From NCBI RefSeq assembly GCF_001011155.1, contig NZ_CP011479.1:2622501-2686500 (forward strand): a stretch of 64,000 nucleotides of DNA, in the 5' to 3' direction. The first letter of the stretch is position 1. Each line of letters opens with the position of its first letter. Origin of the DNA: Hoeflea sp. IMCC20628. GTDB taxonomy: Bacteria > Pseudomonadota > Alphaproteobacteria > Rhizobiales > Rhizobiaceae. Positions 1 through 64,000 of the stretch are shown here, one piece after another. The translations under genes and the position numbers were made by a program. Under the pieces are notes generated by a model. That model made no database searches, had not been told where the DNA came from, and was given only the letters and a program-made list of their open reading frames with translations.

Positions 1-25
1 CAATGAAGTATTTCGGGGGGCGTGT

Positions 26-50
26 CCCTCCCCCGGAAGCCGGGAGAGGG
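26..50. repeat. inverted repeat after the capsid gene
   Basis: Two 11-base arms (26-36 and 40-50, one mismatch) separated by 3 bases form a GC-rich hairpin just beyond the stop of the capsid gene. There is no T-run on either side, so a terminator role is only possible. It may instead lie between head genes of the same operon. Confidence 0.4.
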
Positions 51-76
51 TTAGTTTCGGCGGACCGAAAATTCCG

Positions 77-2044
77 TCAGGCGGCGAATTTCAGAAGCTT
101 GATCGCCTCGAAATTCTGCACCCCGCCGCCCACGCGCTTGGTGGTGTAAAACAGCACATAGGGCTTGGCCGAATAGGGATCGCGCAGGATGCGAACCCCG
201 GTGCGGTCAACCACCAGATAGCCGCGACGGAAATCACCAAAGGCGATCGACGCCGAGTCCGCGGCGATGTCGGGCATGTCCTCGGCCTCGACCACCGGAA
301 AGCCCATCAGGGCTGCCTGCTGGCCCGCGCCCGCCGGCGGCGTCCAGAGATAGTTGCCGTCGGCATCCTTGAACTTGCGGATCTGGGCCTGGGTCTTGCG
401 GTTCATCACGAAACGGCCGTTCTGGCGGTGCCCGGCCTTGAGCGCATAGATCAGCTCCACCAGCCGGTCGGAGGGATCAGCGCCAAAAGCGCCCGATGAT
501 CCGGTGGAGATATGGCCGAGATTGCCCCAGCTCCAGCTGTCATCGTCGACGCTCGGGTAATCGAGAAAGCCGCGCGGCTTGTTGGCGCCATCGCCATTGA
601 CGAAGGCCGCCCCCTCCTGCTCGGCAAACGCGGCTTCGACTTCGCTGGCGATCCAGCCCTCGATGTCGACAGCACTGTCCTCGATCAGCGAGGCGGTGGC
701 AGCCGGCATGGCGTAGAGCTCCATGGTCGGAAACTGCAATTCCGCCAGTTGCGGTGCCGCCGTCTGCGGCCGTGCATCGGTCTCGCCAACCCAGCCGGTG
801 GCCATACCGTCAAGCGCAAAGGGCTTTTTCAGCACAGCACCCGAGACCTGCCGCACCGTGGCCATCGAGCGGATCGGCGACAGCTCGGAGAGACGCCGGC
901 CGATCTCGCTGTCGAGCTCGTCGGGCACCAGATAGCCGCCATCTGCATCACTGCCCGCCGACATGGCTTTGAGTTCAGATTGCCGCAACCCCGCCTCATC
1001 GCCGCGGCGCACATAGGCATCAAAAGCCTGCCGCACTGGCCCCGGCGCAGCGCTGCCGCCGCGTCCGAGATCAGGACGGGCACGCTTGACCAGCAACGCG
1101 TCGAGCGTCCGCTTCTGCTCGTCCAGCGCCGTGTCGATGCGCGCCATCTTTTCCTCGGTGATCACATCACCGCCGCCGCGCCGCTCGATCTCGGCCAACC
1201 GCTCGTCATTGGATTGCTTGTAGTGCTCAAACGCGGACATGAAGTCCTCGAAAGCGGCAGAGACGTCGGCATCGACGCTTTTGGTTTCGGGCGCTCGCCC
1301 GGTTTTGATCAGGGTGTTCATCGGTCGTCCTTTCAACAGATTGGGTTCGGTGGGCCGGGAAGTGCGAGACAACGCGCTTGTCAATGTGCGCATCTGGCGT
1401 TCCAGGCGTTTGAGATCCTCCGGCGCAGCGTCCTGCCTGTCCGAAAGCGCGCCAAAGCCACGGGCAATCAGCCCGCGCGCCTGGCGTCTGCTCAGCCCCG
1501 CATCCCGCGTGAGCCGGCGTTCGAGTTCACGCCGCGTCGGCGCCGGTGTTGCCTGCCCGAACCCTTTGACCGCGGTCACCCGCGCGCCCGGCTGCATCGG
1601 GAAGGTCACCACCGAAATCTCCCAGAGATCGGCGCTCAAAATCCGCCGCACCCCGACCTTGGCTTCATTGCGAGCGCGCAAGGTCTGAAACCCGATCGAC
1701 AGCCCGTCGAGCGCGCCGGATTTCATCAGCTCATGGACTTCCCGGGCACGAGCCACGCCAAGCGCCAGCTTGCCCTCGACATGCAGCCCGCGACTGTCTT
1801 CGCGGATCGACAGCCAGCGGCCGATCGGCTGGTCCGGGTCGTGCTGGTAGAGCATGCGCACATCGCTGGCGCCGCGCCGCTTCAGCGACGCTGCAAAAGC
1901 GCCCGGCTCGATCACGTCACGGCCCAGATCAACCGCGCCAAACAGGCTGGCATAGCCCGAGAAACTGCCGTCGCCGCTGACGTCTTCCAGTGCCAGATCG
2001 ACACGTTTGTGCTGCCGTCCGGATGCGCTCCAGTCGCTTGTCAT
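77..2044 (-). CDS. prohead protease - HK97 major capsid in-frame fusion
   Basis: This gene encodes the prohead maturation protease and the HK97-fold major capsid protein in one open frame of 655 residues. Residues 1-~200 match the U35/HK97 prohead protease family; the likely catalytic pair is His68 (YQHDPDQ) and Ser116 (GLSIGF). Residue 242 is an ATG preceded by a strong AAAGGA site, after which 414 residues read as a capsid protein: a charged coiled-coil scaffold-like N-terminus, then the capsid fold to the stop. In GTA and HK97 clusters these are normally two genes. Here either a polyprotein is made, or the capsid is also started internally. The start at 2044 is chosen because AAGGAC lies about 11 bases upstream; the longer frame to 2131 would overlap the preceding gene. 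It belongs to the minus-strand head operon. Confidence 0.85.
   Translation of the reverse strand: MTSDWSASGRQHKRVDLALEDVSGDGSFSGYASLFGAVDLGRDVIEPGAFAASLKRRGASDVRMLYQHDPDQPIGRWLSIREDSRGLHVEGKLALGVARAREVHELMKSGALDGLSIGFQTLRARNEAKVGVRRILSADLWEISVVTFPMQPGARVTAVKGFGQATPAPTRRELERRLTRDAGLSRRQARGLIARGFGALSDRQDAAPEDLKRLERQMRTLTSALSRTSRPTEPNLLKGRPMNTLIKTGRAPETKSVDADVSAAFEDFMSAFEHYKQSNDERLAEIERRGGGDVITEEKMARIDTALDEQKRTLDALLVKRARPDLGRGGSAAPGPVRQAFDAYVRRGDEAGLRQSELKAMSAGSDADGGYLVPDELDSEIGRRLSELSPIRSMATVRQVSGAVLKKPFALDGMATGWVGETDARPQTAAPQLAELQFPTMELYAMPAATASLIEDSAVDIEGWIASEVEAAFAEQEGAAFVNGDGANKPRGFLDYPSVDDDSWSWGNLGHISTGSSGAFGADPSDRLVELIYALKAGHRQNGRFVMNRKTQAQIRKFKDADGNYLWTPPAGAGQQAALMGFPVVEAEDMPDIAADSASIAFGDFRRGYLVVDRTGVRILRDPYSAKPYVLFYTTKRVGGGVQNFEAIKLLKFAA
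1328..1333 (-). promoter_or_regulatory. internal ribosome binding site for the capsid
   Basis: On the minus strand AAAGGA lies 6 bases before the ATG at 1321-1319, inside the continuous protease-capsid frame. Its strength and position at the domain boundary suggest that free capsid subunits are made by internal initiation, which would supply the large excess of capsid over protease a head needs. This is inference from spacing only. Confidence 0.6.
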
Positions 2045-2096
2045 GGTTTTGTCCTTGATGTTGTCGAAGTGTTTTCTGTCGCGCCGCGTGCAGCGT

Positions 2097-2417
2097 TTAT
2101 GCTCTGGGGCCGCGCCCGGTTCGGTCGGCAATTCGCGCCAATGCGCCGAGCACCCACCAGGCGGTCATGCTGGCGGCGGCCGATCCGGTCAGCAGGGTTT
2201 CGGTCCTGGACAACAGCCCGCTCACCCCCATCCACTGCGCTAGCGCCACGCCTGCCGGAGCACCGAAAACCAGGCCGGAGACAATGCCGGCGATGGCCCG
2301 CGCCACAGCTTCGCGCGCGCCTTTGGGCATCATGTAGGCGAGCGAAACCAGCGCACCGGCGACAGCCCCGGCAATGCGGGCGGCCAGCATTGCCGGCTCC
2401 GGATCCATGCTTTGCAT
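2097..2417 (-). CDS. small membrane protein of the GTA/phage head cluster
   Basis: This 106-residue protein sits between portal and protease genes, the place of orfg3.5 in Rhodobacter-type GTA clusters. It has two hydrophobic stretches, around residues 8-26 and 38-58, and a further one near 75-92, and no recognisable enzymatic motif. The ATG at 2417 is chosen because GGAGGTG lies 5-6 bases upstream; a longer reading to 2498 would overlap the portal gene end and has no comparable site. Similar rhizobial proteins at this place are annotated only as a family of unknown function (I recall DUF6107, not verified). Its role in head assembly is unknown. Confidence 0.65.
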   Translation of the reverse strand: MQSMDPEPAMLAARIAGAVAGALVSLAYMMPKGAREAVARAIAGIVSGLVFGAPAGVALAQWMGVSGLLSRTETLLTGSAAASMTAWWVLGALARIADRTGRGPRA

Positions 2418-2484
2418 CGCTTCACCTCCGGCGGTCAGATCCGCCTCACAGATTGAATCAGGCGATTGCCGGTTTGAATCCGGT

Positions 2485-3663
2485 TCAGCCCGCAACACGC
2501 TGATATCCCACAGCTTCCCGCTTCTCTTCGTCAGTCAGGAAATCAGCAGCACCGACCCGCGCCCACAGCCCGTCACGCTCGGCGGAAAGGCCCGGCAGGC
2601 GGTCGGCGTCATAGTCGATCTTGAGCCCCGCCCCGTGAACGGGCTGCAGCCAGGCGGTCAGCGCGGCCGCCGTTCGGTGCACCAGCGGCAGCACCGTGAG
2701 GCGGCAGAAGGCGCGGTTGGCCTCCTGGTAATTGGCGTAGGTCAGATCGCCCGGGATGCCCAAGAGCATCGGCGGCACACCCAGCGCCAAAGCGATGTCA
2801 CGTGCAGCCCCGTTGCGCGCCTCAATGAAATCCATGTCGCGCGGCGTCAGCCCCATCGCTTTCCAGTCGAGCCCGCCCTCAAGCAGCATCGGACGACCTG
2901 CCTTGCGCGCACCCTGATAGCCTTCCTGGAGCTCGGCCTTGAGCCGCTCATATTGCTCGGGCGTCAGATTGCCGCCGTCCTTGGGTTGATAGACCAGCGC
3001 GCCGGATGGCCGAGCGGAATTATCCAGCAGCGCCTTGTTCCAGCTCATCGCCGCATTGTGCAGATCCAGCGCCATCAGCGCGGCTTCCAGCGGCGCAAAT
3101 CCACGATGATCATCAAGCGGGTGAAACAGTTTCAGATGCAGCAGACCCGGCCCCTCTTCCGGGCTCACCGCAAAGCGCTGCCGCCGGCCACCGGCCTGAT
3201 GCTCATAGGCCACGGGCCATCCATCCGGCCCGGTGATCACCCGCATCCGGTCGGGCCGCAAGAGCTGCAACCCGGCCACCCGTCCGCCGGCGCTGACCGG
3301 GTTGATCCAGGCATTGCCCGAGAGCACCAGATGGCCATACAGCGTCTCGAAGAAGCCGTCGCCGGCGCCATTCGGGTCCGGTCGGTTGAGCAGATCCAGC
3401 ACCGGGTGCCGCTCCTGCTCGCGGCCACCGTCAAATACCAACCAGGGCACCGAAGCGGCTGCTTCGGCAATCATCCGCGTTGCCCGGTGCGCCACCGGAT
3501 TGCGCATGAAGCCTTCGCGCGCAATCGCGGCATAGCTGCGCCCGCTCCACTGCGCGCCCGCGTCACCCGCAAGTGCGGCGATCGCGCCCGGCAGCCAGCT
3601 CTTGGCGGCAGGGGCGCGGCTCTGCGCTGCACGGGTCCAGGGAAGCCTCAATCCGAATGCCAT
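2485..3663 (-). CDS. phage/GTA portal protein (HK97 family)
   Basis: A 392-residue portal protein, the ring at the capsid vertex through which DNA is packaged. It shows the family pattern: YAAIAREGFMRNPVAHRATR near residue 45, a central TLYGHLVLSGNAWI segment, and the LALGVPPMLLGIPGDLTYAN motif near residue 295. Length is normal for GTA portals (about 390-400). It lies downstream of the terminase and upstream of the protease-capsid gene, the standard order. The unusual feature is that a gene on the other strand (3761-4141) separates it from the terminase gene. Confidence 0.9.
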   Translation of the reverse strand: MAFGLRLPWTRAAQSRAPAAKSWLPGAIAALAGDAGAQWSGRSYAAIAREGFMRNPVAHRATRMIAEAAASVPWLVFDGGREQERHPVLDLLNRPDPNGAGDGFFETLYGHLVLSGNAWINPVSAGGRVAGLQLLRPDRMRVITGPDGWPVAYEHQAGGRRQRFAVSPEEGPGLLHLKLFHPLDDHRGFAPLEAALMALDLHNAAMSWNKALLDNSARPSGALVYQPKDGGNLTPEQYERLKAELQEGYQGARKAGRPMLLEGGLDWKAMGLTPRDMDFIEARNGAARDIALALGVPPMLLGIPGDLTYANYQEANRAFCRLTVLPLVHRTAAALTAWLQPVHGAGLKIDYDADRLPGLSAERDGLWARVGAADFLTDEEKREAVGYQRVAG

Positions 3664-3760
3664 ATCAATGCCCTTTCAAATTCAGTGATGAAACCCCGGC
3701 GTTTACTTGCCGTCGCGGACCGCCTAGAAAACCGCATGCCGCCCGTAAGGAGTGACCGCG

Positions 3761-4141
3761 TTGCTGTTTCAATGGTTGATCGTCGCCAGCATTGTCGCGC
3801 TGGTGGCCACGTCTCTGGTCCACTCCGTCGGTGGCGAAATCTACCTGCTGCGGCCGCTGTTCAAGCATCGGGGAAACCGCGTGCTCGATCACTCGCTGGC
3901 GCGCATGGTCCTGCGGTTCGTTTGGCATGTGACGTCCGTCTCCTGGCTCGTGCTGGCCGTCATCCTGTACGCGCTGGCCTTCGACGAACCGCATCTGCGC
4001 ACCGTCATCCTTGGCGGCGTCGGTCTCAGTTTTTCCGCGGTCGGGCTCTTCGATCTCATTGCCAGCCGGGGCCGGCACATCGGCTGGCCGCTGTTGCTTC
4101 TCACCGGCCTGTTCGCGCTTGCGGCGCTGGCCTACTCCTGA
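3761..4141 (+). CDS. four-helix membrane protein of unknown function
   Basis: A 126-residue hydrophobic protein with four predicted membrane helices (about residues 2-22, 45-65, 75-95 and 105-124). I do not recognise the family; the motif HSVGGEIYLLRPLFKHRGN after helix 1 is distinctive. A TTG start at 3761 is chosen because AAGGAG at 3747-3752 lies 8 bases before it; the GTG at 3752 would overlap that site. It is on the plus strand inside an otherwise minus-strand head cluster, just before a dispersed repeat, so it looks like a later insertion or a host gene caught between cluster parts. It is unlikely to be a structural head gene. Confidence 0.65.
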   Translation: MLFQWLIVASIVALVATSLVHSVGGEIYLLRPLFKHRGNRVLDHSLARMVLRFVWHVTSVSWLVLAVILYALAFDEPHLRTVILGGVGLSFSAVGLFDLIASRGRHIGWPLLLLTGLFALAALAYS

Positions 4142-4179
4142 CGCATTGCCGTCAATAACCGTGCCGAAGCGAAATTTTC

Positions 4180-4312
4180 TCCGTCACCCCGGACTTGATC
4201 CGGGGTCCAGCGACCCGGCATCCGCCGGGTCAAAAGACTCTCTTCAGCCCAAGGACTTGGGCTTGCTGGATGCCGGATCCGGGGTCCGGCATGACAAAGG
4301 AGTGAAACACCG
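4180..4312. repeat. dispersed palindromic repeat, copy 1
   Basis: The stretch contains CCCCGGACTTGATCCGGGG, then CCAGCGACCCGGC...GCCGGGTC and, near 4268-4297, an inverted partner GGATCCGGGGTCCGGCATGAC. A related copy lies at 5893-5985. This is the pattern of the short repetitive palindromes scattered between genes in many Hyphomicrobiales genomes. It fills the gap between the membrane protein gene and the end of the terminase gene. Confidence 0.7.
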
Positions 4313-4328
4313 CCGCACGCCAACCCCC

Positions 4329-5825
4329 TCACAAATGCCTGATTTGCGGCGCGCCTCTGCGCCCCAGCATCAGCTCGGTCAGCGCCCAGACCAGCGCGTC
4401 GAGCCGGTCGGGCGAACGGCCTGACGACAGCCCGTCGGGGCCGAAATCACACATCTGGTCTTCGAGCCCGCCAAAATGGCCGGCATGGACCACCCGGCCC
4501 TGCTCGTAGAGTGCCGCCACCGGTTCGGCGCGCAGCCACTTGCCGCGCGTTGCCCGCACGGTGCGGACCGGCAGCGAAGCATCGACGGTGCGCAGCACGC
4601 TTGTCACCATGTCGCCGCCCTGGTTGATCTCGGCCACCACGCAATCGGCGTCAAAGCGGCGGTAGAGCCGGCTCACCGCATTGGCCCAGGCCGACGGGCT
4701 TGCGCCCTCCACCGAGCCATCAGCCAGCACCACTGCGCGGCCTTCCGCGTCCAAACCTGCGGCAACAATGCCGCAGCAGGAGTACCTGGCTTCGCTCACC
4801 GCCGGCGGATCGACCGCCACCACGATGCGGGCCAGAGGCCCGTGACTTCGCACCGTCAGCGCCTCGATCTGGTCGCGTCGCCACAGCCCGTCCTCGCGGT
4901 CGGCGATCAACTCGCCGTCAAGCTCCTGCCGCCCCAACCGTGTGCCGCCATAGCGCGCCCTTATGGCGTCAAGAAAGCCCGTCGCCAGATTGCCTGCGGT
5001 GTCTTCAGTCCGTATCCGCGTCACCCGCGTGGCCGCGTCTTTGACCAGCGCCAGCATCAACGGTGTTGCCCTTGGCGTCGTCGTCACCAGTTGCCGTGGC
5101 GAGGTCCCGAGCCGCAGGCCAAATTGCAGCATGTCCCAGGTCTCGCGTTGATCGCGCCATTTGCCCAATTCGTCGCACCAGGCCAGATCGAACTGCGGCC
5201 CTCGCAGGCTTTCGGGGTCTTCGGACGAAAACATCTGCGCCACAGCACCCGACGGCCACACCAGCCTGCGCCGCGTCGCCTCAAAACTCGGGCGCTCACC
5301 GCGCGCCACGCCCATGATCCCCGACACGCCGTCAATCATCACCTCGCGGGCATCGCCAAAGGTTTCCGCCACCAATGCGATGCGGCCATCCTTGCCCAAT
5401 CCGGCAATCTCGCCGGAAGCCAACCCGTGCACCCATTCGGCGCCGGCGCGGGTTTTGCCCGAGCCCCGTCCGCCCATCAGCAGCCAGGTCCGCCAAGCCC
5501 CTTCGGGCGGCATCTGATCGGGTCGCGCCAAAAAGTCCCAGGCGGTGGCATTCTCGATCAGCGCCTCATCGCCAAGCTGGCCCAGATGCGCCGCTATCAG
5601 TTCGGCGATGCCAAGCGGTGCCATCTGTGTTTGCAGCCCTTGGAATGCCCCATCCCTGTCGCCGCCTTCCTCACCGGGCTCAACCGCATCGGCTTTCCGT
5701 CCGGCTGGCCGGGCGTTCTGCGTCGGCCGGCAATCCAGCCGGGTGTAATAGGGCAGACCCCACTCCGGCTCGGGCCGCGCCCAGACCCCGGATTTGAGCG
5801 CTGCTGCCATCGACCGGATCGTCAT
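4329..5825 (-). CDS. terminase large subunit (TerL), GTA/phage type
   Basis: The motor that pumps DNA into the prohead and cuts it. Walker A is GGRGSGKT (residues 118-125), a Walker B-like FDLAWCDELGKW follows about 95 residues later, and the C-terminal half carries the RNase H-like nuclease with acidic residues in VVAVDPP and the SPDRLDALVWALTEL ending. The start at 5825 has AGGAGA about 8 bases upstream and gives 498 residues, roughly 70 longer than usual. The first ~67 residues are low-complexity and rich in Arg, Gly and Glu. An in-frame ATG at 5624 would give a 431-residue protein of normal length but with a weak ribosome site, so the true start is uncertain. The gene is followed by a dispersed repeat and the opposite-strand membrane gene. 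Confidence 0.9.
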   Translation of the reverse strand: MTIRSMAAALKSGVWARPEPEWGLPYYTRLDCRPTQNARPAGRKADAVEPGEEGGDRDGAFQGLQTQMAPLGIAELIAAHLGQLGDEALIENATAWDFLARPDQMPPEGAWRTWLLMGGRGSGKTRAGAEWVHGLASGEIAGLGKDGRIALVAETFGDAREVMIDGVSGIMGVARGERPSFEATRRRLVWPSGAVAQMFSSEDPESLRGPQFDLAWCDELGKWRDQRETWDMLQFGLRLGTSPRQLVTTTPRATPLMLALVKDAATRVTRIRTEDTAGNLATGFLDAIRARYGGTRLGRQELDGELIADREDGLWRRDQIEALTVRSHGPLARIVVAVDPPAVSEARYSCCGIVAAGLDAEGRAVVLADGSVEGASPSAWANAVSRLYRRFDADCVVAEINQGGDMVTSVLRTVDASLPVRTVRATRGKWLRAEPVAALYEQGRVVHAGHFGGLEDQMCDFGPDGLSSGRSPDRLDALVWALTELMLGRRGAPQIRHL

Positions 5826-5892
5826 GCGTCTTTCTCCTGTTTGCATTCAGCACTCGGCAAAATCCGATTTGGGGTGACGCCCCCCACCAACT

Positions 5893-5985
5893 CCGTCACC
5901 CGGACTTGATCCAGACAAGCGAAGCGACGTCGTAGCCCCCGGGGTCCAGCGACCCGGCGTCTGCCGGGTCAGAAGACTCTTTCAC
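5893..5985. repeat. dispersed palindromic repeat, copy 2
   Basis: Shares CCGTCACC(C)CGGACTTGATCC, GGGGTCCAGCGACCCGGC, and GCCGGGTCA(G/A)AAGACTCT with the copy at 4180-4312, in the same orientation, but has about 25 extra bases (around 5914-5939) in the middle of the first palindrome. It occupies the gap between the small-terminase-like gene and the large terminase gene. Confidence 0.65.
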
Positions 5986-6000
5986 CCCACAGTCAGCGGC

Positions 6001-6588
6001 TCACCGGGCTTCAACCCTTGTCCGGTTCGAATTTTCCTGTCCCGAACCTTCATCGCGGGATGCCGTACTGCCTTCCTCACGCCCGTCTTCACCCCCACTC
6101 TCCGCGGCACCGTTAGCCCGCTCAACCGCCAACCGTTCGGCGGCGGTGAGGATCAGTTGCCGCACCGTCTGGCGCAATTGTTCGCGCTCGTCAGGGCTCA
6201 GCGTCCGGCTCGTCGAGCGGGCCTGGTCCTCGGCAATCAACCGTTCCATCTGGTCGATCTTTTCCAGTGTCCGAGCGATCAGCGCCACCTGATCCACCGC
6301 CGCCTTGCCTTCGGTCCCATCGGCGCCCAGCCGTGCCGCCTCGCGGTCGAGCACGGCGCGCATCTGCGCCAGCATTTTTCGCGTGCTCTCGGCCAGCAAG
6401 GTCGGCTCCGGCACGGGCGCGCTCACGGGGCCATCCGTCGCCTCATCCGCTCCCTGCTGCTTGATCTCGACCGGCTCCAGCGCCAGCACCAGCTCGACCA
6501 ACCGATCAATCAAGCCTGCCTCATCCAATCCAGAGCGGTCAGGTCCAGACAGCATGGCTCCCGCCGCGCACCCAAAAGGTTCGGTCAT
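6001..6588 (-). CDS. small-terminase-like protein (GTA g1 position)
   Basis: A 195-residue, strongly charged and largely helical protein directly upstream of the large terminase, the place of orfg1 in Rhodobacter-type GTAs, which acts as the small terminase. Residues about 70-150 (STRKMLAQMRAVLDREAARL and following) read as a long coiled coil; the C-terminal 40 residues are Glu/Ser/Gly-rich and probably disordered. The ATG at 6588 has GCGAGG about 6 bases upstream; ATG 6555 is the alternative. The assignment rests on position and composition rather than a sequence motif, so it is moderate. Confidence 0.6.
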   Translation of the reverse strand: MTEPFGCAAGAMLSGPDRSGLDEAGLIDRLVELVLALEPVEIKQQGADEATDGPVSAPVPEPTLLAESTRKMLAQMRAVLDREAARLGADGTEGKAAVDQVALIARTLEKIDQMERLIAEDQARSTSRTLSPDEREQLRQTVRQLILTAAERLAVERANGAAESGGEDGREEGSTASRDEGSGQENSNRTRVEAR

Positions 6589-6631
6589 TAAAGCCTCGCA
6601 ATTTCCACAATTCCGGCCAGATCCGGCCAAC

Positions 6632-6662
6632 AAAAAAGCGCCCCGGACACTCCAGAGGCGCT
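6632..6662 (-). terminator. rho-independent terminator upstream of the GTA cluster
   Basis: On the minus strand AGCGCC ... GGCGCT pairs with additional GG/CC pairs inside and is followed by TTTTTT. It lies about 45 bases before the first GTA-cluster gene, so it would insulate that cluster from transcription coming from the accessory region. Confidence 0.7.
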
Positions 6663-6900
6663 TGGCACACAATACACTGTCGTGGCGGCCAAACCGCCTG
6701 ATCTCTGTCACTTTGACTCAGCGGAAACCCGCCTTCGCCTAACCACCGTTTCCGGCGCACTTCTGTGACGATGACATAAACCTACCAGAGCACCGTAACG
6801 CCATCAAGGATTATTTTCCTATTTTGATGCACAAGGTGCCAGAAAACAATCCAAGATAGAGCTACGAAGGCTGACACTGAGAACACTGAGGAAATTCAAA
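6663..6900. other. gene-free stretch
   Basis: About 240 bases between the terminator and the broken gene. I see no convincing ORF, tRNA or repeat. Because it lies immediately upstream of a terminator on the minus strand, it could hold a short transcript, but nothing in it is recognisable. Confidence 0.4.
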
Positions 6901-7515
6901 TCATACCTGAGGTGATTGAGGCGGGAGAGCGCGTTTGCTTATTTCACTCTGTTGAGAACGTAGCGTTTCCAGATGATTTCGTATCACGGATATTTCGGGC
7001 AATGGCCTCCCGATCTCATCGTCTCCCGCAAAATGGGCAGTCAGCTTAAACAGCGCTGTGACCAGCGAGTCGATGGCCGCGGTTAACTTGGCCATTTCGC
7101 CGGATGTATAAGGCGCGCTTTGCAGAGTTAGATACCCTTTCCCGTTTTTTGCTGAGAACCCTCCGTAGACGATATCGTCAGACCCAACATAATACGAATG
7201 AGCATGAGCTATCGAGTTCCTGCCGATCCGGCACTGGTCAAAAAGCTTGAGTGTTTCTAGGGTATACTCGCACAGTTGGTCATCCTTATACTCACGAAAT
7301 AGTCAATTCCGAACGAGTGTTAACCGTGTGACAGTCGGCATATCGTTTGTCACAAGTTCAGCGGACGGTGAGGGTATGCGCGCAAGTACCCAAATAAGTT
7401 GGGGAAGCATGCAGTCAGCGAGATTCCAGCCGAGGACTACCGAACCGACCGCCGCGAGCCTTTCTTGATCGTAGTCCTCTACTCGAACTAGTTCAAACGG
7501 GTATTCAATAGCCAT
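6901..7515 (-). pseudogene. unknown gene interrupted by an in-frame TGA (HEPN-like motif)
   Basis: The frame from ATG 7515 to the stop at 6901 is continuous apart from one TGA at 7305-7303. The two halves (70 and 133 residues) join without frameshift: ...TRLTLVRN[stop]LFREYKDDQLCEYTLETLK.... The downstream half contains GRNSIAHAH, resembling the R-N-x-x-x-H motif of HEPN-fold proteins, which are often RNases of toxin and defence systems. A full product would be about 203 residues plus one. Both halves keep normal coding character, so the stop is recent, a sequencing error, or a site of readthrough. No product name can be given. It sits in the accessory patch next to a Cas2-fold gene. Confidence 0.65.
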
Positions 7516-7644
7516 GTCAGACACCAATAAGAAAACAGACCAAGAAAAGGGCGACGAGGTTTTGTGCCGCCTGTTGAAACCCCCTCCCGATCCGGAGACC
7601 GGGAAGGGCGGTGGCTCCCTTCCCGTATCAGGATGGAGAGCCGT
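7516..7644. repeat. short hairpin between accessory genes
   Basis: Within this gap GGGAAGGG (7601-7608) pairs with CCCTTCCC (7617-7624), just beyond the end of the Cas2-fold gene. No T-run follows, so it is a weak terminator candidate. Confidence 0.35.
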
Positions 7645-7914
7645 TCAAAGGTTCTTCTGCAACCACTCAGTCACGTTTTGAGGGTTGCCAGTCCAAGCAC
7701 CCTCGCCGCTAAGCCCGAGGACGAGTAGCTTATCGTTATCATCGACACACCCCTTTAGGTTGTCTCGGATAGTGGCCGCTGATTGATCCGTTGTGATAAT
7801 CCATACTGACCGCTGAGCGTGCCAATGGGTTCCATAAGTCTTCAGCTTCTCGGTGATGCACTCATAGTTTTGACCATCTTCGTGAAGGTCATAGGCAACG
7901 AGATAAGATTTCAT
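7645..7914 (-). CDS. orphan Cas2-fold protein (SinR-like)
   Basis: An 89-residue protein that begins MKSYLVAYDL, the first beta strand of the ferredoxin-like Cas2/VapD fold with the conserved aspartate (Asp9). HWHAQRSVWIITTDQSA and NDKLLVLGLSGEGAWTG match later strands of stand-alone SinR/Cas2-like proteins. In CRISPR systems Cas2 works with Cas1, but no cas gene or repeat array occurs in the window. Related VapD-type proteins are RNases, so a toxin or RNase role is possible. AGGAAAC lies 7 bases before the ATG. The preceding 150 bases are rich in inverted repeats. It neighbours a broken HEPN-like gene, which suits an accessory patch. Confidence 0.75.
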   Translation of the reverse strand: MKSYLVAYDLHEDGQNYECITEKLKTYGTHWHAQRSVWIITTDQSAATIRDNLKGCVDDNDKLLVLGLSGEGAWTGNPQNVTEWLQKNL

Positions 7915-7932
7915 TTAAGTTTCCTGTGTGAC

Positions 7933-8006
7933 GCCACAGGGCGGCTTGACGAGAATCGTGGGAGGATTCAAAGTCTGTTTGCAACTCATTCGGGCCGCCC
8001 TGTGGC
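7933..8006. repeat. perfect 13-bp inverted repeat, 48-bp loop
   Basis: GCCACAGGGCGGC at 7933-7945 is exactly complementary to 7994-8006. The loop holds a second small stem (GAATC / GATTC). The whole 74-base structure lies immediately upstream of the Cas2-fold gene on its strand, so it would form a large 5' leader stem-loop if transcribed, or a cruciform operator. Confidence 0.65.
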
Positions 8007-8017
8007 TCGGTTGAACT

Positions 8018-8046
8018 AAGGCGGAGGTTGTCTAGGCCTCCGCCTT
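8018..8046. terminator. 10-bp perfect stem, probable terminator
   Basis: AAGGCGGAGG (8018-8027) pairs perfectly with CCTCCGCCTT (8037-8046) around a 9-base loop. Short T/A tracts occur on both flanks only. It separates the Cas2-fold gene and its leader from the minus-strand small ORF at 8161-8349, for which it is a plausible terminator. Confidence 0.5.
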
Positions 8047-8160
8047 TCACGTTGCAGTGAGTCGTTCAACTGACGCAAGCGGCGTGTATTGCCAATCCTT
8101 GCTATTCACAGGTTGCACGTGTTCTTCTTTCGTTTCGTTGGAATTCTACGGATTTTTCGC

Positions 8161-8349
8161 TTAGGCGTGACCGGCTTCACCATTCGTCTTTGAGTTGCCC
8201 CCTTCGCCATCACGACGCGCATTGACGGAATGCGTCACAGTGGAATTGTTTGCGTATTGCTCGCCAGTCCCGAAGTAGACGCGAGACTCATCGGTTTCGA
8301 TTTCCCGGCAAAGCCCTGACTTCAGACAAAACTGCTTATGCTTCGCCAC
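8161..8349 (-). CDS. hypothetical 62-residue protein
   Basis: A small ORF with GTG start at 8349 preceded by GGAG at 8 bases. The product begins MAKHKQFCLKSGLCREIE and has two cysteines five residues apart (CLKSGLC); the C-terminus is Asn/Gly-rich and probably unfolded. I do not recognise it. Coding character is modest and a spurious ORF remains possible, but the ribosome site and the terminator-like stem downstream favour a real gene. Confidence 0.35.
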   Translation of the reverse strand: MAKHKQFCLKSGLCREIETDESRVYFGTGEQYANNSTVTHSVNARRDGEGGNSKTNGEAGHA

Positions 8350-8610
8350 GACGGCTTCTCCGGTGGCAAGCCACCAAACCCGCCTTGCCCGCAACAGGGT
8401 TGATCTTTGGGTAAAACAACAGCAACATCAAAGACTAGGCGCTCCATGTGGGAATGTCGGTTTGATCTGACTTCCGATCGCACGAAGTGCTCGGGTAACG
8501 GCCCGGACAGATCAATCCAGATTCACACAATTAGTGGCGAAATCAGCGTCTGAGTTGAAAGTCGGCAACCCATTCCGGTCTTGCCGCACCCTGTATTGGA
8601 GACAAATCAT

Positions 8611-8991
8611 ATGTTGAAAAAATTTGGACAAGTCGTGCTTGCCGGGGCATTTGCGATCATCTTGCCTGGCAGCCTGGCTGCGCAGAATTACAAGCTGATC
8701 ACCAGCAAGGCAGAGTTTATCAGCCTGATGTCAAACAGGACAATTACCGATCACAAGGGTGGCGGCTCAAAGGACATCTACCATGATGACGGGCGGATGA
8801 CCGGGGATCATGATGATGGCAAGAAGTTCGTAGGCAACTGGACCTGGGACGGGACCGGCATCTGCATTTCCGGAGAAATCATCGGCAAGTGGAAAATTGA
8901 TCCGGGCTGCGCCGAAGTGTCGGTAAGCGGCTCCACTGCCAAATTGACCTGGCGCGACTTTGCGGAAGAATATTTCACCATAGGAAACTGA
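8611..8991 (+). CDS. exported protein of unknown function
   Basis: A 126-residue protein with a clear signal peptide: KK then a hydrophobic stretch and the cleavage site SLAA-QN near residue 24. The mature part (about 100 residues) contains ISLMSNRTITDHKG, a DDGRMTGDHDDGKKFVGNW segment and two cysteines (CISGE and PGCAE) that could form a disulfide. Repeated G-x-W and D-D-G patterns suggest a small beta-barrel or lipocalin-like fold, but no function is recognised. The ATG at 8611 is supported by TGGAGA 8 bases upstream; no start further upstream keeps an N-terminal signal. Confidence 0.7.
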   Translation: MLKKFGQVVLAGAFAIILPGSLAAQNYKLITSKAEFISLMSNRTITDHKGGGSKDIYHDDGRMTGDHDDGKKFVGNWTWDGTGICISGEIIGKWKIDPGCAEVSVSGSTAKLTWRDFAEEYFTIGN

Positions 8992-9087
8992 TTGGCGGCG
9001 ATGTCCGGTTCATCCGGCCGATTGGTTCGGATAGAGGCCGCATTTATCCATACGACTGTAATAGTTCCCCATCCGCTTCCACCCCGA

Positions 9088-9122
9088 TAAAAAAACCGCC
9101 GGGACCATTGGTCACCGGCGGT
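9088..9122 (-). terminator. rho-independent terminator of the UPF0391 gene
   Basis: On the minus strand ACCGCCGG ... CCGGCGGT forms a strong stem followed by seven T. It lies 40 bases beyond the stop of the DUF1328 gene. Confidence 0.8.
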
Positions 9123-9161
9123 AGAGGTGTGCTTCAGGGGGGAGGAAGCGGTATTTGGGAG

Positions 9162-9323
9162 CTAGGCGATGGCGACAATGCCGAGGACGGCGAGCAGGAA
9201 CAACACCAGCACGATGCCGACCAGAAGCTTGACGCCGGTCAGTGCAGCACCCGACAGTCGGCTGAAGCCGAGCAGGCCGGCCACCGCCGCAACAATTAGC
9301 AAGATCAGGATCCATTGGATCAT
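9162..9323 (-). CDS. UPF0391/DUF1328 small membrane protein
   Basis: A 53-residue protein of two membrane helices (about residues 2-22 and 30-50) joined by the loop SRLSGAALTG, the pattern of the YtjA/UPF0391 family. The cellular role is unknown; some relatives respond to stress. The ATG at 9323 follows TGGAGGG by 9 bases; the longer frame to 9395 has no signal for initiation. It stands alone with its own terminator downstream. Confidence 0.85.
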   Translation of the reverse strand: MIQWILILLIVAAVAGLLGFSRLSGAALTGVKLLVGIVLVLFLLAVLGIVAIA

Positions 9324-9449
9324 CGAATAAACCCTCCATTTGGCAATACAGGGTATCAATGCAGCCGGGCAGTTTTGGTTCCACGTTTCAGGCACATTTT
9401 TATTGTGAACCGCCTGAGCGGTATTGTGCGGGGATGCGAAGCGTCTGAC

Positions 9450-9902
9450 TCAGGCTTCTTCGCCCGGCCATTCGACCAGGTAATCCTCGAAATCCTCGAC
9501 CGGGATGTCGACCTCGCTCAGCGTGCGGCCGCGCACTGATACGCCGGCTTCGTGCACGGTTTCCGGGTCGCCGGATACCAGCGGGTGCCACCAGTAGAGA
9601 TCGCTGCCTTCGGCCACCAGCCGGTAGCCGCAGGTCGGCGGCAGCCAGGTGATGGTATCAACCTGATCCGGCGTCAGTCCTATGCAGTCGGGCACCGTGG
9701 CCTGACGGTTGGCGTAGTCCTTGCAGCGGCAGCTCTCGCCGTCGAGCAACCGGCAGGCAACATTGGTCCAGGCAATTTCGCCGGTGTCCCAGTCCTCGAG
9801 CTTGTTGAGGCAGCAGCGGCCGCAGCCGTCGCACAGGCTTTCCCATTCGACCGCACTCATGTCCTCGAGCCGCTTGGTTCTCCAGAAGGGCTTGGTGCCC
9901 AT
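9450..9902 (-). CDS. YcgN/UPF0260 cysteine-cluster protein
   Basis: A 150-residue protein of the UPF0260 (YcgN) family. The signature [15 protein letters not shown] near residue 25 and the later CRCKDYANR and [11 protein letters not shown] motifs hold the conserved cysteines, which resemble an iron-sulfur or zinc site. The biochemical role is not known. The ATG at 9902 has AAGGA about 7 bases upstream and gives the usual family length. It is divergent from the penicillin-binding protein gene that starts at 10073. Confidence 0.9.
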
Positions 9903-10072
9903 GGTGTCTTCCTTTTTGCATTCCGACGCGGTTGGCAACACGCATCCAGCTTGTCCTTTGACCGAAAATCGGCCAAAAGCATAGACCATGGGGCAAATTT
10001 GGCGGTGACATCTCACCGCTTGCAACGCTAACAGGCGCGGCGTCAACTGCCGCCGGCAATGGATTAAAATTC

Positions 10073-12265
10073 GTGCAGGACCCATTCAACCAGGAAGACC
10101 GGCCGCGCAAGCGCTCCAACATTCTGCTGCGCATTGATTCGTGGATCGATTCGACGATCTGGAACGCCGGGTTTTCCTCCGGCGAAATCTGGGAAGAGAT
10201 CACCATCTTCTTCCGCCGCTTCCGCACCCGTGGCGCCTGGAAAGTCTTCTTCGAGATCGTCGGCGAAGGCATGAATGTCGGCACCGCCGGCTTCGTGCTG
10301 CTGCTGGCGCTGGCCATGCCGGCATTCGAGGAAACCGCCGGCAATTGGCGGGCGCGTGATGATTTCGCCGTCACCTTCCTCGATCGCTACGGCAACGAGA
10401 TCGGCCATCGCGGTATCATCCACGAGGATTCAGCTCCGGTCGATCAATTGCCGGATCATTTCGTCAAGGCTGTGCTGGCCACCGAGGACCGGCGCTTCTT
10501 CGAGCATTTCGGCATCGATTTCCTCGGCCTCGCCCGCGCCATGACAGAGAACGTCAAGGCCAATTCCGTTGTCCAGGGTGGCTCCACCATCACCCAGCAA
10601 TTGGCCAAGAACCTGTTTTTGACCAATGAACGGACGCTGGAGCGCAAGATCAAGGAAGCCTTTCTGGCGTTCTGGCTCGAGGCAAACCTGCCCAAGAAGG
10701 AAATCCTGCGGCTCTATCTTGACCGCGCCTATATGGGCGGCGGCACCTTTGGCGCTGCAGCAGCGGCGCAATTCTATTTCGGCAAGAACATCACCGAAGT
10801 GTCGCTGGCGGAATCGGCCATGCTGGCGGGCCTGTTCAAGGCCCCTGCCCGCTACGCACCGCACATCAACCTGCCTGCCGCCCGCGGCCGCGCCAACGAG
10901 GTTTTGTCCAACCTGGTGCAGGGCAACCTGATGACCGAAGGCCAGGTCATCGGCGCGCGGCGCAATCCGGCCAGCGTCATTGACCGTGGCGATCACGACG
11001 CGCCGGACTACTTCCTCGATTGGGCCTTTGAAGAGGTCAAGCGCATTGCCGGCGGGTTTGACCAGCACTCGCTGATCGTGCGCACCACCATAGACACCGG
11101 CATGCAAAAGGCCGCCGAAGCCTCGGTCGAGACCAGCCTGAGGCAGGATGGCGAACGCTACCGGGCCAGCCAGGCAGCACTGGTTCTGATCGAGAATGGC
11201 GGCGCAGTGCGGGCCATGGTCGGCGGCCGCGATTATGGTGAAAGCCAGTTCAACCGCGCCTCACGGGCGCTGCGGCAACCGGGCTCCTCGTTCAAGATCT
11301 ACACCTATTCGCTGGCCATGGAAAAAGGCATGACGCCGGACAGCCCGATCACGGATGCGCCAATCCACTGGGGCAACTGGAACCCGAAGAACTACGGCCT
11401 GAGCTATCGCGGCCGGATCGACATCAAGACCGCACTTGCCAAATCGATCAACACAATCCCGGTGCGGCTTGCCAAGGAAAGGCTTGGCGAAGACCCGATT
11501 GGCCAGATCATGGCGCAGGCGAAGAAATTCGGCGTCGAGACGCCGATCCGGCGGGATGTGACCATTACCATCGGCACCTCGGAGGTCACCGTGCTCGACC
11601 AGGCCACCGCCTTTGCCGTGTTTCCGGCCGGCGGTTACCAGTCGCGCCGCCACGGCATCGCGCAGATCCTCAACTACAATGGCGACGTGCTCTATGATTT
11701 CAGCCGCGACGAGCCGCCTCCGACACGGGTGCTGTCGGAAACCGCCGGCGATTACATGAACCAGATGCTGACCCGGGTTCCCTATGTCGGCACCGCGCGG
11801 CGCGCAGCGGTCGACGGTGTTCTGACCGGCGGCAAGACCGGCACCACGCAGGGTTTTCGCGACGCCTGGTTTGTCGGCTTCACCGGCAATTTCACTGCCG
11901 CCGTGTGGTTTGGAAACGACGACTACACCTCATCCAACCGGATGACCGGCGGCTCGCTGCCCGCCATGACTTTTAAAAGGCTGATGGACTATGCCCACCA
12001 GGGCATTGAACTGCGGGCCATTCCCGGCGTCGACAATCCGCTGCCCACCCCGCGGGCCGCCCCGTTGGTCGCCAAAGCCGCGGTCGACGCCAATGGCAAT
12101 GCGCTGGCTCCGCTGCAGCGGCCCCGCACGCTCAACCGTGACACCACGGAAATCCTGCGTGGCCTGCTTGAGCAATTCGACAGCGCCAAACCGCTTGGCG
12201 TCACTGAGCGTCTGGCCGCCGCCACCCCCTTGCCGGGACTTGCTCCCGTCACCGCCGAACGGTAA
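10073..12265 (+). CDS. class A penicillin-binding protein (PBP1a family)
   Basis: A bifunctional peptidoglycan synthase of 730 residues, anchored by one membrane helix near residues 70-85. The glycosyltransferase (GT51) domain shows [14 protein letters not shown] (about 137-150), [15 protein letters not shown] (about 168) and [13 protein letters not shown]. The transpeptidase domain shows the active serine in GSSFK (about 403), SIN in [11 protein letters not shown] and the KTGT box near 587. All catalytic motifs are intact, so it should polymerise and cross-link glycan in the periplasm. The N-terminal 65 residues are cytoplasmic and charged, longer than in E. coli PBPs but common in rhizobia. 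The start is GTG. It is monocistronic by spacing. Confidence 0.93.
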
Positions 12266-12467
12266 TCGGAACAATGCAGTAAAGTTTTTGTTTTGGCATC
12301 GGACAGGACTGAAATCCGGTTCCGGGTTTTTTGACCCGATGCACCAGATACATGATGACAGTATGCCGGGCTGGCAGTACACAGTGCCCGACGCGCCGGG
12401 CCCATTGCAGTGGGCTCAATTTGCCGGGATTGCCACCCGGCCGATTTGACCAAGGAAATATCCGCTC

Positions 12468-13055
12468 GTGTTTCGCCTGCCTGTCCTAGTTCTTCTTTCG
12501 CTGGCAATCGCCTTTGGTGGTGGGGCCTGGACTGCGTCCAGAACGCTGAAGGCCACCTCCGGTTTTGGGGCTATCAAGCTCGGCTCCTGGAGTGCCTATC
12601 CCGAACTGCAAACAGCCAAGGCAGATCCTTTCGCCAAGGCGCACCGCGCCGGCGATGGCCGCATTCTGCTTGGTCGCGCAGAGGGGTTGGTGTTTACCGC
12701 CGATACTGACGCCACCGGCGCCGCCCTGTCGGGGCGATGCACCTACGAGATCTCCGGACTAACCCCGCCAACGCGATTCTGGACGCTGCGGATTACCGAC
12801 AGCAGCGGCAACCCGGTCGAAGCCGGCCCCCGGTTTCCCGCCAGCCTGAATTCGTGGACGACATTGCGCCGCGCCGACGGCACGTTCAGCATCCGGGTCG
12901 GCGCTGCGCCAACGCCGGGCAACTGGATCAGGCTCGATACACCGGGCGATGTCAGTTTTGTGCTGAGCCTGGTCGATACGCCGACTGCTGGATCTGCCAG
13001 CATGGTCGAACTTGACATGCCCGACATAGCCCTGATCGGATGCAGAGATGCGTAG
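12468..13055 (+). CDS. DUF1214-domain exported protein
   Basis: A 195-residue protein with an N-terminal signal/anchor (residues 1-22) and a C-terminal DUF1214-like beta domain. Typical pieces are LSGRCTYEISGLTPPTRFWTLRITDSSGNP and RADGTFSIRVG. The molecular role is unknown; DUF1214 and DUF1254 domains usually occur together, fused or as neighbours, as here. GTG start at 12468 with AAGGAA about 11 bases before it. Its stop overlaps the start of the next gene by 8 bases, so the two are translationally coupled. Confidence 0.8.
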   Translation: MFRLPVLVLLSLAIAFGGGAWTASRTLKATSGFGAIKLGSWSAYPELQTAKADPFAKAHRAGDGRILLGRAEGLVFTADTDATGAALSGRCTYEISGLTPPTRFWTLRITDSSGNPVEAGPRFPASLNSWTTLRRADGTFSIRVGAAPTPGNWIRLDTPGDVSFVLSLVDTPTAGSASMVELDMPDIALIGCRDA

Positions 13056-13602
13056 TGTGCTTCTTGCAATCGTGATCGGACTGGTCGGCGCCGCGCTGAT
13101 CCATATCATTATCGTTTTGGCCTTGCCGCAATGGACCGGCAAGGATGCCTGGACCCGGGTCACCGCGCTCGGGGCGCAAAACCGGTTCTATTCGCTCGCC
13201 AATGAAGCCAACCTGACCGGGCTCTACAACGAAGATCCGAGCATTCGCAGCGCTGTCTGCCACTTTGACATCAGCAATGGTCCGGTCCGGGTTGTCGCCA
13301 CCGGCGATGTGCCAATCTGGACCGTCTCGGCCTACGATGCCTCGTCAAACGAAACCTACTCGATGAACGACCGTTCCTCGATCGGCGAAAGCGTCAATAT
13401 TGCTTTCGTCACGCCGGCGCAGATGCTGCAGATGCGCCGCGCCATGCCGGCATTACTTGAGCAAGCGGTGCTGGTTGAGCTGCCCCGGCCGGAGGGCTAT
13501 GTGGTGTTGCGCGCCGTGGCGCCGATGCCAAGCCACGAACCGGCTGTGCGGGAATTTTTGGCAGGTGCCGCCTGCCTTGGACTGAAGTTCGATCCGGCCT
13601 GA
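13048..13602 (+). CDS. DUF1254-domain exported protein
   Basis: The partner of the preceding DUF1214 gene: 184 residues with a hydrophobic N-terminal helix (about 4-27) and a DUF1254-type domain, seen in TGLYNEDPSIRSAVCHFDIS and the VPIWTVSAYDASSNETYSMNDRS segment. It should lie in the periplasm attached to the inner membrane. The function is unknown. The ATG overlaps the upstream gene end, and the stop runs into a palindrome shared with the convergent methyltransferase gene. Confidence 0.8.
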   Translation: MRSVLLAIVIGLVGAALIHIIIVLALPQWTGKDAWTRVTALGAQNRFYSLANEANLTGLYNEDPSIRSAVCHFDISNGPVRVVATGDVPIWTVSAYDASSNETYSMNDRSSIGESVNIAFVTPAQMLQMRRAMPALLEQAVLVELPRPEGYVVLRAVAPMPSHEPAVREFLAGAACLGLKFDPA

Positions 13603-13617
13603 CCTGACCGGTCAGGT
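13602..13617. terminator. 16-bp perfect palindrome between convergent genes
   Basis: ACCTGACCGGTCAGGT starts on the last base of the DUF1254 stop codon and ends 13 bases before the stop of the convergent gene at 13631. Followed by TTTC on the plus strand. A shared bidirectional terminator is likely. Confidence 0.5.
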
Positions 13618-13630
13618 TTCGACAAAGCAG

Positions 13631-14254
13631 TCAGGGCAGCCAGAACAGGGTCGGCAGATAGCCCGCGGTCTGAAGATACTCAATGCCCTCGATCGCCGGA
13701 AACATCGCAAGGAAGTAAAGCGCGTCAAAAAAGGTGCGCTTGAGAGCCTGCGGTGAAAAGGTCACTTCATCGGGCTGATGGTAAAGCCTGAGATCAGGCC
13801 AGAACTGCGGCGTTGTGGCTTCATAGGCAAGGTATCCGGCTCCGAATGTGCTGCGCAAAAACGCCGCTTCCTTTTGCGCGGTCAGCGTGAAGACCAGATA
13901 GCTCAAAAACCCGAACATAATGGCCACGGCAAGGGAGCCAAACACCAGGCCGACGCCGAAGATGCCGATGGTCGAGAACAGATAGAGCGGGTTGCGGGTG
14001 ACCGAATAGGGACCAGAGGTGACCAGTTCGCTGTTCTTGCGGCTACCGACATAGAGAATGCTCCAGAGCCGACCGAAGATGCAGACCAGTATCAAGGCAA
14101 GACCGGAGATCTCCATCGCTTCGTGAACCACCAGGGCCTCGCTCCAATAGGGGCGTGAAACCAACAGCGCCAAAATCGCCGCAACACTGAACAACTGAAC
14201 GACCCGCAGCCTCTTTCTCTGCCTGAATGCTTTCGGCTGCACGAAATCCGTCAT
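13631..14254 (-). CDS. isoprenylcysteine carboxyl methyltransferase-family membrane protein
   Basis: A 207-residue membrane protein with four to five helices and the ICMT/PEMT core: SGPYSVTRNPLYLFSTIG (about residues 80-97), the usual G-P-Y-x-x-x-R-N-P-x-Y motif for cofactor binding, followed by EAAFLRSTFGAGYLAYEATTP. It is expected to transfer methyl groups from S-adenosylmethionine to a lipid-linked or small substrate; bacterial substrates are mostly undefined. The C-terminal ~50 residues after the core are an extra segment with one more hydrophobic helix. It converges on the DUF1254 gene. Confidence 0.8.
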   Translation of the reverse strand: MTDFVQPKAFRQRKRLRVVQLFSVAAILALLVSRPYWSEALVVHEAMEISGLALILVCIFGRLWSILYVGSRKNSELVTSGPYSVTRNPLYLFSTIGIFGVGLVFGSLAVAIMFGFLSYLVFTLTAQKEAAFLRSTFGAGYLAYEATTPQFWPDLRLYHQPDEVTFSPQALKRTFFDALYFLAMFPAIEGIEYLQTAGYLPTLFWLP

Positions 14255-14304
14255 CCGGGGTTTCCCAATCCGTTTATACGCTCACGACAATCGCGCGCCG
14301 GGCC

Positions 14305-14949
14305 TCAGCCCTTGTGGTCTTGTTCATGGCACAGCGGCGTGGTTGATGTCGATGCGGGATTGAGCCGCAGGAACTGCCCAAAGGCCAGTTCAGCACGCCG
14401 GGAGATGGTGGTCTCGTCAAGCGGCAGCACGCCTCCGATGGCGCGGCGAATCTGCAGATCACCGACCAGCAGGTTGAGATACAGTTCCACCGCCTCGCCA
14501 GTCACATTGAACGCCAGCGCACCCTCGCGCCTGGCGCGCTCCAGAACCTCACCAATCAGCGGGCCGACCGTCTCCCTGCCCCGCTCTGAAATTGCCGCGC
14601 CCAGTTCCCCGGTGGGATCAGCGGCGGCAGCCCGGTTGAGCTGAATGGCACGCGGGCTGACAAGCAACGCAAGCAGACGCGGGCCCAGCGCACGCAGGAC
14701 ATCCAACGGGTTCCTGTCGCTGCGCAAACCGTCTTCCAGCAACGCTTTGACTTGTTCGGCGTTACGCAGCACCAGTGCCCTGAACAGGCCGTTCTTGTCG
14801 CCGTACCAGTTGTACAACGTCTCGTTAGACGCCCTGGCCGCCCTGGCGATCGACAGCATGGATGCACCGGCATAGCCCCTGGCTTCCAATACCGCATAGG
14901 CCGCCTCTTCGATCGTTTCCTGACGGGAAGCCCTGTTCTCATCGCGCAT
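14305..14949 (-). CDS. TetR/AcrR-family repressor
   Basis: A 214-residue regulator. Residues 5-50 form the TetR DNA-binding domain (IEEAAYAVLEARGYAGASML...ASNETLYNWYGDKNGLF); the C-terminal part is a ligand and dimer domain. The ATG at 14949 follows GGAGAG by 4 bases; a longer frame further upstream runs through the operator region and the divergent promoter and is rejected. It is divergent from the membrane-protein pair starting at 15037. A 50-bp near-perfect palindrome lies between them, so it most likely represses both itself and that pair. The ligand is unknown. Confidence 0.9.
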   Translation of the reverse strand: MRDENRASRQETIEEAAYAVLEARGYAGASMLSIARAARASNETLYNWYGDKNGLFRALVLRNAEQVKALLEDGLRSDRNPLDVLRALGPRLLALLVSPRAIQLNRAAAADPTGELGAAISERGRETVGPLIGEVLERARREGALAFNVTGEAVELYLNLLVGDLQIRRAIGGVLPLDETTISRRAELAFGQFLRLNPASTSTTPLCHEQDHKG

Positions 14950-14972
14950 CAAACTCTCCACTGGTTGACCGC

Positions 14973-15022
14973 AAGCGTAATTATGTTTACGGATATTTGC
15001 AACCGTACACTTAATTACGCTT
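14973..15022. promoter_or_regulatory. 50-bp inverted repeat, probable TetR operator
   Basis: Two 20-base arms (14973-14992 and 15003-15022) match in 18 positions around the centre ATATTTGCAA. The inner part reads GTTTACGG ... CCGTACAC and the outer AAGCGTAATTA ... TAATTACGCTT. It fills the gap between the divergent TetR gene and membrane gene, 23 bases from one start and 14 from the other, consistent with binding two repressor dimers. Confidence 0.7.
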
Positions 15023-15036
15023 ATGGAGATCACAGA

Positions 15037-15432
15037 ATGCCTCTTCCGAACCAGTCTTCCACCGCTGCCTTGTCCGTGCTGATCATCCTGCAGACTGTCA
15101 TGCTCAGTGCGCTCTACGCTGGCGTCCCACCGCATCCGCCGGTGGCCACGCCGCTGTTTGGCATCGCACCGTTTCTCGGGGCTGCCATCTCCGCAGCCGT
15201 TGCGGCGATGCTGCTCGGCAGCAGTACAAGCCAGTACGGACGGGGATTGAGCCTGCTGGCCACAGTCATGGCGCTGGTTTCGTTCGGCCCTCAGAAATAT
15301 TTTGATGCGCAGTTCGGATTGATCTGGCCTGCGGTGATCGGCGGACAATTGGCCAGCCTTGCCCTGCTTTGGGGGTTGGTCTCAGGCTTGCTTTCAGGAA
15401 ATGCAAACGCCCGGCAGGAGGAAACGCAATGA
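15037..15432 (+). CDS. four-helix membrane protein, TetR-controlled
   Basis: A 131-residue protein of four membrane helices with short loops (hydrophobic stretches at about 12-30, 42-64, 72-88 and 98-117). No family is recognised beyond a small hypothetical membrane protein. The ATG at 15037 follows GGAGA by 7 bases. Its stop overlaps the start of the next gene as ATGA, so the pair is coupled, and it lies just beyond the 50-bp palindrome, implying repression by the divergent TetR protein. Confidence 0.75.
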   Translation: MPLPNQSSTAALSVLIILQTVMLSALYAGVPPHPPVATPLFGIAPFLGAAISAAVAAMLLGSSTSQYGRGLSLLATVMALVSFGPQKYFDAQFGLIWPAVIGGQLASLALLWGLVSGLLSGNANARQEETQ

Positions 15433-15950
15433 TCTCGACCAGGATACTGCCGCTTGTCTCGCTCTTGCTTGTTGCTTCGATTTTCGGATTTTTCTACGCT
15501 TGGGTGTGCTCCACCATGTGGGGCCTCGACGCCAGCGATCCCTCCATTGCCATCCAAGCCATGCAGGCGATGAACGCCTCGGTGCGCAACACGGTGTTCT
15601 TCCCGGCCTTTTTCCTGACGCCCGTGGTGCTGGCGATCACCGCCGCTGCACTCATCCGCACAGGCCGGAGAGATTCCGGACTTTGGTTCGGGCTCGCAAC
15701 GGTCGTCTACGGCCTTGGCGGCTTTGGCGTGACCGTCGTCGTCAATGTTCCGATGAACGAGGCGCTGGCCCTGATCGAGCTGCCTCTGGAGCCGGTCGCT
15801 GCCGAAGCCGTTTGGCGCGGGTACTCATCGCCATGGCAGGTCTGGAACCAGGTTCGTGCTCTGGCCTGTGGCGCAGCAGTGCTGCTGACAGGGATGGGAC
15901 TGCTCACAATCAGTCCGGTTTCCGGCAGCGCCGCGCACGCGCGGACGTGA
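15429..15950 (+). CDS. DUF1772-domain membrane protein
   Basis: A 173-residue membrane protein of the DUF1772 family (related to fungal anthrone oxygenase). The first helix carries FGFFYAWVCSTMWGLD and is followed by AMQAMNASVRNTVFFPAFF; the later segment VVVNVPMNEALA contains the conserved N-x-P-x-N pattern. Four helices are predicted. Activity in bacteria is undefined. It is the second gene of the TetR-controlled pair, joined by an ATGA overlap. Confidence 0.8.
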   Translation: MISTRILPLVSLLLVASIFGFFYAWVCSTMWGLDASDPSIAIQAMQAMNASVRNTVFFPAFFLTPVVLAITAAALIRTGRRDSGLWFGLATVVYGLGGFGVTVVVNVPMNEALALIELPLEPVAAEAVWRGYSSPWQVWNQVRALACGAAVLLTGMGLLTISPVSGSAAHART

Positions 15951-16060
15951 CCTGGCAAAGAACGCTGCGGGCTCATCGCATTCATGGCGATAAACCGTCC
16001 TGCCAATTGACCTCGGTCAATAAGTTTCCCGGATGATGCGCTATATATAAACGATCACAA

Positions 16061-16078
16061 ATGTGTTCCCGGTCACAT
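16061..16078. promoter_or_regulatory. CRP/FNR-like dyad upstream of sqr
   Basis: ATGTG TTCCCGGT CACAT is a symmetric 18-base site 28 bases before the sqr start and resembles the TGTGA-N6-TCACA consensus of CRP/FNR regulators (9 of 10 conserved positions). Its closeness to the start suggests repression or a nearby promoter. Confidence 0.35.
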
Positions 16079-16106
16079 GGTTTCCGGCTCGCCAAAGGAT
16101 AAGCGC

Positions 16107-17381
16107 ATGAAAAAGGCTGTCATAGTCGTTCTTGGAGCAGGTCTCGGTGGAATTTCCATGGTCTTCGATCTGAAGGCCGAAGTCGGAAAAAATCACCAGA
16201 TCGTTCTGGTCAACAAGGCCGAAAGCTTCCAGTTCACCCCGTCCAATCCGTGGGTCGGCGTCGGCTGGCGCGAGAAGAACGACATTACCATCGAGCTGGC
16301 GCCGCTGATGGCCAAGCACGGTATCGATTTCATCCAGGCCTCGGCGAAAAAGCTGGTTCCTGAAGCCAACAAGATCGAAATGGAGGACGGCAGTTCGGTC
16401 GACTATGATTACCTGATCATCGCAACCGGCCCGGAACTGGCTTTCGACGAAATCGAGGGATTTGGCCCCGAAGGCCATACCCAGTCGGTTTGTACCGTCG
16501 ATCACGCTGTGCAGGCCAATGCGGCGTTTGAAGCCTTCTGTGCTGATCCCGGCCCGATCGTTGTCGGAGCGGCGCAGGGCGCTTCGTGCTTCGGCCCGGC
16601 CTATGAATACGCGATGATCCTCGACAAGGAACTGCGCAACCGCAAGATCCGCGACAAGGTGCCGATGACCTTTGTCACTTCCGAGCCCTATATCGGTCAT
16701 CTCGGCCTCGGCGGCGTCGGCGACACCAAGGGCATGCTCGAGCATGAAATGCGTCAGCGCAGCGTCCGCTGGATCACCAATGCCAAGGTGGAAAAAGTCG
16801 AAGCCACCACGATGACCGTATCCGAACATAATGATGACGGTTCGGAAAAGACCAGGCATCAGCTCGATTTCAAATACTCGATGATGCTACCGGCATTCCG
16901 CGGCATCGCGGCTGTGCGCGACATTGAAGGTCTGGTCAATCCACGCGGCTTCATCATCATAGACAAGCACCAGCGCAATCCGAAATACCCCAACATCTTC
17001 GGTGTCGGCGTGGCCATCGCCATCGCGCCTACGGAAAAGACTCCCGTGCCCACGGGCGTCCCCAAGACCGGCTACATGATCGAAAGCATGGTCGCAGCAA
17101 CAGCCAAGAACATAGGGGCGCTGCTTGACGGCGGAGAACCTAAAGAAGAAGCCACCTGGAATGCCTTCTGCCTGGCCGATTTCGGCGATCGCGGCGTGGC
17201 CTTCCTGGCTCAGCCGCAAAACCCGCCCCGCAACATCAACTGGGCCGCTGAAGGCATGTGGGTGCATCTGGCGAAAGTGGCGTTCGAGAAATACTTCATG
17301 CACAAGGTCCGCAAGGGCATCACCGAGACCTACTACGAAAACGCGGTGATGAAACTGCTGGCCATGCACAAGCTGAAATAG
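16107..17381 (+). CDS. sqr: sulfide:quinone oxidoreductase
   Basis: A 424-residue FAD protein that oxidises sulfide and reduces membrane quinone. It has the N-terminal FAD-binding motif GAGLGGISMVFDLK and, further on, the ATGPELAFDEIEGF second dinucleotide motif. Three cysteines sit at 129 (SVCTVDHA), 161 (GASCFGPAYE) and 355 (AFCLADFGDRG), closely matching Cys127, Cys159 and Cys353 of Rhodobacter SQR, so the trisulfide active site looks complete. The C-terminal WVHLAKVAFEKYFMHKVRKG is the amphipathic membrane-binding end. The ATG at 16107 follows AAAGGA by 8 bases. It stands alone, which suits sulfide detoxification or use as electron donor. Confidence 0.85.
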   Translation: MKKAVIVVLGAGLGGISMVFDLKAEVGKNHQIVLVNKAESFQFTPSNPWVGVGWREKNDITIELAPLMAKHGIDFIQASAKKLVPEANKIEMEDGSSVDYDYLIIATGPELAFDEIEGFGPEGHTQSVCTVDHAVQANAAFEAFCADPGPIVVGAAQGASCFGPAYEYAMILDKELRNRKIRDKVPMTFVTSEPYIGHLGLGGVGDTKGMLEHEMRQRSVRWITNAKVEKVEATTMTVSEHNDDGSEKTRHQLDFKYSMMLPAFRGIAAVRDIEGLVNPRGFIIIDKHQRNPKYPNIFGVGVAIAIAPTEKTPVPTGVPKTGYMIESMVAATAKNIGALLDGGEPKEEATWNAFCLADFGDRGVAFLAQPQNPPRNINWAAEGMWVHLAKVAFEKYFMHKVRKGITETYYENAVMKLLAMHKLK

Positions 17382-17462
17382 CGGAAACCACAGTACTGCT
17401 GAAAATACGGCCGCACCCGGTATCTGCCAAACCCCGGCAAAGACAGGAGGAGACCGTTAGGT

Positions 17463-17678
17463 CTATCCGTTTTTGCCGCTCGGTTTGGCGGGCGCCGGAT
17501 CGTCGAACATTGGTTCATGATGGCGCGGGGCGTATCGGGAAGTGCCGGCATTGAGCGGCTCGCGGCGCACGCCTGTAAACATCAGCACATCGGCCGTCCC
17601 GTGCAAGGTTTCACGCCCGGGTGGGCCCTGTGTTGCGGGCCTGCATCTTGATGGATCAAAGCTCAGTATTGTCGTCAT
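17463..17678 (-). CDS. hypothetical 71-residue protein
   Basis: A small protein (ATG at 17678, GGAGA 8 bases upstream) with polar, proline-rich sequence: SFDPSRCRPATQGPPGRETL and a C-terminal PMFDDPAPAKPSGKNG. No domain is recognised. It converges on sqr and is divergent from the DUF2336 gene at 17829. The ribosome site and the even coding character make it probably real. Confidence 0.5.
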   Translation of the reverse strand: MTTILSFDPSRCRPATQGPPGRETLHGTADVLMFTGVRREPLNAGTSRYAPRHHEPMFDDPAPAKPSGKNG

Positions 17679-17828
17679 ATCTGGTCTCCAACTGGGTGGA
17701 ACAGGAAATACGCTCGACATTCATCTCCATGGTTGAAAGCCATCAAGCCACCACTTGGTTAACAGCTTGCTAACGCTTTTGTTATAACTTGTCCCAAGTG
17801 AGTTGTTGCGTTTGAGTTAGGTGTCCCC

Positions 17829-19052
17829 GTGTCCAACAGTTTCCGCGATCTCGAAAGGCCCGATGCGGCCCACCGCAAAGCTGCAGTGTTGATGGCAGCC
17901 ATCAGTGCGCTTGAATGTCTCGATCATCCCAACCGACAGGACTTGGCGCAATTCTCCCAGCTGTTCATGCCGCTTTACGCGGCAGCAAGCTCCGAGGTCC
18001 GCCGCACTGCATCAGCCACCCTGTCACGACTGCCCCGGGTGCCTGACGACGTGGTCGAAATGCTGATCAACCAGCCCATCACCATCGCCGCTCCCTTCAT
18101 CGCCCACTATCCGTTGCTCAAGGAAAGCGCACTGGCGCGCGCGGTACTCCACAACGGCGCACCGCACGCCCGTGCCGCGGCTAGACGTCCGGATCTTTCG
18201 CCGCAGGCAATTGCAACGCTGCGCCGCCTGAATGATCCCTCCGTCGAAGGTCTGCTGATCCTGCGCGGATTGATCCCTGCCCCCGCAGTGGCGGTTCAAA
18301 GCGCCGCCGCGCCGACCACCGTGCCTGACGCCCGGCCGCTGGTCGATGCGCCCCCGCTCGATCCGAGTGAAAAACTCCGCTCCGAACTGCGCGCACTGGT
18401 GACGCGCAGCCCGGCAGCCAAGCTGCACAGCGATGAACCGAAACTGCAAGTACAGGTCTCAAGACCGGGCCACCGTGCCCCCGCGCAGCCTCTCAACCGT
18501 CCAACCAGCCTGCGCAAAGCGCCTGCCGCATCGGCCGCACAACCGGCAAGACCAGAGACTAAAACTGCTCCAAAAAAGGAATTGTCGCGGGCAGCGCGGC
18601 GCAGGATCACCGAGGTCCATCTGGCCAAGCTGGCGCGCCACGCCAGCTCCGATCAGGCGTCCTGGTTTGCCACAGCACTTGCCGACGCCATGGATTCAAG
18701 TTTTGCCTTGTCCGAGAGGATCATGATGGACCTGTCCGGCCGCCAGCTGGCCACGGCGCTTATCGGTCTGGGGGCACCCAGCGCGACCATCAAATCGGCG
18801 CTCGAAAGCTTTTTCCCGCATCTGGCGCAGCCCTCGCTCAGGCATACGCTGGCCACAGATCTGATCGAAGACCTCGACAGCGAAAGCTGCACCGCCCGGC
18901 TTCAGGCCTGGCAGCGCGCCGACAGTTACACCACAGGCAACACAAACCATGTGCCGGCGCTGGCCGAGGGCAAGCCTGTTCGCCAGGATGCCTTCCAGCG
19001 CGCCGCCCCTGAGCGCAGCCGCCAGGTTTCGCCGGTCCGCAAAGCGGGCTGA
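17829..19052 (+). CDS. DUF2336-domain protein
   Basis: A 407-residue protein of the alphaproteobacterial DUF2336 family. The first ~150 residues are a helical repeat region (RLPRVPDDVVEMLINQPITIAAPFIAHYPLL is typical) like HEAT-type scaffolds. Residues about 155-260 are a Pro/Ala-rich disordered linker with many basic residues. A second helical part (about 260-360) contains RRITEVHLAKLARHASSDQASW. It is presumably cytoplasmic; the biochemical function is unknown. GTG start at 17829. A hairpin terminator follows its stop. Confidence 0.8.
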   Translation: MSNSFRDLERPDAAHRKAAVLMAAISALECLDHPNRQDLAQFSQLFMPLYAAASSEVRRTASATLSRLPRVPDDVVEMLINQPITIAAPFIAHYPLLKESALARAVLHNGAPHARAAARRPDLSPQAIATLRRLNDPSVEGLLILRGLIPAPAVAVQSAAAPTTVPDARPLVDAPPLDPSEKLRSELRALVTRSPAAKLHSDEPKLQVQVSRPGHRAPAQPLNRPTSLRKAPAASAAQPARPETKTAPKKELSRAARRRITEVHLAKLARHASSDQASWFATALADAMDSSFALSERIMMDLSGRQLATALIGLGAPSATIKSALESFFPHLAQPSLRHTLATDLIEDLDSESCTARLQAWQRADSYTTGNTNHVPALAEGKPVRQDAFQRAAPERSRQVSPVRKAG

Positions 19053-19059
19053 GGCAAGC

Positions 19060-19093
19060 AGAACCTGCCTGTCAGGCAACTCTGCAGGTTTTG
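19060..19093 (+). terminator. terminator of the DUF2336 gene
   Basis: AACCTGC ... GCAGGTT pairs around a nested GCCTG/CAGGC stem and is followed by TTTT. Starts 10 bases beyond the stop. It may also serve the convergent small secreted gene at 19104. Confidence 0.5.
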
Positions 19094-19103
19094 CGGAAAT
19101 TTC

Positions 19104-19418
19104 CTATCGTCTGGATTTTCGCCAGCCGGCGGCACGTGCTTCGGCTTCGGTGCAGAACCAACGCTCGCCATATCGCGGTAATATTTTCGTCGGGATATAA
19201 AACTTCTGACCGGGCACATGATATATGCGCTCGCCGGTATCGATGCTGACGTTACCCTTGATATTGCACGCAAGCGGGTTTCTGACCGGCGCATTGGTAA
19301 ATCCAACAGATTTGCTGTCAGGCGCATTGCTAAATCCGAACGCAAAATGCCTGACAGCACTTGGCGCCGCGAAAGCGGCGGCTGAACAGACAATCACCAA
19401 TGTCGTAAATCTGAACAT
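19104..19418 (-). CDS. small exported protein, ExoI C-terminus-like
   Basis: A 104-residue protein with a signal peptide (residues 1-18, MFRFTTLVIVCSAAAFAA) and a C-terminal motif CNIKGNVSIDTGERIYHVPG ... ERWFCTEAEARAAGWRKSRR. This last domain is shared with the C-terminus of secreted nuclease-like proteins and rhizobial ExoI; two cysteines frame it. No catalytic residues of a nuclease are present, so it is a stand-alone accessory domain with unknown role. The ATG at 19418 follows CTGGAG by 4 bases. Confidence 0.7.
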   Translation of the reverse strand: MFRFTTLVIVCSAAAFAAPSAVRHFAFGFSNAPDSKSVGFTNAPVRNPLACNIKGNVSIDTGERIYHVPGQKFYIPTKILPRYGERWFCTEAEARAAGWRKSRR

Positions 19419-19654
19419 GACGCTCCAGAAGTCTAGTAATGACTTCCAAATAATACGCGCCATGGATTAACGTCACTTAAGAATTATCGCTATAATTGTT
19501 TCTACCGGCCATCAAGACCACTGTACTGGTTCGTCATTGCTGGATGCAGGGCAGCTTTGGGAAGCGCAATTACTCAAGCCCAATTGGCAAGCGCTGCATT
19601 TGACCCGTCACCGACGAACGAGCCGAATCCGATCATGGAAAAACAGGCCCAAGT
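19419..19654. other. intergenic stretch without gene
   Basis: About 236 bases between two minus-strand genes. No convincing ORF or terminator is visible; it holds the promoter of the small exported protein gene. Confidence 0.4.
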
Positions 19655-19963
19655 TCATGGCACATCGTCTTCACCGGAAGTGCCACCCTCACCTTCCCAA
19701 TTAAGGATCTGACCGGTTTCCTGCCTGTTGAACTTCAATCGCAGACCAGCACCTGTGTCATTTTCAGGCAGGAACTCGACGCCGAAATGCTCGAGTGCCT
19801 CTGTCAGCCTTGCCAGTGCCGGTTCGTCGAAGGAGTGAACGCCCGCCTCGAAATCGGCAAGCAAAGAGGTGGGCAACCCTGCCTGTTCCGCAAGTTGCGC
19901 CTGGTCAATTTCGGCTAGCGCTCTGGCCGCGATCGAGAATTGAGGCGTCAGGACTATCGGCAT
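19655..19963 (-). CDS. small Xre-like helix-turn-helix protein
   Basis: A 102-residue protein. Residues 7-65 form a Cro/Xre HTH: ARALAEIDQAQLAEQAGLPTSLLADFEAG with helix-turn-helix spacing, followed by the usual PALARLTEALEHFGVEF end of the family. The C-terminal 30 residues are acidic and glycine-rich. It should bind DNA as a dimer; targets are unknown. It is the last gene in the row of minus-strand genes that starts with the sensor kinase, but a 60-base gap separates it from DUF1491. Confidence 0.8.
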   Translation of the reverse strand: MPIVLTPQFSIAARALAEIDQAQLAEQAGLPTSLLADFEAGVHSFDEPALARLTEALEHFGVEFLPENDTGAGLRLKFNRQETGQILNWEGEGGTSGEDDVP

Positions 19964-20022
19964 GTAAACCTCCTTCAGTTAGCGTATCCGGAGGCGGCAT
20001 CTCAGAAAGAATGCAGCAATCG

Positions 20023-20364
20023 TCAATTCTCGCTAAAGTCGAGATAGGTTTCCGGGCTGTCAGTCTCAATCTCCACGACCCAGATGTCCAGATCGAACCG
20101 CACTTCACGGGCTAATATTTCCGAGATTTCGCTTTCTGGGACGCGGGATCTTCTCAGTTCAAACAGCCGGCCATCGGGATGATCGATATCGAAGGCGGTT
20201 TGCGGTGCTGGCGCCGCCAGGCTTTCAGTGCCGTCACGATGGCGGATGCGAACAAAAATCGCTCCGGCTTCCTCGGACCCGTGTTTTTCAACCACCGCCA
20301 TGCCGCCATCGCCGAAGACCCGGCGGGTCAGCGCGGAGACGAAAATGCCGGCCTTGAGCCTCAC
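20023..20364 (-). CDS. DUF1491-family protein
   Basis: A 113-residue protein of the alphaproteobacterial DUF1491 family. Key family segments are GDGGMAVVEKHGSEEAGAIF, VRIRHRDGTESL and the end RFDLDIWVVEIE. Cytoplasmic, function unknown. Its ATG overlaps the stop of the peptidoglycan-binding gene by 4 bases, so the two are co-translated. This association with a PG_binding_1 gene is conserved in related genomes to my knowledge. Confidence 0.85.
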   Translation of the reverse strand: MRLKAGIFVSALTRRVFGDGGMAVVEKHGSEEAGAIFVRIRHRDGTESLAAPAPQTAFDIDHPDGRLFELRRSRVPESEISEILAREVRFDLDIWVVEIETDSPETYLDFSEN

Positions 20365-21272
20365 AGCGCGCCGATTTCGAGCAGTTTCTTGAGCACGGTC
20401 TCATTCGGCTGCCCGGTGACCGGAAGCCGGTAGTGCTTCTCGAACGCGCTGATCGCGGCACGGGTCTGGGAGCCTGCGACGCCGTCAACAGTGATGTCGG
20501 CATAGGCAATATTGGACAGGCCGGACTGGATCTGCTGGACCAGTTCACTGGGACCTTCAGCAATAACGGCAGGTATTGTCACTGGCTCGCCGCTGCGCTC
20601 GTCGGAAGCGACCACCGGAGTCGGGCGCGGTTTTGGCGCCGGTACCGTATCTGGATCAGCGCTGGCGAGTTTGACCGGCTTGGCAGCAGCAACCGGGCCA
20701 TTCATGGCGCCAAGAAGCGCCGCCGTTGCCTCTCCGGTTTCCGAGTAACCGTTGGTTTTCTCCCACTTGCGGATTGCCGCAGCCGATTTCGGGCCCATCA
20801 ATCCGTCAATTTCGCCGGAATAGAGGCCTTGATCGACCAGAATCGCCTGAATCTGACTCAGAATCGGATTGGAGGCGGACTTGGTGGCAACCGGCGCCGG
20901 CGCCTGTGCCGGTGTCACGTCGGGGACAGGGATCGAGGCGGTCGGCGTGTCATCGCTTCGCTCAATCCGGAATGTTGTCACGGTCCGCGCCGGAACATCC
21001 TTGCCGAACGGAACTCCGGTAACCGGCTTTGCGGCCGCCACAGGTGCTGCCGATGTCGCCACTTCACGGGTCTTGAGGATCGGTGCCGGGTGGCTTCCCG
21101 GCTGATGCCACAGTGCATTGGCGGCGACAAAGCCGAAGATCACCGCAAATGCCACGCTGCCGCCGGTGAGCGAGGGATGGGCCGACACAACCTGGCCAAG
21201 CGCTGCAAGAACGCCACGGCCGGAGTTGGTGTCATCGGCAAACAAGTCAGGCGCTGCGCGCTGTCTCGACAT
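20361..21272 (-). CDS. membrane-anchored peptidoglycan-binding protein
   Basis: A 303-residue protein with a cytoplasmic N-terminus, one membrane helix (about 33-53) and two PG_binding_1 domains in the periplasm: ILVDQGLYSGEIDGLMGPKS (about 140-200) and IAYADITVDGVAGSQTRAAI near the C-terminus. A long Pro/Ala/Lys linker separates them. It should bind peptidoglycan and may have a cell-envelope or division role. The ATG at 21272 follows AGGAA by 9 bases; alternatives at 21281 and 21296 exist. The gene starts inside the last 26 bases of the sensor-kinase gene, which implies coupling. Confidence 0.8.
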   Translation of the reverse strand: MSRQRAAPDLFADDTNSGRGVLAALGQVVSAHPSLTGGSVAFAVIFGFVAANALWHQPGSHPAPILKTREVATSAAPVAAAKPVTGVPFGKDVPARTVTTFRIERSDDTPTASIPVPDVTPAQAPAPVATKSASNPILSQIQAILVDQGLYSGEIDGLMGPKSAAAIRKWEKTNGYSETGEATAALLGAMNGPVAAAKPVKLASADPDTVPAPKPRPTPVVASDERSGEPVTIPAVIAEGPSELVQQIQSGLSNIAYADITVDGVAGSQTRAAISAFEKHYRLPVTGQPNETVLKKLLEIGAL

Positions 21273-23103
21273 GGTCTTCATTCCTGTTTTGTACATCTTT
21301 GATTGCTGGGCGGGGCAATACCGGCGGGAAAGCCACGGCGGTGACCGCCGTCGTCTCCATGGGTTCGCGGTTAGCGCCGGATCCATCGGCAGGCAGATCG
21401 ATGGTCACCACGGTGCCCTCACCCTCGGTGCTGGCGATGTCGAAGGTACCACCGTGCAGATCGACAAGGCCCTTGACCAGCGACAGACCAAGTCCGGTGC
21501 CCTCATAGTGCCGGCCAAGCCCGTCTTGTGCCTGCACAAACGGTTCGCCAATGCGGGCAAGCTTGTCGGCCGGGATACCGATTCCGGTGTCGCTGACAAC
21601 CAGCTTCAACTGACCGTCATGGACCGCCACATCGACATTGATGACGCCGCCGGCATCGGTGAATTTGACGGCGTTGCCGACCAGATTGATCAGGATCTGG
21701 TGCATCGCGCCCTTGTCGGCGACGACTTCGCCTGCGCCACGGGCCAGTCGGCGGGTCAACGTTACACCGCGATTGGCGGCCTGCAGGCGCAACATGGCAT
21801 CGCAATTGTCGACCACTTCACCGATCTGGAACGGCTCGACGAAAATTTCATAACGCCCGGCCTCGATCTTGGACATGTCGAGCATGGTGTTGACCAGGCT
21901 GAGCAGATGCTCGCCCGACTGGTGGATCAGACCGACATATTCACGCTGGCGTTCATCGTTGAAGGTACCGAAATACTCCCGCGCCAGAACATCGGAAAAG
22001 CCGAGAATGGCGTTGAGCGGGGTGCGCAGTTCGTGACTGACGGCAGCCAGAAAGCAGGTCTTTGCGGCGTTGGCGGTTTCAGCCTCTTCGACATTTGAAT
22101 TGGCTCGGACGCGGTCGGCGATCTCCGCGGAAATGTCACGCGTCTGGGCGACGAACCCCGAAAAATTGCCATCGGGGGTCTGCTCGGCCATCAGCGAAAC
22201 CGCAGCATGAAGGAACTGGGAACCCTGGCCGGCGCAATCGAAACGAAGCTCGACCTGCTTGCGCTTTTCACCGCGGCGCAGGCAATCAATGGCGTCGAGG
22301 AAGGCGATCCGGTCGGCAACGTGGATGTGGTTGACATAGCCCTTGCCGGAAAAATCACCGACACGCCCGATGAAATCGGCCTGGTCGGCTCCGGCAATCT
22401 GGATCACGTCACCACGGCCATTGTGACGCGTCACCAGTCCCGGCAACAGATCCAGCGTGGAGAAATCCTGAACCACCACCGTTTCAACGCTTGTCGCGAT
22501 GACGGTCTGTTCGGCAATCGTGGGTTCAAAGCAGAATGCCAGGCCGCGCACCAGAGCATAAAGTCCAAGCGACAGGCCGGTGGCGATGAAGGCCGCATCG
22601 GGGGCAACACCGGTTAATCCGATCTGACCGGCGGCGGCGACGAGCGCCAGCGCCAGACCGGCAGCACCGGCTCCCAGAGCGAGGCCCGAGGTCTTTTTGG
22701 AATGGATCGCGGCTTCAAGCGGAAGCAGCGCCAGCAACGGCAGGAAAGGCGATGCCAGGCCGCCACTCAATGCAGCAAGGGCGCCAAGTGCCAATGCGGC
22801 GGCGGCAAGCGAGACCCGGCCGGTGATGCGCGGCGAGCCGGTGGACGACAATAGTCCGGCTGCGGCAATGGGCATGGCTGCGGCCGCCAATGCGCCGGCA
22901 ATGGCCTGTGGCCATGAAAATGCCGTCAGCAGAACCGGCACGGTGATCATCGGAGCAAGAATCGCACTGGACAGACAGGCCGTCATGGCGCGAACCCTGC
23001 TGTCATCCGTATCGGCCTCGAGCGCAGCCGCACCCAGCCAGGATTCGGCTGTCTGCCGACCGGCAAGCTGCATTCTATCGATGAGATCATCCAATTTTGT
23101 CAC
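21247..23103 (-). CDS. membrane sensor histidine kinase, DivJ/PleC class
   Basis: A 618-residue kinase. Residues about 40-190 hold several membrane helices; a PAS-type domain lies near 215-330 (RHNGRGDVIQIAGADQADFI and VAQTRDI). The dimerisation domain has the phospho-accepting His357 in AAVSHELRTPLNAILGFSDVL, and the catalytic domain shows NLVGNAVKF, DTGIGIP and GTGLGLSLVKGLVDLHGG. The long H-box matches DivJ/PleC-type kinases that control DivK and CtrA in alphaproteobacteria, so a cell-cycle role is likely; I cannot decide between family members. It heads a minus-strand operon with the peptidoglycan-binding and DUF1491 genes. Confidence 0.85.
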   Translation of the reverse strand: MTKLDDLIDRMQLAGRQTAESWLGAAALEADTDDSRVRAMTACLSSAILAPMITVPVLLTAFSWPQAIAGALAAAAMPIAAAGLLSSTGSPRITGRVSLAAAALALGALAALSGGLASPFLPLLALLPLEAAIHSKKTSGLALGAGAAGLALALVAAAGQIGLTGVAPDAAFIATGLSLGLYALVRGLAFCFEPTIAEQTVIATSVETVVVQDFSTLDLLPGLVTRHNGRGDVIQIAGADQADFIGRVGDFSGKGYVNHIHVADRIAFLDAIDCLRRGEKRKQVELRFDCAGQGSQFLHAAVSLMAEQTPDGNFSGFVAQTRDISAEIADRVRANSNVEEAETANAAKTCFLAAVSHELRTPLNAILGFSDVLAREYFGTFNDERQREYVGLIHQSGEHLLSLVNTMLDMSKIEAGRYEIFVEPFQIGEVVDNCDAMLRLQAANRGVTLTRRLARGAGEVVADKGAMHQILINLVGNAVKFTDAGGVINVDVAVHDGQLKLVVSDTGIGIPADKLARIGEPFVQAQDGLGRHYEGTGLGLSLVKGLVDLHGGTFDIASTEGEGTVVTIDLPADGSGANREPMETTAVTAVAFPPVLPRPAIKDVQNRNEDHVETARSA

Positions 23104-23567
23104 TGCCGATTCCGTACACGCCGCAGGTCTTTTTGTTGGTTGGACTTTCGCATTGCCGACTTAAGGAAAGAATAAGCCACACAGCACCCGGGACCGAAAT
23201 CAAGCGGTTTTTGCCCGCTGGCGCACCTGATCAACCGGCTTTGAGCAACATGGTTAATCAGTGCTTTCCGTAAACCGGTTCCCGCGAGGTCGCGCTGGCC
23301 CCGGTGACATTGCAGGGCACTTGAACTGCCAAAACCATAGTCCAGCCATGCCCGCGGCATGGCCCGGATCGCACATCGATTTCCGGCAATATCCAGACAG
23401 ATACGGACGCGCCCTGGCCGATTGCATAAAATTTGAGACGAATTTGGCTCAAAACTTCGCGCTGGTTTCAAATCAACCTTGAAGAAGCTCCGGCATGATC
23501 CCCATCAAGTTCGGAACAACCCGGACATTTCCGCCCAAAGATGGCGGGCAACAGGAAGGGCTCCTCC
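23104..23567. other. intergenic region between divergent genes
   Basis: A 464-base gap between the sensor kinase (minus) and the DUF5330 gene (plus). No gene is supported; short ORFs here have no ribosome site or coding bias. Promoters for both genes must lie in it. No clear dyad was found. Confidence 0.4.
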
Positions 23568-23891
23568 ATGTGGTTTTTGATCAAGGGAAGTTTTTGGTTC
23601 TCGCTCGTGCTGATCGCCTTGCCGTTTATCAACACTGAATCGGACAAGGCGCTTGAAAACGCACCGCCGCTGGAAGTCGGCCAGAGCATGGCCGCTGCCG
23701 CCGAAGCCTTCGCCGACATCAAACAGATCTGCGTGCGCAAACCTGATATCTGCGAAACCGGCAGCGAGACTTTTGCCGCTCTGGGCATACGCGCCAAGGA
23801 AGGCGCCCGCATCGCCTACCAGTTTCTGGACACAAAATTTTCCGACAGCGAGCCCGATCTGGTGACCGGATCGCTGCCTGCGACAAACTAG
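23568..23891 (+). CDS. DUF5330 exported/anchored protein
   Basis: A 107-residue protein of the DUF5330 family found in Hyphomicrobiales. One N-terminal hydrophobic stretch (residues 2-20) targets it to the membrane or periplasm. The conserved core is FADIKQICVRKPDICETGSE with two cysteines likely in a disulfide. Function unknown. The ATG at 23568 is chosen since AGGAAG lies about 9 bases upstream. Followed by a strong terminator. Confidence 0.75.
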   Translation: MWFLIKGSFWFSLVLIALPFINTESDKALENAPPLEVGQSMAAAAEAFADIKQICVRKPDICETGSETFAALGIRAKEGARIAYQFLDTKFSDSEPDLVTGSLPATN

Positions 23892-23985
23892 TCGCGCCAT
23901 CGCTTTTCCGGGGCCGCACTGAAACGGCGCCATCTCCCAAGTTCATATTGCCTGACACTGCCAACTCAAGCCGCGTTCGACGCGC

Positions 23986-24025
23986 CGCCGCCGGGAACAT
24001 GCCCTTCCTCCCGGCGGCGTTTTTT
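23986..24025 (+). terminator. rho-independent terminator
   Basis: CGCCGCCGGGA (23986-23996) pairs with TCCCGGCGGCG (24009-24019), followed by TTTTTT. It ends the DUF5330 transcript. Confidence 0.85.
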
Positions 24026-24140
24026 ATGATCATGTCCCTGTTAGCGCTGAGCATCGACCTGTCGTTCCAGGTTTTGCGAAGCCCCGGGGTGTATTGGCGG
24101 CCAATTCCGCTTATATGGTTGGCGAATACAGGAACACGCC

Positions 24141-24569
24141 ATGGCTTCGCTGCAAACCATCATTGACGACTTTGAATATCTCGACGACTGGGAGGACCGC
24201 TACCGTTATCTCATCGAGATCGGCAAGGCGCTTCCGGAGATGCCGGAAACCGAACATACGGATGCCAACAAGGTCAAGGGTTGTGCCAGCCAGGTCTGGC
24301 TGGTGGCCGAAACCGAAGCGGGCGAACCCGGCGATCCGGTGATGATTTACCGGGGTGATTCCGATGCTCATATCGTGCGCGGCCTGGTCGCTATCGTGCT
24401 GGCCGCCACCTCGGGCGAAAAAGCATCGGTGGTCGAAAAACTCGACGAAGGTGAACTGCTCACCCGGCTGGGTCTGGGCGAGCACCTGTCAACGCAGCGC
24501 GCCAACGGGCTGCGGTCTATGGTATTGCGGATCAAGGCGCATGCCGCGGCTGCGCGGGCGGCGGCTTAG
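24141..24569 (+). CDS. sufE: SufE-family cysteine desulfuration protein
   Basis: A 142-residue SufE. It takes persulfide sulfur from the cysteine desulfurase SufS and passes it to the iron-sulfur scaffold. The acceptor cysteine is in NKVKGCASQVWL (about residue 51), and the family motifs YRYLIEIGKALPEMPE and the C-terminal RANGLRSMVLRIKAHA are present. Cytoplasmic. Its partner sufS genes are not in the window. The last 38 bases overlap the end of the convergent DUF6456 gene, an unusual arrangement. Confidence 0.92.
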   Translation: MASLQTIIDDFEYLDDWEDRYRYLIEIGKALPEMPETEHTDANKVKGCASQVWLVAETEAGEPGDPVMIYRGDSDAHIVRGLVAIVLAATSGEKASVVEKLDEGELLTRLGLGEHLSTQRANGLRSMVLRIKAHAAAARAAA

Positions 24570-25356
24570 AACCACGTCCGGGGTTGTCATAATGCCTAGC
24601 GAGTGCCGCCAGTGCTGTGCGCAGCATCAGCTTGGCGGAGCGGACCGGCCATTGACGTTCGCGTTCGACCTCTGCCAGCCGCTTGAGAAAACAACACACG
24701 TCGACAAGCACACCGGACAGTTCGGGACCGACTTCCGCCAGTGCGCGCTGCACGCGCAGGCGCGCGGCCAGAGCCGAATCGGTGATGTCTGCCACGCCAC
24801 CGGCGCCGCCAGTTTGCCGTCCAATGTGAACCGGCTCCCAGCTTTGTCCGAGTGAGGGCTGCATCTGCCCCCTGGTGAAATCGATCCGCAGCCTTTCCCC
24901 GGCTTCGACATGAACGGGAGAGAGGAACAACACACCGTCCCTGCCCTTGATCCGCGCCAGGGCCGCCAGCGGCGATTCGCGCGCGTTGACGCTCACCAGC
25001 CCCATATCCGGATCGGATCGCGCCTGCAGAGCCCGGTGCTGGTCCTGAAAGGCGCTATCGGGGTCGCAAAGCCACCGCCTGAGCGCCGCCCTACCCTCCG
25101 GCGTGGGCGTATAGGTGCACTGCGTTGGCGGCCTTCCCTGCGTCACTTTGCCCACCAGCAATCCGCGTTCCAGAGTCAGCTTCAACAGGCATGTATCGAC
25201 CATGCGCCGGGTTCCGTCACTGCGTTCGAGTTCCAACCGGGACGTCATCGGCACCGACCGAATGCATTGTCCGGTCACAGGGCCGCGGGCGACAAAGCCG
25301 ACAAGCGCTGCCAAGGCCTTGCGTGACTGGCGCGGTTCAGAGCTCCGCATGGTCAT
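24532..25356 (-). CDS. DUF6456 protein
   Basis: A 274-residue protein of the DUF6456 family known from Hyphomicrobiales. The first ~110 residues look like a winged-helix DNA-binding part (LLKLTLERGLLVGKVTQGRPPTQCTYTPTPEGRAALRRWL). The conserved C-terminal half contains ESPLAALARIKGRDG, GERLRIDFTRGQMQPSLGQSWEPV and CFLKRLAEVERERQWPVRSAKLML. It is probably a transcription factor; targets are unknown. ATG 25356 lies inside the end of the upstream DnaA-domain gene (20-base overlap), so both are co-translated. The 3' end overlaps sufE. Confidence 0.75.
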   Translation of the reverse strand: MTMRSSEPRQSRKALAALVGFVARGPVTGQCIRSVPMTSRLELERSDGTRRMVDTCLLKLTLERGLLVGKVTQGRPPTQCTYTPTPEGRAALRRWLCDPDSAFQDQHRALQARSDPDMGLVSVNARESPLAALARIKGRDGVLFLSPVHVEAGERLRIDFTRGQMQPSLGQSWEPVHIGRQTGGAGGVADITDSALAARLRVQRALAEVGPELSGVLVDVCCFLKRLAEVERERQWPVRSAKLMLRTALAALARHYDNPGRGSKPPPAQPRHAP

Positions 25357-25909
25357 GTCCAAAAGGCGCAAACACAGCGTTGATACAACGTTCGCAGTTT
25401 TCGACGAACCTGTAATAGCCGGCATCATCGCGGCGGTCTTCCGTGACCGAACAGGCGTGCACCACCGTTGTGCGGTCGCGGCCGAAGGCCATTGCGATGC
25501 TGCGGTAGGGCACTGACAGCACCACGTGAGAGAGATACATGGCAACCTGCCGCCTGTGGCAGCGGGGTCGGCGGCGAGCAATACCGGCGGGCAAATCCTG
25601 TGCGCAGGCGGCAGAGAACAACTCTGTGACCAGGCGCCAGACGATACGGCAACGCAACACATCCACCGGATCGATCCGTATTGCCGCAGCGCTTGAGCGT
25701 CCCCCTGCCAGGGCGATGAGTGTGCAATTGGAGCGGGCAGTTCGACAGTCCTGCAGTTCCGCGTTCCAGGAATTGACCACATTCGGCAATGCGTTATGGC
25801 TGATGGGCGCAGCCTGCAACAGGCCGCATTGGATTCGGGACGGTTCCATGACGGGTTCGCGCTTTATCTGACGCGTTCTGCGTGGCTTATGGACTGGGTG
25901 TTTGGCCAT
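25337..25909 (-). CDS. DnaA C-terminal (domain IV) HTH protein
   Basis: A 190-residue protein lacking the AAA+ ATPase of DnaA but holding a DnaA-type DNA-binding domain at about residues 118-165: RQVAMYLSHVVLSVPYRSIA then GRDRTTVVHACS, nearly the DnaA signature that contacts the DnaA box. It could recognise DnaA-box-like sites or act as a regulator. The N-terminal ~85 residues have no clear domain. ATG 25909 follows CAGGAGA by about 8 bases. It forms a coupled pair with the downstream DUF6456 gene. Confidence 0.75.
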   Translation of the reverse strand: MAKHPVHKPRRTRQIKREPVMEPSRIQCGLLQAAPISHNALPNVVNSWNAELQDCRTARSNCTLIALAGGRSSAAAIRIDPVDVLRCRIVWRLVTELFSAACAQDLPAGIARRRPRCHRRQVAMYLSHVVLSVPYRSIAMAFGRDRTTVVHACSVTEDRRDDAGYYRFVENCERCINAVFAPFGHDHAEL

Positions 25910-26136
25910 GATGAAAATCTCCTGCAATAGGAATATTTTCTTACATGCTACAAGGGGATGTGGACGTGCAGCCAGCCTCGCCTCGCATCCTTACGTTGTT
26001 TTTATGTCATTATTTGAATCAGTAAGAGAATTTTGGAGGAATTTTTTCCTCCCATTTTGACGCTGATTGTTAGCGCAGACCTTCAACAGCAGAGCCAAAA
26101 GCGATGAGTCATCAGTCGGCGCGGTACGCCGAACAC
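25910..26136. other. AT-rich promoter region of the DnaA-domain gene
   Basis: No gene. It contains a perfect 6-bp stem GGAGGA/TCCTCC around a T-rich loop (26035-26052) and AT-rich segments suitable as a promoter for the minus-strand pair. Confidence 0.4.
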
Positions 26137-26162
26137 AAAAAACCGGAGCACAAGGCCCCGGC
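26137..26162 (-). terminator. rho-independent terminator of the mucR gene
   Basis: On the minus strand CCGGGGC ... GCTCCGG (one G-T pair) closes a 5-base loop and is followed by six T. It lies about 100 bases beyond the mucR stop. Confidence 0.7.
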
Positions 26163-26261
26163 TTTTGAGTTTGTTCGATCGGCCAACAGGCCGGTCAGAT
26201 GATCAGACCAATCGCGGTTCAAGGGTTGACGACCAAACCACGATCGACCGGAGCAATTGGT

Positions 26262-26684
26262 CTAGGCTGCGCGCTTGCGCTTCTGGCCGAGACCCATTTC
26301 CTTGGCCAGACGCGACCGCGCCTCGGCATAGGCAGGAGCGACCATCGGATAGTCAGCCGGCAGTTCCCACTTTTCGCGGTACTGCTCAGGTGTCAGGCCG
26401 TAATGAGTCATCAGGTGACGCTTCAGCGACTTGAATTTCTGACCATCTTCCAGGCAGATCAGGAAATCGTTCTGGATCGAACGACGCACTGATACAGCCG
26501 GCTTCTGCTTTTCGACGACTTCTTCCACAGGGAGTGTGGCGCCGCCAAGTGCTGCGTGCACCTGCGTGATCACACTTGGAAGATCATTCACCGCAACGGA
26601 ATTGTTGCTGACATAAGCCGCAACAATTTCTGCCGTCAGTTCAATGAGAAGATCGGTGGCGTTGTCTTTGTTTGCTTCATTCAT
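26262..26684 (-). CDS. mucR: MucR/Ros-family zinc-finger-like regulator
   Basis: A 140-residue regulator of the MucR/Ros family, which controls exopolysaccharide, motility and other genes in rhizobia and Brucella. The DNA-binding region is [21 protein letters not shown] then [21 protein letters not shown]. In the classical Ros finger the first two ligands are Cys-x-x-Cys; here the second is Asp (CLED), as in several MucR relatives that fold with altered or no zinc. The N-terminal ~60 residues ([20 protein letters not shown]) are the oligomerisation part. The 3'-ward terminator makes it monocistronic. Confidence 0.85.
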
Positions 26685-26948
26685 ATTCGGGTCCTAACTT
26701 TTAGCAAGCATGCTGCCGTAGTCATCGGAATGTATTATTGGGAACTGCGCACATTCCGTGCAACAAGCTGAAGGAACTTCCATACATGAATCTGAAACTT
26801 GGACAAGTACTAAATCTCATACAATGACTGATATCCTAATAGAAAAAGTCAAAAATTATTTCAAGAATTTTTTAGATACGTGCGCACAGTTACTCTATGA
26901 AGTCATAGGTTGAAATTTTCATAGTTTCAAATCGATTAAACACTATTG
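26685..26948. other. AT-rich gap upstream of mucR
   Basis: About 260 bases of AT-rich sequence with no gene. MucR-type proteins bind AT-rich DNA containing TA steps and commonly control their own promoter, so this is the expected place for autoregulation. The downstream end of the mrp operon also lies here, without an obvious terminator. Confidence 0.4.
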
Positions 26949-27281
26949 TTAACTGTCAGGGCTCATTTCATCCCTTACAGAAGAAGAGTGCAATCGATAG
27001 CCGACCGAATAGGCAGCTTTGGCCAGAAGATGTGCTGATACCGGAGCGGTCAGCAAGAAAAACACAACACCGGCCAAGGCCCGGGACACGGTTCCTACAT
27101 CAGAAGCGTGAATTGCCAGAGCGATCAGCATGAGGCAGGACCCCATGGTTCCGGCTTTCGAAGCGGCATGCATGCGCGTGTATAGATCAGGCAGACGCAG
27201 CAAACCAATCGCGGCAATCAAGGCAAATATAGAGCCTATCACCAGCAACGCAGCAGAAATCAGTGTGGCAATATCATTCAT
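26949..27281 (-). CDS. mrpG: Na+/H+ antiporter subunit MrpG
   Basis: A 110-residue subunit of the Mrp (Mnh/Pha) cation:proton antiporter in the inner membrane. It has three helices and the family segment [31 protein letters not shown] 27281 overlaps the stop of mrpF by 8 bases; a longer frame to 27314 lies inside mrpF and is not needed. It is the last gene of the seven-gene operon; the subunit is required for complex assembly. Confidence 0.9.
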
Positions 27282-27699
27282 TGGCCGGGACTTCTTTACT
27301 CTTGTTTGTGGCAAATTGGTGTCCGGCCCCGGTCTTTGCGGTTTGGGCTTGCTGCGCCCTGTTTTGCCGGCGGGCGGTGGCGGCGGCTTCCCGCGCTTCG
27401 GTCAGGATGTCGTCTTCGGTCTTTCCACGCGACAACACGAACCGGGCGAAGGCCACGGTGGCCAGAAATCCGACCAACCCCAATGCGATCGCGACATCTA
27501 CATAAAGCGTGTATCCAGTCTTGATTCCGATCACCGCAATGAATCCGATGGCAATCGCCACCAGCATGTCGAGACCAAGTATACGGTCGGGCAAGGTCGG
27601 CCCCTTGACGATGCGGTAGATGGTGATGAGGAACGACAAGCACAAAATGCCAAGCGCCAGTATCACCGCATAGTCGAAAATGGATGCGACACTGATCAT
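27274..27699 (-). CDS. mrpF: Na+/H+ antiporter subunit MrpF
   Basis: A 141-residue subunit with three membrane helices in the first 88 residues and the conserved [14 protein letters not shown] motif. The family is usually about 90 residues; here a hydrophilic tail of about 50 residues ([20 protein letters not shown] and following) extends into the cytoplasm. It overlaps mrpE by 4 bases and mrpG by 8 bases. Confidence 0.9.
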
Positions 27700-28169
27700 C
27701 GGAACGCCTCCATGATCTTGCGCTCAAATCCTTCGGCGATGTCGCGCCTTGTGGCGTCGGGATCCGACGCGTCGAGAGCGTGGACATAAAGAATACGGCG
27801 ATCATCAGAGACATCGACCGATAACGTTCCGGGCGTCAATGTGATCAGATTGGCCAGCATGGTGATTTCGAAATCGCGATCGACCCGCAACGGATAGGCG
27901 AAAATTCCAGGTTTGAGATCCATGCGCGGCGACAATACCATCACCGCCACTTTCCAGGACGACAGCACCAGCTCATAAATGAACAGCAGCAACAGCGAAA
28001 TCACCCGCCGGGCGCGGGAGAAATAGCCGATCGAGCCGACCTGCTGGCGAATAATCGACAATGCGAAGATCGCCAGAACGAAACCAAAGGCGAAATTGAG
28101 AAAGCTGAACGAACCGGTGACAGCCGACCAGGCCAGCGCCAACAGCACATTGACAAGAAACAGGCTCAT
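27696..28169 (-). CDS. mrpE: Na+/H+ antiporter subunit MrpE
   Basis: A 157-residue subunit with two N-terminal helices, a third near 60-80 and a soluble C-terminal part. Typical segments are [49 protein letters not shown] and the [14 protein letters not shown] strand. It is thought to help assembly and activity of the complex. Its ATG overlaps the mrpD stop (ATGA) and its stop overlaps mrpF. Confidence 0.9.
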
Positions 28170-29734
28170 TGCACCACCTCCTCAGGAAACACCGACAACA
28201 CATAGGCGGACGGATCAAGCAGGCCGAGTGCCGCGTCCTTGGCCAGCGCCATCACCGGCTCAGGCCAGACACCGAAGGCCGTGGTCAGCAGCACCAGCCC
28301 CATCAGCGCAGCTGTCGCCCCTGCAGGCAACGGGGTGATGTGCGCTTCGTTCGGTTCTGCCCTCACAGCAGGACGCCAATAGGCAAGCACCCAGATACGG
28401 CCGACTGCGATGGTGGTCAGGAAGCCGGTGACCAGGATCGATCCGGCCAGCCACCAGGCGCCGATATCAAGCGAGGCCTTGACCAGCATGATCTTGGGCC
28501 AGAATCCGGAGAATGGCGGCAGGCCTGCGACCGAGAAGAACAGCATCAGCGTCATCGCTGCAATCAGGCCATTCTTGGCATAAACACCACCCGCCGAGGT
28601 GAGCTCGAAACCGCCACCCAGCCGCGCACCGAGACCGGCGGCAAAATAAAGCGCCGTCATCACCACCATCGAATGAGCTGCATAAAGGATTGCGCCGGAG
28701 AGGCCGGCGGGACTGCCCAGTGCCAGACCGGCCAGCATCACGCCGATGCCCGAGATCACCAGGAACCCCAGCGCGCGGCGAATATCGTTTTGCGCCAGCG
28801 CGCCCATGACTCCCAGAACCATGGTCAGGGCAGCGACAATGGCGATAATGAACGACAGTTCCTCCCGCTCGAGTGGAAACAGCATTCCCAGAATTCGCAG
28901 CAGCGCATAGACGCCGACTTTGGTGAGCAATCCGGCAAACAGCCCCGAGACCACCAGACGGGGCGTGTGGTAGGAGGCAGGCAACCAGAAATTGACCGGA
29001 AACGCAGCGGCCTTCATGGCGAAGGCCAGAAGATACAGCGTTACCAGCGTCATCAAAGGTGCCGTGCCGCGCAGCTCGGATGCCTTGATGGCGATATCGG
29101 CCATGTTGAGGGTGCCGAACAGGCCATAGAGATAACCGGTGGCGACCAGGAACAGCGTGGTGGCGATCAGGTTGAGGAAGGCGTATTTGACCGCACCATC
29201 CAGTTGCTTGCGCTCCGAGCCCAGAACCAGAAGCCCGAAGGACGAAATCAGCAGCACCTCGAACCAGACATAGAGATTGAAGATATCTCCGGTCAGAAAC
29301 GCACCGAGAATGCCGGCCATGATCAGCATCAGGAACGGGTAGAAGCCATAGCGGCGGCCGGAATCATCCACATCGCTGCGGCCGTAAATCCCGGCGGCGA
29401 GCGCCACCAGCGACGAGGTGGCGGCAAAAAATGCGCCCAACAGATCGACGGTGAAGGAAATCCCGAACGGCGGCAACCAGCGGCCCATGGTCATGGTGAC
29501 TGTGCCGTTCTGGACGACATGGGCAAGCAAACCGAGCGTCATCAGCGCGAGAACAGCCAGCGCCGGAATGGCGATCAGCGGCTGCACATCGGTGCGTTTG
29601 CGCAGCATCAGCAGCAACGCACCTGTCAGAATGCACCAGACCACCGGCGCGGCGATAAGCCAGTCGGCAGCCGCAACCGGCCGGAGCACGTAAACGGCGG
29701 AGAAGTCCTGAAGACCTTCGCTTGTTCCAGCCAT
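28166..29734 (-). CDS. mrpD: Na+/H+ antiporter subunit MrpD
   Basis: A 522-residue proton-pumping-like subunit related to NuoM/NuoN of complex I, with about 14 membrane helices. Conserved polar residues for ion transfer are seen in NLYVWFEVLLISSFGLLVLG (key Glu), the lysine in the LAFAMKAAAFPVNFWLPASYH segment, and the LTKVGVYALLRI helix. It should work with MrpA to exchange Na+ for H+ and build a pH/Na+ tolerance module. It follows mrpC by 13 bases. Confidence 0.93.
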   Translation of the reverse strand: MAGTSEGLQDFSAVYVLRPVAAADWLIAAPVVWCILTGALLLMLRKRTDVQPLIAIPALAVLALMTLGLLAHVVQNGTVTMTMGRWLPPFGISFTVDLLGAFFAATSSLVALAAGIYGRSDVDDSGRRYGFYPFLMLIMAGILGAFLTGDIFNLYVWFEVLLISSFGLLVLGSERKQLDGAVKYAFLNLIATTLFLVATGYLYGLFGTLNMADIAIKASELRGTAPLMTLVTLYLLAFAMKAAAFPVNFWLPASYHTPRLVVSGLFAGLLTKVGVYALLRILGMLFPLEREELSFIIAIVAALTMVLGVMGALAQNDIRRALGFLVISGIGVMLAGLALGSPAGLSGAILYAAHSMVVMTALYFAAGLGARLGGGFELTSAGGVYAKNGLIAAMTLMLFFSVAGLPPFSGFWPKIMLVKASLDIGAWWLAGSILVTGFLTTIAVGRIWVLAYWRPAVRAEPNEAHITPLPAGATAALMGLVLLTTAFGVWPEPVMALAKDAALGLLDPSAYVLSVFPEEVVQ

Positions 29735-29747
29735 TGCCGGTCTCTCC

Positions 29748-30125
29748 TCAGTAGCTCGCCGGTGGCGATTGCTCGCCCACCGGTTCGGCTACACGCATTT
29801 CATCGGAACTGTCGGTCTCCAGTTCCTGGAATGCGCGGTAACCCAGCACCAGCAGAAACGCAAAAAACGAAAACGAGATCACGATTGCCGTCAGAATCAA
29901 GGCCTGCGGCAACGGATTGGCGGCGGCATGAGTCAGCGCATCGGCCCCGTCGGGGATGATCGGCGGAACTTCGCGCGTTACCCGTCCGGCGGTGAAGATC
30001 AGCAGGTTGACGGCATTGCCGAGGATCGCCGCGCCCATCAGAATGCGGATGATGTGTTTGGATAAAAACAGATAGATGGCGACGGTGAACAGCGCGCCGA
30101 CCAGAAGGGCAAACAAGGGCTCCAT
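29748..30125 (-). CDS. mrpC: Na+/H+ antiporter subunit MrpC
   Basis: A 125-residue three-helix subunit homologous to NuoK. The conserved pattern is FLSKHIIRILMGAAILGNAVNLLIFTAGR with later LPQALILTAIVISFSFFAFLLVLGYR. Its ATG shares one base with the mrpB stop (TGATG), implying translational coupling. The C-terminal 25 residues are acidic and hydrophilic. Confidence 0.92.
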   Translation of the reverse strand: MEPLFALLVGALFTVAIYLFLSKHIIRILMGAAILGNAVNLLIFTAGRVTREVPPIIPDGADALTHAAANPLPQALILTAIVISFSFFAFLLVLGYRAFQELETDSSDEMRVAEPVGEQSPPASY

Positions 30126-30544
30126 CAGTCGCGATCCCTTTCCTCGAGCGCCAGGGCGATCGAACTGATCGCGCCGACGACGACAAGATAGACCCCGACA
30201 TCAAAAACCAGCACGCTCGACAAGGCCAGTTCGACCCCGAAGAAGTGTGGATAGACCCACAAGCCCGACATGTAGGGCACGCCGGCGAAAACCGACAGCA
30301 CGCCCGCCATGGCCGACATGAACAGCCCAAAGGCAGCAATCGCCATCGGATGGAAATAGATCGCCTGGCGCACAGGTGCCACGCCGCAGGCAATACCGTA
30401 AATCGCCAGCGCCGATGCGGCGATCAAGCCACCGATGAAGCCGCCGCCTGGTTCGTTGTGACCGCGCAGCAGCACAAAGACGGAAAACAGCAACATCAGG
30501 CTGGTCAGGTAAGGCGCAATCGAGCGAAAGATGACTGTGCGCAT
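30125..30544 (-). CDS. mrpB: Na+/H+ antiporter subunit MrpB
   Basis: A 139-residue four-helix subunit: [27 protein letters not shown] is the family hallmark. It is a separate gene, while several rhizobial pha operons have MrpA and MrpB fused into one long protein. It starts 2 bases after the mrpA stop. Confidence 0.92.
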
Positions 30545-30546
30545 GG

Positions 30547-32913
30547 TTAGAGCCCTCCCCCGTTGCGATCCGGATCATTGTCGGCGACCGGAACGCGCGG
30601 CGTGCGAATGCGGATCAGCGACAGAATGGCGAGACCGGTGACCATGACGACGGCGATTTCGCCCAGAGTGTCCGTGCCGCGGAAATCGACGATGATCACA
30701 TTGACCACATTGGCGCCGTGCGCGACGACTTTCGAGTAGGCCGAGAAGAAATCGCTGAGTTCCGTGTTGAACGGCTGCTGGGTGACAGACAGCAGATACA
30801 GCATGAAGCCGCCGCCGCAGGCCAGCGCCACACTCATGTCGATGGCTTTTTCGCCGGTCGGACGATGATCGGCGGCCGTCAGCTTCAAACGGGCCATGAC
30901 CAGCGCGAGGATGACAACGGCCAGGGTCTCGACCATGAACTGGGTAAACGAAAGGTCCGGCGCGCCAAACAGCAGGAAAATCAGCGCCACGGCAAAGCCC
31001 TGAATGCCCAATGACACAATCGCCGTCAGCCGGTCGCGGGCATAGATCACGGCGAGCAGACCGATTGGCACGAGCGCCATGACCACCAGCTCGTGGGGCT
31101 GCACTCCTTCCGGCCAGACCGGCATTGCCGGCCATTCGCCATACCAGGCCATCGGCCCGATGAGGGCGGCGGCGATCATCAGGAATGTTACCATCATGTA
31201 GATTTCCAGCCGGCCGGGCTGAACGAACCGCGTCACCCTGACGGAAAGCCGCACGATGCCGAAGATCATCTGATCGAAACCGCGATCAGGGCCCCAGCCG
31301 AGGGTTTCGAGAAGCCAGGCCATGGCGGCGCGGAGACGATCAAGCATGCGGTAGGCGATGACGCCGAAGACGATGGTGACCAGCGACAGGATCAGCGCCG
31401 GGCCCATATGCGGCACCAGCGAGATCGTCACGGTCTCGGCTTGCCCGGCCACCGCACTTGTCATCGGCGAGGAAATGAAGCGGTGGGTGACGGGCGACAT
31501 CAGTGCTGCCCCCAGCGCCGCAATGCCGAGCGTCAGCGGGCCCAGCCACAACAGCACGGGACCCTCATGGGCCGCCTTCGGGGTTTTGACCGCCGGGCCG
31601 AAGAACGGCTTGATGGCGACGGCAAACCCGATGACAAACATCAGGCCATTGCCGACAACAGCCACGGCCACAAAGGCCAGCGACCAGGGATTGATCGCCC
31701 AAAGGGCATAGTAGATTTCCTCCTTGGCGAGGAAGCCGATGAACGGCGGCAAACCGGCCATCGAGATTGCGGCAGCCATGGCGGCGATGAAGGTGATCGG
31801 CATCGCCTTGCGCAGCCCGCCCAATTTGGTCACGTCGCGGGTGCCGGACTCATGATCGATCAGGCCAGCAACCATGAACAGTGCGCCCTTGAACAGCGAG
31901 TGCGCCACCAGATAGAGCACGGCTGCGGCAATGGCGTGATCGGAGCCGAAGCCTGTCAGCATCACCAACAGTCCGAGTGAAGATACTGTGGTGTAGGCCA
32001 GCATCAGCTTGAGATCGGTCTGGCGGATGGCAAGCAGCGTGCCGACAATCAGCGTGGTGCCGCCGAACACCGGCAGAATGGTCTCCCACCAGATAGTGTC
32101 GCCGAGTACAGGGTTGAGCCGCATCAGCAGATAGACGCCGGCTTTGACCATGGTGGCGGAATGCAGATAGGCCGACACAGGTGTCGGCGCTTCCATGGCG
32201 TTGGGCAACCAGAAATGTAGCGGAAATTGCGCCGATTTGGAAAACGCACCGCCGAGAACCAGAATCAACGCCATCAGATAGAACGGGCTGTTTCGCACCT
32301 CGTCGCCGTAGCTCAGCAGCAGTGAAATCTGGCTGACGCCGGTGATGTTCCAGATCACCAGAAGGCCCGCCAGCAGCGCCAGCCCGCCACCGCCGGTGAC
32401 CACCAGCGCCTGCATCGCGGCGCGACGCGAGGCCTCGCGGGTGTGATCAAAACCAATCAGCAGGAACGAGGTAATCGAGGTCAGTTCCCAGTAGACAAAC
32501 AGCATCAGGAAGCTGTCGGAAATGACCACGCCAAGCATGGCACCCATGAACAGCAGCATGAAGGAGAAAAACCGGCCGAGCTGGTCGTCGCCCTTCAGAT
32601 AGCCACCGGAATAGAGCATGATCAGCGCGCCGATACCCGAAATCAGCAACGCGAAGGTCAGCGAAAGGCCGTCGATCAGCCAGGAAAAGCTGACATTGAA
32701 AGACGGCACCCATTTAAAGCCGCCGGTAACGACGCCGCCATCGGCAACAGCCCCGGCAAAGCCAAGAAAATGCAGGAAAATCGCCGCCGGCGCCAGCGCC
32801 AGAATCCAGGCAGCATTATGACCGAGTCGACGTGTCAGCCACGGGGCGACCACCGCCGCCAGAAATGGCAACATCAAGACAAAAAAAGTCGTTCCAGGCG
32901 CAACAGCGCTCAT
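30547..32913 (-). CDS. mrpA: Na+/H+ antiporter subunit MrpA
   Basis: A 788-residue subunit, the largest of the complex, related to NuoL. About 20 helices are predicted. The core includes [20 protein letters not shown] (conserved Glu), [20 protein letters not shown] with its conserved Lys, and [19 protein letters not shown]; the C-terminal ~200 residues (from about 590) are the MbhD/MbhE-type extension with [20 protein letters not shown]. It starts the operon mrpABCDEFG, in which all gaps are at most 13 bases. The complex confers Na+ and alkali resistance and keeps internal pH. Confidence 0.93.
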
Positions 32914-33438
32914 AAAAGTTCCCCGGGGCCGGCCCTGTCATATCCGCTTAATACGGTTTGATACCCGTCACTTAATCGTCACACACGTCAAGGACAAGTC
33001 AGCGCTTTCATATTTGATGGATAAGCACCTGCCTTTTTAACCCAAACGGTCCGGAGCACCAACACTTGCCGATACTGTCTTGCGTTGAGCCGCGGCGGGA
33101 TGCCGCAGCGAAAAGCTTTCCAAGCTTCGGCCGGGTTCTGTGATTGTACCGCAAGAGACAGGCCATGAGTGCCGGCACCGGTTGCCGGATCTTCAAATCC
33201 GATGCCGGAGGGCTGACGCCGGATGGGCGAGCCTTGACCCTCAGCGCTCACTCAAAAATATTAGGTCAGTATTGTTGACATATATTTCGGTTCGTGATCA
33301 TTCTTGCTGCAAGAGCGGCGCAAACGCATTTTTGTTGCGCTGCGAAGACTTCATTCGAACCAACTCAATCAGCGGACAGCAAAACGGCAGGCGGCCTTGA
33401 GGCGTTCGGATGAACGCGGCGCGCCGGGAGGATCGGGC
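32914..33438. other. 525-base divergent intergenic region
   Basis: No gene is supported. It separates the mrp operon (minus) from the aminotransferase gene (plus) and must hold both promoters. Short ORFs here have no ribosome site. I see no convincing riboswitch fold for Na+ or pH control, though the length leaves room for one. Confidence 0.4.
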
Positions 33439-34701
33439 ATGAGCACTGACACAGCACCAACCGCAACGGCAGGCCACGGACTCGACTGGCCGAAGTTATT
33501 CGCCACGCGGGCGGAGCGGATGAAGGCGTCTGAAATCCGCGAATTGTTGAAGCTGCTCGATCAGCCCGATGTGATCTCGTTTGCCGGCGGCATTCCCGAT
33601 CCGGCGCTGTTTCCGGCCGAAGCCTTTGGCGCGGCGCTGACGGCAGCGCTGTCGGGCGACAGCAAGGGCGCGGCTCTGCAATACTCGGTCAGCGAAGGCT
33701 ACAAGCCGTTGCGCGACTGGCTGGTCACCCGCATGGCCTCGCTCGGCGTCGCGTGCACCGCCGACAACATCATGATCACCTCGGGCTCTCAGCAGGCGCT
33801 GGATTATCTCGGCAAGCTGTTCTTATCCAAGGGCGACACCGCGCTCGTCGGCTGGCCGACCTATCTCGGCGCGCTGCAGGCATTCAATGCCTATGAGCCC
33901 AATTACGACCGCCTCACCCCGCTGGGCAACCGTTCGGCTGCCGATTTCCGCGAGGCCGCCAGCACCAATGGTGGTGCGGTGAAATTTGCCTATGCCTCGG
34001 CGGATTTCGCCAACCCGACCGGCGAAACCCTTGCCGCGTCCGCGCGCAAGAACATTCTCGACCTGGCGGAAGAGCTCGACATCGCGGTGATCGAGGACGC
34101 CGCCTACCAGTCGCTGCGCTATGACGGCGACGACGTGCCGCCGATGCTGGCGCTCGACATCGAACGCAATGGTTCGATCGAGAATACCCGGACGATCTAT
34201 TGCGGCAGCTTTTCCAAGACGCTGGCGCCGGGCCTGCGCGTCGGCTGGGTCTGCGCTGCCAAACCGGTGATCTCGAAACTGGTGCTGATGAAACAGGCAG
34301 CCGATCTGCATTCGGCAACGCTGAACCAGATGGCGATCCACAAAGTGGCATCGGACGGTTTCGAGGCTCAAGTCGCCAAGATCCGCAGCGTCTATCAGGC
34401 CCGCCGCGACGCCATGCTGACAGCCCTTTCCCGCCACATGCCAGAAGGCGTGAGCTGGACCAGGCCCGATGGCGGCATGTTCATCTGGGTCACCCTGCCC
34501 GAAGGTTTTGATGGCGCGAGCCTCCTGGCCGAAAGCCTGAAAACCGAACGCGTCGCCTTTGTGCCGGGCAAGGCATTCTTCGCCGATGGGTCGGGCGCCA
34601 ACACGCTGCGGCTGTCGTTTTCCTGCGCAAGCGAGGCGATGATCGAGGAAGGGATCATGCGGTTGGGTCGGGTGGTTCGGGGAAGCGCAAACCCCGTCTA
34701 G
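33439..34701 (+). CDS. PLP-dependent class I/II aminotransferase (2-aminoadipate type)
   Basis: A 420-residue fold-type I aminotransferase. Residues of the PLP site are seen in SGSQQALDYLGKLFL, FANPTGE, VIEDAAYQSLRYDG and the Schiff-base lysine in YCGSFSKTLAPGLRVGW (about residue 257). The C-terminal substrate arginine region is LRLSFSC. Sequence style matches the MocR-like, 2-aminoadipate/kynurenine transaminase group, but the substrate cannot be decided. ATG 33439 follows GGGAGGA by 7 bases. The 3' end overlaps the convergent LysR gene end by 4 bases. Confidence 0.88.
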   Translation: MSTDTAPTATAGHGLDWPKLFATRAERMKASEIRELLKLLDQPDVISFAGGIPDPALFPAEAFGAALTAALSGDSKGAALQYSVSEGYKPLRDWLVTRMASLGVACTADNIMITSGSQQALDYLGKLFLSKGDTALVGWPTYLGALQAFNAYEPNYDRLTPLGNRSAADFREAASTNGGAVKFAYASADFANPTGETLAASARKNILDLAEELDIAVIEDAAYQSLRYDGDDVPPMLALDIERNGSIENTRTIYCGSFSKTLAPGLRVGWVCAAKPVISKLVLMKQAADLHSATLNQMAIHKVASDGFEAQVAKIRSVYQARRDAMLTALSRHMPEGVSWTRPDGGMFIWVTLPEGFDGASLLAESLKTERVAFVPGKAFFADGSGANTLRLSFSCASEAMIEEGIMRLGRVVRGSANPV

Positions 34702-35591
34702 CCCCACTTGACCCCAAACTGCCCGCACAACCACTCCGCCAGATGGTCCCGGTCGCGCGGTGAGCGTCCGGGGTTGATCGGCGCTACGGCATAAAAACCG
34801 GTCGCGGATCTGGCTTCGTCACGCCAGACCACCTTGAGGTCACCGGCCTCGATATCCGGCTTGACCAGGGTTTTCGCCGCGATGGCCACGCCGCGGCCGG
34901 CGCGGGCGGCGGCGATGGCCAGCGCTGTCTGGTTGAAGCGAGAGACGCGAGCGGCTGGCCCCGTGTCCGGTTTAGGGGCTTCTTCTGTGCCGAGCAGACG
35001 GCGCCAGTGGCGGTGGGCGTCCTCGAGCAGGCGGTGAGCGCGGAAACCCTCGAAAGTTCCGATGGCCGGCATGGTGGCAAGATAGGCGGAGCTGGCGACG
35101 GCAACCAGATCGAGCGGTGACAGCAGGGTTGATGTGAGCTCTTTTGCGAAGGGCGGGCTGGCCTGCCGCACCACCAGATCGACGCCATCGGTGTCGAAAT
35201 CCGACAGTTTCTCCGAGGCGATCACCTGCAGGTCAATGTCGGGAAAGCGCGCCTCGAAATCAGCCAGTCGCGGCATCAGCCACATGCTGGCGAAGGATGG
35301 CGGCACGCTGAGCACCAGGCTGCGGGTGGGCGGCGCCAGCTGTGCAGTGGCCTGGGCGATGCGGCTGAGGCCGGCATGAGTTTCTGCAAAATAGGCCGCG
35401 CCGTTTTCGGTCAGCTCCAGCCCGCGTGGCTTGCGGACGAACAGTTTCTGGCCAAGCGAGGTTTCGAGCTTGCGGACTTGCTGGGCCACCGCGCCCTGGG
35501 TCAGGTTCAGTTCCTCGGCAGCAAGGCGGAAATTGAGATGGCGCGCGGCGCATTCGAAAGCGCGCACGCCATTGAGGTTGGGCAGACGCAT
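34698..35591 (-). CDS. LysR-family regulator (GcvA-like)
   Basis: A 297-residue LysR regulator. The HTH is near residues 3-60 (LNGVRAFECAARHLNFRLAAEELNLTQGAVAQQVRKLE), and the effector domain follows from about 90 with LSVPPSFASMWLMPRLADFE, the GcvA-type signature. It is divergent from the short-chain dehydrogenase gene at 35700, with a symmetric GTAGA/TCTAC site between them, so that gene is the likely target. Its stop overlaps the aminotransferase stop. Confidence 0.9.
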   Translation of the reverse strand: MRLPNLNGVRAFECAARHLNFRLAAEELNLTQGAVAQQVRKLETSLGQKLFVRKPRGLELTENGAAYFAETHAGLSRIAQATAQLAPPTRSLVLSVPPSFASMWLMPRLADFEARFPDIDLQVIASEKLSDFDTDGVDLVVRQASPPFAKELTSTLLSPLDLVAVASSAYLATMPAIGTFEGFRAHRLLEDAHRHWRRLLGTEEAPKPDTGPAARVSRFNQTALAIAAARAGRGVAIAAKTLVKPDIEAGDLKVVWRDEARSATGFYAVAPINPGRSPRDRDHLAEWLCGQFGVKWG

Positions 35592-35609
35592 GCAGCGCTC
35601 CGAATGACA

Positions 35610-35622
35610 GTAGATTTTCTAC
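35610..35622. promoter_or_regulatory. LysR-type dyad site
   Basis: GTAGA TTT TCTAC is a perfect 5-bp dyad 18 bases before the lysR start and 77 before the SDR start. Its position in the divergent gap fits autoregulation and control of the SDR gene. Confidence 0.45.
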
Positions 35623-35699
35623 AGTCTGAGCGAGAAAACATGATTGGTCAACGTCTATGACGCCCGGTACGCTTCCGGAAGATTTACAAGGAGACTGAC

Positions 35700-36404
35700 A
35701 TGAGCGAACACAAGGTTGCATTGATCACCGCCGGCGGCAGCGGCATTGGCGCGGACGCAGCACGGCGCCTGGCGTCTGACGGTTTCAAGGTCGCCATCCT
35801 GTCCTCGTCGGGCAAGGGTGAAGCGCTGGCCGAAGAGCTGGGCGGCATCGGCTACACCGGCTCCAATATCGATCCGGACGCCCTCGCTGCGTTTGTCGAA
35901 AAGGCGACCAAGGCCTGGGGACGGGTTGATGTTCTGCTCAATTCCGCCGGCCACGGCCCGAAAGGCGATATTCTGACGATCAGCGATGATGACTGGCACA
36001 AGGGCATGGATTTTTACCTGATGAATGTGATCCGCCCGACCCGGCTGGTCACCCCGCTGATGGAAGCCCAGGGCGGCGGCACGATCCTCAACATCTCGAC
36101 CTTCGCGGCGTTCGAGCCCGATCCGCTGTTTCCAACCTCGGGCGTGTTTCGCGCCGGACTTGCGGCCTTCACCAAGCTTTATACCGACCGCTATGCGGCA
36201 AAAAACATCCGCATGAACAATGTGCTGCCGGGCTTCATCGACTCGCTGCCGGAAACTGCGGACCGCAAGGCGCGGATTCCGATGGGCCGCTACGGCCATG
36301 CCCGCGAAGTCTCGTCGCTGATCTCCTATCTGGCGTCTGACGATGCGGCCTACATCACCGGCCAGAACCTGCGCATAGACGGCGGGTTGACGCGCTCGGT
36401 CTGA
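35700..36404 (+). CDS. short-chain dehydrogenase/reductase (SDR)
   Basis: A 234-residue NAD(P)-dependent oxidoreductase. The N-terminal cofactor motif is TAGGSGIGADAARRL (about 10-25), the second motif is NSAGHGP (about 81-87). The active-site Ser lies in ILNISTFAAFEPDPLFPTSG; the expected Tyr of the YxxxK motif is replaced by Phe (the segment reads VFRAGLAAFTKLY), so the classical Y-x-x-x-K is not present here. It may be a divergent or reductase-poor member. AAGGAG lies 7 bases before the ATG. Divergent from the LysR gene. Confidence 0.85.
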   Translation: MSEHKVALITAGGSGIGADAARRLASDGFKVAILSSSGKGEALAEELGGIGYTGSNIDPDALAAFVEKATKAWGRVDVLLNSAGHGPKGDILTISDDDWHKGMDFYLMNVIRPTRLVTPLMEAQGGGTILNISTFAAFEPDPLFPTSGVFRAGLAAFTKLYTDRYAAKNIRMNNVLPGFIDSLPETADRKARIPMGRYGHAREVSSLISYLASDDAAYITGQNLRIDGGLTRSV

Positions 36405-36507
36405 CGGTCGGCGCGAGCGTATCCTGACTGAATTGACCGCTTCCGCAGAGACGCCGGGCCCCGGATCCGGCGGGCTTTGGCTCGACCTCACTCAAGGATC
36501 ACGAACG

Positions 36508-36756
36508 ATGGCAACTGCAGTTGTTGCTACCGTTTCGAGCGACCGCATCGCCTTTGCGCTCAAATGGGTAGCATCGATCATCCAGATTATGGGCTACACG
36601 GCGACCGGCTTCGGCTGGACGCCGTGGAACCTCTATCTGTTCGTGGTCGGCGTGTTCGGCTGGTTTGCGGTCGGTGTGCTGTGGAACGAGAAGGCGATCA
36701 TGCTGATCCACATCGTAGCGCTGGCGGCAATGGTGGCGGGGATGAGCGCGGGGTGA
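36508..36756 (+). CDS. small two-helix membrane protein (DUF6552-like)
   Basis: An 82-residue protein. The pattern FALKWVASIIQIMGYTATGFGWTPWN followed by LYLFVVGVFGWFAVGVLWN and a third short hydrophobic end is that of small conserved membrane proteins in alphaproteobacteria (I recall DUF6552, not verified). The first segment is amphipathic and contains the IIQIMGYT core. Function unknown. ATG 36508 follows AAGGATC about 9 bases upstream. Confidence 0.6.
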   Translation: MATAVVATVSSDRIAFALKWVASIIQIMGYTATGFGWTPWNLYLFVVGVFGWFAVGVLWNEKAIMLIHIVALAAMVAGMSAG

Positions 36757-37383
36757 CCGGTTCGACTTCAGCGGATGGGGGCGCATGCCGGGCAACCGGG
36801 CCGATTATTGAATGTACTGGACGGTCCACGTCCCATCAGCATTCAGGGTAACGTCAATGACGCTATAGCCGGGGGTGAAGTCGCAAAGTGCTGCGTTGAC
36901 GCTGGATTGGGCAAAATTCATGACTGTTCCCGGCGTGTAGGAGCCGGTCTGGACGAAGTATTTCATCACCGGCTGACACTCCGTATTGCTATTGGATTTT
37001 GCCACCGTGAAACTCGAAAGGACTATGTCGCCATTCACCTCGATAGCCGTTCCGACATTGTAGACGACCGGCGGCTGGAATGGCGGCATGGTAATGCGGA
37101 ACGCCCCCGGCTTAACCCCTGTGCCGGCTGCAGGCATCGTCAACCCGAAGGGCAAGACAGACCCTGTCGTCCAGTCGTTGGCGAAACCTGAAGCGGGCGC
37201 CAGATTAATGGCGCGACATGCCGATGAGTAGCCTGACGACTGACCGACTTGTGGCATGCTGTGGGCCTGCTGGATCCCGGCATAGGTTTGCATATTGACC
37301 TGAAAGGTCAGCACAGAGCCGGTATCTCCGTAATTCCCAAGGCTATGCTCGAAAAGACTGTTGCTGTAGACCTGCTGTCCACC

Positions 37384-37391
37384 GGTAAAAA
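37384..37391. repeat. 8-bp target-site duplication, left copy
   Basis: GGTAAAAA directly abuts the left inverted end of the insertion and is repeated exactly at 38767-38774 after the right end, the length expected for IS66-family elements. Confidence 0.95.
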
Positions 37392-38766
37392 GTAATTACC
37401 CACCCCCTTGCCATGCACCACAATGTCTGAATCCATGATGATATGGATCGGACTGATTTGCAGCAGCTGAGCAAGGACGAATTGATCGAGATGGTGCTTC
37501 GGCTCCAACGGCCTGCCAAGGATTCTCGGACGTCTTCCAAGCCGCCCTCTACGGACAAGAAAGAGAAACGCGTCAACTCACGACCGGGTGGAGCCAAGCC
37601 CGGGCATGAACCCCACAATAGGGTGCTGGCGGATTTTGCCGACATGTTTCGCGATCATGAACCGACCGCCTGCAAGAGATGCGGCCATGCGTTTTCCGGT
37701 GATGATACGATGGTGCTGGCCGGGGCCTATGACGAGATCGATATTCCTGCGATCCGTCCTCATGTCACCCGGCATCGGCGTTTTTCCTGTCATTGCCCGC
37801 AATGCGGCACGACGACAAAAGCCACCGCACCTGCCGTGGCAACCGCAACGCCGTTCGGGCCAGGCATTCACGCGCTGGCGATCTACCTCAAGAGTTTCCA
37901 TGCATTGTCTTACGAACGCCTGAGCGGTGTGTTCATGGATATCTTCGGCCTCCATGCGAGCGAGGGCGCGATCATGAACATGTTTGCCCGCTCCCGTCCG
38001 AGCTTCCAGGCCACAGCACAGGCCGCCAAGGCCAGCCTTCGAGCCGCCCGCGTTGTCGCCAGCGACGAAACCGGTGTGCGTATTGAGGGCACAAATGCCC
38101 AACACTGGGTTTTTCATTGCAAGGATGCCGTTGTCCACCAGCCCGATTACTCCCGTGCAGCACGGGTCGTTCACGAGACCATGGGCGGCCATGTCCCCGA
38201 GGTATGGATATCTGATCGGTATTCAGCCCAGCAATCTCACGGCCATCGACATCAAACCTGCCTTGCACATTTGGCGCGTGATACAGCCTTTGCGCTGGAA
38301 CATGGCGAGGATGATCTCCCTCTTCGCTTCCAGCTTTGGTTTGGCCGTGTGTTTGATTTCGCCAGAGCCATAAGCACATTCGCTGCGTCTACCGTCGCAA
38401 GCAAGAAGCGCAAATTCGATAAACAGCTTGCCGGGCTTCTATGCGCCCCGACTTCATGCGACCTGGCCCAAAAGCTCCAGGCCAAGATCGGGCGGGCCCG
38501 CGATCAGCTGCTGACGTTTTGCGACTATCCCGGAGAAGTCGATGTCACCAACAACACATCTGAGCGAAAGCTCCGTCCATGGGTCATTCAGCGAAAGGTG
38601 ACAAACGGATATCGCGCCATGTGGGCCGCCCAAGCCGAAGCGAACATACGCACGACAGTCGATACCGCACGCCTCAAAGGCGCAAACCCCTTCCAGGTCA
38701 TCGCATCCGTCCTGGCATAGGCCGGTAGAAGAACCGGAAATCACGAATTCAGGGGTGGGTAATTAC
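37392..38766 (+). mobile_element. IS66-family insertion sequence (ISBst12-like, 1,375 bp)
   Basis: The element is bounded by a perfect 15-base inverted repeat (GTAATTACCCACCCC at 37392-37406 and its complement at 38752-38766) and by an 8-base target duplication. It carries a single transposase gene and no tnpA or tnpB, as in the ISBst12 subgroup of IS66. Both ends and the target duplication are intact, so it is likely complete and recently inserted. It lies inside the gene described at 36805-38853. Confidence 0.93.
37443..38720 (+). CDS. IS66-family transposase (single-ORF type)
   Basis: A 425-residue transposase. The N-terminal part has the LQQLSKDELIEMVLRLQR leucine-rich helix and SRTSSKPPSTDKK motif. 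A zinc-finger-like CKRCGH ... CHCPQCG follows at about 75-125. The catalytic DDE acids can be placed in VASDETGVRI, WISDRYSAQ and NNTSERKLRP. The C-terminal TARLKGANPFQVIASVLA is typical. No frameshift is seen, so the element should be active. Starts 51 bases inside the left end. Confidence 0.93.
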   Translation: MDRTDLQQLSKDELIEMVLRLQRPAKDSRTSSKPPSTDKKEKRVNSRPGGAKPGHEPHNRVLADFADMFRDHEPTACKRCGHAFSGDDTMVLAGAYDEIDIPAIRPHVTRHRRFSCHCPQCGTTTKATAPAVATATPFGPGIHALAIYLKSFHALSYERLSGVFMDIFGLHASEGAIMNMFARSRPSFQATAQAAKASLRAARVVASDETGVRIEGTNAQHWVFHCKDAVVHQPDYSRAARVVHETMGGHVPEVWISDRYSAQQSHGHRHQTCLAHLARDTAFALEHGEDDLPLRFQLWFGRVFDFARAISTFAASTVASKKRKFDKQLAGLLCAPTSCDLAQKLQAKIGRARDQLLTFCDYPGEVDVTNNTSERKLRPWVIQRKVTNGYRAMWAAQAEANIRTTVDTARLKGANPFQVIASVLA

Positions 38767-38774
38767 GGTAAAAA
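38767..38774. repeat. 8-bp target-site duplication, right copy
   Basis: GGTAAAAA, identical to 37384-37391. Confidence 0.95.
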
Positions 38775-38853
38775 TTGCCGGCTCCTGGAATACGCAGAAC
38801 AATTGAGTTGCGGATTCATTGTTTCGCACATGTATTGTCAAATTTGTAGGCAT

Positions 38854-39278
38854 TCCCAATCACCAATAGTCTACTCAATTGAATTTCAATTATAGAAGGC
38901 TTATTCTTCATGTAAACGACTGAGTAATATTCACTCTCATCCGTTAAATACCACATATAAACACGTATACTTAACTCGTCAATTTGCAAGCTCTACTTTG
39001 CGCCGTTACAATCGACTGGTCAGCTATACCCCTTAGCGGCGGCATTTTCTGACTTGCGCTCAGCAGGGAGAAAACAACTTGCCAATCTGCGCGGCGAGCG
39101 CTGGCGACGTAGTGAAGCAGCAGTGATGTCGCTTAAATGATGCAAAAGCAGCTTGATCATCAGGAACTGCGTCGCCAGCACATGGATCAATGGATGATGC
39201 GACTGGTAGAAGATAAACGCGACGGGACAGTTCCGGCAAACTGGGTGCTGTAACAGACGGACAAGGCAATCGGACACA
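38854..39278. other. AT-rich region with gene remnants
   Basis: AT content is clearly higher than in the flanking genes from about 38770 to 39000. No intact gene is supported. On the plus strand two short pieces in different frames (about 39080-39140 with QLANLRGERWRRSEAAVMSL, and 39137-39253 ending VEDKRDGTVPANWVL) look like decayed coding sequence, perhaps of one lost gene with a frameshift. The upstream part holds the promoter of the interrupted gene. Confidence 0.4.
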
Positions 39279-39315
39279 CAAAAAAGCCAGCCGGCTGGGG
39301 ATGCCGACTGGCTCA
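39279..39315 (-). terminator. rho-independent terminator
   Basis: On the minus strand an 11-bp stem AGCCAGTCGGC/GCCGGCTGGCT (one G-T pair) is followed by six T, 35 bases after the stop of the secreted protein gene at 39350. Confidence 0.8.
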
Positions 39316-39349
39316 GATGATCTGATGGGGGAATCAGATCACGGGAAAT

Positions 39350-39655
39350 TTAGTTTCCGGTTGCGGCCTTGCAGCGGCTGGCAACCATGTCGGAAAACTC
39401 GGCCTTGGCTTCCTGTGCCTTGGTGCAAGCATCCTTCAGCATCGCCTGCTGCTCAGGAGTTGAATTGTCCCAGTTCGACTGGAAGGTCGCATCGTCAACG
39501 TCATTGCCTTCGTCATCAAACATCATGCCGAACACGGTGGTGTCGCCGCCTGCATAGGCGTCAAGTTCGCCACGGGCGTTGTCTGCATTGGTCTGCGCAA
39601 AAGCGCCGGCGGTGAAGCACATGGTGAGAGCGGCGGCAGCAAGAATCTGTTTCAT
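39350..39655 (-). CDS. small exported protein of unknown function
   Basis: A 101-residue protein with a clear signal peptide (cleavage after AFA, residue ~20). The mature 80 residues are acidic and rich in Asp/Asn, with two cysteines (DACTKA, ASRCKAA) near the C-terminus. The segment FQSNWDNSTPEQQAMLKDAC looks helical. No family is recognised. AGGAGA lies 7 bases before the ATG. It has its own terminator, and the next gene upstream (plus strand side) is unrelated. Confidence 0.7.
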   Translation of the reverse strand: MKQILAAAALTMCFTAGAFAQTNADNARGELDAYAGGDTTVFGMMFDDEGNDVDDATFQSNWDNSTPEQQAMLKDACTKAQEAKAEFSDMVASRCKAATGN

Positions 39656-39824
39656 TTCATTCTCCTCTAGAAAGGCGGGGGCCTTTGATGTTGGTTACAA
39701 AGGCACAATGCTACGACCGGTTTTTGGTTCCGAAAATAAATCGAACAAATCTGGTATTCTGACAGAGGCCGGTCTTTCTAATCTGTTGCCCTCCCTGCCC
39801 TCGCCACTCCCTCCCACGCCTATG
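39656..39824. other. intergenic stretch
   Basis: About 170 bases between the exported-protein gene and the ilvC terminator, holding the promoter of the former. No gene seen. Confidence 0.4.
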
Positions 39825-39850
39825 AAAAAAGGCCGGGATCGCTCCCGGCC
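39825..39850 (-). terminator. rho-independent terminator of ilvC
   Basis: On the minus strand GGCCGGGAGCGATCCCGGCC (a perfect stem with a tetra-loop) is followed by six T. Confidence 0.88.
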
Positions 39851-39878
39851 TCCTGGTTCATTGAACGTTCAATGAAGC

Positions 39879-41664
<1,786 letters not shown>

Positions 41665-41679
41665 GGAAAGCGATGTACC

Positions 41680-41693
41680 GTACCGTACGGTAC
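41680..41693. promoter_or_regulatory. 14-bp palindrome, likely TetR operator
   Basis: GTACCGTACGGTAC lies 16 bases before the tetR ATG and is embedded in repeated ACCGTACC motifs. Perfect dyad, in the divergent gap to the Amj gene. Confidence 0.6.
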
Positions 41694-41800
41694 TGTGTCA
41701 AGCTAGAATAGAACGGTTGACCAGCCCTCCCCGCCGCAAATAAACCTGAAATCAACCGATATCTCCGCTCCGGACATTTGAGCTTTGGGCGGACACCGGC

Positions 41801-42604
41801 ATGGACATTCAACTCCTGGCCATCATCATTTTGACCTTCGTCATCCACCTGATCGGCACGCTGGCGTTTGCGTTCCGGATTGCCGGCATCCGCACCGGAC
41901 AGATCGCGATTGCGTTTTCGCTGTTCAACGCCATGGTGCTGGTGTCGCGAACCTCGAACTCGTTTCAGGCGCCGCTGCTGGCCAAGCGGGTGGAAAGCTC
42001 GATCCTGGACAGCGCCTCGAGCCATCTGCATCAGGATTTCGCGCTGATCCTGGCGGCAGCCTCGGTCGCTACCATCATCGGCGGCTTGCTGATCCCCACA
42101 GTTCAGCGCGTCGCCACCGGTGCGGTGGCAGGCTTCAAGAAACGACGCAATCTGGTGCGGCTCATGCTCAAGGCGCTGACACCGCGCGGGGCAACCGTGG
42201 TGATGCAATCGGTGGCGCTGCCGCGCTATCAGAACCTGACATCGCTGCGGGTCTCGAAGGACTTTCCGGCGGTCTATATCGGTATGAACTTCTTCGCCAC
42301 CGCGCTGTGGACGGTGGGCGTGCTGTCGGCGATTTATGCCGGCACGATCGATCCCGAGTTCCGGGTGACGGCAAGCTCGCTGTCCGCGGTGATCAATGGT
42401 GTGGCCACCATCATGATGTTCATCCTGATCGATCCCTATCTCGCCGGGCTGACCGATGACGTCGTCGAAGGCGAAGTCAGCGATGGCTTTTACCGGCGGG
42501 TGCTGGTCTGGATGGTGCTGAGCCGATTGGCCGGAACCGTGCTGGCGCAGATCCTGCTGGTTCCCGGCGCGCATCTGATCGTGTCCGTCGCCCGCTGGCT
42601 GTGA
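41801..42604 (+). CDS. Amj-type lipid II flippase (DUF2837)
   Basis: A 267-residue polytopic membrane protein of the Amj/YdaH family (DUF2837), which moves lipid II across the membrane in Bacillus as an alternative to MurJ. Family-like pieces are TFVIHLIGTLAFAFRIAGIRTG, SLFNAMVLVSRTSNSFQAPLLAK and GVATIMMFILIDPYLAGLTDD. About six helices are seen, with a charged loop in the middle (FKKRRNLVRLMLKAL). Expression may be controlled by the divergent TetR gene. The next gene, a lipoprotein, converges. Confidence 0.75.
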   Translation: MDIQLLAIIILTFVIHLIGTLAFAFRIAGIRTGQIAIAFSLFNAMVLVSRTSNSFQAPLLAKRVESSILDSASSHLHQDFALILAAASVATIIGGLLIPTVQRVATGAVAGFKKRRNLVRLMLKALTPRGATVVMQSVALPRYQNLTSLRVSKDFPAVYIGMNFFATALWTVGVLSAIYAGTIDPEFRVTASSLSAVINGVATIMMFILIDPYLAGLTDDVVEGEVSDGFYRRVLVWMVLSRLAGTVLAQILLVPGAHLIVSVARWL

Positions 42605-42627
42605 CCGGCCGGCCCGTCATCCCGCGT

Positions 42628-43116
42628 CTATTTCAGCATATGACAGCGCACAAGGTTCTCAACGGGAGCACCCGGCGCGGGTGTCAGGCGCAATTGCTGG
42701 CTGCTGCTCATGACGACACTGATGGTTTTGCGGACGGTCTTGCGGCTCACCTTGCAGGTGGCGTCGAAGTTCAAGGCGGCTTTGCCGGGCTGGCCCGGTT
42801 CAAACGTGCAGGTCTCGCCGGGGCGGCGAAGGCTGTCGGGCGTGATCACCGCGTAGCCGTCGAAGGCGGTCTGGTCCATCATCGCGCAGGCGTCGCCATT
42901 CCCGGCCCAGACTCCGACATAGGCCAACCGGCTGGCATTGCGGTCATGGGTTGCTGCGGCCACGGTGTCGTCCCGGAGAACCATTTTCGGTGGCATCAGC
43001 GTTCCGAAATTGTCGGGTACCGATCTGGCGACTTTGCGGGGCCCCGGTTGATCGACACAGCCAGCCAGCGTCAACGCCAGGGCAGCCATCATCAATGTTG
43101 TGAGAAGTCGACTCAT
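42628..43116 (-). CDS. lipoprotein of unknown function
   Basis: A 162-residue protein with a lipobox: LALTLAGC-VDQPGPRK, so the mature N-terminal Cys20 is lipidated and the protein is tethered to a membrane. The rest contains LAYVGVWAGNGDACAMMDQT and CTFEPGQPGKAALNFDATCKVSR, with several cysteines. It resembles small proteinase inhibitor-like (AprI/Inh fold) lipoproteins in length and Trp/Cys placement, but this is weak. Convergent with the Amj gene. Confidence 0.75.
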   Translation of the reverse strand: MSRLLTTLMMAALALTLAGCVDQPGPRKVARSVPDNFGTLMPPKMVLRDDTVAAATHDRNASRLAYVGVWAGNGDACAMMDQTAFDGYAVITPDSLRRPGETCTFEPGQPGKAALNFDATCKVSRKTVRKTISVVMSSSQQLRLTPAPGAPVENLVRCHMLK

Positions 43117-43222
43117 AATGCACCCTGTTGAAGCTGCATGGCTTTCTGGCCGAGCCGTGCCGGAATTTCAAGTGCGATCTCAGGCTGGTGCATTTCTGGG
43201 ACGCTCGCGGACGTAGGGGCCT

Positions 43223-43966
43223 TTACCCGCAGGCTTTGACAAAGCGGCGGACGGTTTCGGCCATGCCGTGTTCGATGGCATCGGCAATCAGGCCGTGGCC
43301 GATGGAGACTTCGAGCAGACCGGGAATGGCGCGGGCCAGGCCCGGCAGGTTTTCGACCGTGAGATCGTGGCCTGCATTGATTCCGAGACCCAGCTCTGTG
43401 GCGATCTTGCCGGCGGTCTCAAGCCTCTTGAGTTCTTCGGCAGCGCGGACCGGATCATCATAGGTGCCGCCATAGGGACCGGTGTAGAACTCCACCCTGT
43501 CAGCGCCGGTGGCCTTGGCCGCTTCAAGCGCTGTCCGGCTGGCATCGGGATCGCAAAACAGCGAGACACGAGCGCCGTTTTTCTTCAACCGCTGCACCAC
43601 GGCGCGCAGGAAATTGCCCTTGCCCTGAAAATCCCAGCCATGATCCGAGGTCGCCTGCGACGGATCATCAGGCACAAGCGTCACCTGTTCCGGCTGATTG
43701 GCCTCGACAAGTTCGAGGAACTCATCGGTCGGATAGCCCTCGATGTTGAATTCGGCGTTGGGGAACTCATCATCGATCAGGGCGCGGATGCCGGGCAGAT
43801 CGGAGAAGCGGATATGGCGCTGGTCGGGCCGCGGATGAACGGTCAATCCGTGCGCACCGTTGACCAGCGCAATGCGCCCCAGGCCGGTGACGCTGGGCCA
43901 TGGCAGATCGCGGCGATTGCGCAGCATGGCGACGGCATTGAGATTGACGGAAAGCTGGGCGGGCAT
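43223..43966 (-). CDS. pdxJ: pyridoxine 5'-phosphate synthase
   Basis: A 247-residue TIM-barrel enzyme of the deoxyxylulose-dependent vitamin B6 pathway, condensing 1-deoxyxylulose 5-phosphate with 3-amino-2-oxopropyl phosphate. Conserved parts are [15 protein letters not shown] at the start, [15 protein letters not shown] (active-site histidine), [10 protein letters not shown] and [15 protein letters not shown] near the phosphate-binding end. Complete, normal length. Neighbouring genes are unrelated. Confidence 0.95.
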
Positions 43967-44157
43967 GGCGGCCTCATGGACAAGGACAACGATAAAGGGC
44001 CATCGGCCCCTCTTGTTTTCCTAAACCATTGACCGGCGATGTGAAATCAATTTCGCGAAAGCCGGCATTCCGGATTTGAATGAATGTCGTTCAAAGCCAC
44101 GTCAGCGGCGCGCCGGAGTGTCGGGTAACAGTGGTCAGCGCTGACAATCAGATCAGA
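43967..44157. other. intergenic stretch
   Basis: About 190 bases upstream of pdxJ; no gene visible. It holds the pdxJ promoter and the end of the small membrane-protein gene. Confidence 0.4.
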
Positions 44158-44433
44158 TCAGAACTTTCCGCGCCGCAGCCGCGTCGAGTAATCTTTCATT
44201 TCAGCGTCGTAGGATTCAATCATCCGGCGTTGCCGTTTCTTGCCAATCCGGATCGCAATCCAGAAGAACAGAAATGTTACCACACCTATCAGGGCGAAGA
44301 TCGGGCCACCCAGTTTGTTCATGTCCGAGGTTCCGAAAGCCATCTTGAGAAGGTGGTCGAACTCCAGCGCTTGGGCAGGTGCCGCCGCCATCACGGCAGT
44401 CATAAAAACAGCGATTGCGGACAGGATGCGCAT
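44158..44433 (-). CDS. small exported single-helix protein
   Basis: A 91-residue protein with a signal peptide (cleavage after AQA, residue ~22) followed by EFDHLLKMAFGTSDMNKL, a membrane helix (about 43-61) and a basic cytoplasmic tail (GKKRQRRMIESYDAEMKDYS). Function is unknown. AGGAAAA lies 5 bases before the ATG. It is divergent from alkB. Confidence 0.6.
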   Translation of the reverse strand: MRILSAIAVFMTAVMAAAPAQALEFDHLLKMAFGTSDMNKLGGPIFALIGVVTFLFFWIAIRIGKKRQRRMIESYDAEMKDYSTRLRRGKF

Positions 44434-44671
44434 GCGGATTTTCCTTGTGCAGATCGAACAGATTGATCATGCCTGAATTCTCTTAAAAAAGTGGTCACCT
44501 GACCCGATCGGACCGGTTTTTCAAACCAGCTTCCGAAGTGGCGGCTTCCAGCGGTGTTTCGCATCCGGTGACGTGCGACCTTGCTCGCGACGGGCCATGG
44601 CCTTACCATTGGCGAATGAGCGCACGGACCTTTGCAGCCCGCCGTTTCCGGTCGCGCCAGGGAGGTTTGTG

Positions 44672-45847
44672 ATGATTTTTGTCAGCACTGCCAGAAATGG
44701 CGACCGCGTCGAGTACCGCGATAGCAAGCGCTGGCTGTGGATCCTGTCGGTGTTGTCGCCGGCACTACCGGGACTGGGCGCCGTGGCCTATCTGGCGAGC
44801 GGCAATCCCTGGTGGGTCCTCGTTCCCATCGTGTTTTATTACGGCGTCTTTGTCGGCGCGGACCATCTGGTTGGTGTCGATCCGAACAACCCGCCCGAAG
44901 AGGTGGTCGAGGCCATGGCCGCGGACAACTACTACCGGGTGTTGCTGTTTTTGTCGGTGCCGGTGTTCTGGTTCTCGTTGCTGGCCTGCGCCATTGCCGC
45001 GGGACAACCCGGCACGCCGTTTCTGGCATGGCTGGGGCTCTGCATCGGCGCCGGTGTGAGTTCGGGCACGGCGATCACCATAGGCCATGAACTGGGGCAC
45101 AAGCCCTCGCGTCTTGACCAATGGGGTGCGAAATTCGCCAATGCCTGCTCCGGCTACGGGCATTTCAGCATCGAGCACAATCGCGGCCATCATGTGCATG
45201 TGGCGACGCCGGAAGACCCGGCATCGGCCCGGCTCGGCGAAAGTCTGTGGCGGTTTTCACTGCGCGAGATTCCGGGCACGGCGGTGCGCGGCTGGCACAT
45301 GGAGCGGGCACGGCTCGAGCGCAAGGGCTTGCCGTTCTGGCATTGGCGCAACGACATTCTGCAATGCTACGCCATCACGGTGGTGGCCGACGTGGCCCTG
45401 ATCGCAGCCTTTGGCTGGACCATGGTGCCGTTCTTGTTGCTGCACAATCTGATCGGCTGGTTTCACCTGACCGTAGCCAATTATATCGAGCATTACGGGC
45501 TCAAGCGCGATCTCAAACAGGACGGGCGCTATGGGCCTTGCGAGCCGCGGCATTCCTGGAACACCAACCACATCATCACCAATCTGATGCTGTTTCATTT
45601 GCAGCGCCATTCCGACCATCACGCCAATCCGTTGCGGCCCTATCAGGCGCTGCGCTCGTTTGACGATCTGCCGACGCTGCCGTCGGGCTATCCCGGTACG
45701 TTTCTGCTCGCGGCAGTACCGGCTTTGTGGTTTCGGGTGATGGATCCAAAGGTGATGGCATGGGCCGGGGGTGATCTGGACAAGACCAATCTCGATCCGG
45801 CGAGGGCGGCAGATTACCGGGCCAGATGGAGCCCGGCTGCGGCATGA
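44672..45847 (+). CDS. alkB: alkane 1-monooxygenase (AlkB)
   Basis: A 391-residue integral-membrane diiron enzyme that hydroxylates the terminal carbon of n-alkanes. All histidine boxes of the family are present: HELGHK (about residue 141), EHNRGHH (about 167), NYIEHYGL (about 270) and LQRHSDHHANP (about 310). Helices flank the boxes. It needs rubredoxin and a reductase, which are not seen in the window, so partners must be elsewhere. ATG 44672 follows GGAGG by 7 bases. Its stop overlaps the following HD gene (ATGA), forming a coupled operon. Confidence 0.92.
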   Translation: MIFVSTARNGDRVEYRDSKRWLWILSVLSPALPGLGAVAYLASGNPWWVLVPIVFYYGVFVGADHLVGVDPNNPPEEVVEAMAADNYYRVLLFLSVPVFWFSLLACAIAAGQPGTPFLAWLGLCIGAGVSSGTAITIGHELGHKPSRLDQWGAKFANACSGYGHFSIEHNRGHHVHVATPEDPASARLGESLWRFSLREIPGTAVRGWHMERARLERKGLPFWHWRNDILQCYAITVVADVALIAAFGWTMVPFLLLHNLIGWFHLTVANYIEHYGLKRDLKQDGRYGPCEPRHSWNTNHIITNLMLFHLQRHSDHHANPLRPYQALRSFDDLPTLPSGYPGTFLLAAVPALWFRVMDPKVMAWAGGDLDKTNLDPARAADYRARWSPAAA

Positions 45848-46428
45848 CGGAGCCACGGCTTCCCTCGCCTGAGCGGATCAAGGCCGTTCTGACATTTCTG
45901 GATGAGACCAACCGGCTCAAGGACACGCTGCGCAGCGGTCACACGCCCGAGGGTCGGCAGGAAAGCACAGCCGAGCACAGCTGGCGGCTCTCTTTGCTGG
46001 TGATCCTGTTTGGCGACGAGATGGAAGGCGTCGACCTTCTCAGGCTTATCAAGATCTGCATCGTCCACGATCTTGGCGAAGCAATTTCGGGAGACGTTCC
46101 GGCCATTGATCAACGCGTTGGAGATGACCGCGCCGCGCGCGAACGTACCGATTTGCAGACGCTGTGCGGGTCCCTGCCTGACGACTTGAAAGCCGAGATA
46201 TTGGCGCTGTGGGACGAGTATGCCGAAGCCAGAACGCCCGAAGCGGTGCTGGCCAAGGGGTTCGACAAGATCGAGACCATGCTGACCCACTCGACCGGCA
46301 AGAACCCGGATGATTTCGATTATCGCTTCAATCTGGGTTACGGGCTGCCGGCTACCAACCGCCATCCGTTGCTTGCAGCGATCCGGGCGCAGGTCGATGA
46401 CCGCACCCGCCGGCTTGACCGCGGCTGA
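45844..46428 (+). CDS. HD-domain phosphohydrolase
   Basis: A 194-residue HD-domain protein of the YfbR/HDDC2-like nucleotidase group. The metal-binding residues are in ESTAEHSWRLSLLV (His of helix 1), CIVHDLGEAISGDVPA (HD pair) and the later DKIETMLTH segment. The likely activity is 5'-deoxynucleotidase on dNMPs. It overlaps alkB by 4 bases and is followed 17 bases later by the phosphatase gene, so the three form one transcript. Confidence 0.85.
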   Translation: MTEPRLPSPERIKAVLTFLDETNRLKDTLRSGHTPEGRQESTAEHSWRLSLLVILFGDEMEGVDLLRLIKICIVHDLGEAISGDVPAIDQRVGDDRAARERTDLQTLCGSLPDDLKAEILALWDEYAEARTPEAVLAKGFDKIETMLTHSTGKNPDDFDYRFNLGYGLPATNRHPLLAAIRAQVDDRTRRLDRG

Positions 46429-46445
46429 ACCGGACCAGGAGAACC

Positions 46446-47015
46446 ATGCACGTTTTCTCCGATTTCATCTTTGTGCGGCACGGCGAAACCGACTGGAATG
46501 CGTCTGGCCTGTTTCAGGGCCGCACCGACATCGCGCTCAATGCCAATGGCGTGCGTCAGGCCCACCGCGCGGCTCAACGGCTGAAAACACTTGATATCAG
46601 CAAGATTGTCAGCAGCCCGCTGTCACGCGCAATCGACACAGCCGCGATCATTGCAAGGGCCATGAACCTGACGACAAAAACGGACGACAATCTGATCGAG
46701 TGCGATTTCGGCTCACTGGAGGGGCAGTCCATCCGGGAGGCCATGACCCACCACGACATCACCCGGCTTGAACAACTGGCCGAAATTCTGCCCGAGGATG
46801 GCGAGCAATGGGCGGATGTGCGTGCACGATCTCTAGCGGCGCTCACCGGGTTGCTGCTGCCACGCATGGCGGCGCTCACGGTTCTTGTCGGCCATGACGC
46901 GGTGCTGCAGGCGATCTCGGAGCAATTGTGCGGACACTGGTTCAAGAGCCAGCACGCGACACCCTATCTGTTTGCCTTGAGCGACGGGAGCTGGGCGCGA
47001 ACGGAACTATCTTAA
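46446..47015 (+). CDS. histidine phosphatase-family protein
   Basis: A 189-residue member of the histidine phosphatase superfamily. The catalytic RHG box is FVRHGETDWNASGLFQGRTD; the later SSPLSRAIDTA and the second histidine in VLVGHDAVLQAI complete the active site. Related to phosphoglycerate mutase-like and alpha-ribazole phosphatase proteins; the substrate is not predictable. The stop is 13 bases before the end of the convergent LysE gene. Third gene of the alkB operon. Confidence 0.85.
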   Translation: MHVFSDFIFVRHGETDWNASGLFQGRTDIALNANGVRQAHRAAQRLKTLDISKIVSSPLSRAIDTAAIIARAMNLTTKTDDNLIECDFGSLEGQSIREAMTHHDITRLEQLAEILPEDGEQWADVRARSLAALTGLLLPRMAALTVLVGHDAVLQAISEQLCGHWFKSQHATPYLFALSDGSWARTELS

Positions 47016-47028
47016 GCGGGCACGACGC

Positions 47029-47661
47029 TCAGGGCGTCAGCGGATTGCGGCTGTCGGCGAGTATCTTTGCGCCAATGCCGATGAAGCAGACCCCGGCGGC
47101 ACGTTCGATCCAGTGTTGGGCGTTTTCAAACCGGGCGATCACCGGACGCGATGACATGAACAGCGTCACCAGCGTGTACCAGATCGCTGCACTTGCCATC
47201 ACCAGTCCAACCATCGCCGCCATCACCCACAGCGGCATGGCATCGGTGACCGCGGTGGCAAAGACGCTGGTAAACAGCACGATCGCCTTGGGATTGGTCA
47301 GGGTCACCAGAAAGCCGAAGACCAGCGGATTGCCGGTTCCGGCGTCGTTGCCGCCATCGAGATCAAGTGAGGCGGGCCTGGTCATCAGAAGTCTGATGCC
47401 GAGATAGCCCAGATAGAGCCCGCCACAGATCCGGACCGTCCAGGCCAGCCATTGGTATTCGAGCAGGACGGCGGACAGGCCGATCAGGCTGAGGCCGGCG
47501 TAGAACCCGAGCCCGATGGTCACACCCAGCGTGGTCATCAGACCGGCGCGCGTGCCCCGCGCCATCGACGAACGCACGACGCCGATGAAATCAGGCCCGG
47601 GAAGCATCAGGGCTGGAATGAAAATCGCAAAGACGCTGACAAATGCAAGGGTCCAGTCCAT
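47029..47661 (-). CDS. LysE-family amino-acid exporter
   Basis: A 210-residue membrane protein with six helices, of the RhtB/LysE translocator family. The N-terminal signature is ALMLPGPDFIGVVRSSMARG (the P-G-P-x motif), followed by GTRAGLMTTLGVTIGLGFYA. It likely exports amino acids or related metabolites; substrate unknown. AAAGGAA lies 6 bases before the ATG. Confidence 0.85.
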   Translation of the reverse strand: MDWTLAFVSVFAIFIPALMLPGPDFIGVVRSSMARGTRAGLMTTLGVTIGLGFYAGLSLIGLSAVLLEYQWLAWTVRICGGLYLGYLGIRLLMTRPASLDLDGGNDAGTGNPLVFGFLVTLTNPKAIVLFTSVFATAVTDAMPLWVMAAMVGLVMASAAIWYTLVTLFMSSRPVIARFENAQHWIERAAGVCFIGIGAKILADSRNPLTP

Positions 47662-47692
47662 CGGATTTCCTTTCCGTTTCCGACCATTACGT

Positions 47693-48358
47693 TCAAAGAC
47701 TCATAGCCAGCACGCGGCTGATTTCGGTCAGTGACCGGCCGGATTGCTGCATCCAGATATTGAACGCAGACTGGACGCCAGCCAAGGCCTTTTTCGAGGC
47801 CGGCTGCCTGTCGATGATGCCTTCGGTGATCAGCCGGCCGGTGACGCTTTGCGACAGGATGAAACCGTCCTTGCCCATCGCGCGAAGGCAATAGGGCCCG
47901 GTGGCGCCGCCGAGCCGGCTGCCGCGCTTTTTGAGCAACTCCATCAGGCCGATGAAATCGGTTGACGGCCAATCGGAAATGGCCTTGCCGGCGCTTCCCG
48001 ATTGCGCCGCAAGCGCCTGAACGAAGACCGCGTTTTGCTGGACCGACTTGATCTTGGCGCCATGGCGGATGATGCGTTTATCAGAAACCAGCCGGCCGAA
48101 ATCCTCGTCACTGAGCATGGCGCATCTACCGACATCGAAGCCGTCAAAGGCCGCCTCGAAACCGGGCCACATGTTTTCAACGACCTTCCAGTTGAAGCCG
48201 GCCTGAAACACGCTTCTGGTCATCGCCGCCAGCCAGCGGTCGTCCGGAATGGCAGCCAGTTCCGCGGCAGGTTTTGGGACGCTCAACAGGGCTTCGAGCG
48301 CCTCGGTGCCGCCCTTGCGGGCCGCCGCAATGTCATAAATTTCGTCAAATGACCGCAT
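47693..48358 (-). CDS. DNA-3-methyladenine glycosylase I-like protein
   Basis: A 221-residue HhH-GPD-like glycosylase related to Tag. The region FNWKVVENMWPGFEAAFDGF, the KRIIRHGAKIKSVQQNA strand and PYCLRAMGKDGFILSQSVT match the family, which removes 3-methyladenine from DNA. The usual N-terminal zinc cysteine of Tag is missing, while other relatives also lack it. ATG 48358 follows GGAGGG by 4-5 bases. Confidence 0.78.
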   Translation of the reverse strand: MRSFDEIYDIAAARKGGTEALEALLSVPKPAAELAAIPDDRWLAAMTRSVFQAGFNWKVVENMWPGFEAAFDGFDVGRCAMLSDEDFGRLVSDKRIIRHGAKIKSVQQNAVFVQALAAQSGSAGKAISDWPSTDFIGLMELLKKRGSRLGGATGPYCLRAMGKDGFILSQSVTGRLITEGIIDRQPASKKALAGVQSAFNIWMQQSGRSLTEISRVLAMSL

Positions 48359-48434
48359 GGTGCCCTCCGGAAAAATACGGACCGAGATTAACCGAGCCAT
48401 TGCAGGAATGCGAGGCCGTCGTGGCGGCCTCAGT

Positions 48435-49103
48435 TCAGCCGGCTTTGACAGCAACCCAGATCATGTGGCGCGCACCGCGTTTTTTGGTGCTGGCGCGGGT
48501 CGGCACTTCTTCTACAGAAAAGCCCGCCTGTTTCAGCCGCCTTGTGAAAGCGGCATCGGGCGCCGAAGACCAGACCGAAAAGACGCCGCCGGGAGACAGG
48601 GCCTGATAGGCGGCGGCCAGTCCGGCCGCAGAGTAAAGCGCATCGTTGCCCTGTCGCGTCAGGCCGTCTGGACCGTTGTCGACATCAAGCAGGATGGCGT
48701 CCCAGACGCCGCCGCGGATCAACGCGCCGACATCGCCCTGATGCACCGTGACGCGTGAATCGTCGAGACAGCCACCAAACACCGGCGCCATCGGCCCGCC
48801 CGCCCAGTCTATGACCTGTGGCACAAGTTCAGCGACGGTTATGCGGGCTTCCCCACCCAGAGATTTAAGCGCAGCGCGCAAAGTAAAGCCCATGCCGAGG
48901 CCGCCGATCAGCATGCGCGGACGTGGCCTGCCCTCAAGCTTCTCCGCCGCGAGATTGGCGAGCGCTTCCTCCGATCCGCTCAAGCGGCTGTTCATCAGCT
49001 CATTCGAGCCGAGCATGATCGAGAATTCATCACCGCGGTGCATCAGCCGCAGTTCCACACCGTCATCAAGTTCTACGGCATCAAGCCGGACCCAGGGTAT
49101 CAT
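48435..49103 (-). CDS. spermidine synthase-like methyltransferase-fold protein
   Basis: A 222-residue Rossmann-fold protein. The motif RMLIGGLGMGFTLRAALKSLG is the cofactor loop of class I methyltransferase/spermidine-synthase proteins; ELVPQVIDWA is the acidic motif that binds the cofactor ribose, and WDAILLDVDNGPDGLTRQGN holds the conserved catalytic aspartates. Families with this pattern are often annotated as spermidine synthase, but the short N-terminus makes polyamine synthesis uncertain. Possibly a SAM-dependent methyltransferase. Confidence 0.7.
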   Translation of the reverse strand: MIPWVRLDAVELDDGVELRLMHRGDEFSIMLGSNELMNSRLSGSEEALANLAAEKLEGRPRPRMLIGGLGMGFTLRAALKSLGGEARITVAELVPQVIDWAGGPMAPVFGGCLDDSRVTVHQGDVGALIRGGVWDAILLDVDNGPDGLTRQGNDALYSAAGLAAAYQALSPGGVFSVWSSAPDAAFTRRLKQAGFSVEEVPTRASTKKRGARHMIWVAVKAG

Positions 49104-49139
49104 CGCAATGTCCGTCGCTGTTGTTGCAGTCGCGCTACC

Positions 49140-49454
49140 CTATAACACGATGCTGCCGCGTCGCAGCCACCAGCGCAAAGCAAGCAGAATGCAGAAATTT
49201 AATATGATCCCGGCCAGCAGCAGCGCGAAGCTCCAGACCTCAGCAGCGCCGGTGCTGACGGGATCGACCAGAAAGAACCATGGCATCGCCAACAGCATGG
49301 CGAAGATGGCAGAGAAAGGGTCGGGCTCAAAGCCGGCCAGCCCCAGAACGCCAACAATGGCGAGCGCGAAGGATGCCGCCGCTGCCAATGCGAAACCCCA
49401 GATGATGACGGTCAGAACCCGGGCCAGACCGCCCCGGATCGCACCGCCGCTCAC
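49140..49454 (-). CDS. small membrane protein
   Basis: A 104-residue protein of three membrane helices (about 10-32, 40-62 and 72-92), ending in basic residues (RWWLRRGSIVL). No family is recognised. GTG start at 49454 overlaps the stop of the upstream exported-protein gene by 4 bases (GTGA), which implies co-translation. Confidence 0.65.
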   Translation of the reverse strand: MSGGAIRGGLARVLTVIIWGFALAAAASFALAIVGVLGLAGFEPDPFSAIFAMLLAMPWFFLVDPVSTGAAEVWSFALLLAGIILNFCILLALRWWLRRGSIVL

Positions 49455-49882
49455 TTGTACTCATAGGTGTAGGAGGCGCACATGTCGGCATTGCTGTCTG
49501 GCACATCCTGAGTGTCGAAGACGGCGACGATGGTCAGGCTGTCGTCGGATGCGTCCCCCCAGGCAGCGACATAGGTGACGTCGCCCTGGCCGCAAAGCAG
49601 GTTGTCATTGTTGAGCACCGGATCTGCCGGTGTCTTGACGCTGTAGACCGAGGCACCAACTTCCTCGCCGTCGACCATGAATGTGTCTGCGACCAGTTCA
49701 TCAAATTCCAGCGTCTCGCCGTTTTCAAAGACAATCTCGAAATCATCGAGTTCGATATCACCGGTGATCGCCATGGCAGTGGAGGAGATCGCCGCGAGGC
49801 TGTCGGCAAAGGCCGGCGAACCAGCACAGACAGAAGCGGCGGCAAGCACCAGGGCAATGCCAAACGGGCGGGCGAACATCAT
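49451..49882 (-). CDS. exported protein of unknown function
   Basis: A 143-residue protein with a signal peptide (residues 1-25, cleavage after AFA) and a mature part rich in acidic residues. Segments IELDDFEIVFENGETLEFDE and NNDNLLCGQGDVTYVAAWGD and a C-terminal CASYTYEYK indicate a small beta-rich domain with a disulfide. Function unknown. Two adjacent ATGs (49882 and 49879) lack a good ribosome site. It is coupled to the following membrane-protein gene. Confidence 0.65.
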   Translation of the reverse strand: MMFARPFGIALVLAAASVCAGSPAFADSLAAISSTAMAITGDIELDDFEIVFENGETLEFDELVADTFMVDGEEVGASVYSVKTPADPVLNNDNLLCGQGDVTYVAAWGDASDDSLTIVAVFDTQDVPDSNADMCASYTYEYK

Positions 49883-50109
49883 CGGAGGGCTTTCTCGAAA
49901 ATGGCCGCGAAACGCGACCGTGGGGGAATGATGATAAGGCCGGACCGCAGCCTGCGCAACGGGCAAATGCAGCAGTACCGGCCGCCAGCGTCTTCCAACA
50001 AAGCTCATCCGCGCCGCTCGTATTTACCGGGAATACGAGCCCCACCGACCGCAACCATGACTACGCCCCGGTGATTTCTTGCACCGCGACTAGCCGATAA
50101 ACTTAAGAT

Positions 50110-51588
50110 ATGCCGTGGCATTCCTGTCCTGAGACGGATGCACCGATGCCACAGCGTGGCGATCAGACATGTGAGAAGATGTTGGCAGCAACCCACCAGA
50201 GCACAGCGCCGCAAGCCCATGCCGAGAAGCAGTCGAACCGGCTGGTTCTTGCCTATCAGGCTGCGTGTGTTCTGGTCATGGCAATAGGCCTGTTGTGGGC
50301 CGGTTTCTTTGCCTGGAAGCAGCTATGGACGTTCGCCATCCCGGACATGATCCTGGTCCTGGTGGCTGCTGTGGGCTGGTGGTTGCTCAAGTCCGGCCGG
50401 CTGAATGCCGCATTGATTGTTACGCAACTGGCGCTGCTGATCTTCATCACCTGCTACGCTTTGACGTTTGATCCACCAACAGCAGACATTCCGAGAAACA
50501 CGCATCTGTTTCTGCTGGATATCGCATTGCTCGGCTATATCAACCATCTGCGGGACTCATCGAAAATCCAGCTTGCAATTATCGCTGCCTGCCTTTGCGC
50601 TTTCATCGTACTGGCGAGCACTCCTTATGTGTTTCCCTTCGCTCAGCCCATTTCCAATGAAATTCGCGCCAACGGCGTCTGGGTCAACAGCATCCTGGCA
50701 ACAGCTATATTGTGTGGTGGTATCTACGCCATTCAACGCGAATTCACCCGGCCCAAGGGCTTGGCGCTGGAATTGCGCAATGCGGTTCGCAACGACGAAA
50801 TGGAACTCTATTTCCAGCCGCAGATCGACCATGCCGGGACCATCCACGGGGCCGAAGCGCTGTTGCGCTGGCAGCATCCGCAACACGGCCAGATTCCGCC
50901 GGGCGACTTCATCCCGGTGGCCGAAGACGCCGGCCTGATGCCGCTGCTGGGCGGATGGGTGCTCAACGAGGCCTGCCGCACGCTGGCGCTGTGGAGCGAT
51001 GATCCGGTGCTCGGCAAACTTACCCTCGCTGTCAATGTCAGCGCCAGCCAGTTTCAGCTTGAGGATTTTGAAAGCTCCGTGCTGGAAACATTGCGTATCC
51101 ACCGGGTCGATCCGACACGGCTCAAACTGGAGCTGACCGAAAGCGTTCTGGTCCAGGACCTAGGGTCAACAATCGCGAAGATGCAAAGCCTGCGCGCCAC
51201 CGGCATCACCTTTGCGCTGGATGATTTTGGTACCGGCTACTCGTCGCTGAGCTATCTGCGCCGACTGCCGCTGGATCAGCTCAAGATCGACCGCAGCTTC
51301 GTGCAGGAATCGCTCGAAAGCCAGCGTGGTGCAGCACTGGTCAAGAGCATCGTCCAGCTTGGCATCGATCTCGGTTTCGTGGTTCTGGCCGAGGGCATCG
51401 AGACCCCGGACCAGCACACCTTCCTGCTGGCGTGCGGTTGCCATGAATTTCAGGGATACTTTTTCGGCCGCCCGGTGCCGGAAGCTGCCTTCGCCGCTCA
51501 TGTATGGCAGGCCGCTGCACCTGCTCCGGCGCAGGGCGCGCGGAACCAAGCGCCGGCGGCGCGGACAAAGCGGGCAGCGCGGGGTTAG
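50110..51588 (+). CDS. membrane EAL-domain c-di-GMP phosphodiesterase
   Basis: A 492-residue protein. The N-terminal half (about 46-210) has six membrane helices (an unassigned sensory domain); the C-terminal EAL domain is complete: GAEALLRWQHP (about 247), LAVNVSASQFQ, LELTESVL, FALDDFGTGYSSLSYLRRLP (about 371), QLKIDRSF and GCHEFQGYFFGRPVP. All catalytic residues for hydrolysis of c-di-GMP to pGpG are in place, and there is no GGDEF domain. It likely lowers c-di-GMP, favouring motility over biofilm. ATG 50179 with a partial ribosome site is an alternative start. Confidence 0.88.
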   Translation: MPWHSCPETDAPMPQRGDQTCEKMLAATHQSTAPQAHAEKQSNRLVLAYQAACVLVMAIGLLWAGFFAWKQLWTFAIPDMILVLVAAVGWWLLKSGRLNAALIVTQLALLIFITCYALTFDPPTADIPRNTHLFLLDIALLGYINHLRDSSKIQLAIIAACLCAFIVLASTPYVFPFAQPISNEIRANGVWVNSILATAILCGGIYAIQREFTRPKGLALELRNAVRNDEMELYFQPQIDHAGTIHGAEALLRWQHPQHGQIPPGDFIPVAEDAGLMPLLGGWVLNEACRTLALWSDDPVLGKLTLAVNVSASQFQLEDFESSVLETLRIHRVDPTRLKLELTESVLVQDLGSTIAKMQSLRATGITFALDDFGTGYSSLSYLRRLPLDQLKIDRSFVQESLESQRGAALVKSIVQLGIDLGFVVLAEGIETPDQHTFLLACGCHEFQGYFFGRPVPEAAFAAHVWQAAAPAPAQGARNQAPAARTKRAARG

Positions 51589-51619
51589 GGCATCCTTCGA
51601 TTAGCAGGACGATGCTCCA

Positions 51620-51647
51620 ACCCGGGGCGACAGATGCCGCCCCGGGC
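51620..51647. terminator. GC-rich hairpin after the EAL gene
   Basis: CCCGGGGCG (51621-51629) pairs with CGCCCCGGG (about 51638-51646). No T-run. It is between the convergent EAL gene and the small cysteine-rich ORF and may end both transcripts. Confidence 0.45.
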
Positions 51648-51652
51648 TGGTC

Positions 51653-51793
51653 TCACCAGCCGGACCGTTTGCGGGTTCCGTCCGCAAGCACCCTGCCGCT
51701 GCGCAGGCAATTGGGACAACCCAGGCATTTTGCGGTGAGAATGCGGTCGCAACCGGTTACCGGCGCACGACTGTTGACAACAGGTTTCAACAC
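51653..51793 (-). CDS. 46-residue cysteine-rich protein
   Basis: A short ORF with GTG start at 51793 and a full GGAGG site 7 bases upstream. The start overlaps the last 7 bases of the hemerythrin gene, so translation is likely coupled. The product is VLKPVVNSRAPVTGCDR..., with the cluster KCLGCPNCLRS giving C-x2-C-x2-C and another Cys eight residues before, followed by a basic C-terminus. This could bind iron, zinc or an iron-sulfur cluster. It is too short for standard gene finders, but the ribosome site and position are good evidence. Confidence 0.55.
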   Translation of the reverse strand: MLKPVVNSRAPVTGCDRILTAKCLGCPNCLRSGRVLADGTRKRSGW

Positions 51794-52479
51794 AGCTGCG
51801 CCTCCAACTCGTCCCACTGTCCAAAGGACCAGGGCGCGCCCATCACATTGGCCATGAACCCCCGAAACACGTCACCGGGCATTCCGGCCTTCATGCCGGT
51901 CACCATGTCGATCCGCTCCGGACGGCTGGCTGCGCCGAGCATGGCACGCGAGAACAGCACCATCTTTTCAGGCGCAATGCCGGCAACGATGCGCTCGCGG
52001 ATGCCGGTTATCTCGGCGGCTGAAAAACAGGCCTCGATCTTTGGCATGATCACGGTTTCCTCCTCATGCATATGCTGGAAGTCATCGGCAACGAACAGGG
52101 CAAAACGCTGGTAGAGCCGGCGTAGCCACAGCGGACGATCATGCTCGGCCGCAACCAGTTCACTGGCCAGCAGGCGCAGTTCATCGAAGGCCTCGACATG
52201 ATGGTCGTGGTCTTCACCGGCATGATCGGCAGCCCCCGGCAGGCGCTGGTCGACTACAGTGTGGACCTCGTTGTTCTCATGGGTGAGATGGCTCATGCCC
52301 ATGTCGATGTGATCGCAGAGCTGTCTCACCGTGGAGGCGAGCGCGTTCTCATTGAAGGGATCGAGCTGGCCCAGCGCAATCAGCATGCGGGCGTTTGCAA
52401 GCCGCAGTCCCTTGTGGACAGCGTAATACAGGTCTTCCTTGTCTTCGTGCGAGGACAAGATTTCGGCGTGGGCATTCAT
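51787..52479 (-). CDS. hemerythrin-domain protein
   Basis: A 230-residue cytoplasmic protein with a hemerythrin-like four-helix bundle. Histidine and glutamate ligands of the diiron site can be placed in HIDMGMSHLTHENNEVHT, DHHVEAFDELR and DDFQHMHEEETVIMPKIE. It probably binds oxygen, nitric oxide or iron; the exact partner is unknown. GGAGA lies 5-6 bases before the ATG. It is divergent from the LysR gene at 52603 and followed by the coupled cysteine-rich ORF. Confidence 0.85.
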   Translation of the reverse strand: MNAHAEILSSHEDKEDLYYAVHKGLRLANARMLIALGQLDPFNENALASTVRQLCDHIDMGMSHLTHENNEVHTVVDQRLPGAADHAGEDHDHHVEAFDELRLLASELVAAEHDRPLWLRRLYQRFALFVADDFQHMHEEETVIMPKIEACFSAAEITGIRERIVAGIAPEKMVLFSRAMLGAASRPERIDMVTGMKAGMPGDVFRGFMANVMGAPWSFGQWDELEAQLC

Positions 52480-52602
52480 AGGTCAATCTCCATTTTGGCG
52501 CCGGTCTGGCCGGCTGTTTGAATGGAGCGCGACATAGCGAGAATTTTTCACTTGAAATACCAATCTACTTTGGATTGAGTATCCTGAATTCCGAGACAAT
52601 CC

Positions 52603-53526
52603 ATGGACCAGATCCGGGCGATGAAAGTGTTTCTGCGGGTGGCCGAACGCGGCAGCCTGACGGCTGCCAGTCTCGACCTCGGCCTGTCGCGCGGCGGCGC
52701 CAGCGCCATTATCACCGAACTTGAAAAATATCTCGGCGTGCAGCTGATCGAGCGCACCACCCGCAGCCTTCGGCTGACCGAGGACGGCCAGTTCTATCTC
52801 GACAGGGCCCGCAGCATCACCGAGGCCGTGACCAATCTGGAGAACGAGGTCGGCAGGGCCGAGCGCCAGCCGCGAGGACGGCTCAGGGTGCAGATACCGG
52901 CAGGACTGGCCGCGCTGGCGCTGGCGCCGGCGGTGTCCGATTTTCTCGCCGACTATCCGCTGGTGGATCTGGAGATCCTGTCACGCGACGGCGTGCCGGA
53001 TTTTGTCGGCGACCAGATCGACGCCGCAGTGCTGATCGGCGCCCTGCCGGCCATCGACATCGTGGCGCGGCCTCTGGGCCGCATCCCGTTGAGGACGGTT
53101 GCGGCCCCGCGCTATCTCGAGGCCCAGGGCACACCGGACTCAGCCGCGGATCTGGCGCAGCATTGCTGCATCCCGATCATCTCCTCAATCAGCGGCCGCA
53201 CCGTGCCGTGGCGGTTCCGGATCGACGACGAGGAAACCTCGGTGCCGGTGCACGGACGGGTGGCGTTCGAGACTGCCGCGGCGGCAGTGATCGCAGCCAA
53301 GTGCGGCGTCGGCATCATCCAGCTGGCGAGCTATCTGGTCTTCAAGGAGGTTCGCGCCGGAAACCTGGTCCCGGTGCTCGATCAAATCCGCCCTGGCAGC
53401 AGTGAAATGTTTCTCGCCCATCCCAGACACCGGCTGAAGCCGAAAAAGCTGAAAGTGTTCGAGCAGTTCCTGATCGAGCTGAATCCGAGGACACGGGCGA
53501 AATGGGGCGTGCGGCAGGTTGAGTAA
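52603..53526 (+). CDS. LysR-family regulator
   Basis: A 307-residue LysR regulator. HTH region: MDQIRAMKVFLRVAERGSLT then AASLDLGLSRGGASAIITEL (residues 1-60). The effector domain reads LRVQIPAGLAALALAPAVSDFL and further. A dyad CAATC-TACTTTG-GATTG lies about 45-25 bases upstream of its start, in the gap to the hemerythrin gene. The downstream alkene reductase gene on the same strand is a common target of such regulators. Confidence 0.88.
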   Translation: MDQIRAMKVFLRVAERGSLTAASLDLGLSRGGASAIITELEKYLGVQLIERTTRSLRLTEDGQFYLDRARSITEAVTNLENEVGRAERQPRGRLRVQIPAGLAALALAPAVSDFLADYPLVDLEILSRDGVPDFVGDQIDAAVLIGALPAIDIVARPLGRIPLRTVAAPRYLEAQGTPDSAADLAQHCCIPIISSISGRTVPWRFRIDDEETSVPVHGRVAFETAAAAVIAAKCGVGIIQLASYLVFKEVRAGNLVPVLDQIRPGSSEMFLAHPRHRLKPKKLKVFEQFLIELNPRTRAKWGVRQVE

Positions 53527-53661
53527 TGGACAACGTGGAACCGCATGGCGCAGACGCGCAAGGATTCCAGTTTGCCGGAGCTGGTCAATTCGCTGTGCGG
53601 TCTTGATCCTTGGCATAAATTGCATAGCTGTGAGGTCCCTACACAAAGGACACTTCAGACA

Positions 53662-54783
53662 ATGCCTGCATCTCCCAAAATCGATAGCCTGTTTCGCCCC
53701 TTCCAGTTCAAATCTCTGAATTTGAAGAACCGCATTGTCATGGCGCCGATGACCAGGAGTTTCTCGCCGGGCGGAGTTCCGGGCGCCGATGTCGCCAAGT
53801 ATTACCGCCGCCGCGCCGAAGCCGATGTCGGACTGATCCTGTCCGAAGGAACAGTGATCGACAGGCCGGCATCGCGCAATGAAGCCGGCATTCCATTTTT
53901 CCACGGCAAGGACGCGCTGGCCGGTTGGAAAACCGTGATCGACGGAGTTCACGCCGCAGGCGGCAAGATGGGACCCCAGATCTGGCACACCGGCGCCACC
54001 CGCGGCATGAGCGGCTGGACAGCCGATGCGCCGGTCGAGAGCCCCTCGGGTCTTAACGGCCCCGGCGACCCGAACGGTGTGGCCATGAGTGAGGAAGACA
54101 TCGCCGACACCATTTCGGCTTTCGCCAGCGCCGCAGCCGACGCCAAACGGCTCGGCTTCGACGTCGTCGAACTGCACGGCGCCCATGGCTATCTGATCGA
54201 CCAGTTCTTCTGGAAGGGCAGCAACGAGCGCGCCGACCGCTATGGCGGCGCAACGCTGAAGGAACGCGCCCGGTTTGCCGCCGAAGTTGTAGCCGCGACG
54301 CGCGAAGCAATGGGTCCCGATCTTCCGCTGATCCTTCGCCTGAGCCAGTGGAAGCAGCAGGACTACAAGGCCAAGCTCGCCACCACGCCGGATGAGATGG
54401 CCGACTGGCTGCTGCCGCTGAAGGAAGCCGGTGTCGATATCTTCCACTGCTCGCAGCGGCGGTTCTGGGAACCTGAATTCCCCGAGATCGACGGTGCCGA
54501 GGGCCTCAATTTCGCGGGCTGGGCCAAGAAGCTGACGGGTGCTGCCACGATCTCGGTCGGATCGGTCGGGCTTTCGGGCGAGTTCCTGGCAGCCTTTGGA
54601 GGCCAGACATCCTCCCCGGTGGGTCTCGACGGCCTGATCAAGCGCATGGAAGCCGAAGAATTTGACCTGATCGCCGTTGGTCGCGCCATCCTTGGCGATC
54701 CGCAATGGGTGACCAAGATCAAGACTGGCGATACCGAAGACCTGAAATCGTTCGACCCATCCTCGATGGCCGAACTGGTCTGA
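53662..54783 (+). CDS. Old Yellow Enzyme-family alkene reductase
   Basis: A 373-residue FMN-dependent TIM barrel that reduces activated C=C bonds of enals, enones or nitro compounds with NAD(P)H. FMN-binding parts are KNRIVMAPMTRSF and IWHTGATR, the catalytic segment is ELHGAHGYLIDQFFWKGSNERADRYGG, and the phosphate loop lies in EEFDLIAVGRAILGDPQWV. ATG 53662 has AAAGGA about 13 bases upstream. The LysR gene next to it likely controls it. Followed by a terminator. Confidence 0.9.
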   Translation: MPASPKIDSLFRPFQFKSLNLKNRIVMAPMTRSFSPGGVPGADVAKYYRRRAEADVGLILSEGTVIDRPASRNEAGIPFFHGKDALAGWKTVIDGVHAAGGKMGPQIWHTGATRGMSGWTADAPVESPSGLNGPGDPNGVAMSEEDIADTISAFASAAADAKRLGFDVVELHGAHGYLIDQFFWKGSNERADRYGGATLKERARFAAEVVAATREAMGPDLPLILRLSQWKQQDYKAKLATTPDEMADWLLPLKEAGVDIFHCSQRRFWEPEFPEIDGAEGLNFAGWAKKLTGAATISVGSVGLSGEFLAAFGGQTSSPVGLDGLIKRMEAEEFDLIAVGRAILGDPQWVTKIKTGDTEDLKSFDPSSMAELV

Positions 54784-54787
54784 TAAC

Positions 54788-54821
54788 ACCGCCGCCGGAA
54801 CCTGGTTCCGGCGGCGGTTTC
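54788..54821 (+). terminator. rho-independent terminator of the alkene reductase gene
   Basis: ACCGCCGCCGGAA (54788-54800) pairs perfectly with TTCCGGCGGCGGT (54806-54818), followed by TTT. It begins 5 bases after the stop. Confidence 0.8.
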
Positions 54822-55060
54822 TGCTGATGGGCAGATGAAATACTGAGTGGCGTGGCGGCGGTGAACAGGCCCTTTCATGGTCTGATTTCCGTGGTTCCGG
54901 ACCTTTTCTTTCCACAAATGGAGCATTTTCAAGCGTTCATCGGACGGCTTGCGAACCATCTTAAGCGGCTATTTACCATAAGGGCATATGGACTGGAGCC
55001 CTGATAAGAAGCCTCCACCAACGGCGCGGCTGCGCCGAGGTGCCAAAGATGGAGATCAAC

Positions 55061-55897
55061 ATGAAGTCTCTCATGAACGCAATTCTGGCAATGGGCCTTG
55101 TAAGCCTGATTGTCCCCGCCCAGGCTGCAGACCTTGCGCCGCCATTTGTCGAGTATCAGGCCATTCAGGCCACATCAGGTTGGTATTTGCGCGGCGATAT
55201 CGCCTATTCCAAGACCCAGGATTCAAAAGGTGAATGGGATTTCTGGAACCAGTTTGTCGGGGTTCAGGGGATCGACGACACCTATCGTTACGACTCGCTC
55301 AAATTGCGTGACACCGTTTCTGTCGGCGTCGGTATCGGCTATCAGGTCAACGAACATGTCAGGACTGACGCCACGCTGGACTTCTTCCACGCAAAGGTCG
55401 CCGGCAAGACCGAATGCCCGCTGATGATCAAATCCGACGCCGCGCACGCGCTGCCGTTTCCAGCTGACTGCCACTACGACGACAGTTCAACTGCCAATGT
55501 CATGACGGCAATGGCCAATGCCTATGTCGACTTGAAGACCGAGGGTCGCTTCCGTCCCTATCTCGGCGCAGGCGTCGGCGGCGCCTATGTCAAATACGGC
55601 ACCAAGTCGCGGCAGGAAGTCTGCGCGCTCTGTCCCGCAGGCTATACCCGCTACACCTCCGATTACGAAGGTGTCGGCAGCGTCCGCGCGGCCGCGGCCC
55701 TGATGGTCGGCACAACCTATGACCTGACCGACCGGTTGAAACTGGATGCAGGCTATCGCTTCATGCACATCTTTGGTGGCGACGCCTACAAGTATGACGC
55801 CCCGGACCGGGCCGCTGGCGCAACCGGTGCCCAGGTCCGTGACAATGGCTTCAACATTCACCAGATCCGTGCGGGACTGCGTTACGCGCTCAATTGA
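55061..55897 (+). CDS. outer membrane beta-barrel protein (Omp25/31-like)
   Basis: A 278-residue protein with a signal peptide (cleavage after AQA, residue ~22) and an eight-stranded barrel of the Omp25/Omp31 type. Aromatic strand ends recur (GWYLRGDIAYSK, YQVNEHVRTDATLDFF, GVGGAYVKYG), and the protein ends in a strand RAGLRYALN. Four cysteines in extracellular loops may form disulfides. ATG 55061 follows GGAGA by 6 bases. Role: structural barrel or porin-like function. Confidence 0.85.
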   Translation: MKSLMNAILAMGLVSLIVPAQAADLAPPFVEYQAIQATSGWYLRGDIAYSKTQDSKGEWDFWNQFVGVQGIDDTYRYDSLKLRDTVSVGVGIGYQVNEHVRTDATLDFFHAKVAGKTECPLMIKSDAAHALPFPADCHYDDSSTANVMTAMANAYVDLKTEGRFRPYLGAGVGGAYVKYGTKSRQEVCALCPAGYTRYTSDYEGVGSVRAAAALMVGTTYDLTDRLKLDAGYRFMHIFGGDAYKYDAPDRAAGATGAQVRDNGFNIHQIRAGLRYALN

Positions 55898-55923
55898 GCT
55901 GTTTTTGAAGCAGAACCTGTTTT

Positions 55924-55948
55924 CAGGGCGGTCATTTGCACCGCCCTG
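55924..55948. terminator. hairpin after the outer-membrane protein gene
   Basis: CAGGGCGGT (55924-55932) pairs perfectly with ACCGCCCTG (55940-55948). It lies between the barrel gene and the convergent helicase gene and may terminate both; only short T/A runs flank it. Confidence 0.5.
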
Positions 55949-55971
55949 CCTCTACCGGCGCGTTGCCGGTC

Positions 55972-57099
55972 TCACCTTACAATCACCAGCCGCTCCGCTG
56001 CCCGGGTGATTGCCGTGTAGAGCCAGCGCTCGCGGCTTTCGCGAAAAGCGTAGCTTTCGTCGAAGAGGACCACCGACTTCCACTGTGAGCCTTGCGCCTT
56101 GTGGACGGTGAGTGCGTAGCCATAATCGAAATCGTCGTAGCGTTTCTTGGTTTGCCAGGGGACTTCGAGGTCGGGATTGTCGAAGGCGCTTTTCAAGAGT
56201 TTGATCTTGGCGGCACCCCGGTCCATGTCGTCGTCCTCGGGACGGATCATCAGGTTGATGCCGGGTTTGACGGTTTCCTTAGACGAGGTCATCACCTGCC
56301 AGAGCGAACCGTTGAGCAGCGCCTTGGATGGATCGTTTCTCAGGCAGACCAGCTTGTCGCCAGCCTGCGGAAACACCTGGTCAAAGCCCTTGAGTTCGCG
56401 CAGGCGCATGTTGTAGCGGCGGCGGGTGCGGTTGGTGCCGACCAGCACCTGATCAGCCTCGAGCACCATGTCACGGTCGACATCGTTCTTGCCGATGACC
56501 TGGGCGGTGCCATAGTCGCCATGCATGATCTCGCGGCCTTCGCGCACCTGCATCGCCAGATCTATGATCGGGTTGTCGCGGGCCTGACGGTGGATTTCGG
56601 TGAGCAGAATGTCGGGCTCGTGCTCGGTGAAATAACCGCCGCCGGAGATCGGTGGCAGTTGCCCGGGATCGCCAAGCACCAGAATCGGCGTGCCAAAGCT
56701 CATCAGATCCTTGCCGAGCGCCTCGTCGACCATCGAGCACTCATCGATGATGATGAGTGCTGCCTTGGCCACCGGGCTCTGGCGGTTGATCGAGAACATC
56801 GGCGACACGGTGGTCTTGCCGGTTTCCTCGTCAGAGACTTCTTCCTCTCCGCGCGACCGGTAGATAAGCGAATGGATGGTGCGGGCATTCTTGGCGCCGC
56901 GGGTCCGCAGCACCTGGGCTGCCTTGCCGGTGAAGGCTGCAAACAGCACATCGCCATCGACGTTTTCGGCGAAATACTTGGCCAGCGTGGTCTTGCCGGT
57001 GCCGGCATAGCCGAACAGCCGGAAGATCGGTGTGCGGCCATCCTTGAGCCAGCGCGAGACGGCCTTTAGCGCCTCATCCTGTTGCGGTGAAAACTTCAT
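55972..57099 (-). CDS. superfamily I DNA helicase, RecD/Dda-like
   Basis: A 375-residue AAA-type helicase. Walker A is GYAGTGKTTLAKYF (about residue 30), motif II is LIIIDECSMVDEAL, motif III-like GDPGQLPPI, and late motifs are HKAQGSQWKSVVLFDE and WLYTAITRAAERLVIV. The compact single-chain form without accessory domains resembles phage T4 Dda and stand-alone RecD2-like proteins. It may act in repair or in processing stalled forks. It converges on the outer-membrane gene; upstream is the Rrf2 regulator. Confidence 0.85.
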   Translation of the reverse strand: MKFSPQQDEALKAVSRWLKDGRTPIFRLFGYAGTGKTTLAKYFAENVDGDVLFAAFTGKAAQVLRTRGAKNARTIHSLIYRSRGEEEVSDEETGKTTVSPMFSINRQSPVAKAALIIIDECSMVDEALGKDLMSFGTPILVLGDPGQLPPISGGGYFTEHEPDILLTEIHRQARDNPIIDLAMQVREGREIMHGDYGTAQVIGKNDVDRDMVLEADQVLVGTNRTRRRYNMRLRELKGFDQVFPQAGDKLVCLRNDPSKALLNGSLWQVMTSSKETVKPGINLMIRPEDDDMDRGAAKIKLLKSAFDNPDLEVPWQTKKRYDDFDYGYALTVHKAQGSQWKSVVLFDESYAFRESRERWLYTAITRAAERLVIVR

Positions 57100-57179
57100 A
57101 TCTTCTCATGGCAGATTCGTTTGGCGAGCGCGACCCGGCAAAAAGGGGCGATGTCGGGGCAACGGCGCAGAAGACTGTC

Positions 57180-57569
57180 TCAAATGATCGAATTGAGATC
57201 ATGCTTGGCCAGTGTCTGCAGGAAGGCAAGCTTGGCCTGGCCGAGCACGCCCTTGAGCCCGCAGCGCGGCAGGAACGAGCATGGCTCGTCGGCAAAACAA
57301 CCGGCAATGTTGAAATCCGGCTCCATGTGTTCCGCCACGGCCTTGAGATTGATGTCACGAGGTGACATGGCCAGACGCAGGCCGCCCTTGCGGCCGCGCA
57401 CGGTGGAGACAAAACCGCCGGCAGTAAGATTTTGCGCCACCTTCATCAGATGGTTTTTCGAGACGCCAAACTCGCGGGCAAGATCATCCACAGATTTGGT
57501 CTCGTCAGGCGCGCGGCCCAGCGCCATCAGCACCCGGAAAGCGTAGTCGGTATGAAGCGTCAGGCGCAT
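57180..57569 (-). CDS. nsrR: Rrf2-family regulator, NsrR-like
   Basis: A 129-residue Rrf2 protein. Residues 1-60 form the winged helix: MRLTLHTDYAFRVLMALGRA and DLAREFGVSKNHLMKVAQNL. Cysteines 91, 97 and 103 (GCFADEPCSFLPRC) show the C-x5-C-x5-C spacing that holds a nitric-oxide-sensitive [4Fe-4S] or [2Fe-2S] cluster in NsrR/IscR. It is divergent from a truncated haemoglobin operon and two dyad sites lie in the gap, so a nitric-oxide-responsive repressor is the best reading; IscR or RirA-type functions are less likely. Confidence 0.8.
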   Translation of the reverse strand: MRLTLHTDYAFRVLMALGRAPDETKSVDDLAREFGVSKNHLMKVAQNLTAGGFVSTVRGRKGGLRLAMSPRDINLKAVAEHMEPDFNIAGCFADEPCSFLPRCGLKGVLGQAKLAFLQTLAKHDLNSII

Positions 57570-57583
57570 GGAAGCCCTCAATA

Positions 57584-57598
57584 CTGGTATTTGAATTA
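57584..57598. promoter_or_regulatory. NsrR-like operator, site 1
   Basis: CTGGTATTTGAATTA contains the half-site pair GGTATTT/AATTA of an Rrf2-type 15-bp dyad and is repeated inverted at 57628-57642. It is 15 bases before the nsrR start. Confidence 0.6.
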
Positions 57599-57625
57599 TT
57601 GCTTTTTGCGGCGCAATCGAATAGT

Positions 57626-57642
57626 GGTAATTCAAATACCAG
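57626..57642. promoter_or_regulatory. NsrR-like operator, site 2
   Basis: GGTAATTCAAATACC, an imperfect 15-bp palindrome (GGTA/TACC ends), is the inverted copy of site 1 and lies 14 bases before the first divergent gene. The paired sites match regulation of both directions by one Rrf2 protein. Confidence 0.6.
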
Positions 57643-57655
57643 AAAAGAGGTCGTG

Positions 57656-57811
57656 ATGAAAACATTGATTTGGCTGTTCCTGCTGCCCGGCGATCTGGTC
57701 CGCCAAAAACTCGGCATCACCGTCGAGCAAGATGGCGGGCTGATCCGGGCGTTCATCAACATGTGTTTCTGGGGAGCGGTCACGCTGATGATCGCGTTGA
57801 GATATGTCTGA
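57656..57811 (+). CDS. 51-residue membrane peptide
   Basis: A short ORF with AAAGAGG about 6 bases before the ATG. The product has a hydrophobic N-terminus, KTLIWLFLLPGDLVRQKLGI, and a second hydrophobic stretch FINMCFWGAVTLMIALRYV. It overlaps the haemoglobin gene by 8 bases, so the two are coupled. I do not know a function; it might help haem delivery or membrane association of the globin. Confidence 0.65.
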   Translation: MKTLIWLFLLPGDLVRQKLGITVEQDGGLIRAFINMCFWGAVTLMIALRYV

Positions 57812-58253
57812 CAGGCCTGCACCGACCGTGCTTACGGCGCGCGCGGCACCGCCGCGAACGCCAGCGGTGGAGATATCACCCTCCGAAATCGGCCTGCTGG
57901 TTGACCGGTTTTACGAGAATATCCGTGCGCATCCGCGCCTTGGTCCGCTGTTCGAACAACGGCTGGCGGGGAAATGGGACGCGCATCTGGAGCGGATGAA
58001 CCTGTTCTGGCGCTCGGTACTGCTCTATTCCGGCGAATATTCCGGGCAGCCGGTGGTCAAGCACAATGCCTTGCCGGATCTGCAGGAAGATGATTTCCGG
58101 CTGTGGCTGGATTTGTTCGAAACCACCACGGCGACGCTGTTCGGGCCGCCCACCGCAGGGCCGATTGTGGTGATTGCCCGGCGCATCGCCCGCAGTCTGT
58201 GGCTGGCGCGCTTCGGCACGCCGTTCAACAAGGCGCCTGATTGGCTCACCTGA
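57804..58253 (+). CDS. group III truncated haemoglobin
   Basis: A 149-residue globin of the trHb group III type, a haem protein often linked to nitric oxide detoxification. The region VDRFYENIRAHPRLGPLFEQ is the start of the fold, and WDAHLERMNLFWRSVLLYSGEYSGQPVVKHNALP holds the haem-pocket aromatic residues and the proximal His (KHNALP). The first ~25 residues are disordered and Pro/Ala-rich. It is coupled to the membrane peptide gene and controlled by the divergent NsrR-like protein. Confidence 0.8.
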   Translation: MSDRPAPTVLTARAAPPRTPAVEISPSEIGLLVDRFYENIRAHPRLGPLFEQRLAGKWDAHLERMNLFWRSVLLYSGEYSGQPVVKHNALPDLQEDDFRLWLDLFETTTATLFGPPTAGPIVVIARRIARSLWLARFGTPFNKAPDWLT

Positions 58254-58331
58254 CAAAGGCGGCGGACAGTTTGTTTTCCATATCTGCCTGACGGCCAGTC
58301 GGCAGAGCGCAACAACATACCGTCCCCGGCG

Positions 58332-58733
58332 TCAGGCGCGTTCGGGATCGTTCTCAAGTTTTATCGGCTGGCCGTGCGGGGTGGCGTGGGCGGCGCGTTG
58401 CCAGGCCGACGAGAGCGCGTTGATCACGTCGGGACCCGCGACACCTTTTTGCATGAGCAGCGCCTCAATCGTCGCCAGCCAATGCTGGTAGTAATCACTG
58501 CCATCCTGCGCGGCACCCGGTCGGGCAACCTGCCTTGACAGCTCTGCCGCCCATTCAGCCCATGTAAACAGCCCGCGCGCATGCAACGCGACGGCGAGCG
58601 CGAAAGCTTGCGCCTGCCAGGGCTCGGAAAACACCGGTGCGTCCGGGCCTGAACCATCAGGCAGGCGGAACGGCGTTTCGCCTGGGGCGTCAGGTGCTGA
58701 ATCAGGCTGGCCCAAGATAGTTCTCCCAGGCAT
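58332..58733 (-). CDS. nitrile hydratase activator/accessory protein
   Basis: A 133-residue protein of the nitrile hydratase accessory family (P14K/NhlE-like), which inserts cobalt into the alpha subunit through subunit swapping. Conserved parts are FSEPWQAQAFALAVALHARGLFTWAEWAAEL and DYYQHWLATIEALL. It starts inside the beta subunit gene (32-base overlap), giving order alpha, beta, accessory. Confidence 0.85.
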   Translation of the reverse strand: MPGRTILGQPDSAPDAPGETPFRLPDGSGPDAPVFSEPWQAQAFALAVALHARGLFTWAEWAAELSRQVARPGAAQDGSDYYQHWLATIEALLMQKGVAGPDVINALSSAWQRAAHATPHGQPIKLENDPERA

Positions 58734-59361
58734 CGATTGACACGGTCAGTGCCGGATCTGCGCCCTGCCCCCAAAGCTCTCGTCCGTCGAAGCTGACAGT
58801 ATAGACATGCTGCGGATCTTCGCCCTTGCCGTGGGCATTGGTGTCGGGAAACACAAAACCTTCGCGCACCGCCTCGATGACGCCCAGCTTGTCACGGGCA
58901 TAACGCGGCAGCCGCGTGTGGCCCTCCGGGTGCTCATTGATCGTGCGTACCGTATCGCCGACCTTGAAGCGTGGCGCGCCCGCAACCTCCCGGTCACACG
59001 GTGCGCCGCGCGCCAGAACACCAGCGACATCGTCCTTGTGGAGCACCCGCTTCGGCTTGACGCCCGGCCATTTCTTGTGACCGGCCTCGAGTTCATCAGC
59101 GGAGACAAAGCCATGCCGATCAAGCAGGATTTCGAGCGCGCGGATCCAGATCTCGTAATAGCTTGCTGAATAGTAGGTGGCCGGATGCAGGCTTTCGCGG
59201 GCATGGCGGCTTTCATCGATGGTCCAGGCGCCGAATGCACCGGTGGCGATGGTGACGCCCAGCGCGCGCCGCTCCCAGTCCGCATGGAACGCCGGTTCGC
59301 CAATTTCCGGCGCAACCGGACCAAAGCCCATCTGTCCGCCAAGGTCATGCGGCCCGTTCAT
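58702..59361 (-). CDS. nthB: nitrile hydratase beta subunit
   Basis: A 219-residue beta subunit. Family features are [15 protein letters not shown] at the start, [30 protein letters not shown], and a C-terminal barrel with [38 protein letters not shown]. Together with the alpha subunit it hydrates nitriles to amides. It overlaps the alpha gene by 4 bases (ATGA) and the accessory gene by 32 bases. Confidence 0.92.
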
Positions 59362-60026
59362 GCGTCAGCTCCCGCTTCACCGGATGCAGGCCACAGCGCA
59401 GCGGGATCAAGCGATCCGGGCCTGAGCGGCAGTCCGGTGCCGATCATGCAGTCCCGCGTCACCAGTTTGGCGAGTTCTTCCTCGCTCAAGCCATCTGTTT
59501 CCACCGGCCGCATCGGCACCACCATGTAGCGCAATTCTGCTGTCGAATCCCACACCCGGATGCGGGTTGTCTCGGGCAGCACAAGACCGAATTCCGCCAG
59601 CACGCCGCGCGGGTTGATCACTGCCTGGCTGCGATAGGGCGGCGCCTTGTACCAGACCGGCGGCACGCCGAGCACGGTCCACGGATAGCAGGAGCACAGC
59701 GTGCAGACGATAAGGTTGTGGGTGTCCTCGGTGTTGAAGACGGCCTGCATGTGCTCGCCCTGGCGCCCGGTATAGCCGAGCGAAGCGATGGCTGCGGTGG
59801 CGTCGCGCTCGAGCCAGCCGGCAAACTCCGGATCAGACCAGGCCTTGGCCACGACGCGCGCGCCATTGCGCGGTCCGACCTTGGTCTCGTAGGTCTCGAC
59901 AATGGCATCAATCGCAGCAGAATCGATCAATCCCTTTTCAGTCAGGATCGTCTCCAGCGCCTTGACCCGGGCCGCAAAGGGATCGAGATCATTGTCGTGA
60001 TGGTGGTCGTGATGATCATGGGACAT
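59358..60026 (-). CDS. nthA: cobalt-type nitrile hydratase alpha subunit
   Basis: A 222-residue alpha subunit. The metal-binding motif [10 protein letters not shown] (about residues 107-116) holds the three cysteines; the threonine marks the cobalt type (iron types have CSLCSC). The substrate region [17 protein letters not shown] follows. The protein starts [13 protein letters not shown], an unusual histidine-rich leader that could bind or carry metal. The reaction is nitrile to amide. It follows a LysE-family gene by 26 bases on the same strand, so the operon may start there. Confidence 0.93.
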
Positions 60027-60052
60027 GGCGGCAGGTTAATCCTTCACAATTG

Positions 60053-60646
60053 TTATCGCAACATCGGCCACAGGCTCGCCACCAGCAGTACCGCCATGGT
60101 GATGTTGAACCATTTCAGCCGCACCGGATCGGACAGCCAGGTCCGCAGCACCGAGCCGAAGCCTGCCCAGGTAAAGACCGCCGGGAAATTTGTCAGCACG
60201 AATGCCAGACCGACCAGAAACACCGTGAGCGAATAGCGGTCGGGATTGGTGTAGATCGTCATCGCGGTGACAGCCATCACCCAGGCCTTGGGGTTGACCC
60301 ACTGGAACGCGGCGGCCTGAAGCAATGTCAGCGGCTGTTCGCCGACCTTGCCGTCCGGCATGGCCCGCGACATGCCGATCTTCCAGGCAATATAGACGAG
60401 ATAGGCAGCACCGGCGATTTTCAGCACCGTATAGAGAACCGGTACTGTTGCCAGCAGAGCGCCGAGACCGAAGCCGACTCCCAACAGCAGCGAAAAGAAC
60501 CCGGCGCCGATCCCGACCATATGCGGGAACGTCCGGCGGAAACCGAAATTCACCCCCGAGGCAAACAGCATCATGGTGTTCGGACCCGGCGTCACCGAAG
60601 TGACGAAGGCGAAGACGACCAGAGACAGAAATGTTTCCAGAGCCAT
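60053..60646 (-). CDS. LysE-family exporter
   Basis: A 197-residue six-helix translocator of the RhtB/LysE family. The signature is SVTPGPNTMMLFASGVNFG; FQWVNPKAWVMAVTAMTIY follows near the middle. Position upstream of the nitrile hydratase genes suggests export of an amide or amino acid, but this is inference. ATG 60646 is preferred over 60667. Confidence 0.85.
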   Translation of the reverse strand: MALETFLSLVVFAFVTSVTPGPNTMMLFASGVNFGFRRTFPHMVGIGAGFFSLLLGVGFGLGALLATVPVLYTVLKIAGAAYLVYIAWKIGMSRAMPDGKVGEQPLTLLQAAAFQWVNPKAWVMAVTAMTIYTNPDRYSLTVFLVGLAFVLTNFPAVFTWAGFGSVLRTWLSDPVRLKWFNITMAVLLVASLWPMLR

Positions 60647-60770
60647 GTGCGTTCCCGTCGGCTCCATGCCGGCCTATGTTTGTTTAACGAGCCTGCCGGG
60701 CGATGCCAACACATTGTCGTCATGCCCGCATTCCAGAATGTGATACAACCCCACACTACAGGAGACCCGC

Positions 60771-61616
60771 ATGAGCCATCCGCTTCCCTCAGCCACCTTC
60801 CCCGATGGGCAATCCGTGCCGGCACTGGGGCTGGGCACATGGCACATGGGCGAGGACCAAGCCAGCGCAAAAGCCGAGATCCGTGCGCTGCAAGCGGGGA
60901 TCGATTGCGGCATGACGCTGATCGACACGGCGGAAATGTATGCGGGTGGCGGTGCGGAAGAAATCACCGGCGAGGCGATCAAGGGTCGCCGCGACGGGTT
61001 GTTCATCGTCTCCAAGGTGATGCCGTCCAATGCCAGCCACAAAGGCACCCTCGCCGCCTGCGAGGCCAGCCTCAGGCGGCTCGGCACAGAGCGGATCGAT
61101 CTCTATCTGCTGCATTGGCCAGGTCGTCACCCGTTGCGCGACACCGTCGTAGCCTTTGAGGAATTGCGCAGCTCGGGCAAGATTGCCCGATGGGGCGTAT
61201 CCAACTTCGACACGTTGGCGATGCGGCAGCTCTCGGCGCTGCCCAAGGGCAAGGACTGCGCTGCCAATCAGGTGCTCTATAACTTGTCGACACGCGGCAT
61301 CGAGTTCGACCTGCTGCCATGGATGACTGACAACGCCATGCCGCTGATGGCCTATTCACCCCTCGATGAGGGCCGGTTGTTGCGAAATCCCGATCTGGGC
61401 AAGATGGCGGGCCAGATGGGTGTCAGCCCGGCACAGCTGGCGCTGGCCTTCCTGCTTGCCCGCGACAATGTCATTGCCATTCCGAAATCATCCAGTCCGG
61501 AGCGGGTAGCGGAAAACCGCGCCAGCGCCGATATCGAGCTCACCGACGATCAGATCGCCGAACTCGACCGGCTGTTTCCCGCGCCGCGCTCCCGTGAACC
61601 GCTGCAGATGATCTGA
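60771..61616 (+). CDS. aldo/keto reductase
   Basis: A 281-residue TIM-barrel NADPH-dependent reductase of the AKR superfamily. The catalytic tetrad can be placed: Asp and Tyr in [12 protein letters not shown], Lys in FIVSKVMP and His in DLYLLHWPG. The NADP motif is [13 protein letters not shown] near the C-terminus. AGGAGA lies 6 bases before the ATG. The stop at 61614-61616 lies one base before the left copy of the 43-bp repeat, so before the island inserted it ended directly against ilvN. Confidence 0.9.
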
Positions 61617-61617
61617 G

Positions 61618-61660
61618 ATCACATCCCCTGCGGGCCGCGGTTCATGGCGGCGATGCCGGT
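61618..61660. repeat. 43-bp direct repeat, left copy (attL-like)
   Basis: Identical over 43 bases to 63287-63329. The sequence is the 3' end of ilvN on the minus strand (ending in its stop codon), here without the rest of the gene. It directly follows the aldo/keto reductase stop. Confidence 0.95.
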
Positions 61661-61721
61661 TAAAGCTGCTGATTTTTCCACTTGGAACAAGCCGTCATCC
61701 CGACGATTTTGAATGCTCTTT

Positions 61722-62324
61722 TCAATCCTTAAGTAGCGCTTCAATTATCCTTTTTGCATCGTCGCTAAACCGGCGAATTACTTGATCAGGGTCAGCTATG
61801 AAATCCGTCATTTTGACACGCGAATTCGCAAGAATATCTCCGCGACCTTCCTGCTCAACTACCCAGCCTTCAACGTCTGCTGCGGCCCCAAGAGAAACCA
61901 TACTATCATTGTCCAAAAACCTATAAACGTGCAAACAAATCTCTTCGTCGACTAACATCAATATTAAACAATCACTCCTCCCTTCATTTTTCTTATTTTT
62001 GTCTCGATAATAATCTATCTCAATACATTTATGCTCCCAAACATCTGATGGGCTTGAATTGGAATAATCAAAAAAACCGTCCCCAAGCCGACTTGCGTTG
62101 TTTACTCCAAACGTAGCTTCCCATACGCGATAGAACATCTCTACAAAATCTGTCCTGACCTGAGCAGCAAAAAGCAGAGCTTGATTGTATTCCCGCGCCT
62201 CTGACCAATCACATTCAATCATGTCATCACCATCCAATTTCCCAACCAGATCATCGACAGCGCTTCGGACTCTTTTGTTATTAATATACTCTTTCATCGA
62301 GAGCGGTACTTCAAACTCAAGCAT
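61722..62324 (-). CDS. island protein of unknown function, partner of nuclease
   Basis: A 200-residue protein with ATG at 62324 and AGAGG 6 bases upstream, 17 bases after the nuclease stop. It begins MLEFEVPLSMKEYINNKR and has a charged centre (EHKCIEIDYYRDKNKK) and mixed alpha/beta character; the segments CLILMLVDEEICLHVYRF and AADVEGWVVEQE could be a beta sheet. I do not recognise the family. Its close linkage to the PD-(D/E)XK nuclease inside a repeat-bound island suggests they act together, as an effector/immunity or sensor/effector pair. AT-rich codon use differs from its neighbours. Confidence 0.7.
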   Translation of the reverse strand: MLEFEVPLSMKEYINNKRVRSAVDDLVGKLDGDDMIECDWSEAREYNQALLFAAQVRTDFVEMFYRVWEATFGVNNASRLGDGFFDYSNSSPSDVWEHKCIEIDYYRDKNKKNEGRSDCLILMLVDEEICLHVYRFLDNDSMVSLGAAADVEGWVVEQEGRGDILANSRVKMTDFIADPDQVIRRFSDDAKRIIEALLKD

Positions 62325-62341
62325 TCGATACCTCTTGGATT

Positions 62342-63130
62342 TTACAAATTTATTCTGCGCCAAAGCCAATTCAAGAAAATTTTCAAACTGGGATCATCCT
62401 CGGCAGGCCGTGTCCGCTCGAACCGTAGCCATAGGTCACGCCAAGAGACAAACCGCCAATTTGTCCATTGACGCCCTTTTAACCCATGCATGGCGCTATC
62501 ATCGAGACCGAGAACCACCAATTTGGTCGAAGCATTGTCAATATCCCGGTCTTTTTGAACGATTTTCGTATAATTCGCCAACTGTCCACGTGTAATTATG
62601 TGACCAAATTTGGCCTCAATTACTAGGGCCGAATACATTTTTTCTTTTCCGGTCTTTTGATATTTGAGCATCAGATCGATGCGGTTCACCTCTGCTTCCA
62701 CAACCGCGCTCTTCGCTTCTTGAAGTGTCGGCACGTCCGAAGACTTCAATGCTTTGTAAAAGGCAATCAGTCTTTCCGCCCGGACATCATCTGGTCCTCT
62801 ATTGAGAAGGTGAGCGATGGTTCTTGTTGCTTGCGGTTCAGTTAGTTCAAAACCCCAATCCAAGCATGGTGCATCAAAAGAGTGATGAGCCTTGGTTAAT
62901 CCATAAATTGCATTCAAGCCTTTACAATCAACCGGTGTTTGCTTCTGGGCCAGCGCTGAGAGTTGCGCCATCTTATCAAGCAGGAAATTAGTACGCCTCT
63001 GGTCGTACCTTCTCAGCACAGCCCCATCAAATGCACCACGATTTGCCCGCGCTTGCATGGCCAAATACCGATAGGGGGTCGACGTTAATTCGGAGTTTTC
63101 TGCTCTTATAATTAAATACTTGCCCGCCAA
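62342..63130 (-). CDS. PD-(D/E)XK nuclease-family protein
   Basis: A 262-residue protein. The nuclease core is well visible: Asp152 in VNRIDLMLKY, Glu172 and Lys174 in VIEAKFG, and the QxxxY helix Gln183-Tyr187 (RGQLANY) of RecB-like nucleases. Glu95 in the helix FELTEPQATRTIAHLL may complete the site. The N-terminal ~90 residues are a helical, charged domain. Start is TTG at 63130 with no strong ribosome site; ATG 63061 is an alternative. It is the first gene of the two-gene island. It is likely a DNase in defence or a decayed element nuclease. Confidence 0.8.
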   Translation of the reverse strand: MAGKYLIIRAENSELTSTPYRYLAMQARANRGAFDGAVLRRYDQRRTNFLLDKMAQLSALAQKQTPVDCKGLNAIYGLTKAHHSFDAPCLDWGFELTEPQATRTIAHLLNRGPDDVRAERLIAFYKALKSSDVPTLQEAKSAVVEAEVNRIDLMLKYQKTGKEKMYSALVIEAKFGHIITRGQLANYTKIVQKDRDIDNASTKLVVLGLDDSAMHGLKGRQWTNWRFVSWRDLWLRFERTRPAEDDPSLKIFLNWLWRRINL

Positions 63131-63145
63131 AAACTACAAACACAA

Positions 63146-63174
63146 AAATATGCGCCGCGCCCCAAAGCATATTT
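63146..63174. terminator. 8-bp stem between ilvN and the island genes
   Basis: AAATATGC (63146-63153) pairs perfectly with GCATATTT (63167-63174), followed by T on the minus strand. It could end ilvN readthrough before the island genes or act as an RNA signal for them. A second small stem GACAC/GTGTC lies at 63180-63196. Confidence 0.5.
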
Positions 63175-63286
63175 ACCCGGACACCTCAAAAGTGTCAGCA
63201 AGACATCCATAGGCCTCTTTCCATCCTCAGCCACCCGAAGCAACGATACCTGTCATCATCGCCTCAGATAGTGACAGAAAATTTGA

Positions 63287-63329
63287 ATCACATCCCCTGC
63301 GGGCCGCGGTTCATGGCGGCGATGCCGGT
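63287..63329. repeat. 43-bp direct repeat, right copy (attR-like)
   Basis: Identical to 61618-61660. It contains the ilvN stop and the codons for AAMNRGPQGM, so ilvN stays complete. Confidence 0.95.
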
Positions 63330-63860
63330 GCGGCAAATTTCGACCAGACCGAGCGGTTTCATGATCGAGATGAACTGTTCGATCTTGGACACCCGGCCGG
63401 TGATTTCGAAAATGAAATGCTCCGTATTGGCGTCGATCACCTGGGCGCGGAAGGCCTCGGCGAGGCGCAACGCCTCGACCCGGTTCTCGCCGGTGCCGGT
63501 CACCTTGACCAGCGCAAGTTCCCGCTCCAGCGGCTTGTCATGACCAAGCTCGACAGACCGCACCGTCAAGTCAACCACGCGGTGGACCGGAATGATGCGT
63601 GATAGATGCGCCTTGACCTGTTCAAGCACATTCGGGGTTGCGGTGGTGACGATGGTGATGCGCGAGAGATGCGCCTCATGCTCTGTTTCCGAGACCGTCA
63701 GACTTTCGATGTTGTAGCCACGGCCGGAAAACAGGCCGATGACGCGGGCAAGAACGCCCGGCTCGTTGTCGACCAGAACCGATAGGGTGTGGGTTTCCGG
63801 AAGAGCGGTTTCGGCGGTCATGAAATAGGCCGAACCGGTGGGTTGATACTGAGCGTTCAT
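63288..63860 (-). CDS. ilvN: acetolactate synthase small (regulatory) subunit
   Basis: A 190-residue regulatory subunit (also called IlvH) of the first step of branched-chain amino acid synthesis; it activates the large subunit and mediates valine inhibition. The N-terminal ACT domain reads LSVLVDNEPGVLARVIGLFSGRGYNIESLTVS; the second domain follows with LVKVTGTGENRVEALRLAE and FEITGRVSKIEQFISIMKPLG. GAGGAAC lies 8 bases before the ATG. Its 3' end is the integration site of the island. The large-subunit gene lies 27 bases upstream. Confidence 0.93.
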   Translation of the reverse strand: MNAQYQPTGSAYFMTAETALPETHTLSVLVDNEPGVLARVIGLFSGRGYNIESLTVSETEHEAHLSRITIVTTATPNVLEQVKAHLSRIIPVHRVVDLTVRSVELGHDKPLERELALVKVTGTGENRVEALRLAEAFRAQVIDANTEHFIFEITGRVSKIEQFISIMKPLGLVEICRTGIAAMNRGPQGM

Positions 63861-63887
63861 GTGATCAGTTCCTCTAACAGGCGCGGC

Positions 63888-64000
63888 TCAAACGAGCGCG
63901 CGGCCTTTGGCATCAATGGCGTTGGCGACAGCTTCGTCGGTGGCTTCGTCAGGCAGCAGCATATCGTTATGCGCCTTGCCTGACGGGATCATCGGGAAGC
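63888..64000 (-). CDS. ilvB: acetolactate synthase large subunit, C-terminal part
   Basis: The window holds only the last 36 codons of this gene on the minus strand, ending FPMIPSGKAHNDMLLPDEAT ... GRALV and a TGA at 63890-63888. The FPMIPSG(K)AHNDM sequence is the conserved C-terminus of the thiamine-diphosphate enzyme acetohydroxyacid synthase. It continues beyond the right edge and is followed by ilvN after 27 bases, forming the usual ilvBN pair. Confidence 0.85.
   Translation of the reverse strand, partial: FPMIPSGKAHNDMLLPDEATDEAVANAIDAKGRALV

Follow-up and report, generated by a model that had tools for sequence, protein, structure and literature searches.

A putative nuclease and its partner gene in a small A+T-rich island, very probably inserted at the 3' end of ilvN

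A repeated gene end, together with the regeneration of the target gene, is the mark of the integrase islands that lie in tRNA and tmRNA genes (PMC4383910). CIMEs (cis-mobilizable elements) are elements whose integration and transfer genes have been lost and in which attL and attR are kept (PMC5704250). Homology-facilitated illegitimate recombination is known from experiments with naturally competent species and from conjugation in E. coli (PMC3240628). The island described here lies downstream of ilvN, within a window of 64,000 nucleotides (the whole stretch of DNA that was analysed). Like the tyrosine-integrase islands recognised by the Islander principle (PMC4383910), it shows a regenerated target, a displaced fragment at the other end and an A+T-rich cargo of foreign type. 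It differs from them in that the target is a protein gene and not a tRNA gene, the size is 1.6 kb, no integrase lies in the island and none was found near ilvN in 140 genomes, and other duplicated ilvN ends differ in length. With a CIME it shares a cargo placed between two att-like repeats and the lack of integration genes (PMC5704250), whereas no related ICE or IME was found at the ilvN site and the repeats are candidate att repeats only. The island is filed neither as an integrase island nor as a CIME: it carries no integrase, the orphan ends did not reveal a fixed core, and its repeats are att-like only. Short foreign DNA with a homology anchor at one end and an illegitimate join at the other would leave the anatomy of this island (PMC3240628), but neither a donor nor a recombined tract was found for it in the congeners compared.

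The direct repeat consists of two copies, 61618-61660 and 63287-63329, which are identical at 43 of 43 positions and have a start-to-start spacing of 1669. This confirms what an earlier sequence-only reading had described, namely a perfect repeat with the ilvN 3' end on the right and an orphan fragment of it on the left. The ilvN gene (63288..63860, minus strand) encodes the small subunit of acetolactate synthase and is intact (Pfam match; NCBIfam NF008864, 1.1e-65). The right copy is its working 3' end (stop codon, 13 codons and 1 bp) and begins one base past the stop codon, which is TCA on the plus strand (63288-63290). The left copy is separated by a 1-base spacer from the stop of the convergent neighbour, which encodes an aldo/keto reductase (AKR; 60771..61616, plus strand; PF00248, 2.6e-56). 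The island itself (61661..63286) measures 1,626 bp, is absent from the congeners examined and is mostly made up of two minus-strand ORFs, on the same strand as ilvN. It had also been described as AT-rich, and its G+C content is indeed 44.8%, compared with 59.9% in the window, 62.9% in AKR and 60.0% in ilvN.

When the window was scanned for direct repeats (seed 15, at least 30 nt, copies up to 10 kb apart), the 43-bp repeat was one of only two families found, and a rough estimate puts the chance of a perfect 43-mer, counted over every pair of positions in the window, at 5e-17. If gaps are penalised only lightly, the left copy can be aligned to ilvN beyond 43 bp, across a 4-bp gap, and the inner edge of the repeat is sharp only in the ungapped alignment. 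A tRNA- or RNA-linked element was rejected, since the window contains no tRNA and 60500-64000 gave no Rfam hit that reaches the gathering score. Promoter and terminator scanning gave a yield no higher than in shuffled sequences.

The junction was compared between the source genome (G000, 5.12 Mb) and 17 congeners. AKR lies beside ilvN in 15 of them; G017 has ilvN with no AKR match nearby, and G007 gave no match. The distance between both genes is 10-39 bp in six congeners (G001, G003, G006, G010, G013 and G015), about 85-140 bp in three (G002, G005 and G008) and 502-599 bp in five (G004, G011, G012, G014 and G016), all of which have in common a gene for a secreted-type protein of ~87 aa. It reaches 1,487 bp in G009, where a GGDEF-type gene lies inside (these last two genes were named by reading). 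The island has no room in the gap of 14 of the 15 congeners, the fifteenth, G009, having another gene. Related to this, the island sequence gave no blastn match (E<=0.01) in the 19 other fetched loci, being present only in G000 among 20; G017 was checked for it by blastn only. The junction is variable within the genus, and the island is particular to the G000 lineage among those sampled. Over the 43 bp the congeners' ilvN 3' ends differ by 0-16% from the repeat, and there are 0 differences between the two copies of G000. In G008 and G014 the alignment to congeners stops just upstream of ilvN, which suggests that these genomes have a further insert between ilvN and its neighbour on that side.

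It is very probable that a two-gene module of foreign composition was inserted between the convergent genes AKR and ilvN. No simpler reading is at hand, because the module is present in the G000 lineage and not in the sampled congeners, ilvN is intact and an orphan 43-bp copy lies beside AKR. The sequence-only reading had claimed an insertion and had proposed the alignment of relatives at this junction as a check; near-empty junctions were found, with 10-39 bp in 6 of the 15 congeners and no island in any that keep AKR, so the claim is well supported.

The gene next to ilvN (62342..63130, minus strand) encodes a predicted PD-(D/E)XK nuclease of 262 aa, counted from the TTG at 63130 (start codon uncertain). 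It matches PF14281 (PDDEXK_4) at 9.7e-6 and 26.1 bits, the curated cut-off being 22.3. This family was matched by all six nucleases scanned at E<=1 (best value 7.8e-9), and a model for PDC-S26, a candidate family of PADLOC, by five of the six at E<=0.1 (best 2.2e-12), the match of the window protein (5.2e-5) being weak. In PD-(D/E)XK enzymes the catalytic residues follow the pattern D...(D/E)xK. D152, E172, K174 and Q183 are invariant across six aligned homologues (D152 and E172-A-K174 in 6/6), and the same catalytic motif was recognised by eye in the nucleases of both plasmids mentioned below. The window nuclease is classed as PDDEXK_4 and is a putative DNA-cutting enzyme. No relative of it was found by sequence in the PDB. 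Compared with the PDDEXK_4 and PDC-S26 models, the window protein has 262 aa and the matched models 358-413, and here the nuclease has behind it a partner gene for which none of the libraries used has a name.

This partner (61722..62324, minus strand) encodes 200 aa from the ATG at 62324, a start picked by alignment, the mechanical ORF beginning at the TTG at 62369. It has no family match worth the name: none was found in NCBIfam or PADLOC (in the latter none at E<=1 for 6/6 members), nor in the Protein Data Bank when it was searched together with its homologues. Four Pfam matches, of a single member each (E 0.011-0.11), and one PHROG match (E 0.026) were taken as noise. The gene product is predicted to be a conserved protein of ~200 aa, nameless in all libraries used. 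Neither of the two ORFs is an integrase, which supports, for the inside of the island, the earlier statement that none is present.

An order-level search of 297 genomes found the partner in G000, G498 and G048 only, and in the last two the nuclease adjoins it; a weak nuclease-only match was obtained in G596. Further pairs occur in Robiginitomaculum NORP30, in G1250 and in G1144 (more diverged, same phylum), as well as in two plasmids, the mobilizable pFW12EY of Methylomonas koyamae and the conjugative pTomMM15c of Sphingobium, in which the partner profile scores 93.5 and 53.5 bits, respectively, against the gene that comes after the nuclease. A third plasmid match, in Croceicoccus, is outside the eight loci read. 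Both genes are adjacent, in the order nuclease then partner, in 8/8 of these loci, and it is highly likely that they form a conserved two-gene functional unit. Since the reading frames are open and the lengths similar, the module is probably functional. The pair is rare: at class level the nuclease profile hit a single genome of 385, G000 itself, and at phylum level the partner profile hit 3 of 398. The single nuclease sequence gave no match against genome contigs, and the alignment-based search gave one, Robiginitomaculum NORP30. No relatives of the pair were detected in viral contigs, and none of the nuclease in phage records.

The sites of the pair in other genomes differ from one another. 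In G498 it forms a 1,538-bp insert at a convergent gene junction where the congener G462 has 7 bp, and no repeat of at least 20 nt (seed 12) was found beside it. In G048 it follows a glyQ-like gene (named by reading), and nothing in the flanks points to the copying of a gene end; a 46-nt repeat (6835, 10376) considered there as an insertion repeat was discarded as a member of a dispersed family. In G1250 the pair stands beside apparent IS transposases, also named by reading. Six tests of flank similarity at G498, G048 and NORP30 gave one p value of 0.017 (G498, uncorrected) and others of 0.14-0.64. Across these other sites no conserved att site was seen to go with the module. In NORP30 (L080, 4030-5746) two more small hypothetical genes lie beside the pair, one of them with a possible nuclease-like motif by eye.

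Second copies of the ilvN end were looked for in 140 genomes of the family, G000 included, covering ilvN (confirmed in 80/80 and 60/60) and the sequence downstream of it, about 12 kb at most and shorter in part of the loci; locus L214, with 118 bp downstream, was dropped, leaving 139 loci. By a gapped measure, with a stand-out threshold (z >= 6) chosen after the list was seen, a second ilvN 3' end is present in 4/139 (G000, G413, G307 and G014), around three different cargoes. In G413 and G307, which belong to one other genus, the orphan lies ~1.4 kb downstream, at the 3' end of a quinone-oxidoreductase-like gene named by reading (10530-10583 in L148, from G413; 10505-10548 in L150, from G307), and an extra gene separates it from AKR. 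Over its first 50 bp the G413 orphan is closer to the ilvN end of G004, from the genus of the window, than to its own (45 vs 40 of 50). In G014 (L044) a decayed ilvN end is found 15-73 bp past the AKR stop (42/59 columns, 0/500 shuffles), 0.5 kb downstream of ilvN and beyond the gene for the small secreted-type protein. Four congeners with the same small gene (G004, G011, G012 and G016) show no clear decayed ilvN copy (p 0.06-0.37), and the idea that this cassette is a second insertion with its own repeat was dropped, the copy being clear in G014 only of the five. In every orphan case the cargo is placed between ilvN and the orphan, and its coding direction is the same as that of ilvN.

The ungapped extents of the orphans are about 43 bp (G000), 50-60 bp (G014) and 70 bp (G413), which speaks against a single att core; the gapped alignment of G000 is longer, however, which makes orphan lengths harder to compare, and two of the copies are decayed. 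By the ungapped measure a repeated ilvN end occurs in 3/80 loci of the first set and 0/59 of the second, that is, 3/139. The control set was drawn from the window and 80 loci and comprised 559 mechanical ORFs, each 200 aa or longer; with a criterion of at least 32/50 within 2.5 kb only 1/559 of these genes has a repeated 3' end, and that one is a close tandem, in a set that leaves out ORFs of <200 aa (ilvN itself is one) and those near locus ends. The comparison of 3/139 with 1/559 gives a one-sided p of 0.026 including G000, the genome which prompted the test; without it (2/138 vs 1/559) p is 0.10 and the excess is not significant. The first 80 loci alone give a two-sided p of 0.007. A motif of the ilvN end matched 200 of 394 family genomes, with two copies in G000 only (by eye), a weak negative because 194 of the 394 were uninformative and three decayed copies were missed.

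No tyrosine recombinase was found by profile downstream of ilvN (up to about 12 kb) in the 140 family genomes. The profile, built from 14 recombinase sequences that represent 13 distinct frames of G000, with one frame included in duplicate, recovers its own members, has no independent positive control and covers the tyrosine type only. G000 itself has 15 PF00589 matches in 14 reading frames, two of them in one 382-aa frame. Three frames of the tyrosine-recombinase type, at G000:C1:2841081, 3736143 and 3749429, are unusually long (585-605 aa). A phage-borne attP for ilvN was also looked for and discarded: two degenerate ilvN-end motifs had no exact match in IMG/VR, and the 134-bp ilvN end had no match in 50,697 phage records. 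In the literature searched no report was found that ties an integrase to ilvN as target, and the main text of a paper on Sinorhizobium integration sites (PMC11476347) is free of 'ilv' and 'acetolactate'. The search for other islands bounded by the ilvN end, proposed together with the original claim, turned out positive but rare, with three further genomes of 138, other cargo and no tyrosine recombinase found. The claim itself, that the island is a non-autonomous mobile cargo element, holds as regards the repeat anatomy and the absence of an integrase inside; the use of the ilvN 3' end as a site is not established, given that no tyrosine recombinase was found downstream of ilvN in 140 genomes, the differing orphan lengths and the presence of the pair elsewhere with no clear repeat.

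Several explanations of this locus have to be weighed. It is scarcely credible that the two genes had always been at the junction, with the repeat as an old duplication: the junction is without island in all 15 congeners that keep AKR, the repeat copies are identical and the partner gene is present in only 3/297 order-level genomes, G000 among them. Ancestral duplication was rejected on account of the identical copies and of those congener junctions. As to the route of entry, site-specific integration at the ilvN 3' end is quite possible. This end would act as attB, a tyrosine recombinase would be supplied in trans or would since have been deleted, and the island would be a CIME-like remnant or passenger between attL and attR. 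The anatomy is canonical for such an event (a perfect 43-bp repeat, with the regenerated gene at one end and its displaced fragment at the other), the 15 PF00589 matches make supply in trans possible, and orphan ilvN ends recur with different cargo in 4/139 loci by the gapped measure (3/139 ungapped, with the excess over the control given above). Nevertheless, no tyrosine recombinase was found downstream of ilvN in 140 genomes, neither the ilvN-end motifs in IMG/VR nor the phage records gave a match, orphan lengths vary, there is no clear repeat at the pair sites of G498, G048 and NORP30, and the excess loses significance once G000 is removed. It is rather improbable that the foreign DNA was captured at a staggered break with fill-in, by end joining or an unknown transposition, the 43-bp target duplication falling here by chance. 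A target duplication across a short gap would leave both neighbours intact with no need for a recombinase, and the G498 insertion lies at another convergent junction. Target duplications are usually shorter than 43 bp, so this one would be long; moreover, the repeat starts one base past the ilvN end, and the same accident would be needed again for the duplicated ilvN ends of two other lineages.

Integrase-free recombination anchored in ilvN is tentatively put forward as the leading explanation and is slightly preferred over the recombinase route, because it accounts for the varied orphan lengths and for the absence of any recombinase. The foreign DNA would arrive as a short fragment in which the module is next to an ilvN 3' end. 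On one side homologous recombination would take place in ilvN, and the other end would be joined illegitimately inside the resident ilvN end; as a variant, the fragment might circularise and enter by a single crossover. The 43 bp would then not represent an integrase core site but a leftover of the resident ilvN end, and the module would be a passenger without a recombinase of its own. Since AKR and ilvN nearly touch, a remnant of ilvN is to be expected after a join that spares AKR, and the ungapped orphans of about 43, 50-60 and 70 bp around different cargoes mean that no fixed core is seen. Genes like those of gene transfer agents are present in the window (80-2131 and 4332-5846), among them a frame that combines prohead protease with HK97 capsid domains and a terminase gene, and a GTA_TIM protein is encoded at G000:C1:2615360-2616232, about 6.3 kb left of the window start; they are a plausible source of short linear DNA, although this proves nothing. 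Several points count against the homology route. None of the 15 congeners that keep AKR at ilvN turned out to carry the pair there and so to qualify as a donor, and no switch of relatedness along ilvN, indicative of a recombined tract, was seen by eye in the comparison with congeners. A repeated gene end with the gene regenerated is, in tRNA and tmRNA genes, the described mark of integrase islands (PMC4383910). Besides, 43 bp is short for a RecA-type crossover, and the duplicated ilvN ends of three lineages could reflect a preferred site instead.

Regarding function, the nuclease would cut DNA and the partner may restrain or direct it. On the basis of the nuclease family, the patchy distribution and the carriage by plasmids, a nuclease-based defence-type module is favoured with modest confidence, an anti-phage role would be plausible, and the pair looks like a travelling defence unit. 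It fits no known anti-phage system in PADLOC 2.0.0, where the nuclease has the weak PDC-S26 match and the partner none, and the literature searched gave nothing on PDC-S26, nor anything on this PDDEXK two-gene pair among the papers listed. It is doubtful, though conceivable, that the pair is an undescribed anti-phage system of two genes and ~1.5 kb, lacking its own recombinase and dropped onto the ends of core genes by a recombination that copies the 3' end of the host gene. If so, it would be a very small defence system, and its presence on one conjugative and one mobilizable plasmid and at core-gene ends would show one route to chromosomes. Small cargo insertions free of integrase are rarely datable; here the entry route is testable thanks to relatives in which the site is almost empty, to the exactness of the repeat and to the other cargoes with decayed ilvN repeats in related genomes. 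The most useful product of this analysis is the two-gene module, named as a system by no library used.

The second repeat family of the window is a 42-nt hairpin-like direct repeat (4200-4241 and 5939-5980, 93% identical) located on both sides of the terminase gene. A 28-nt pattern taken from it did not recur in the window even with 3 mismatches allowed, and none of 221 loci contains it exactly. It is probably a dispersed palindromic repeat.
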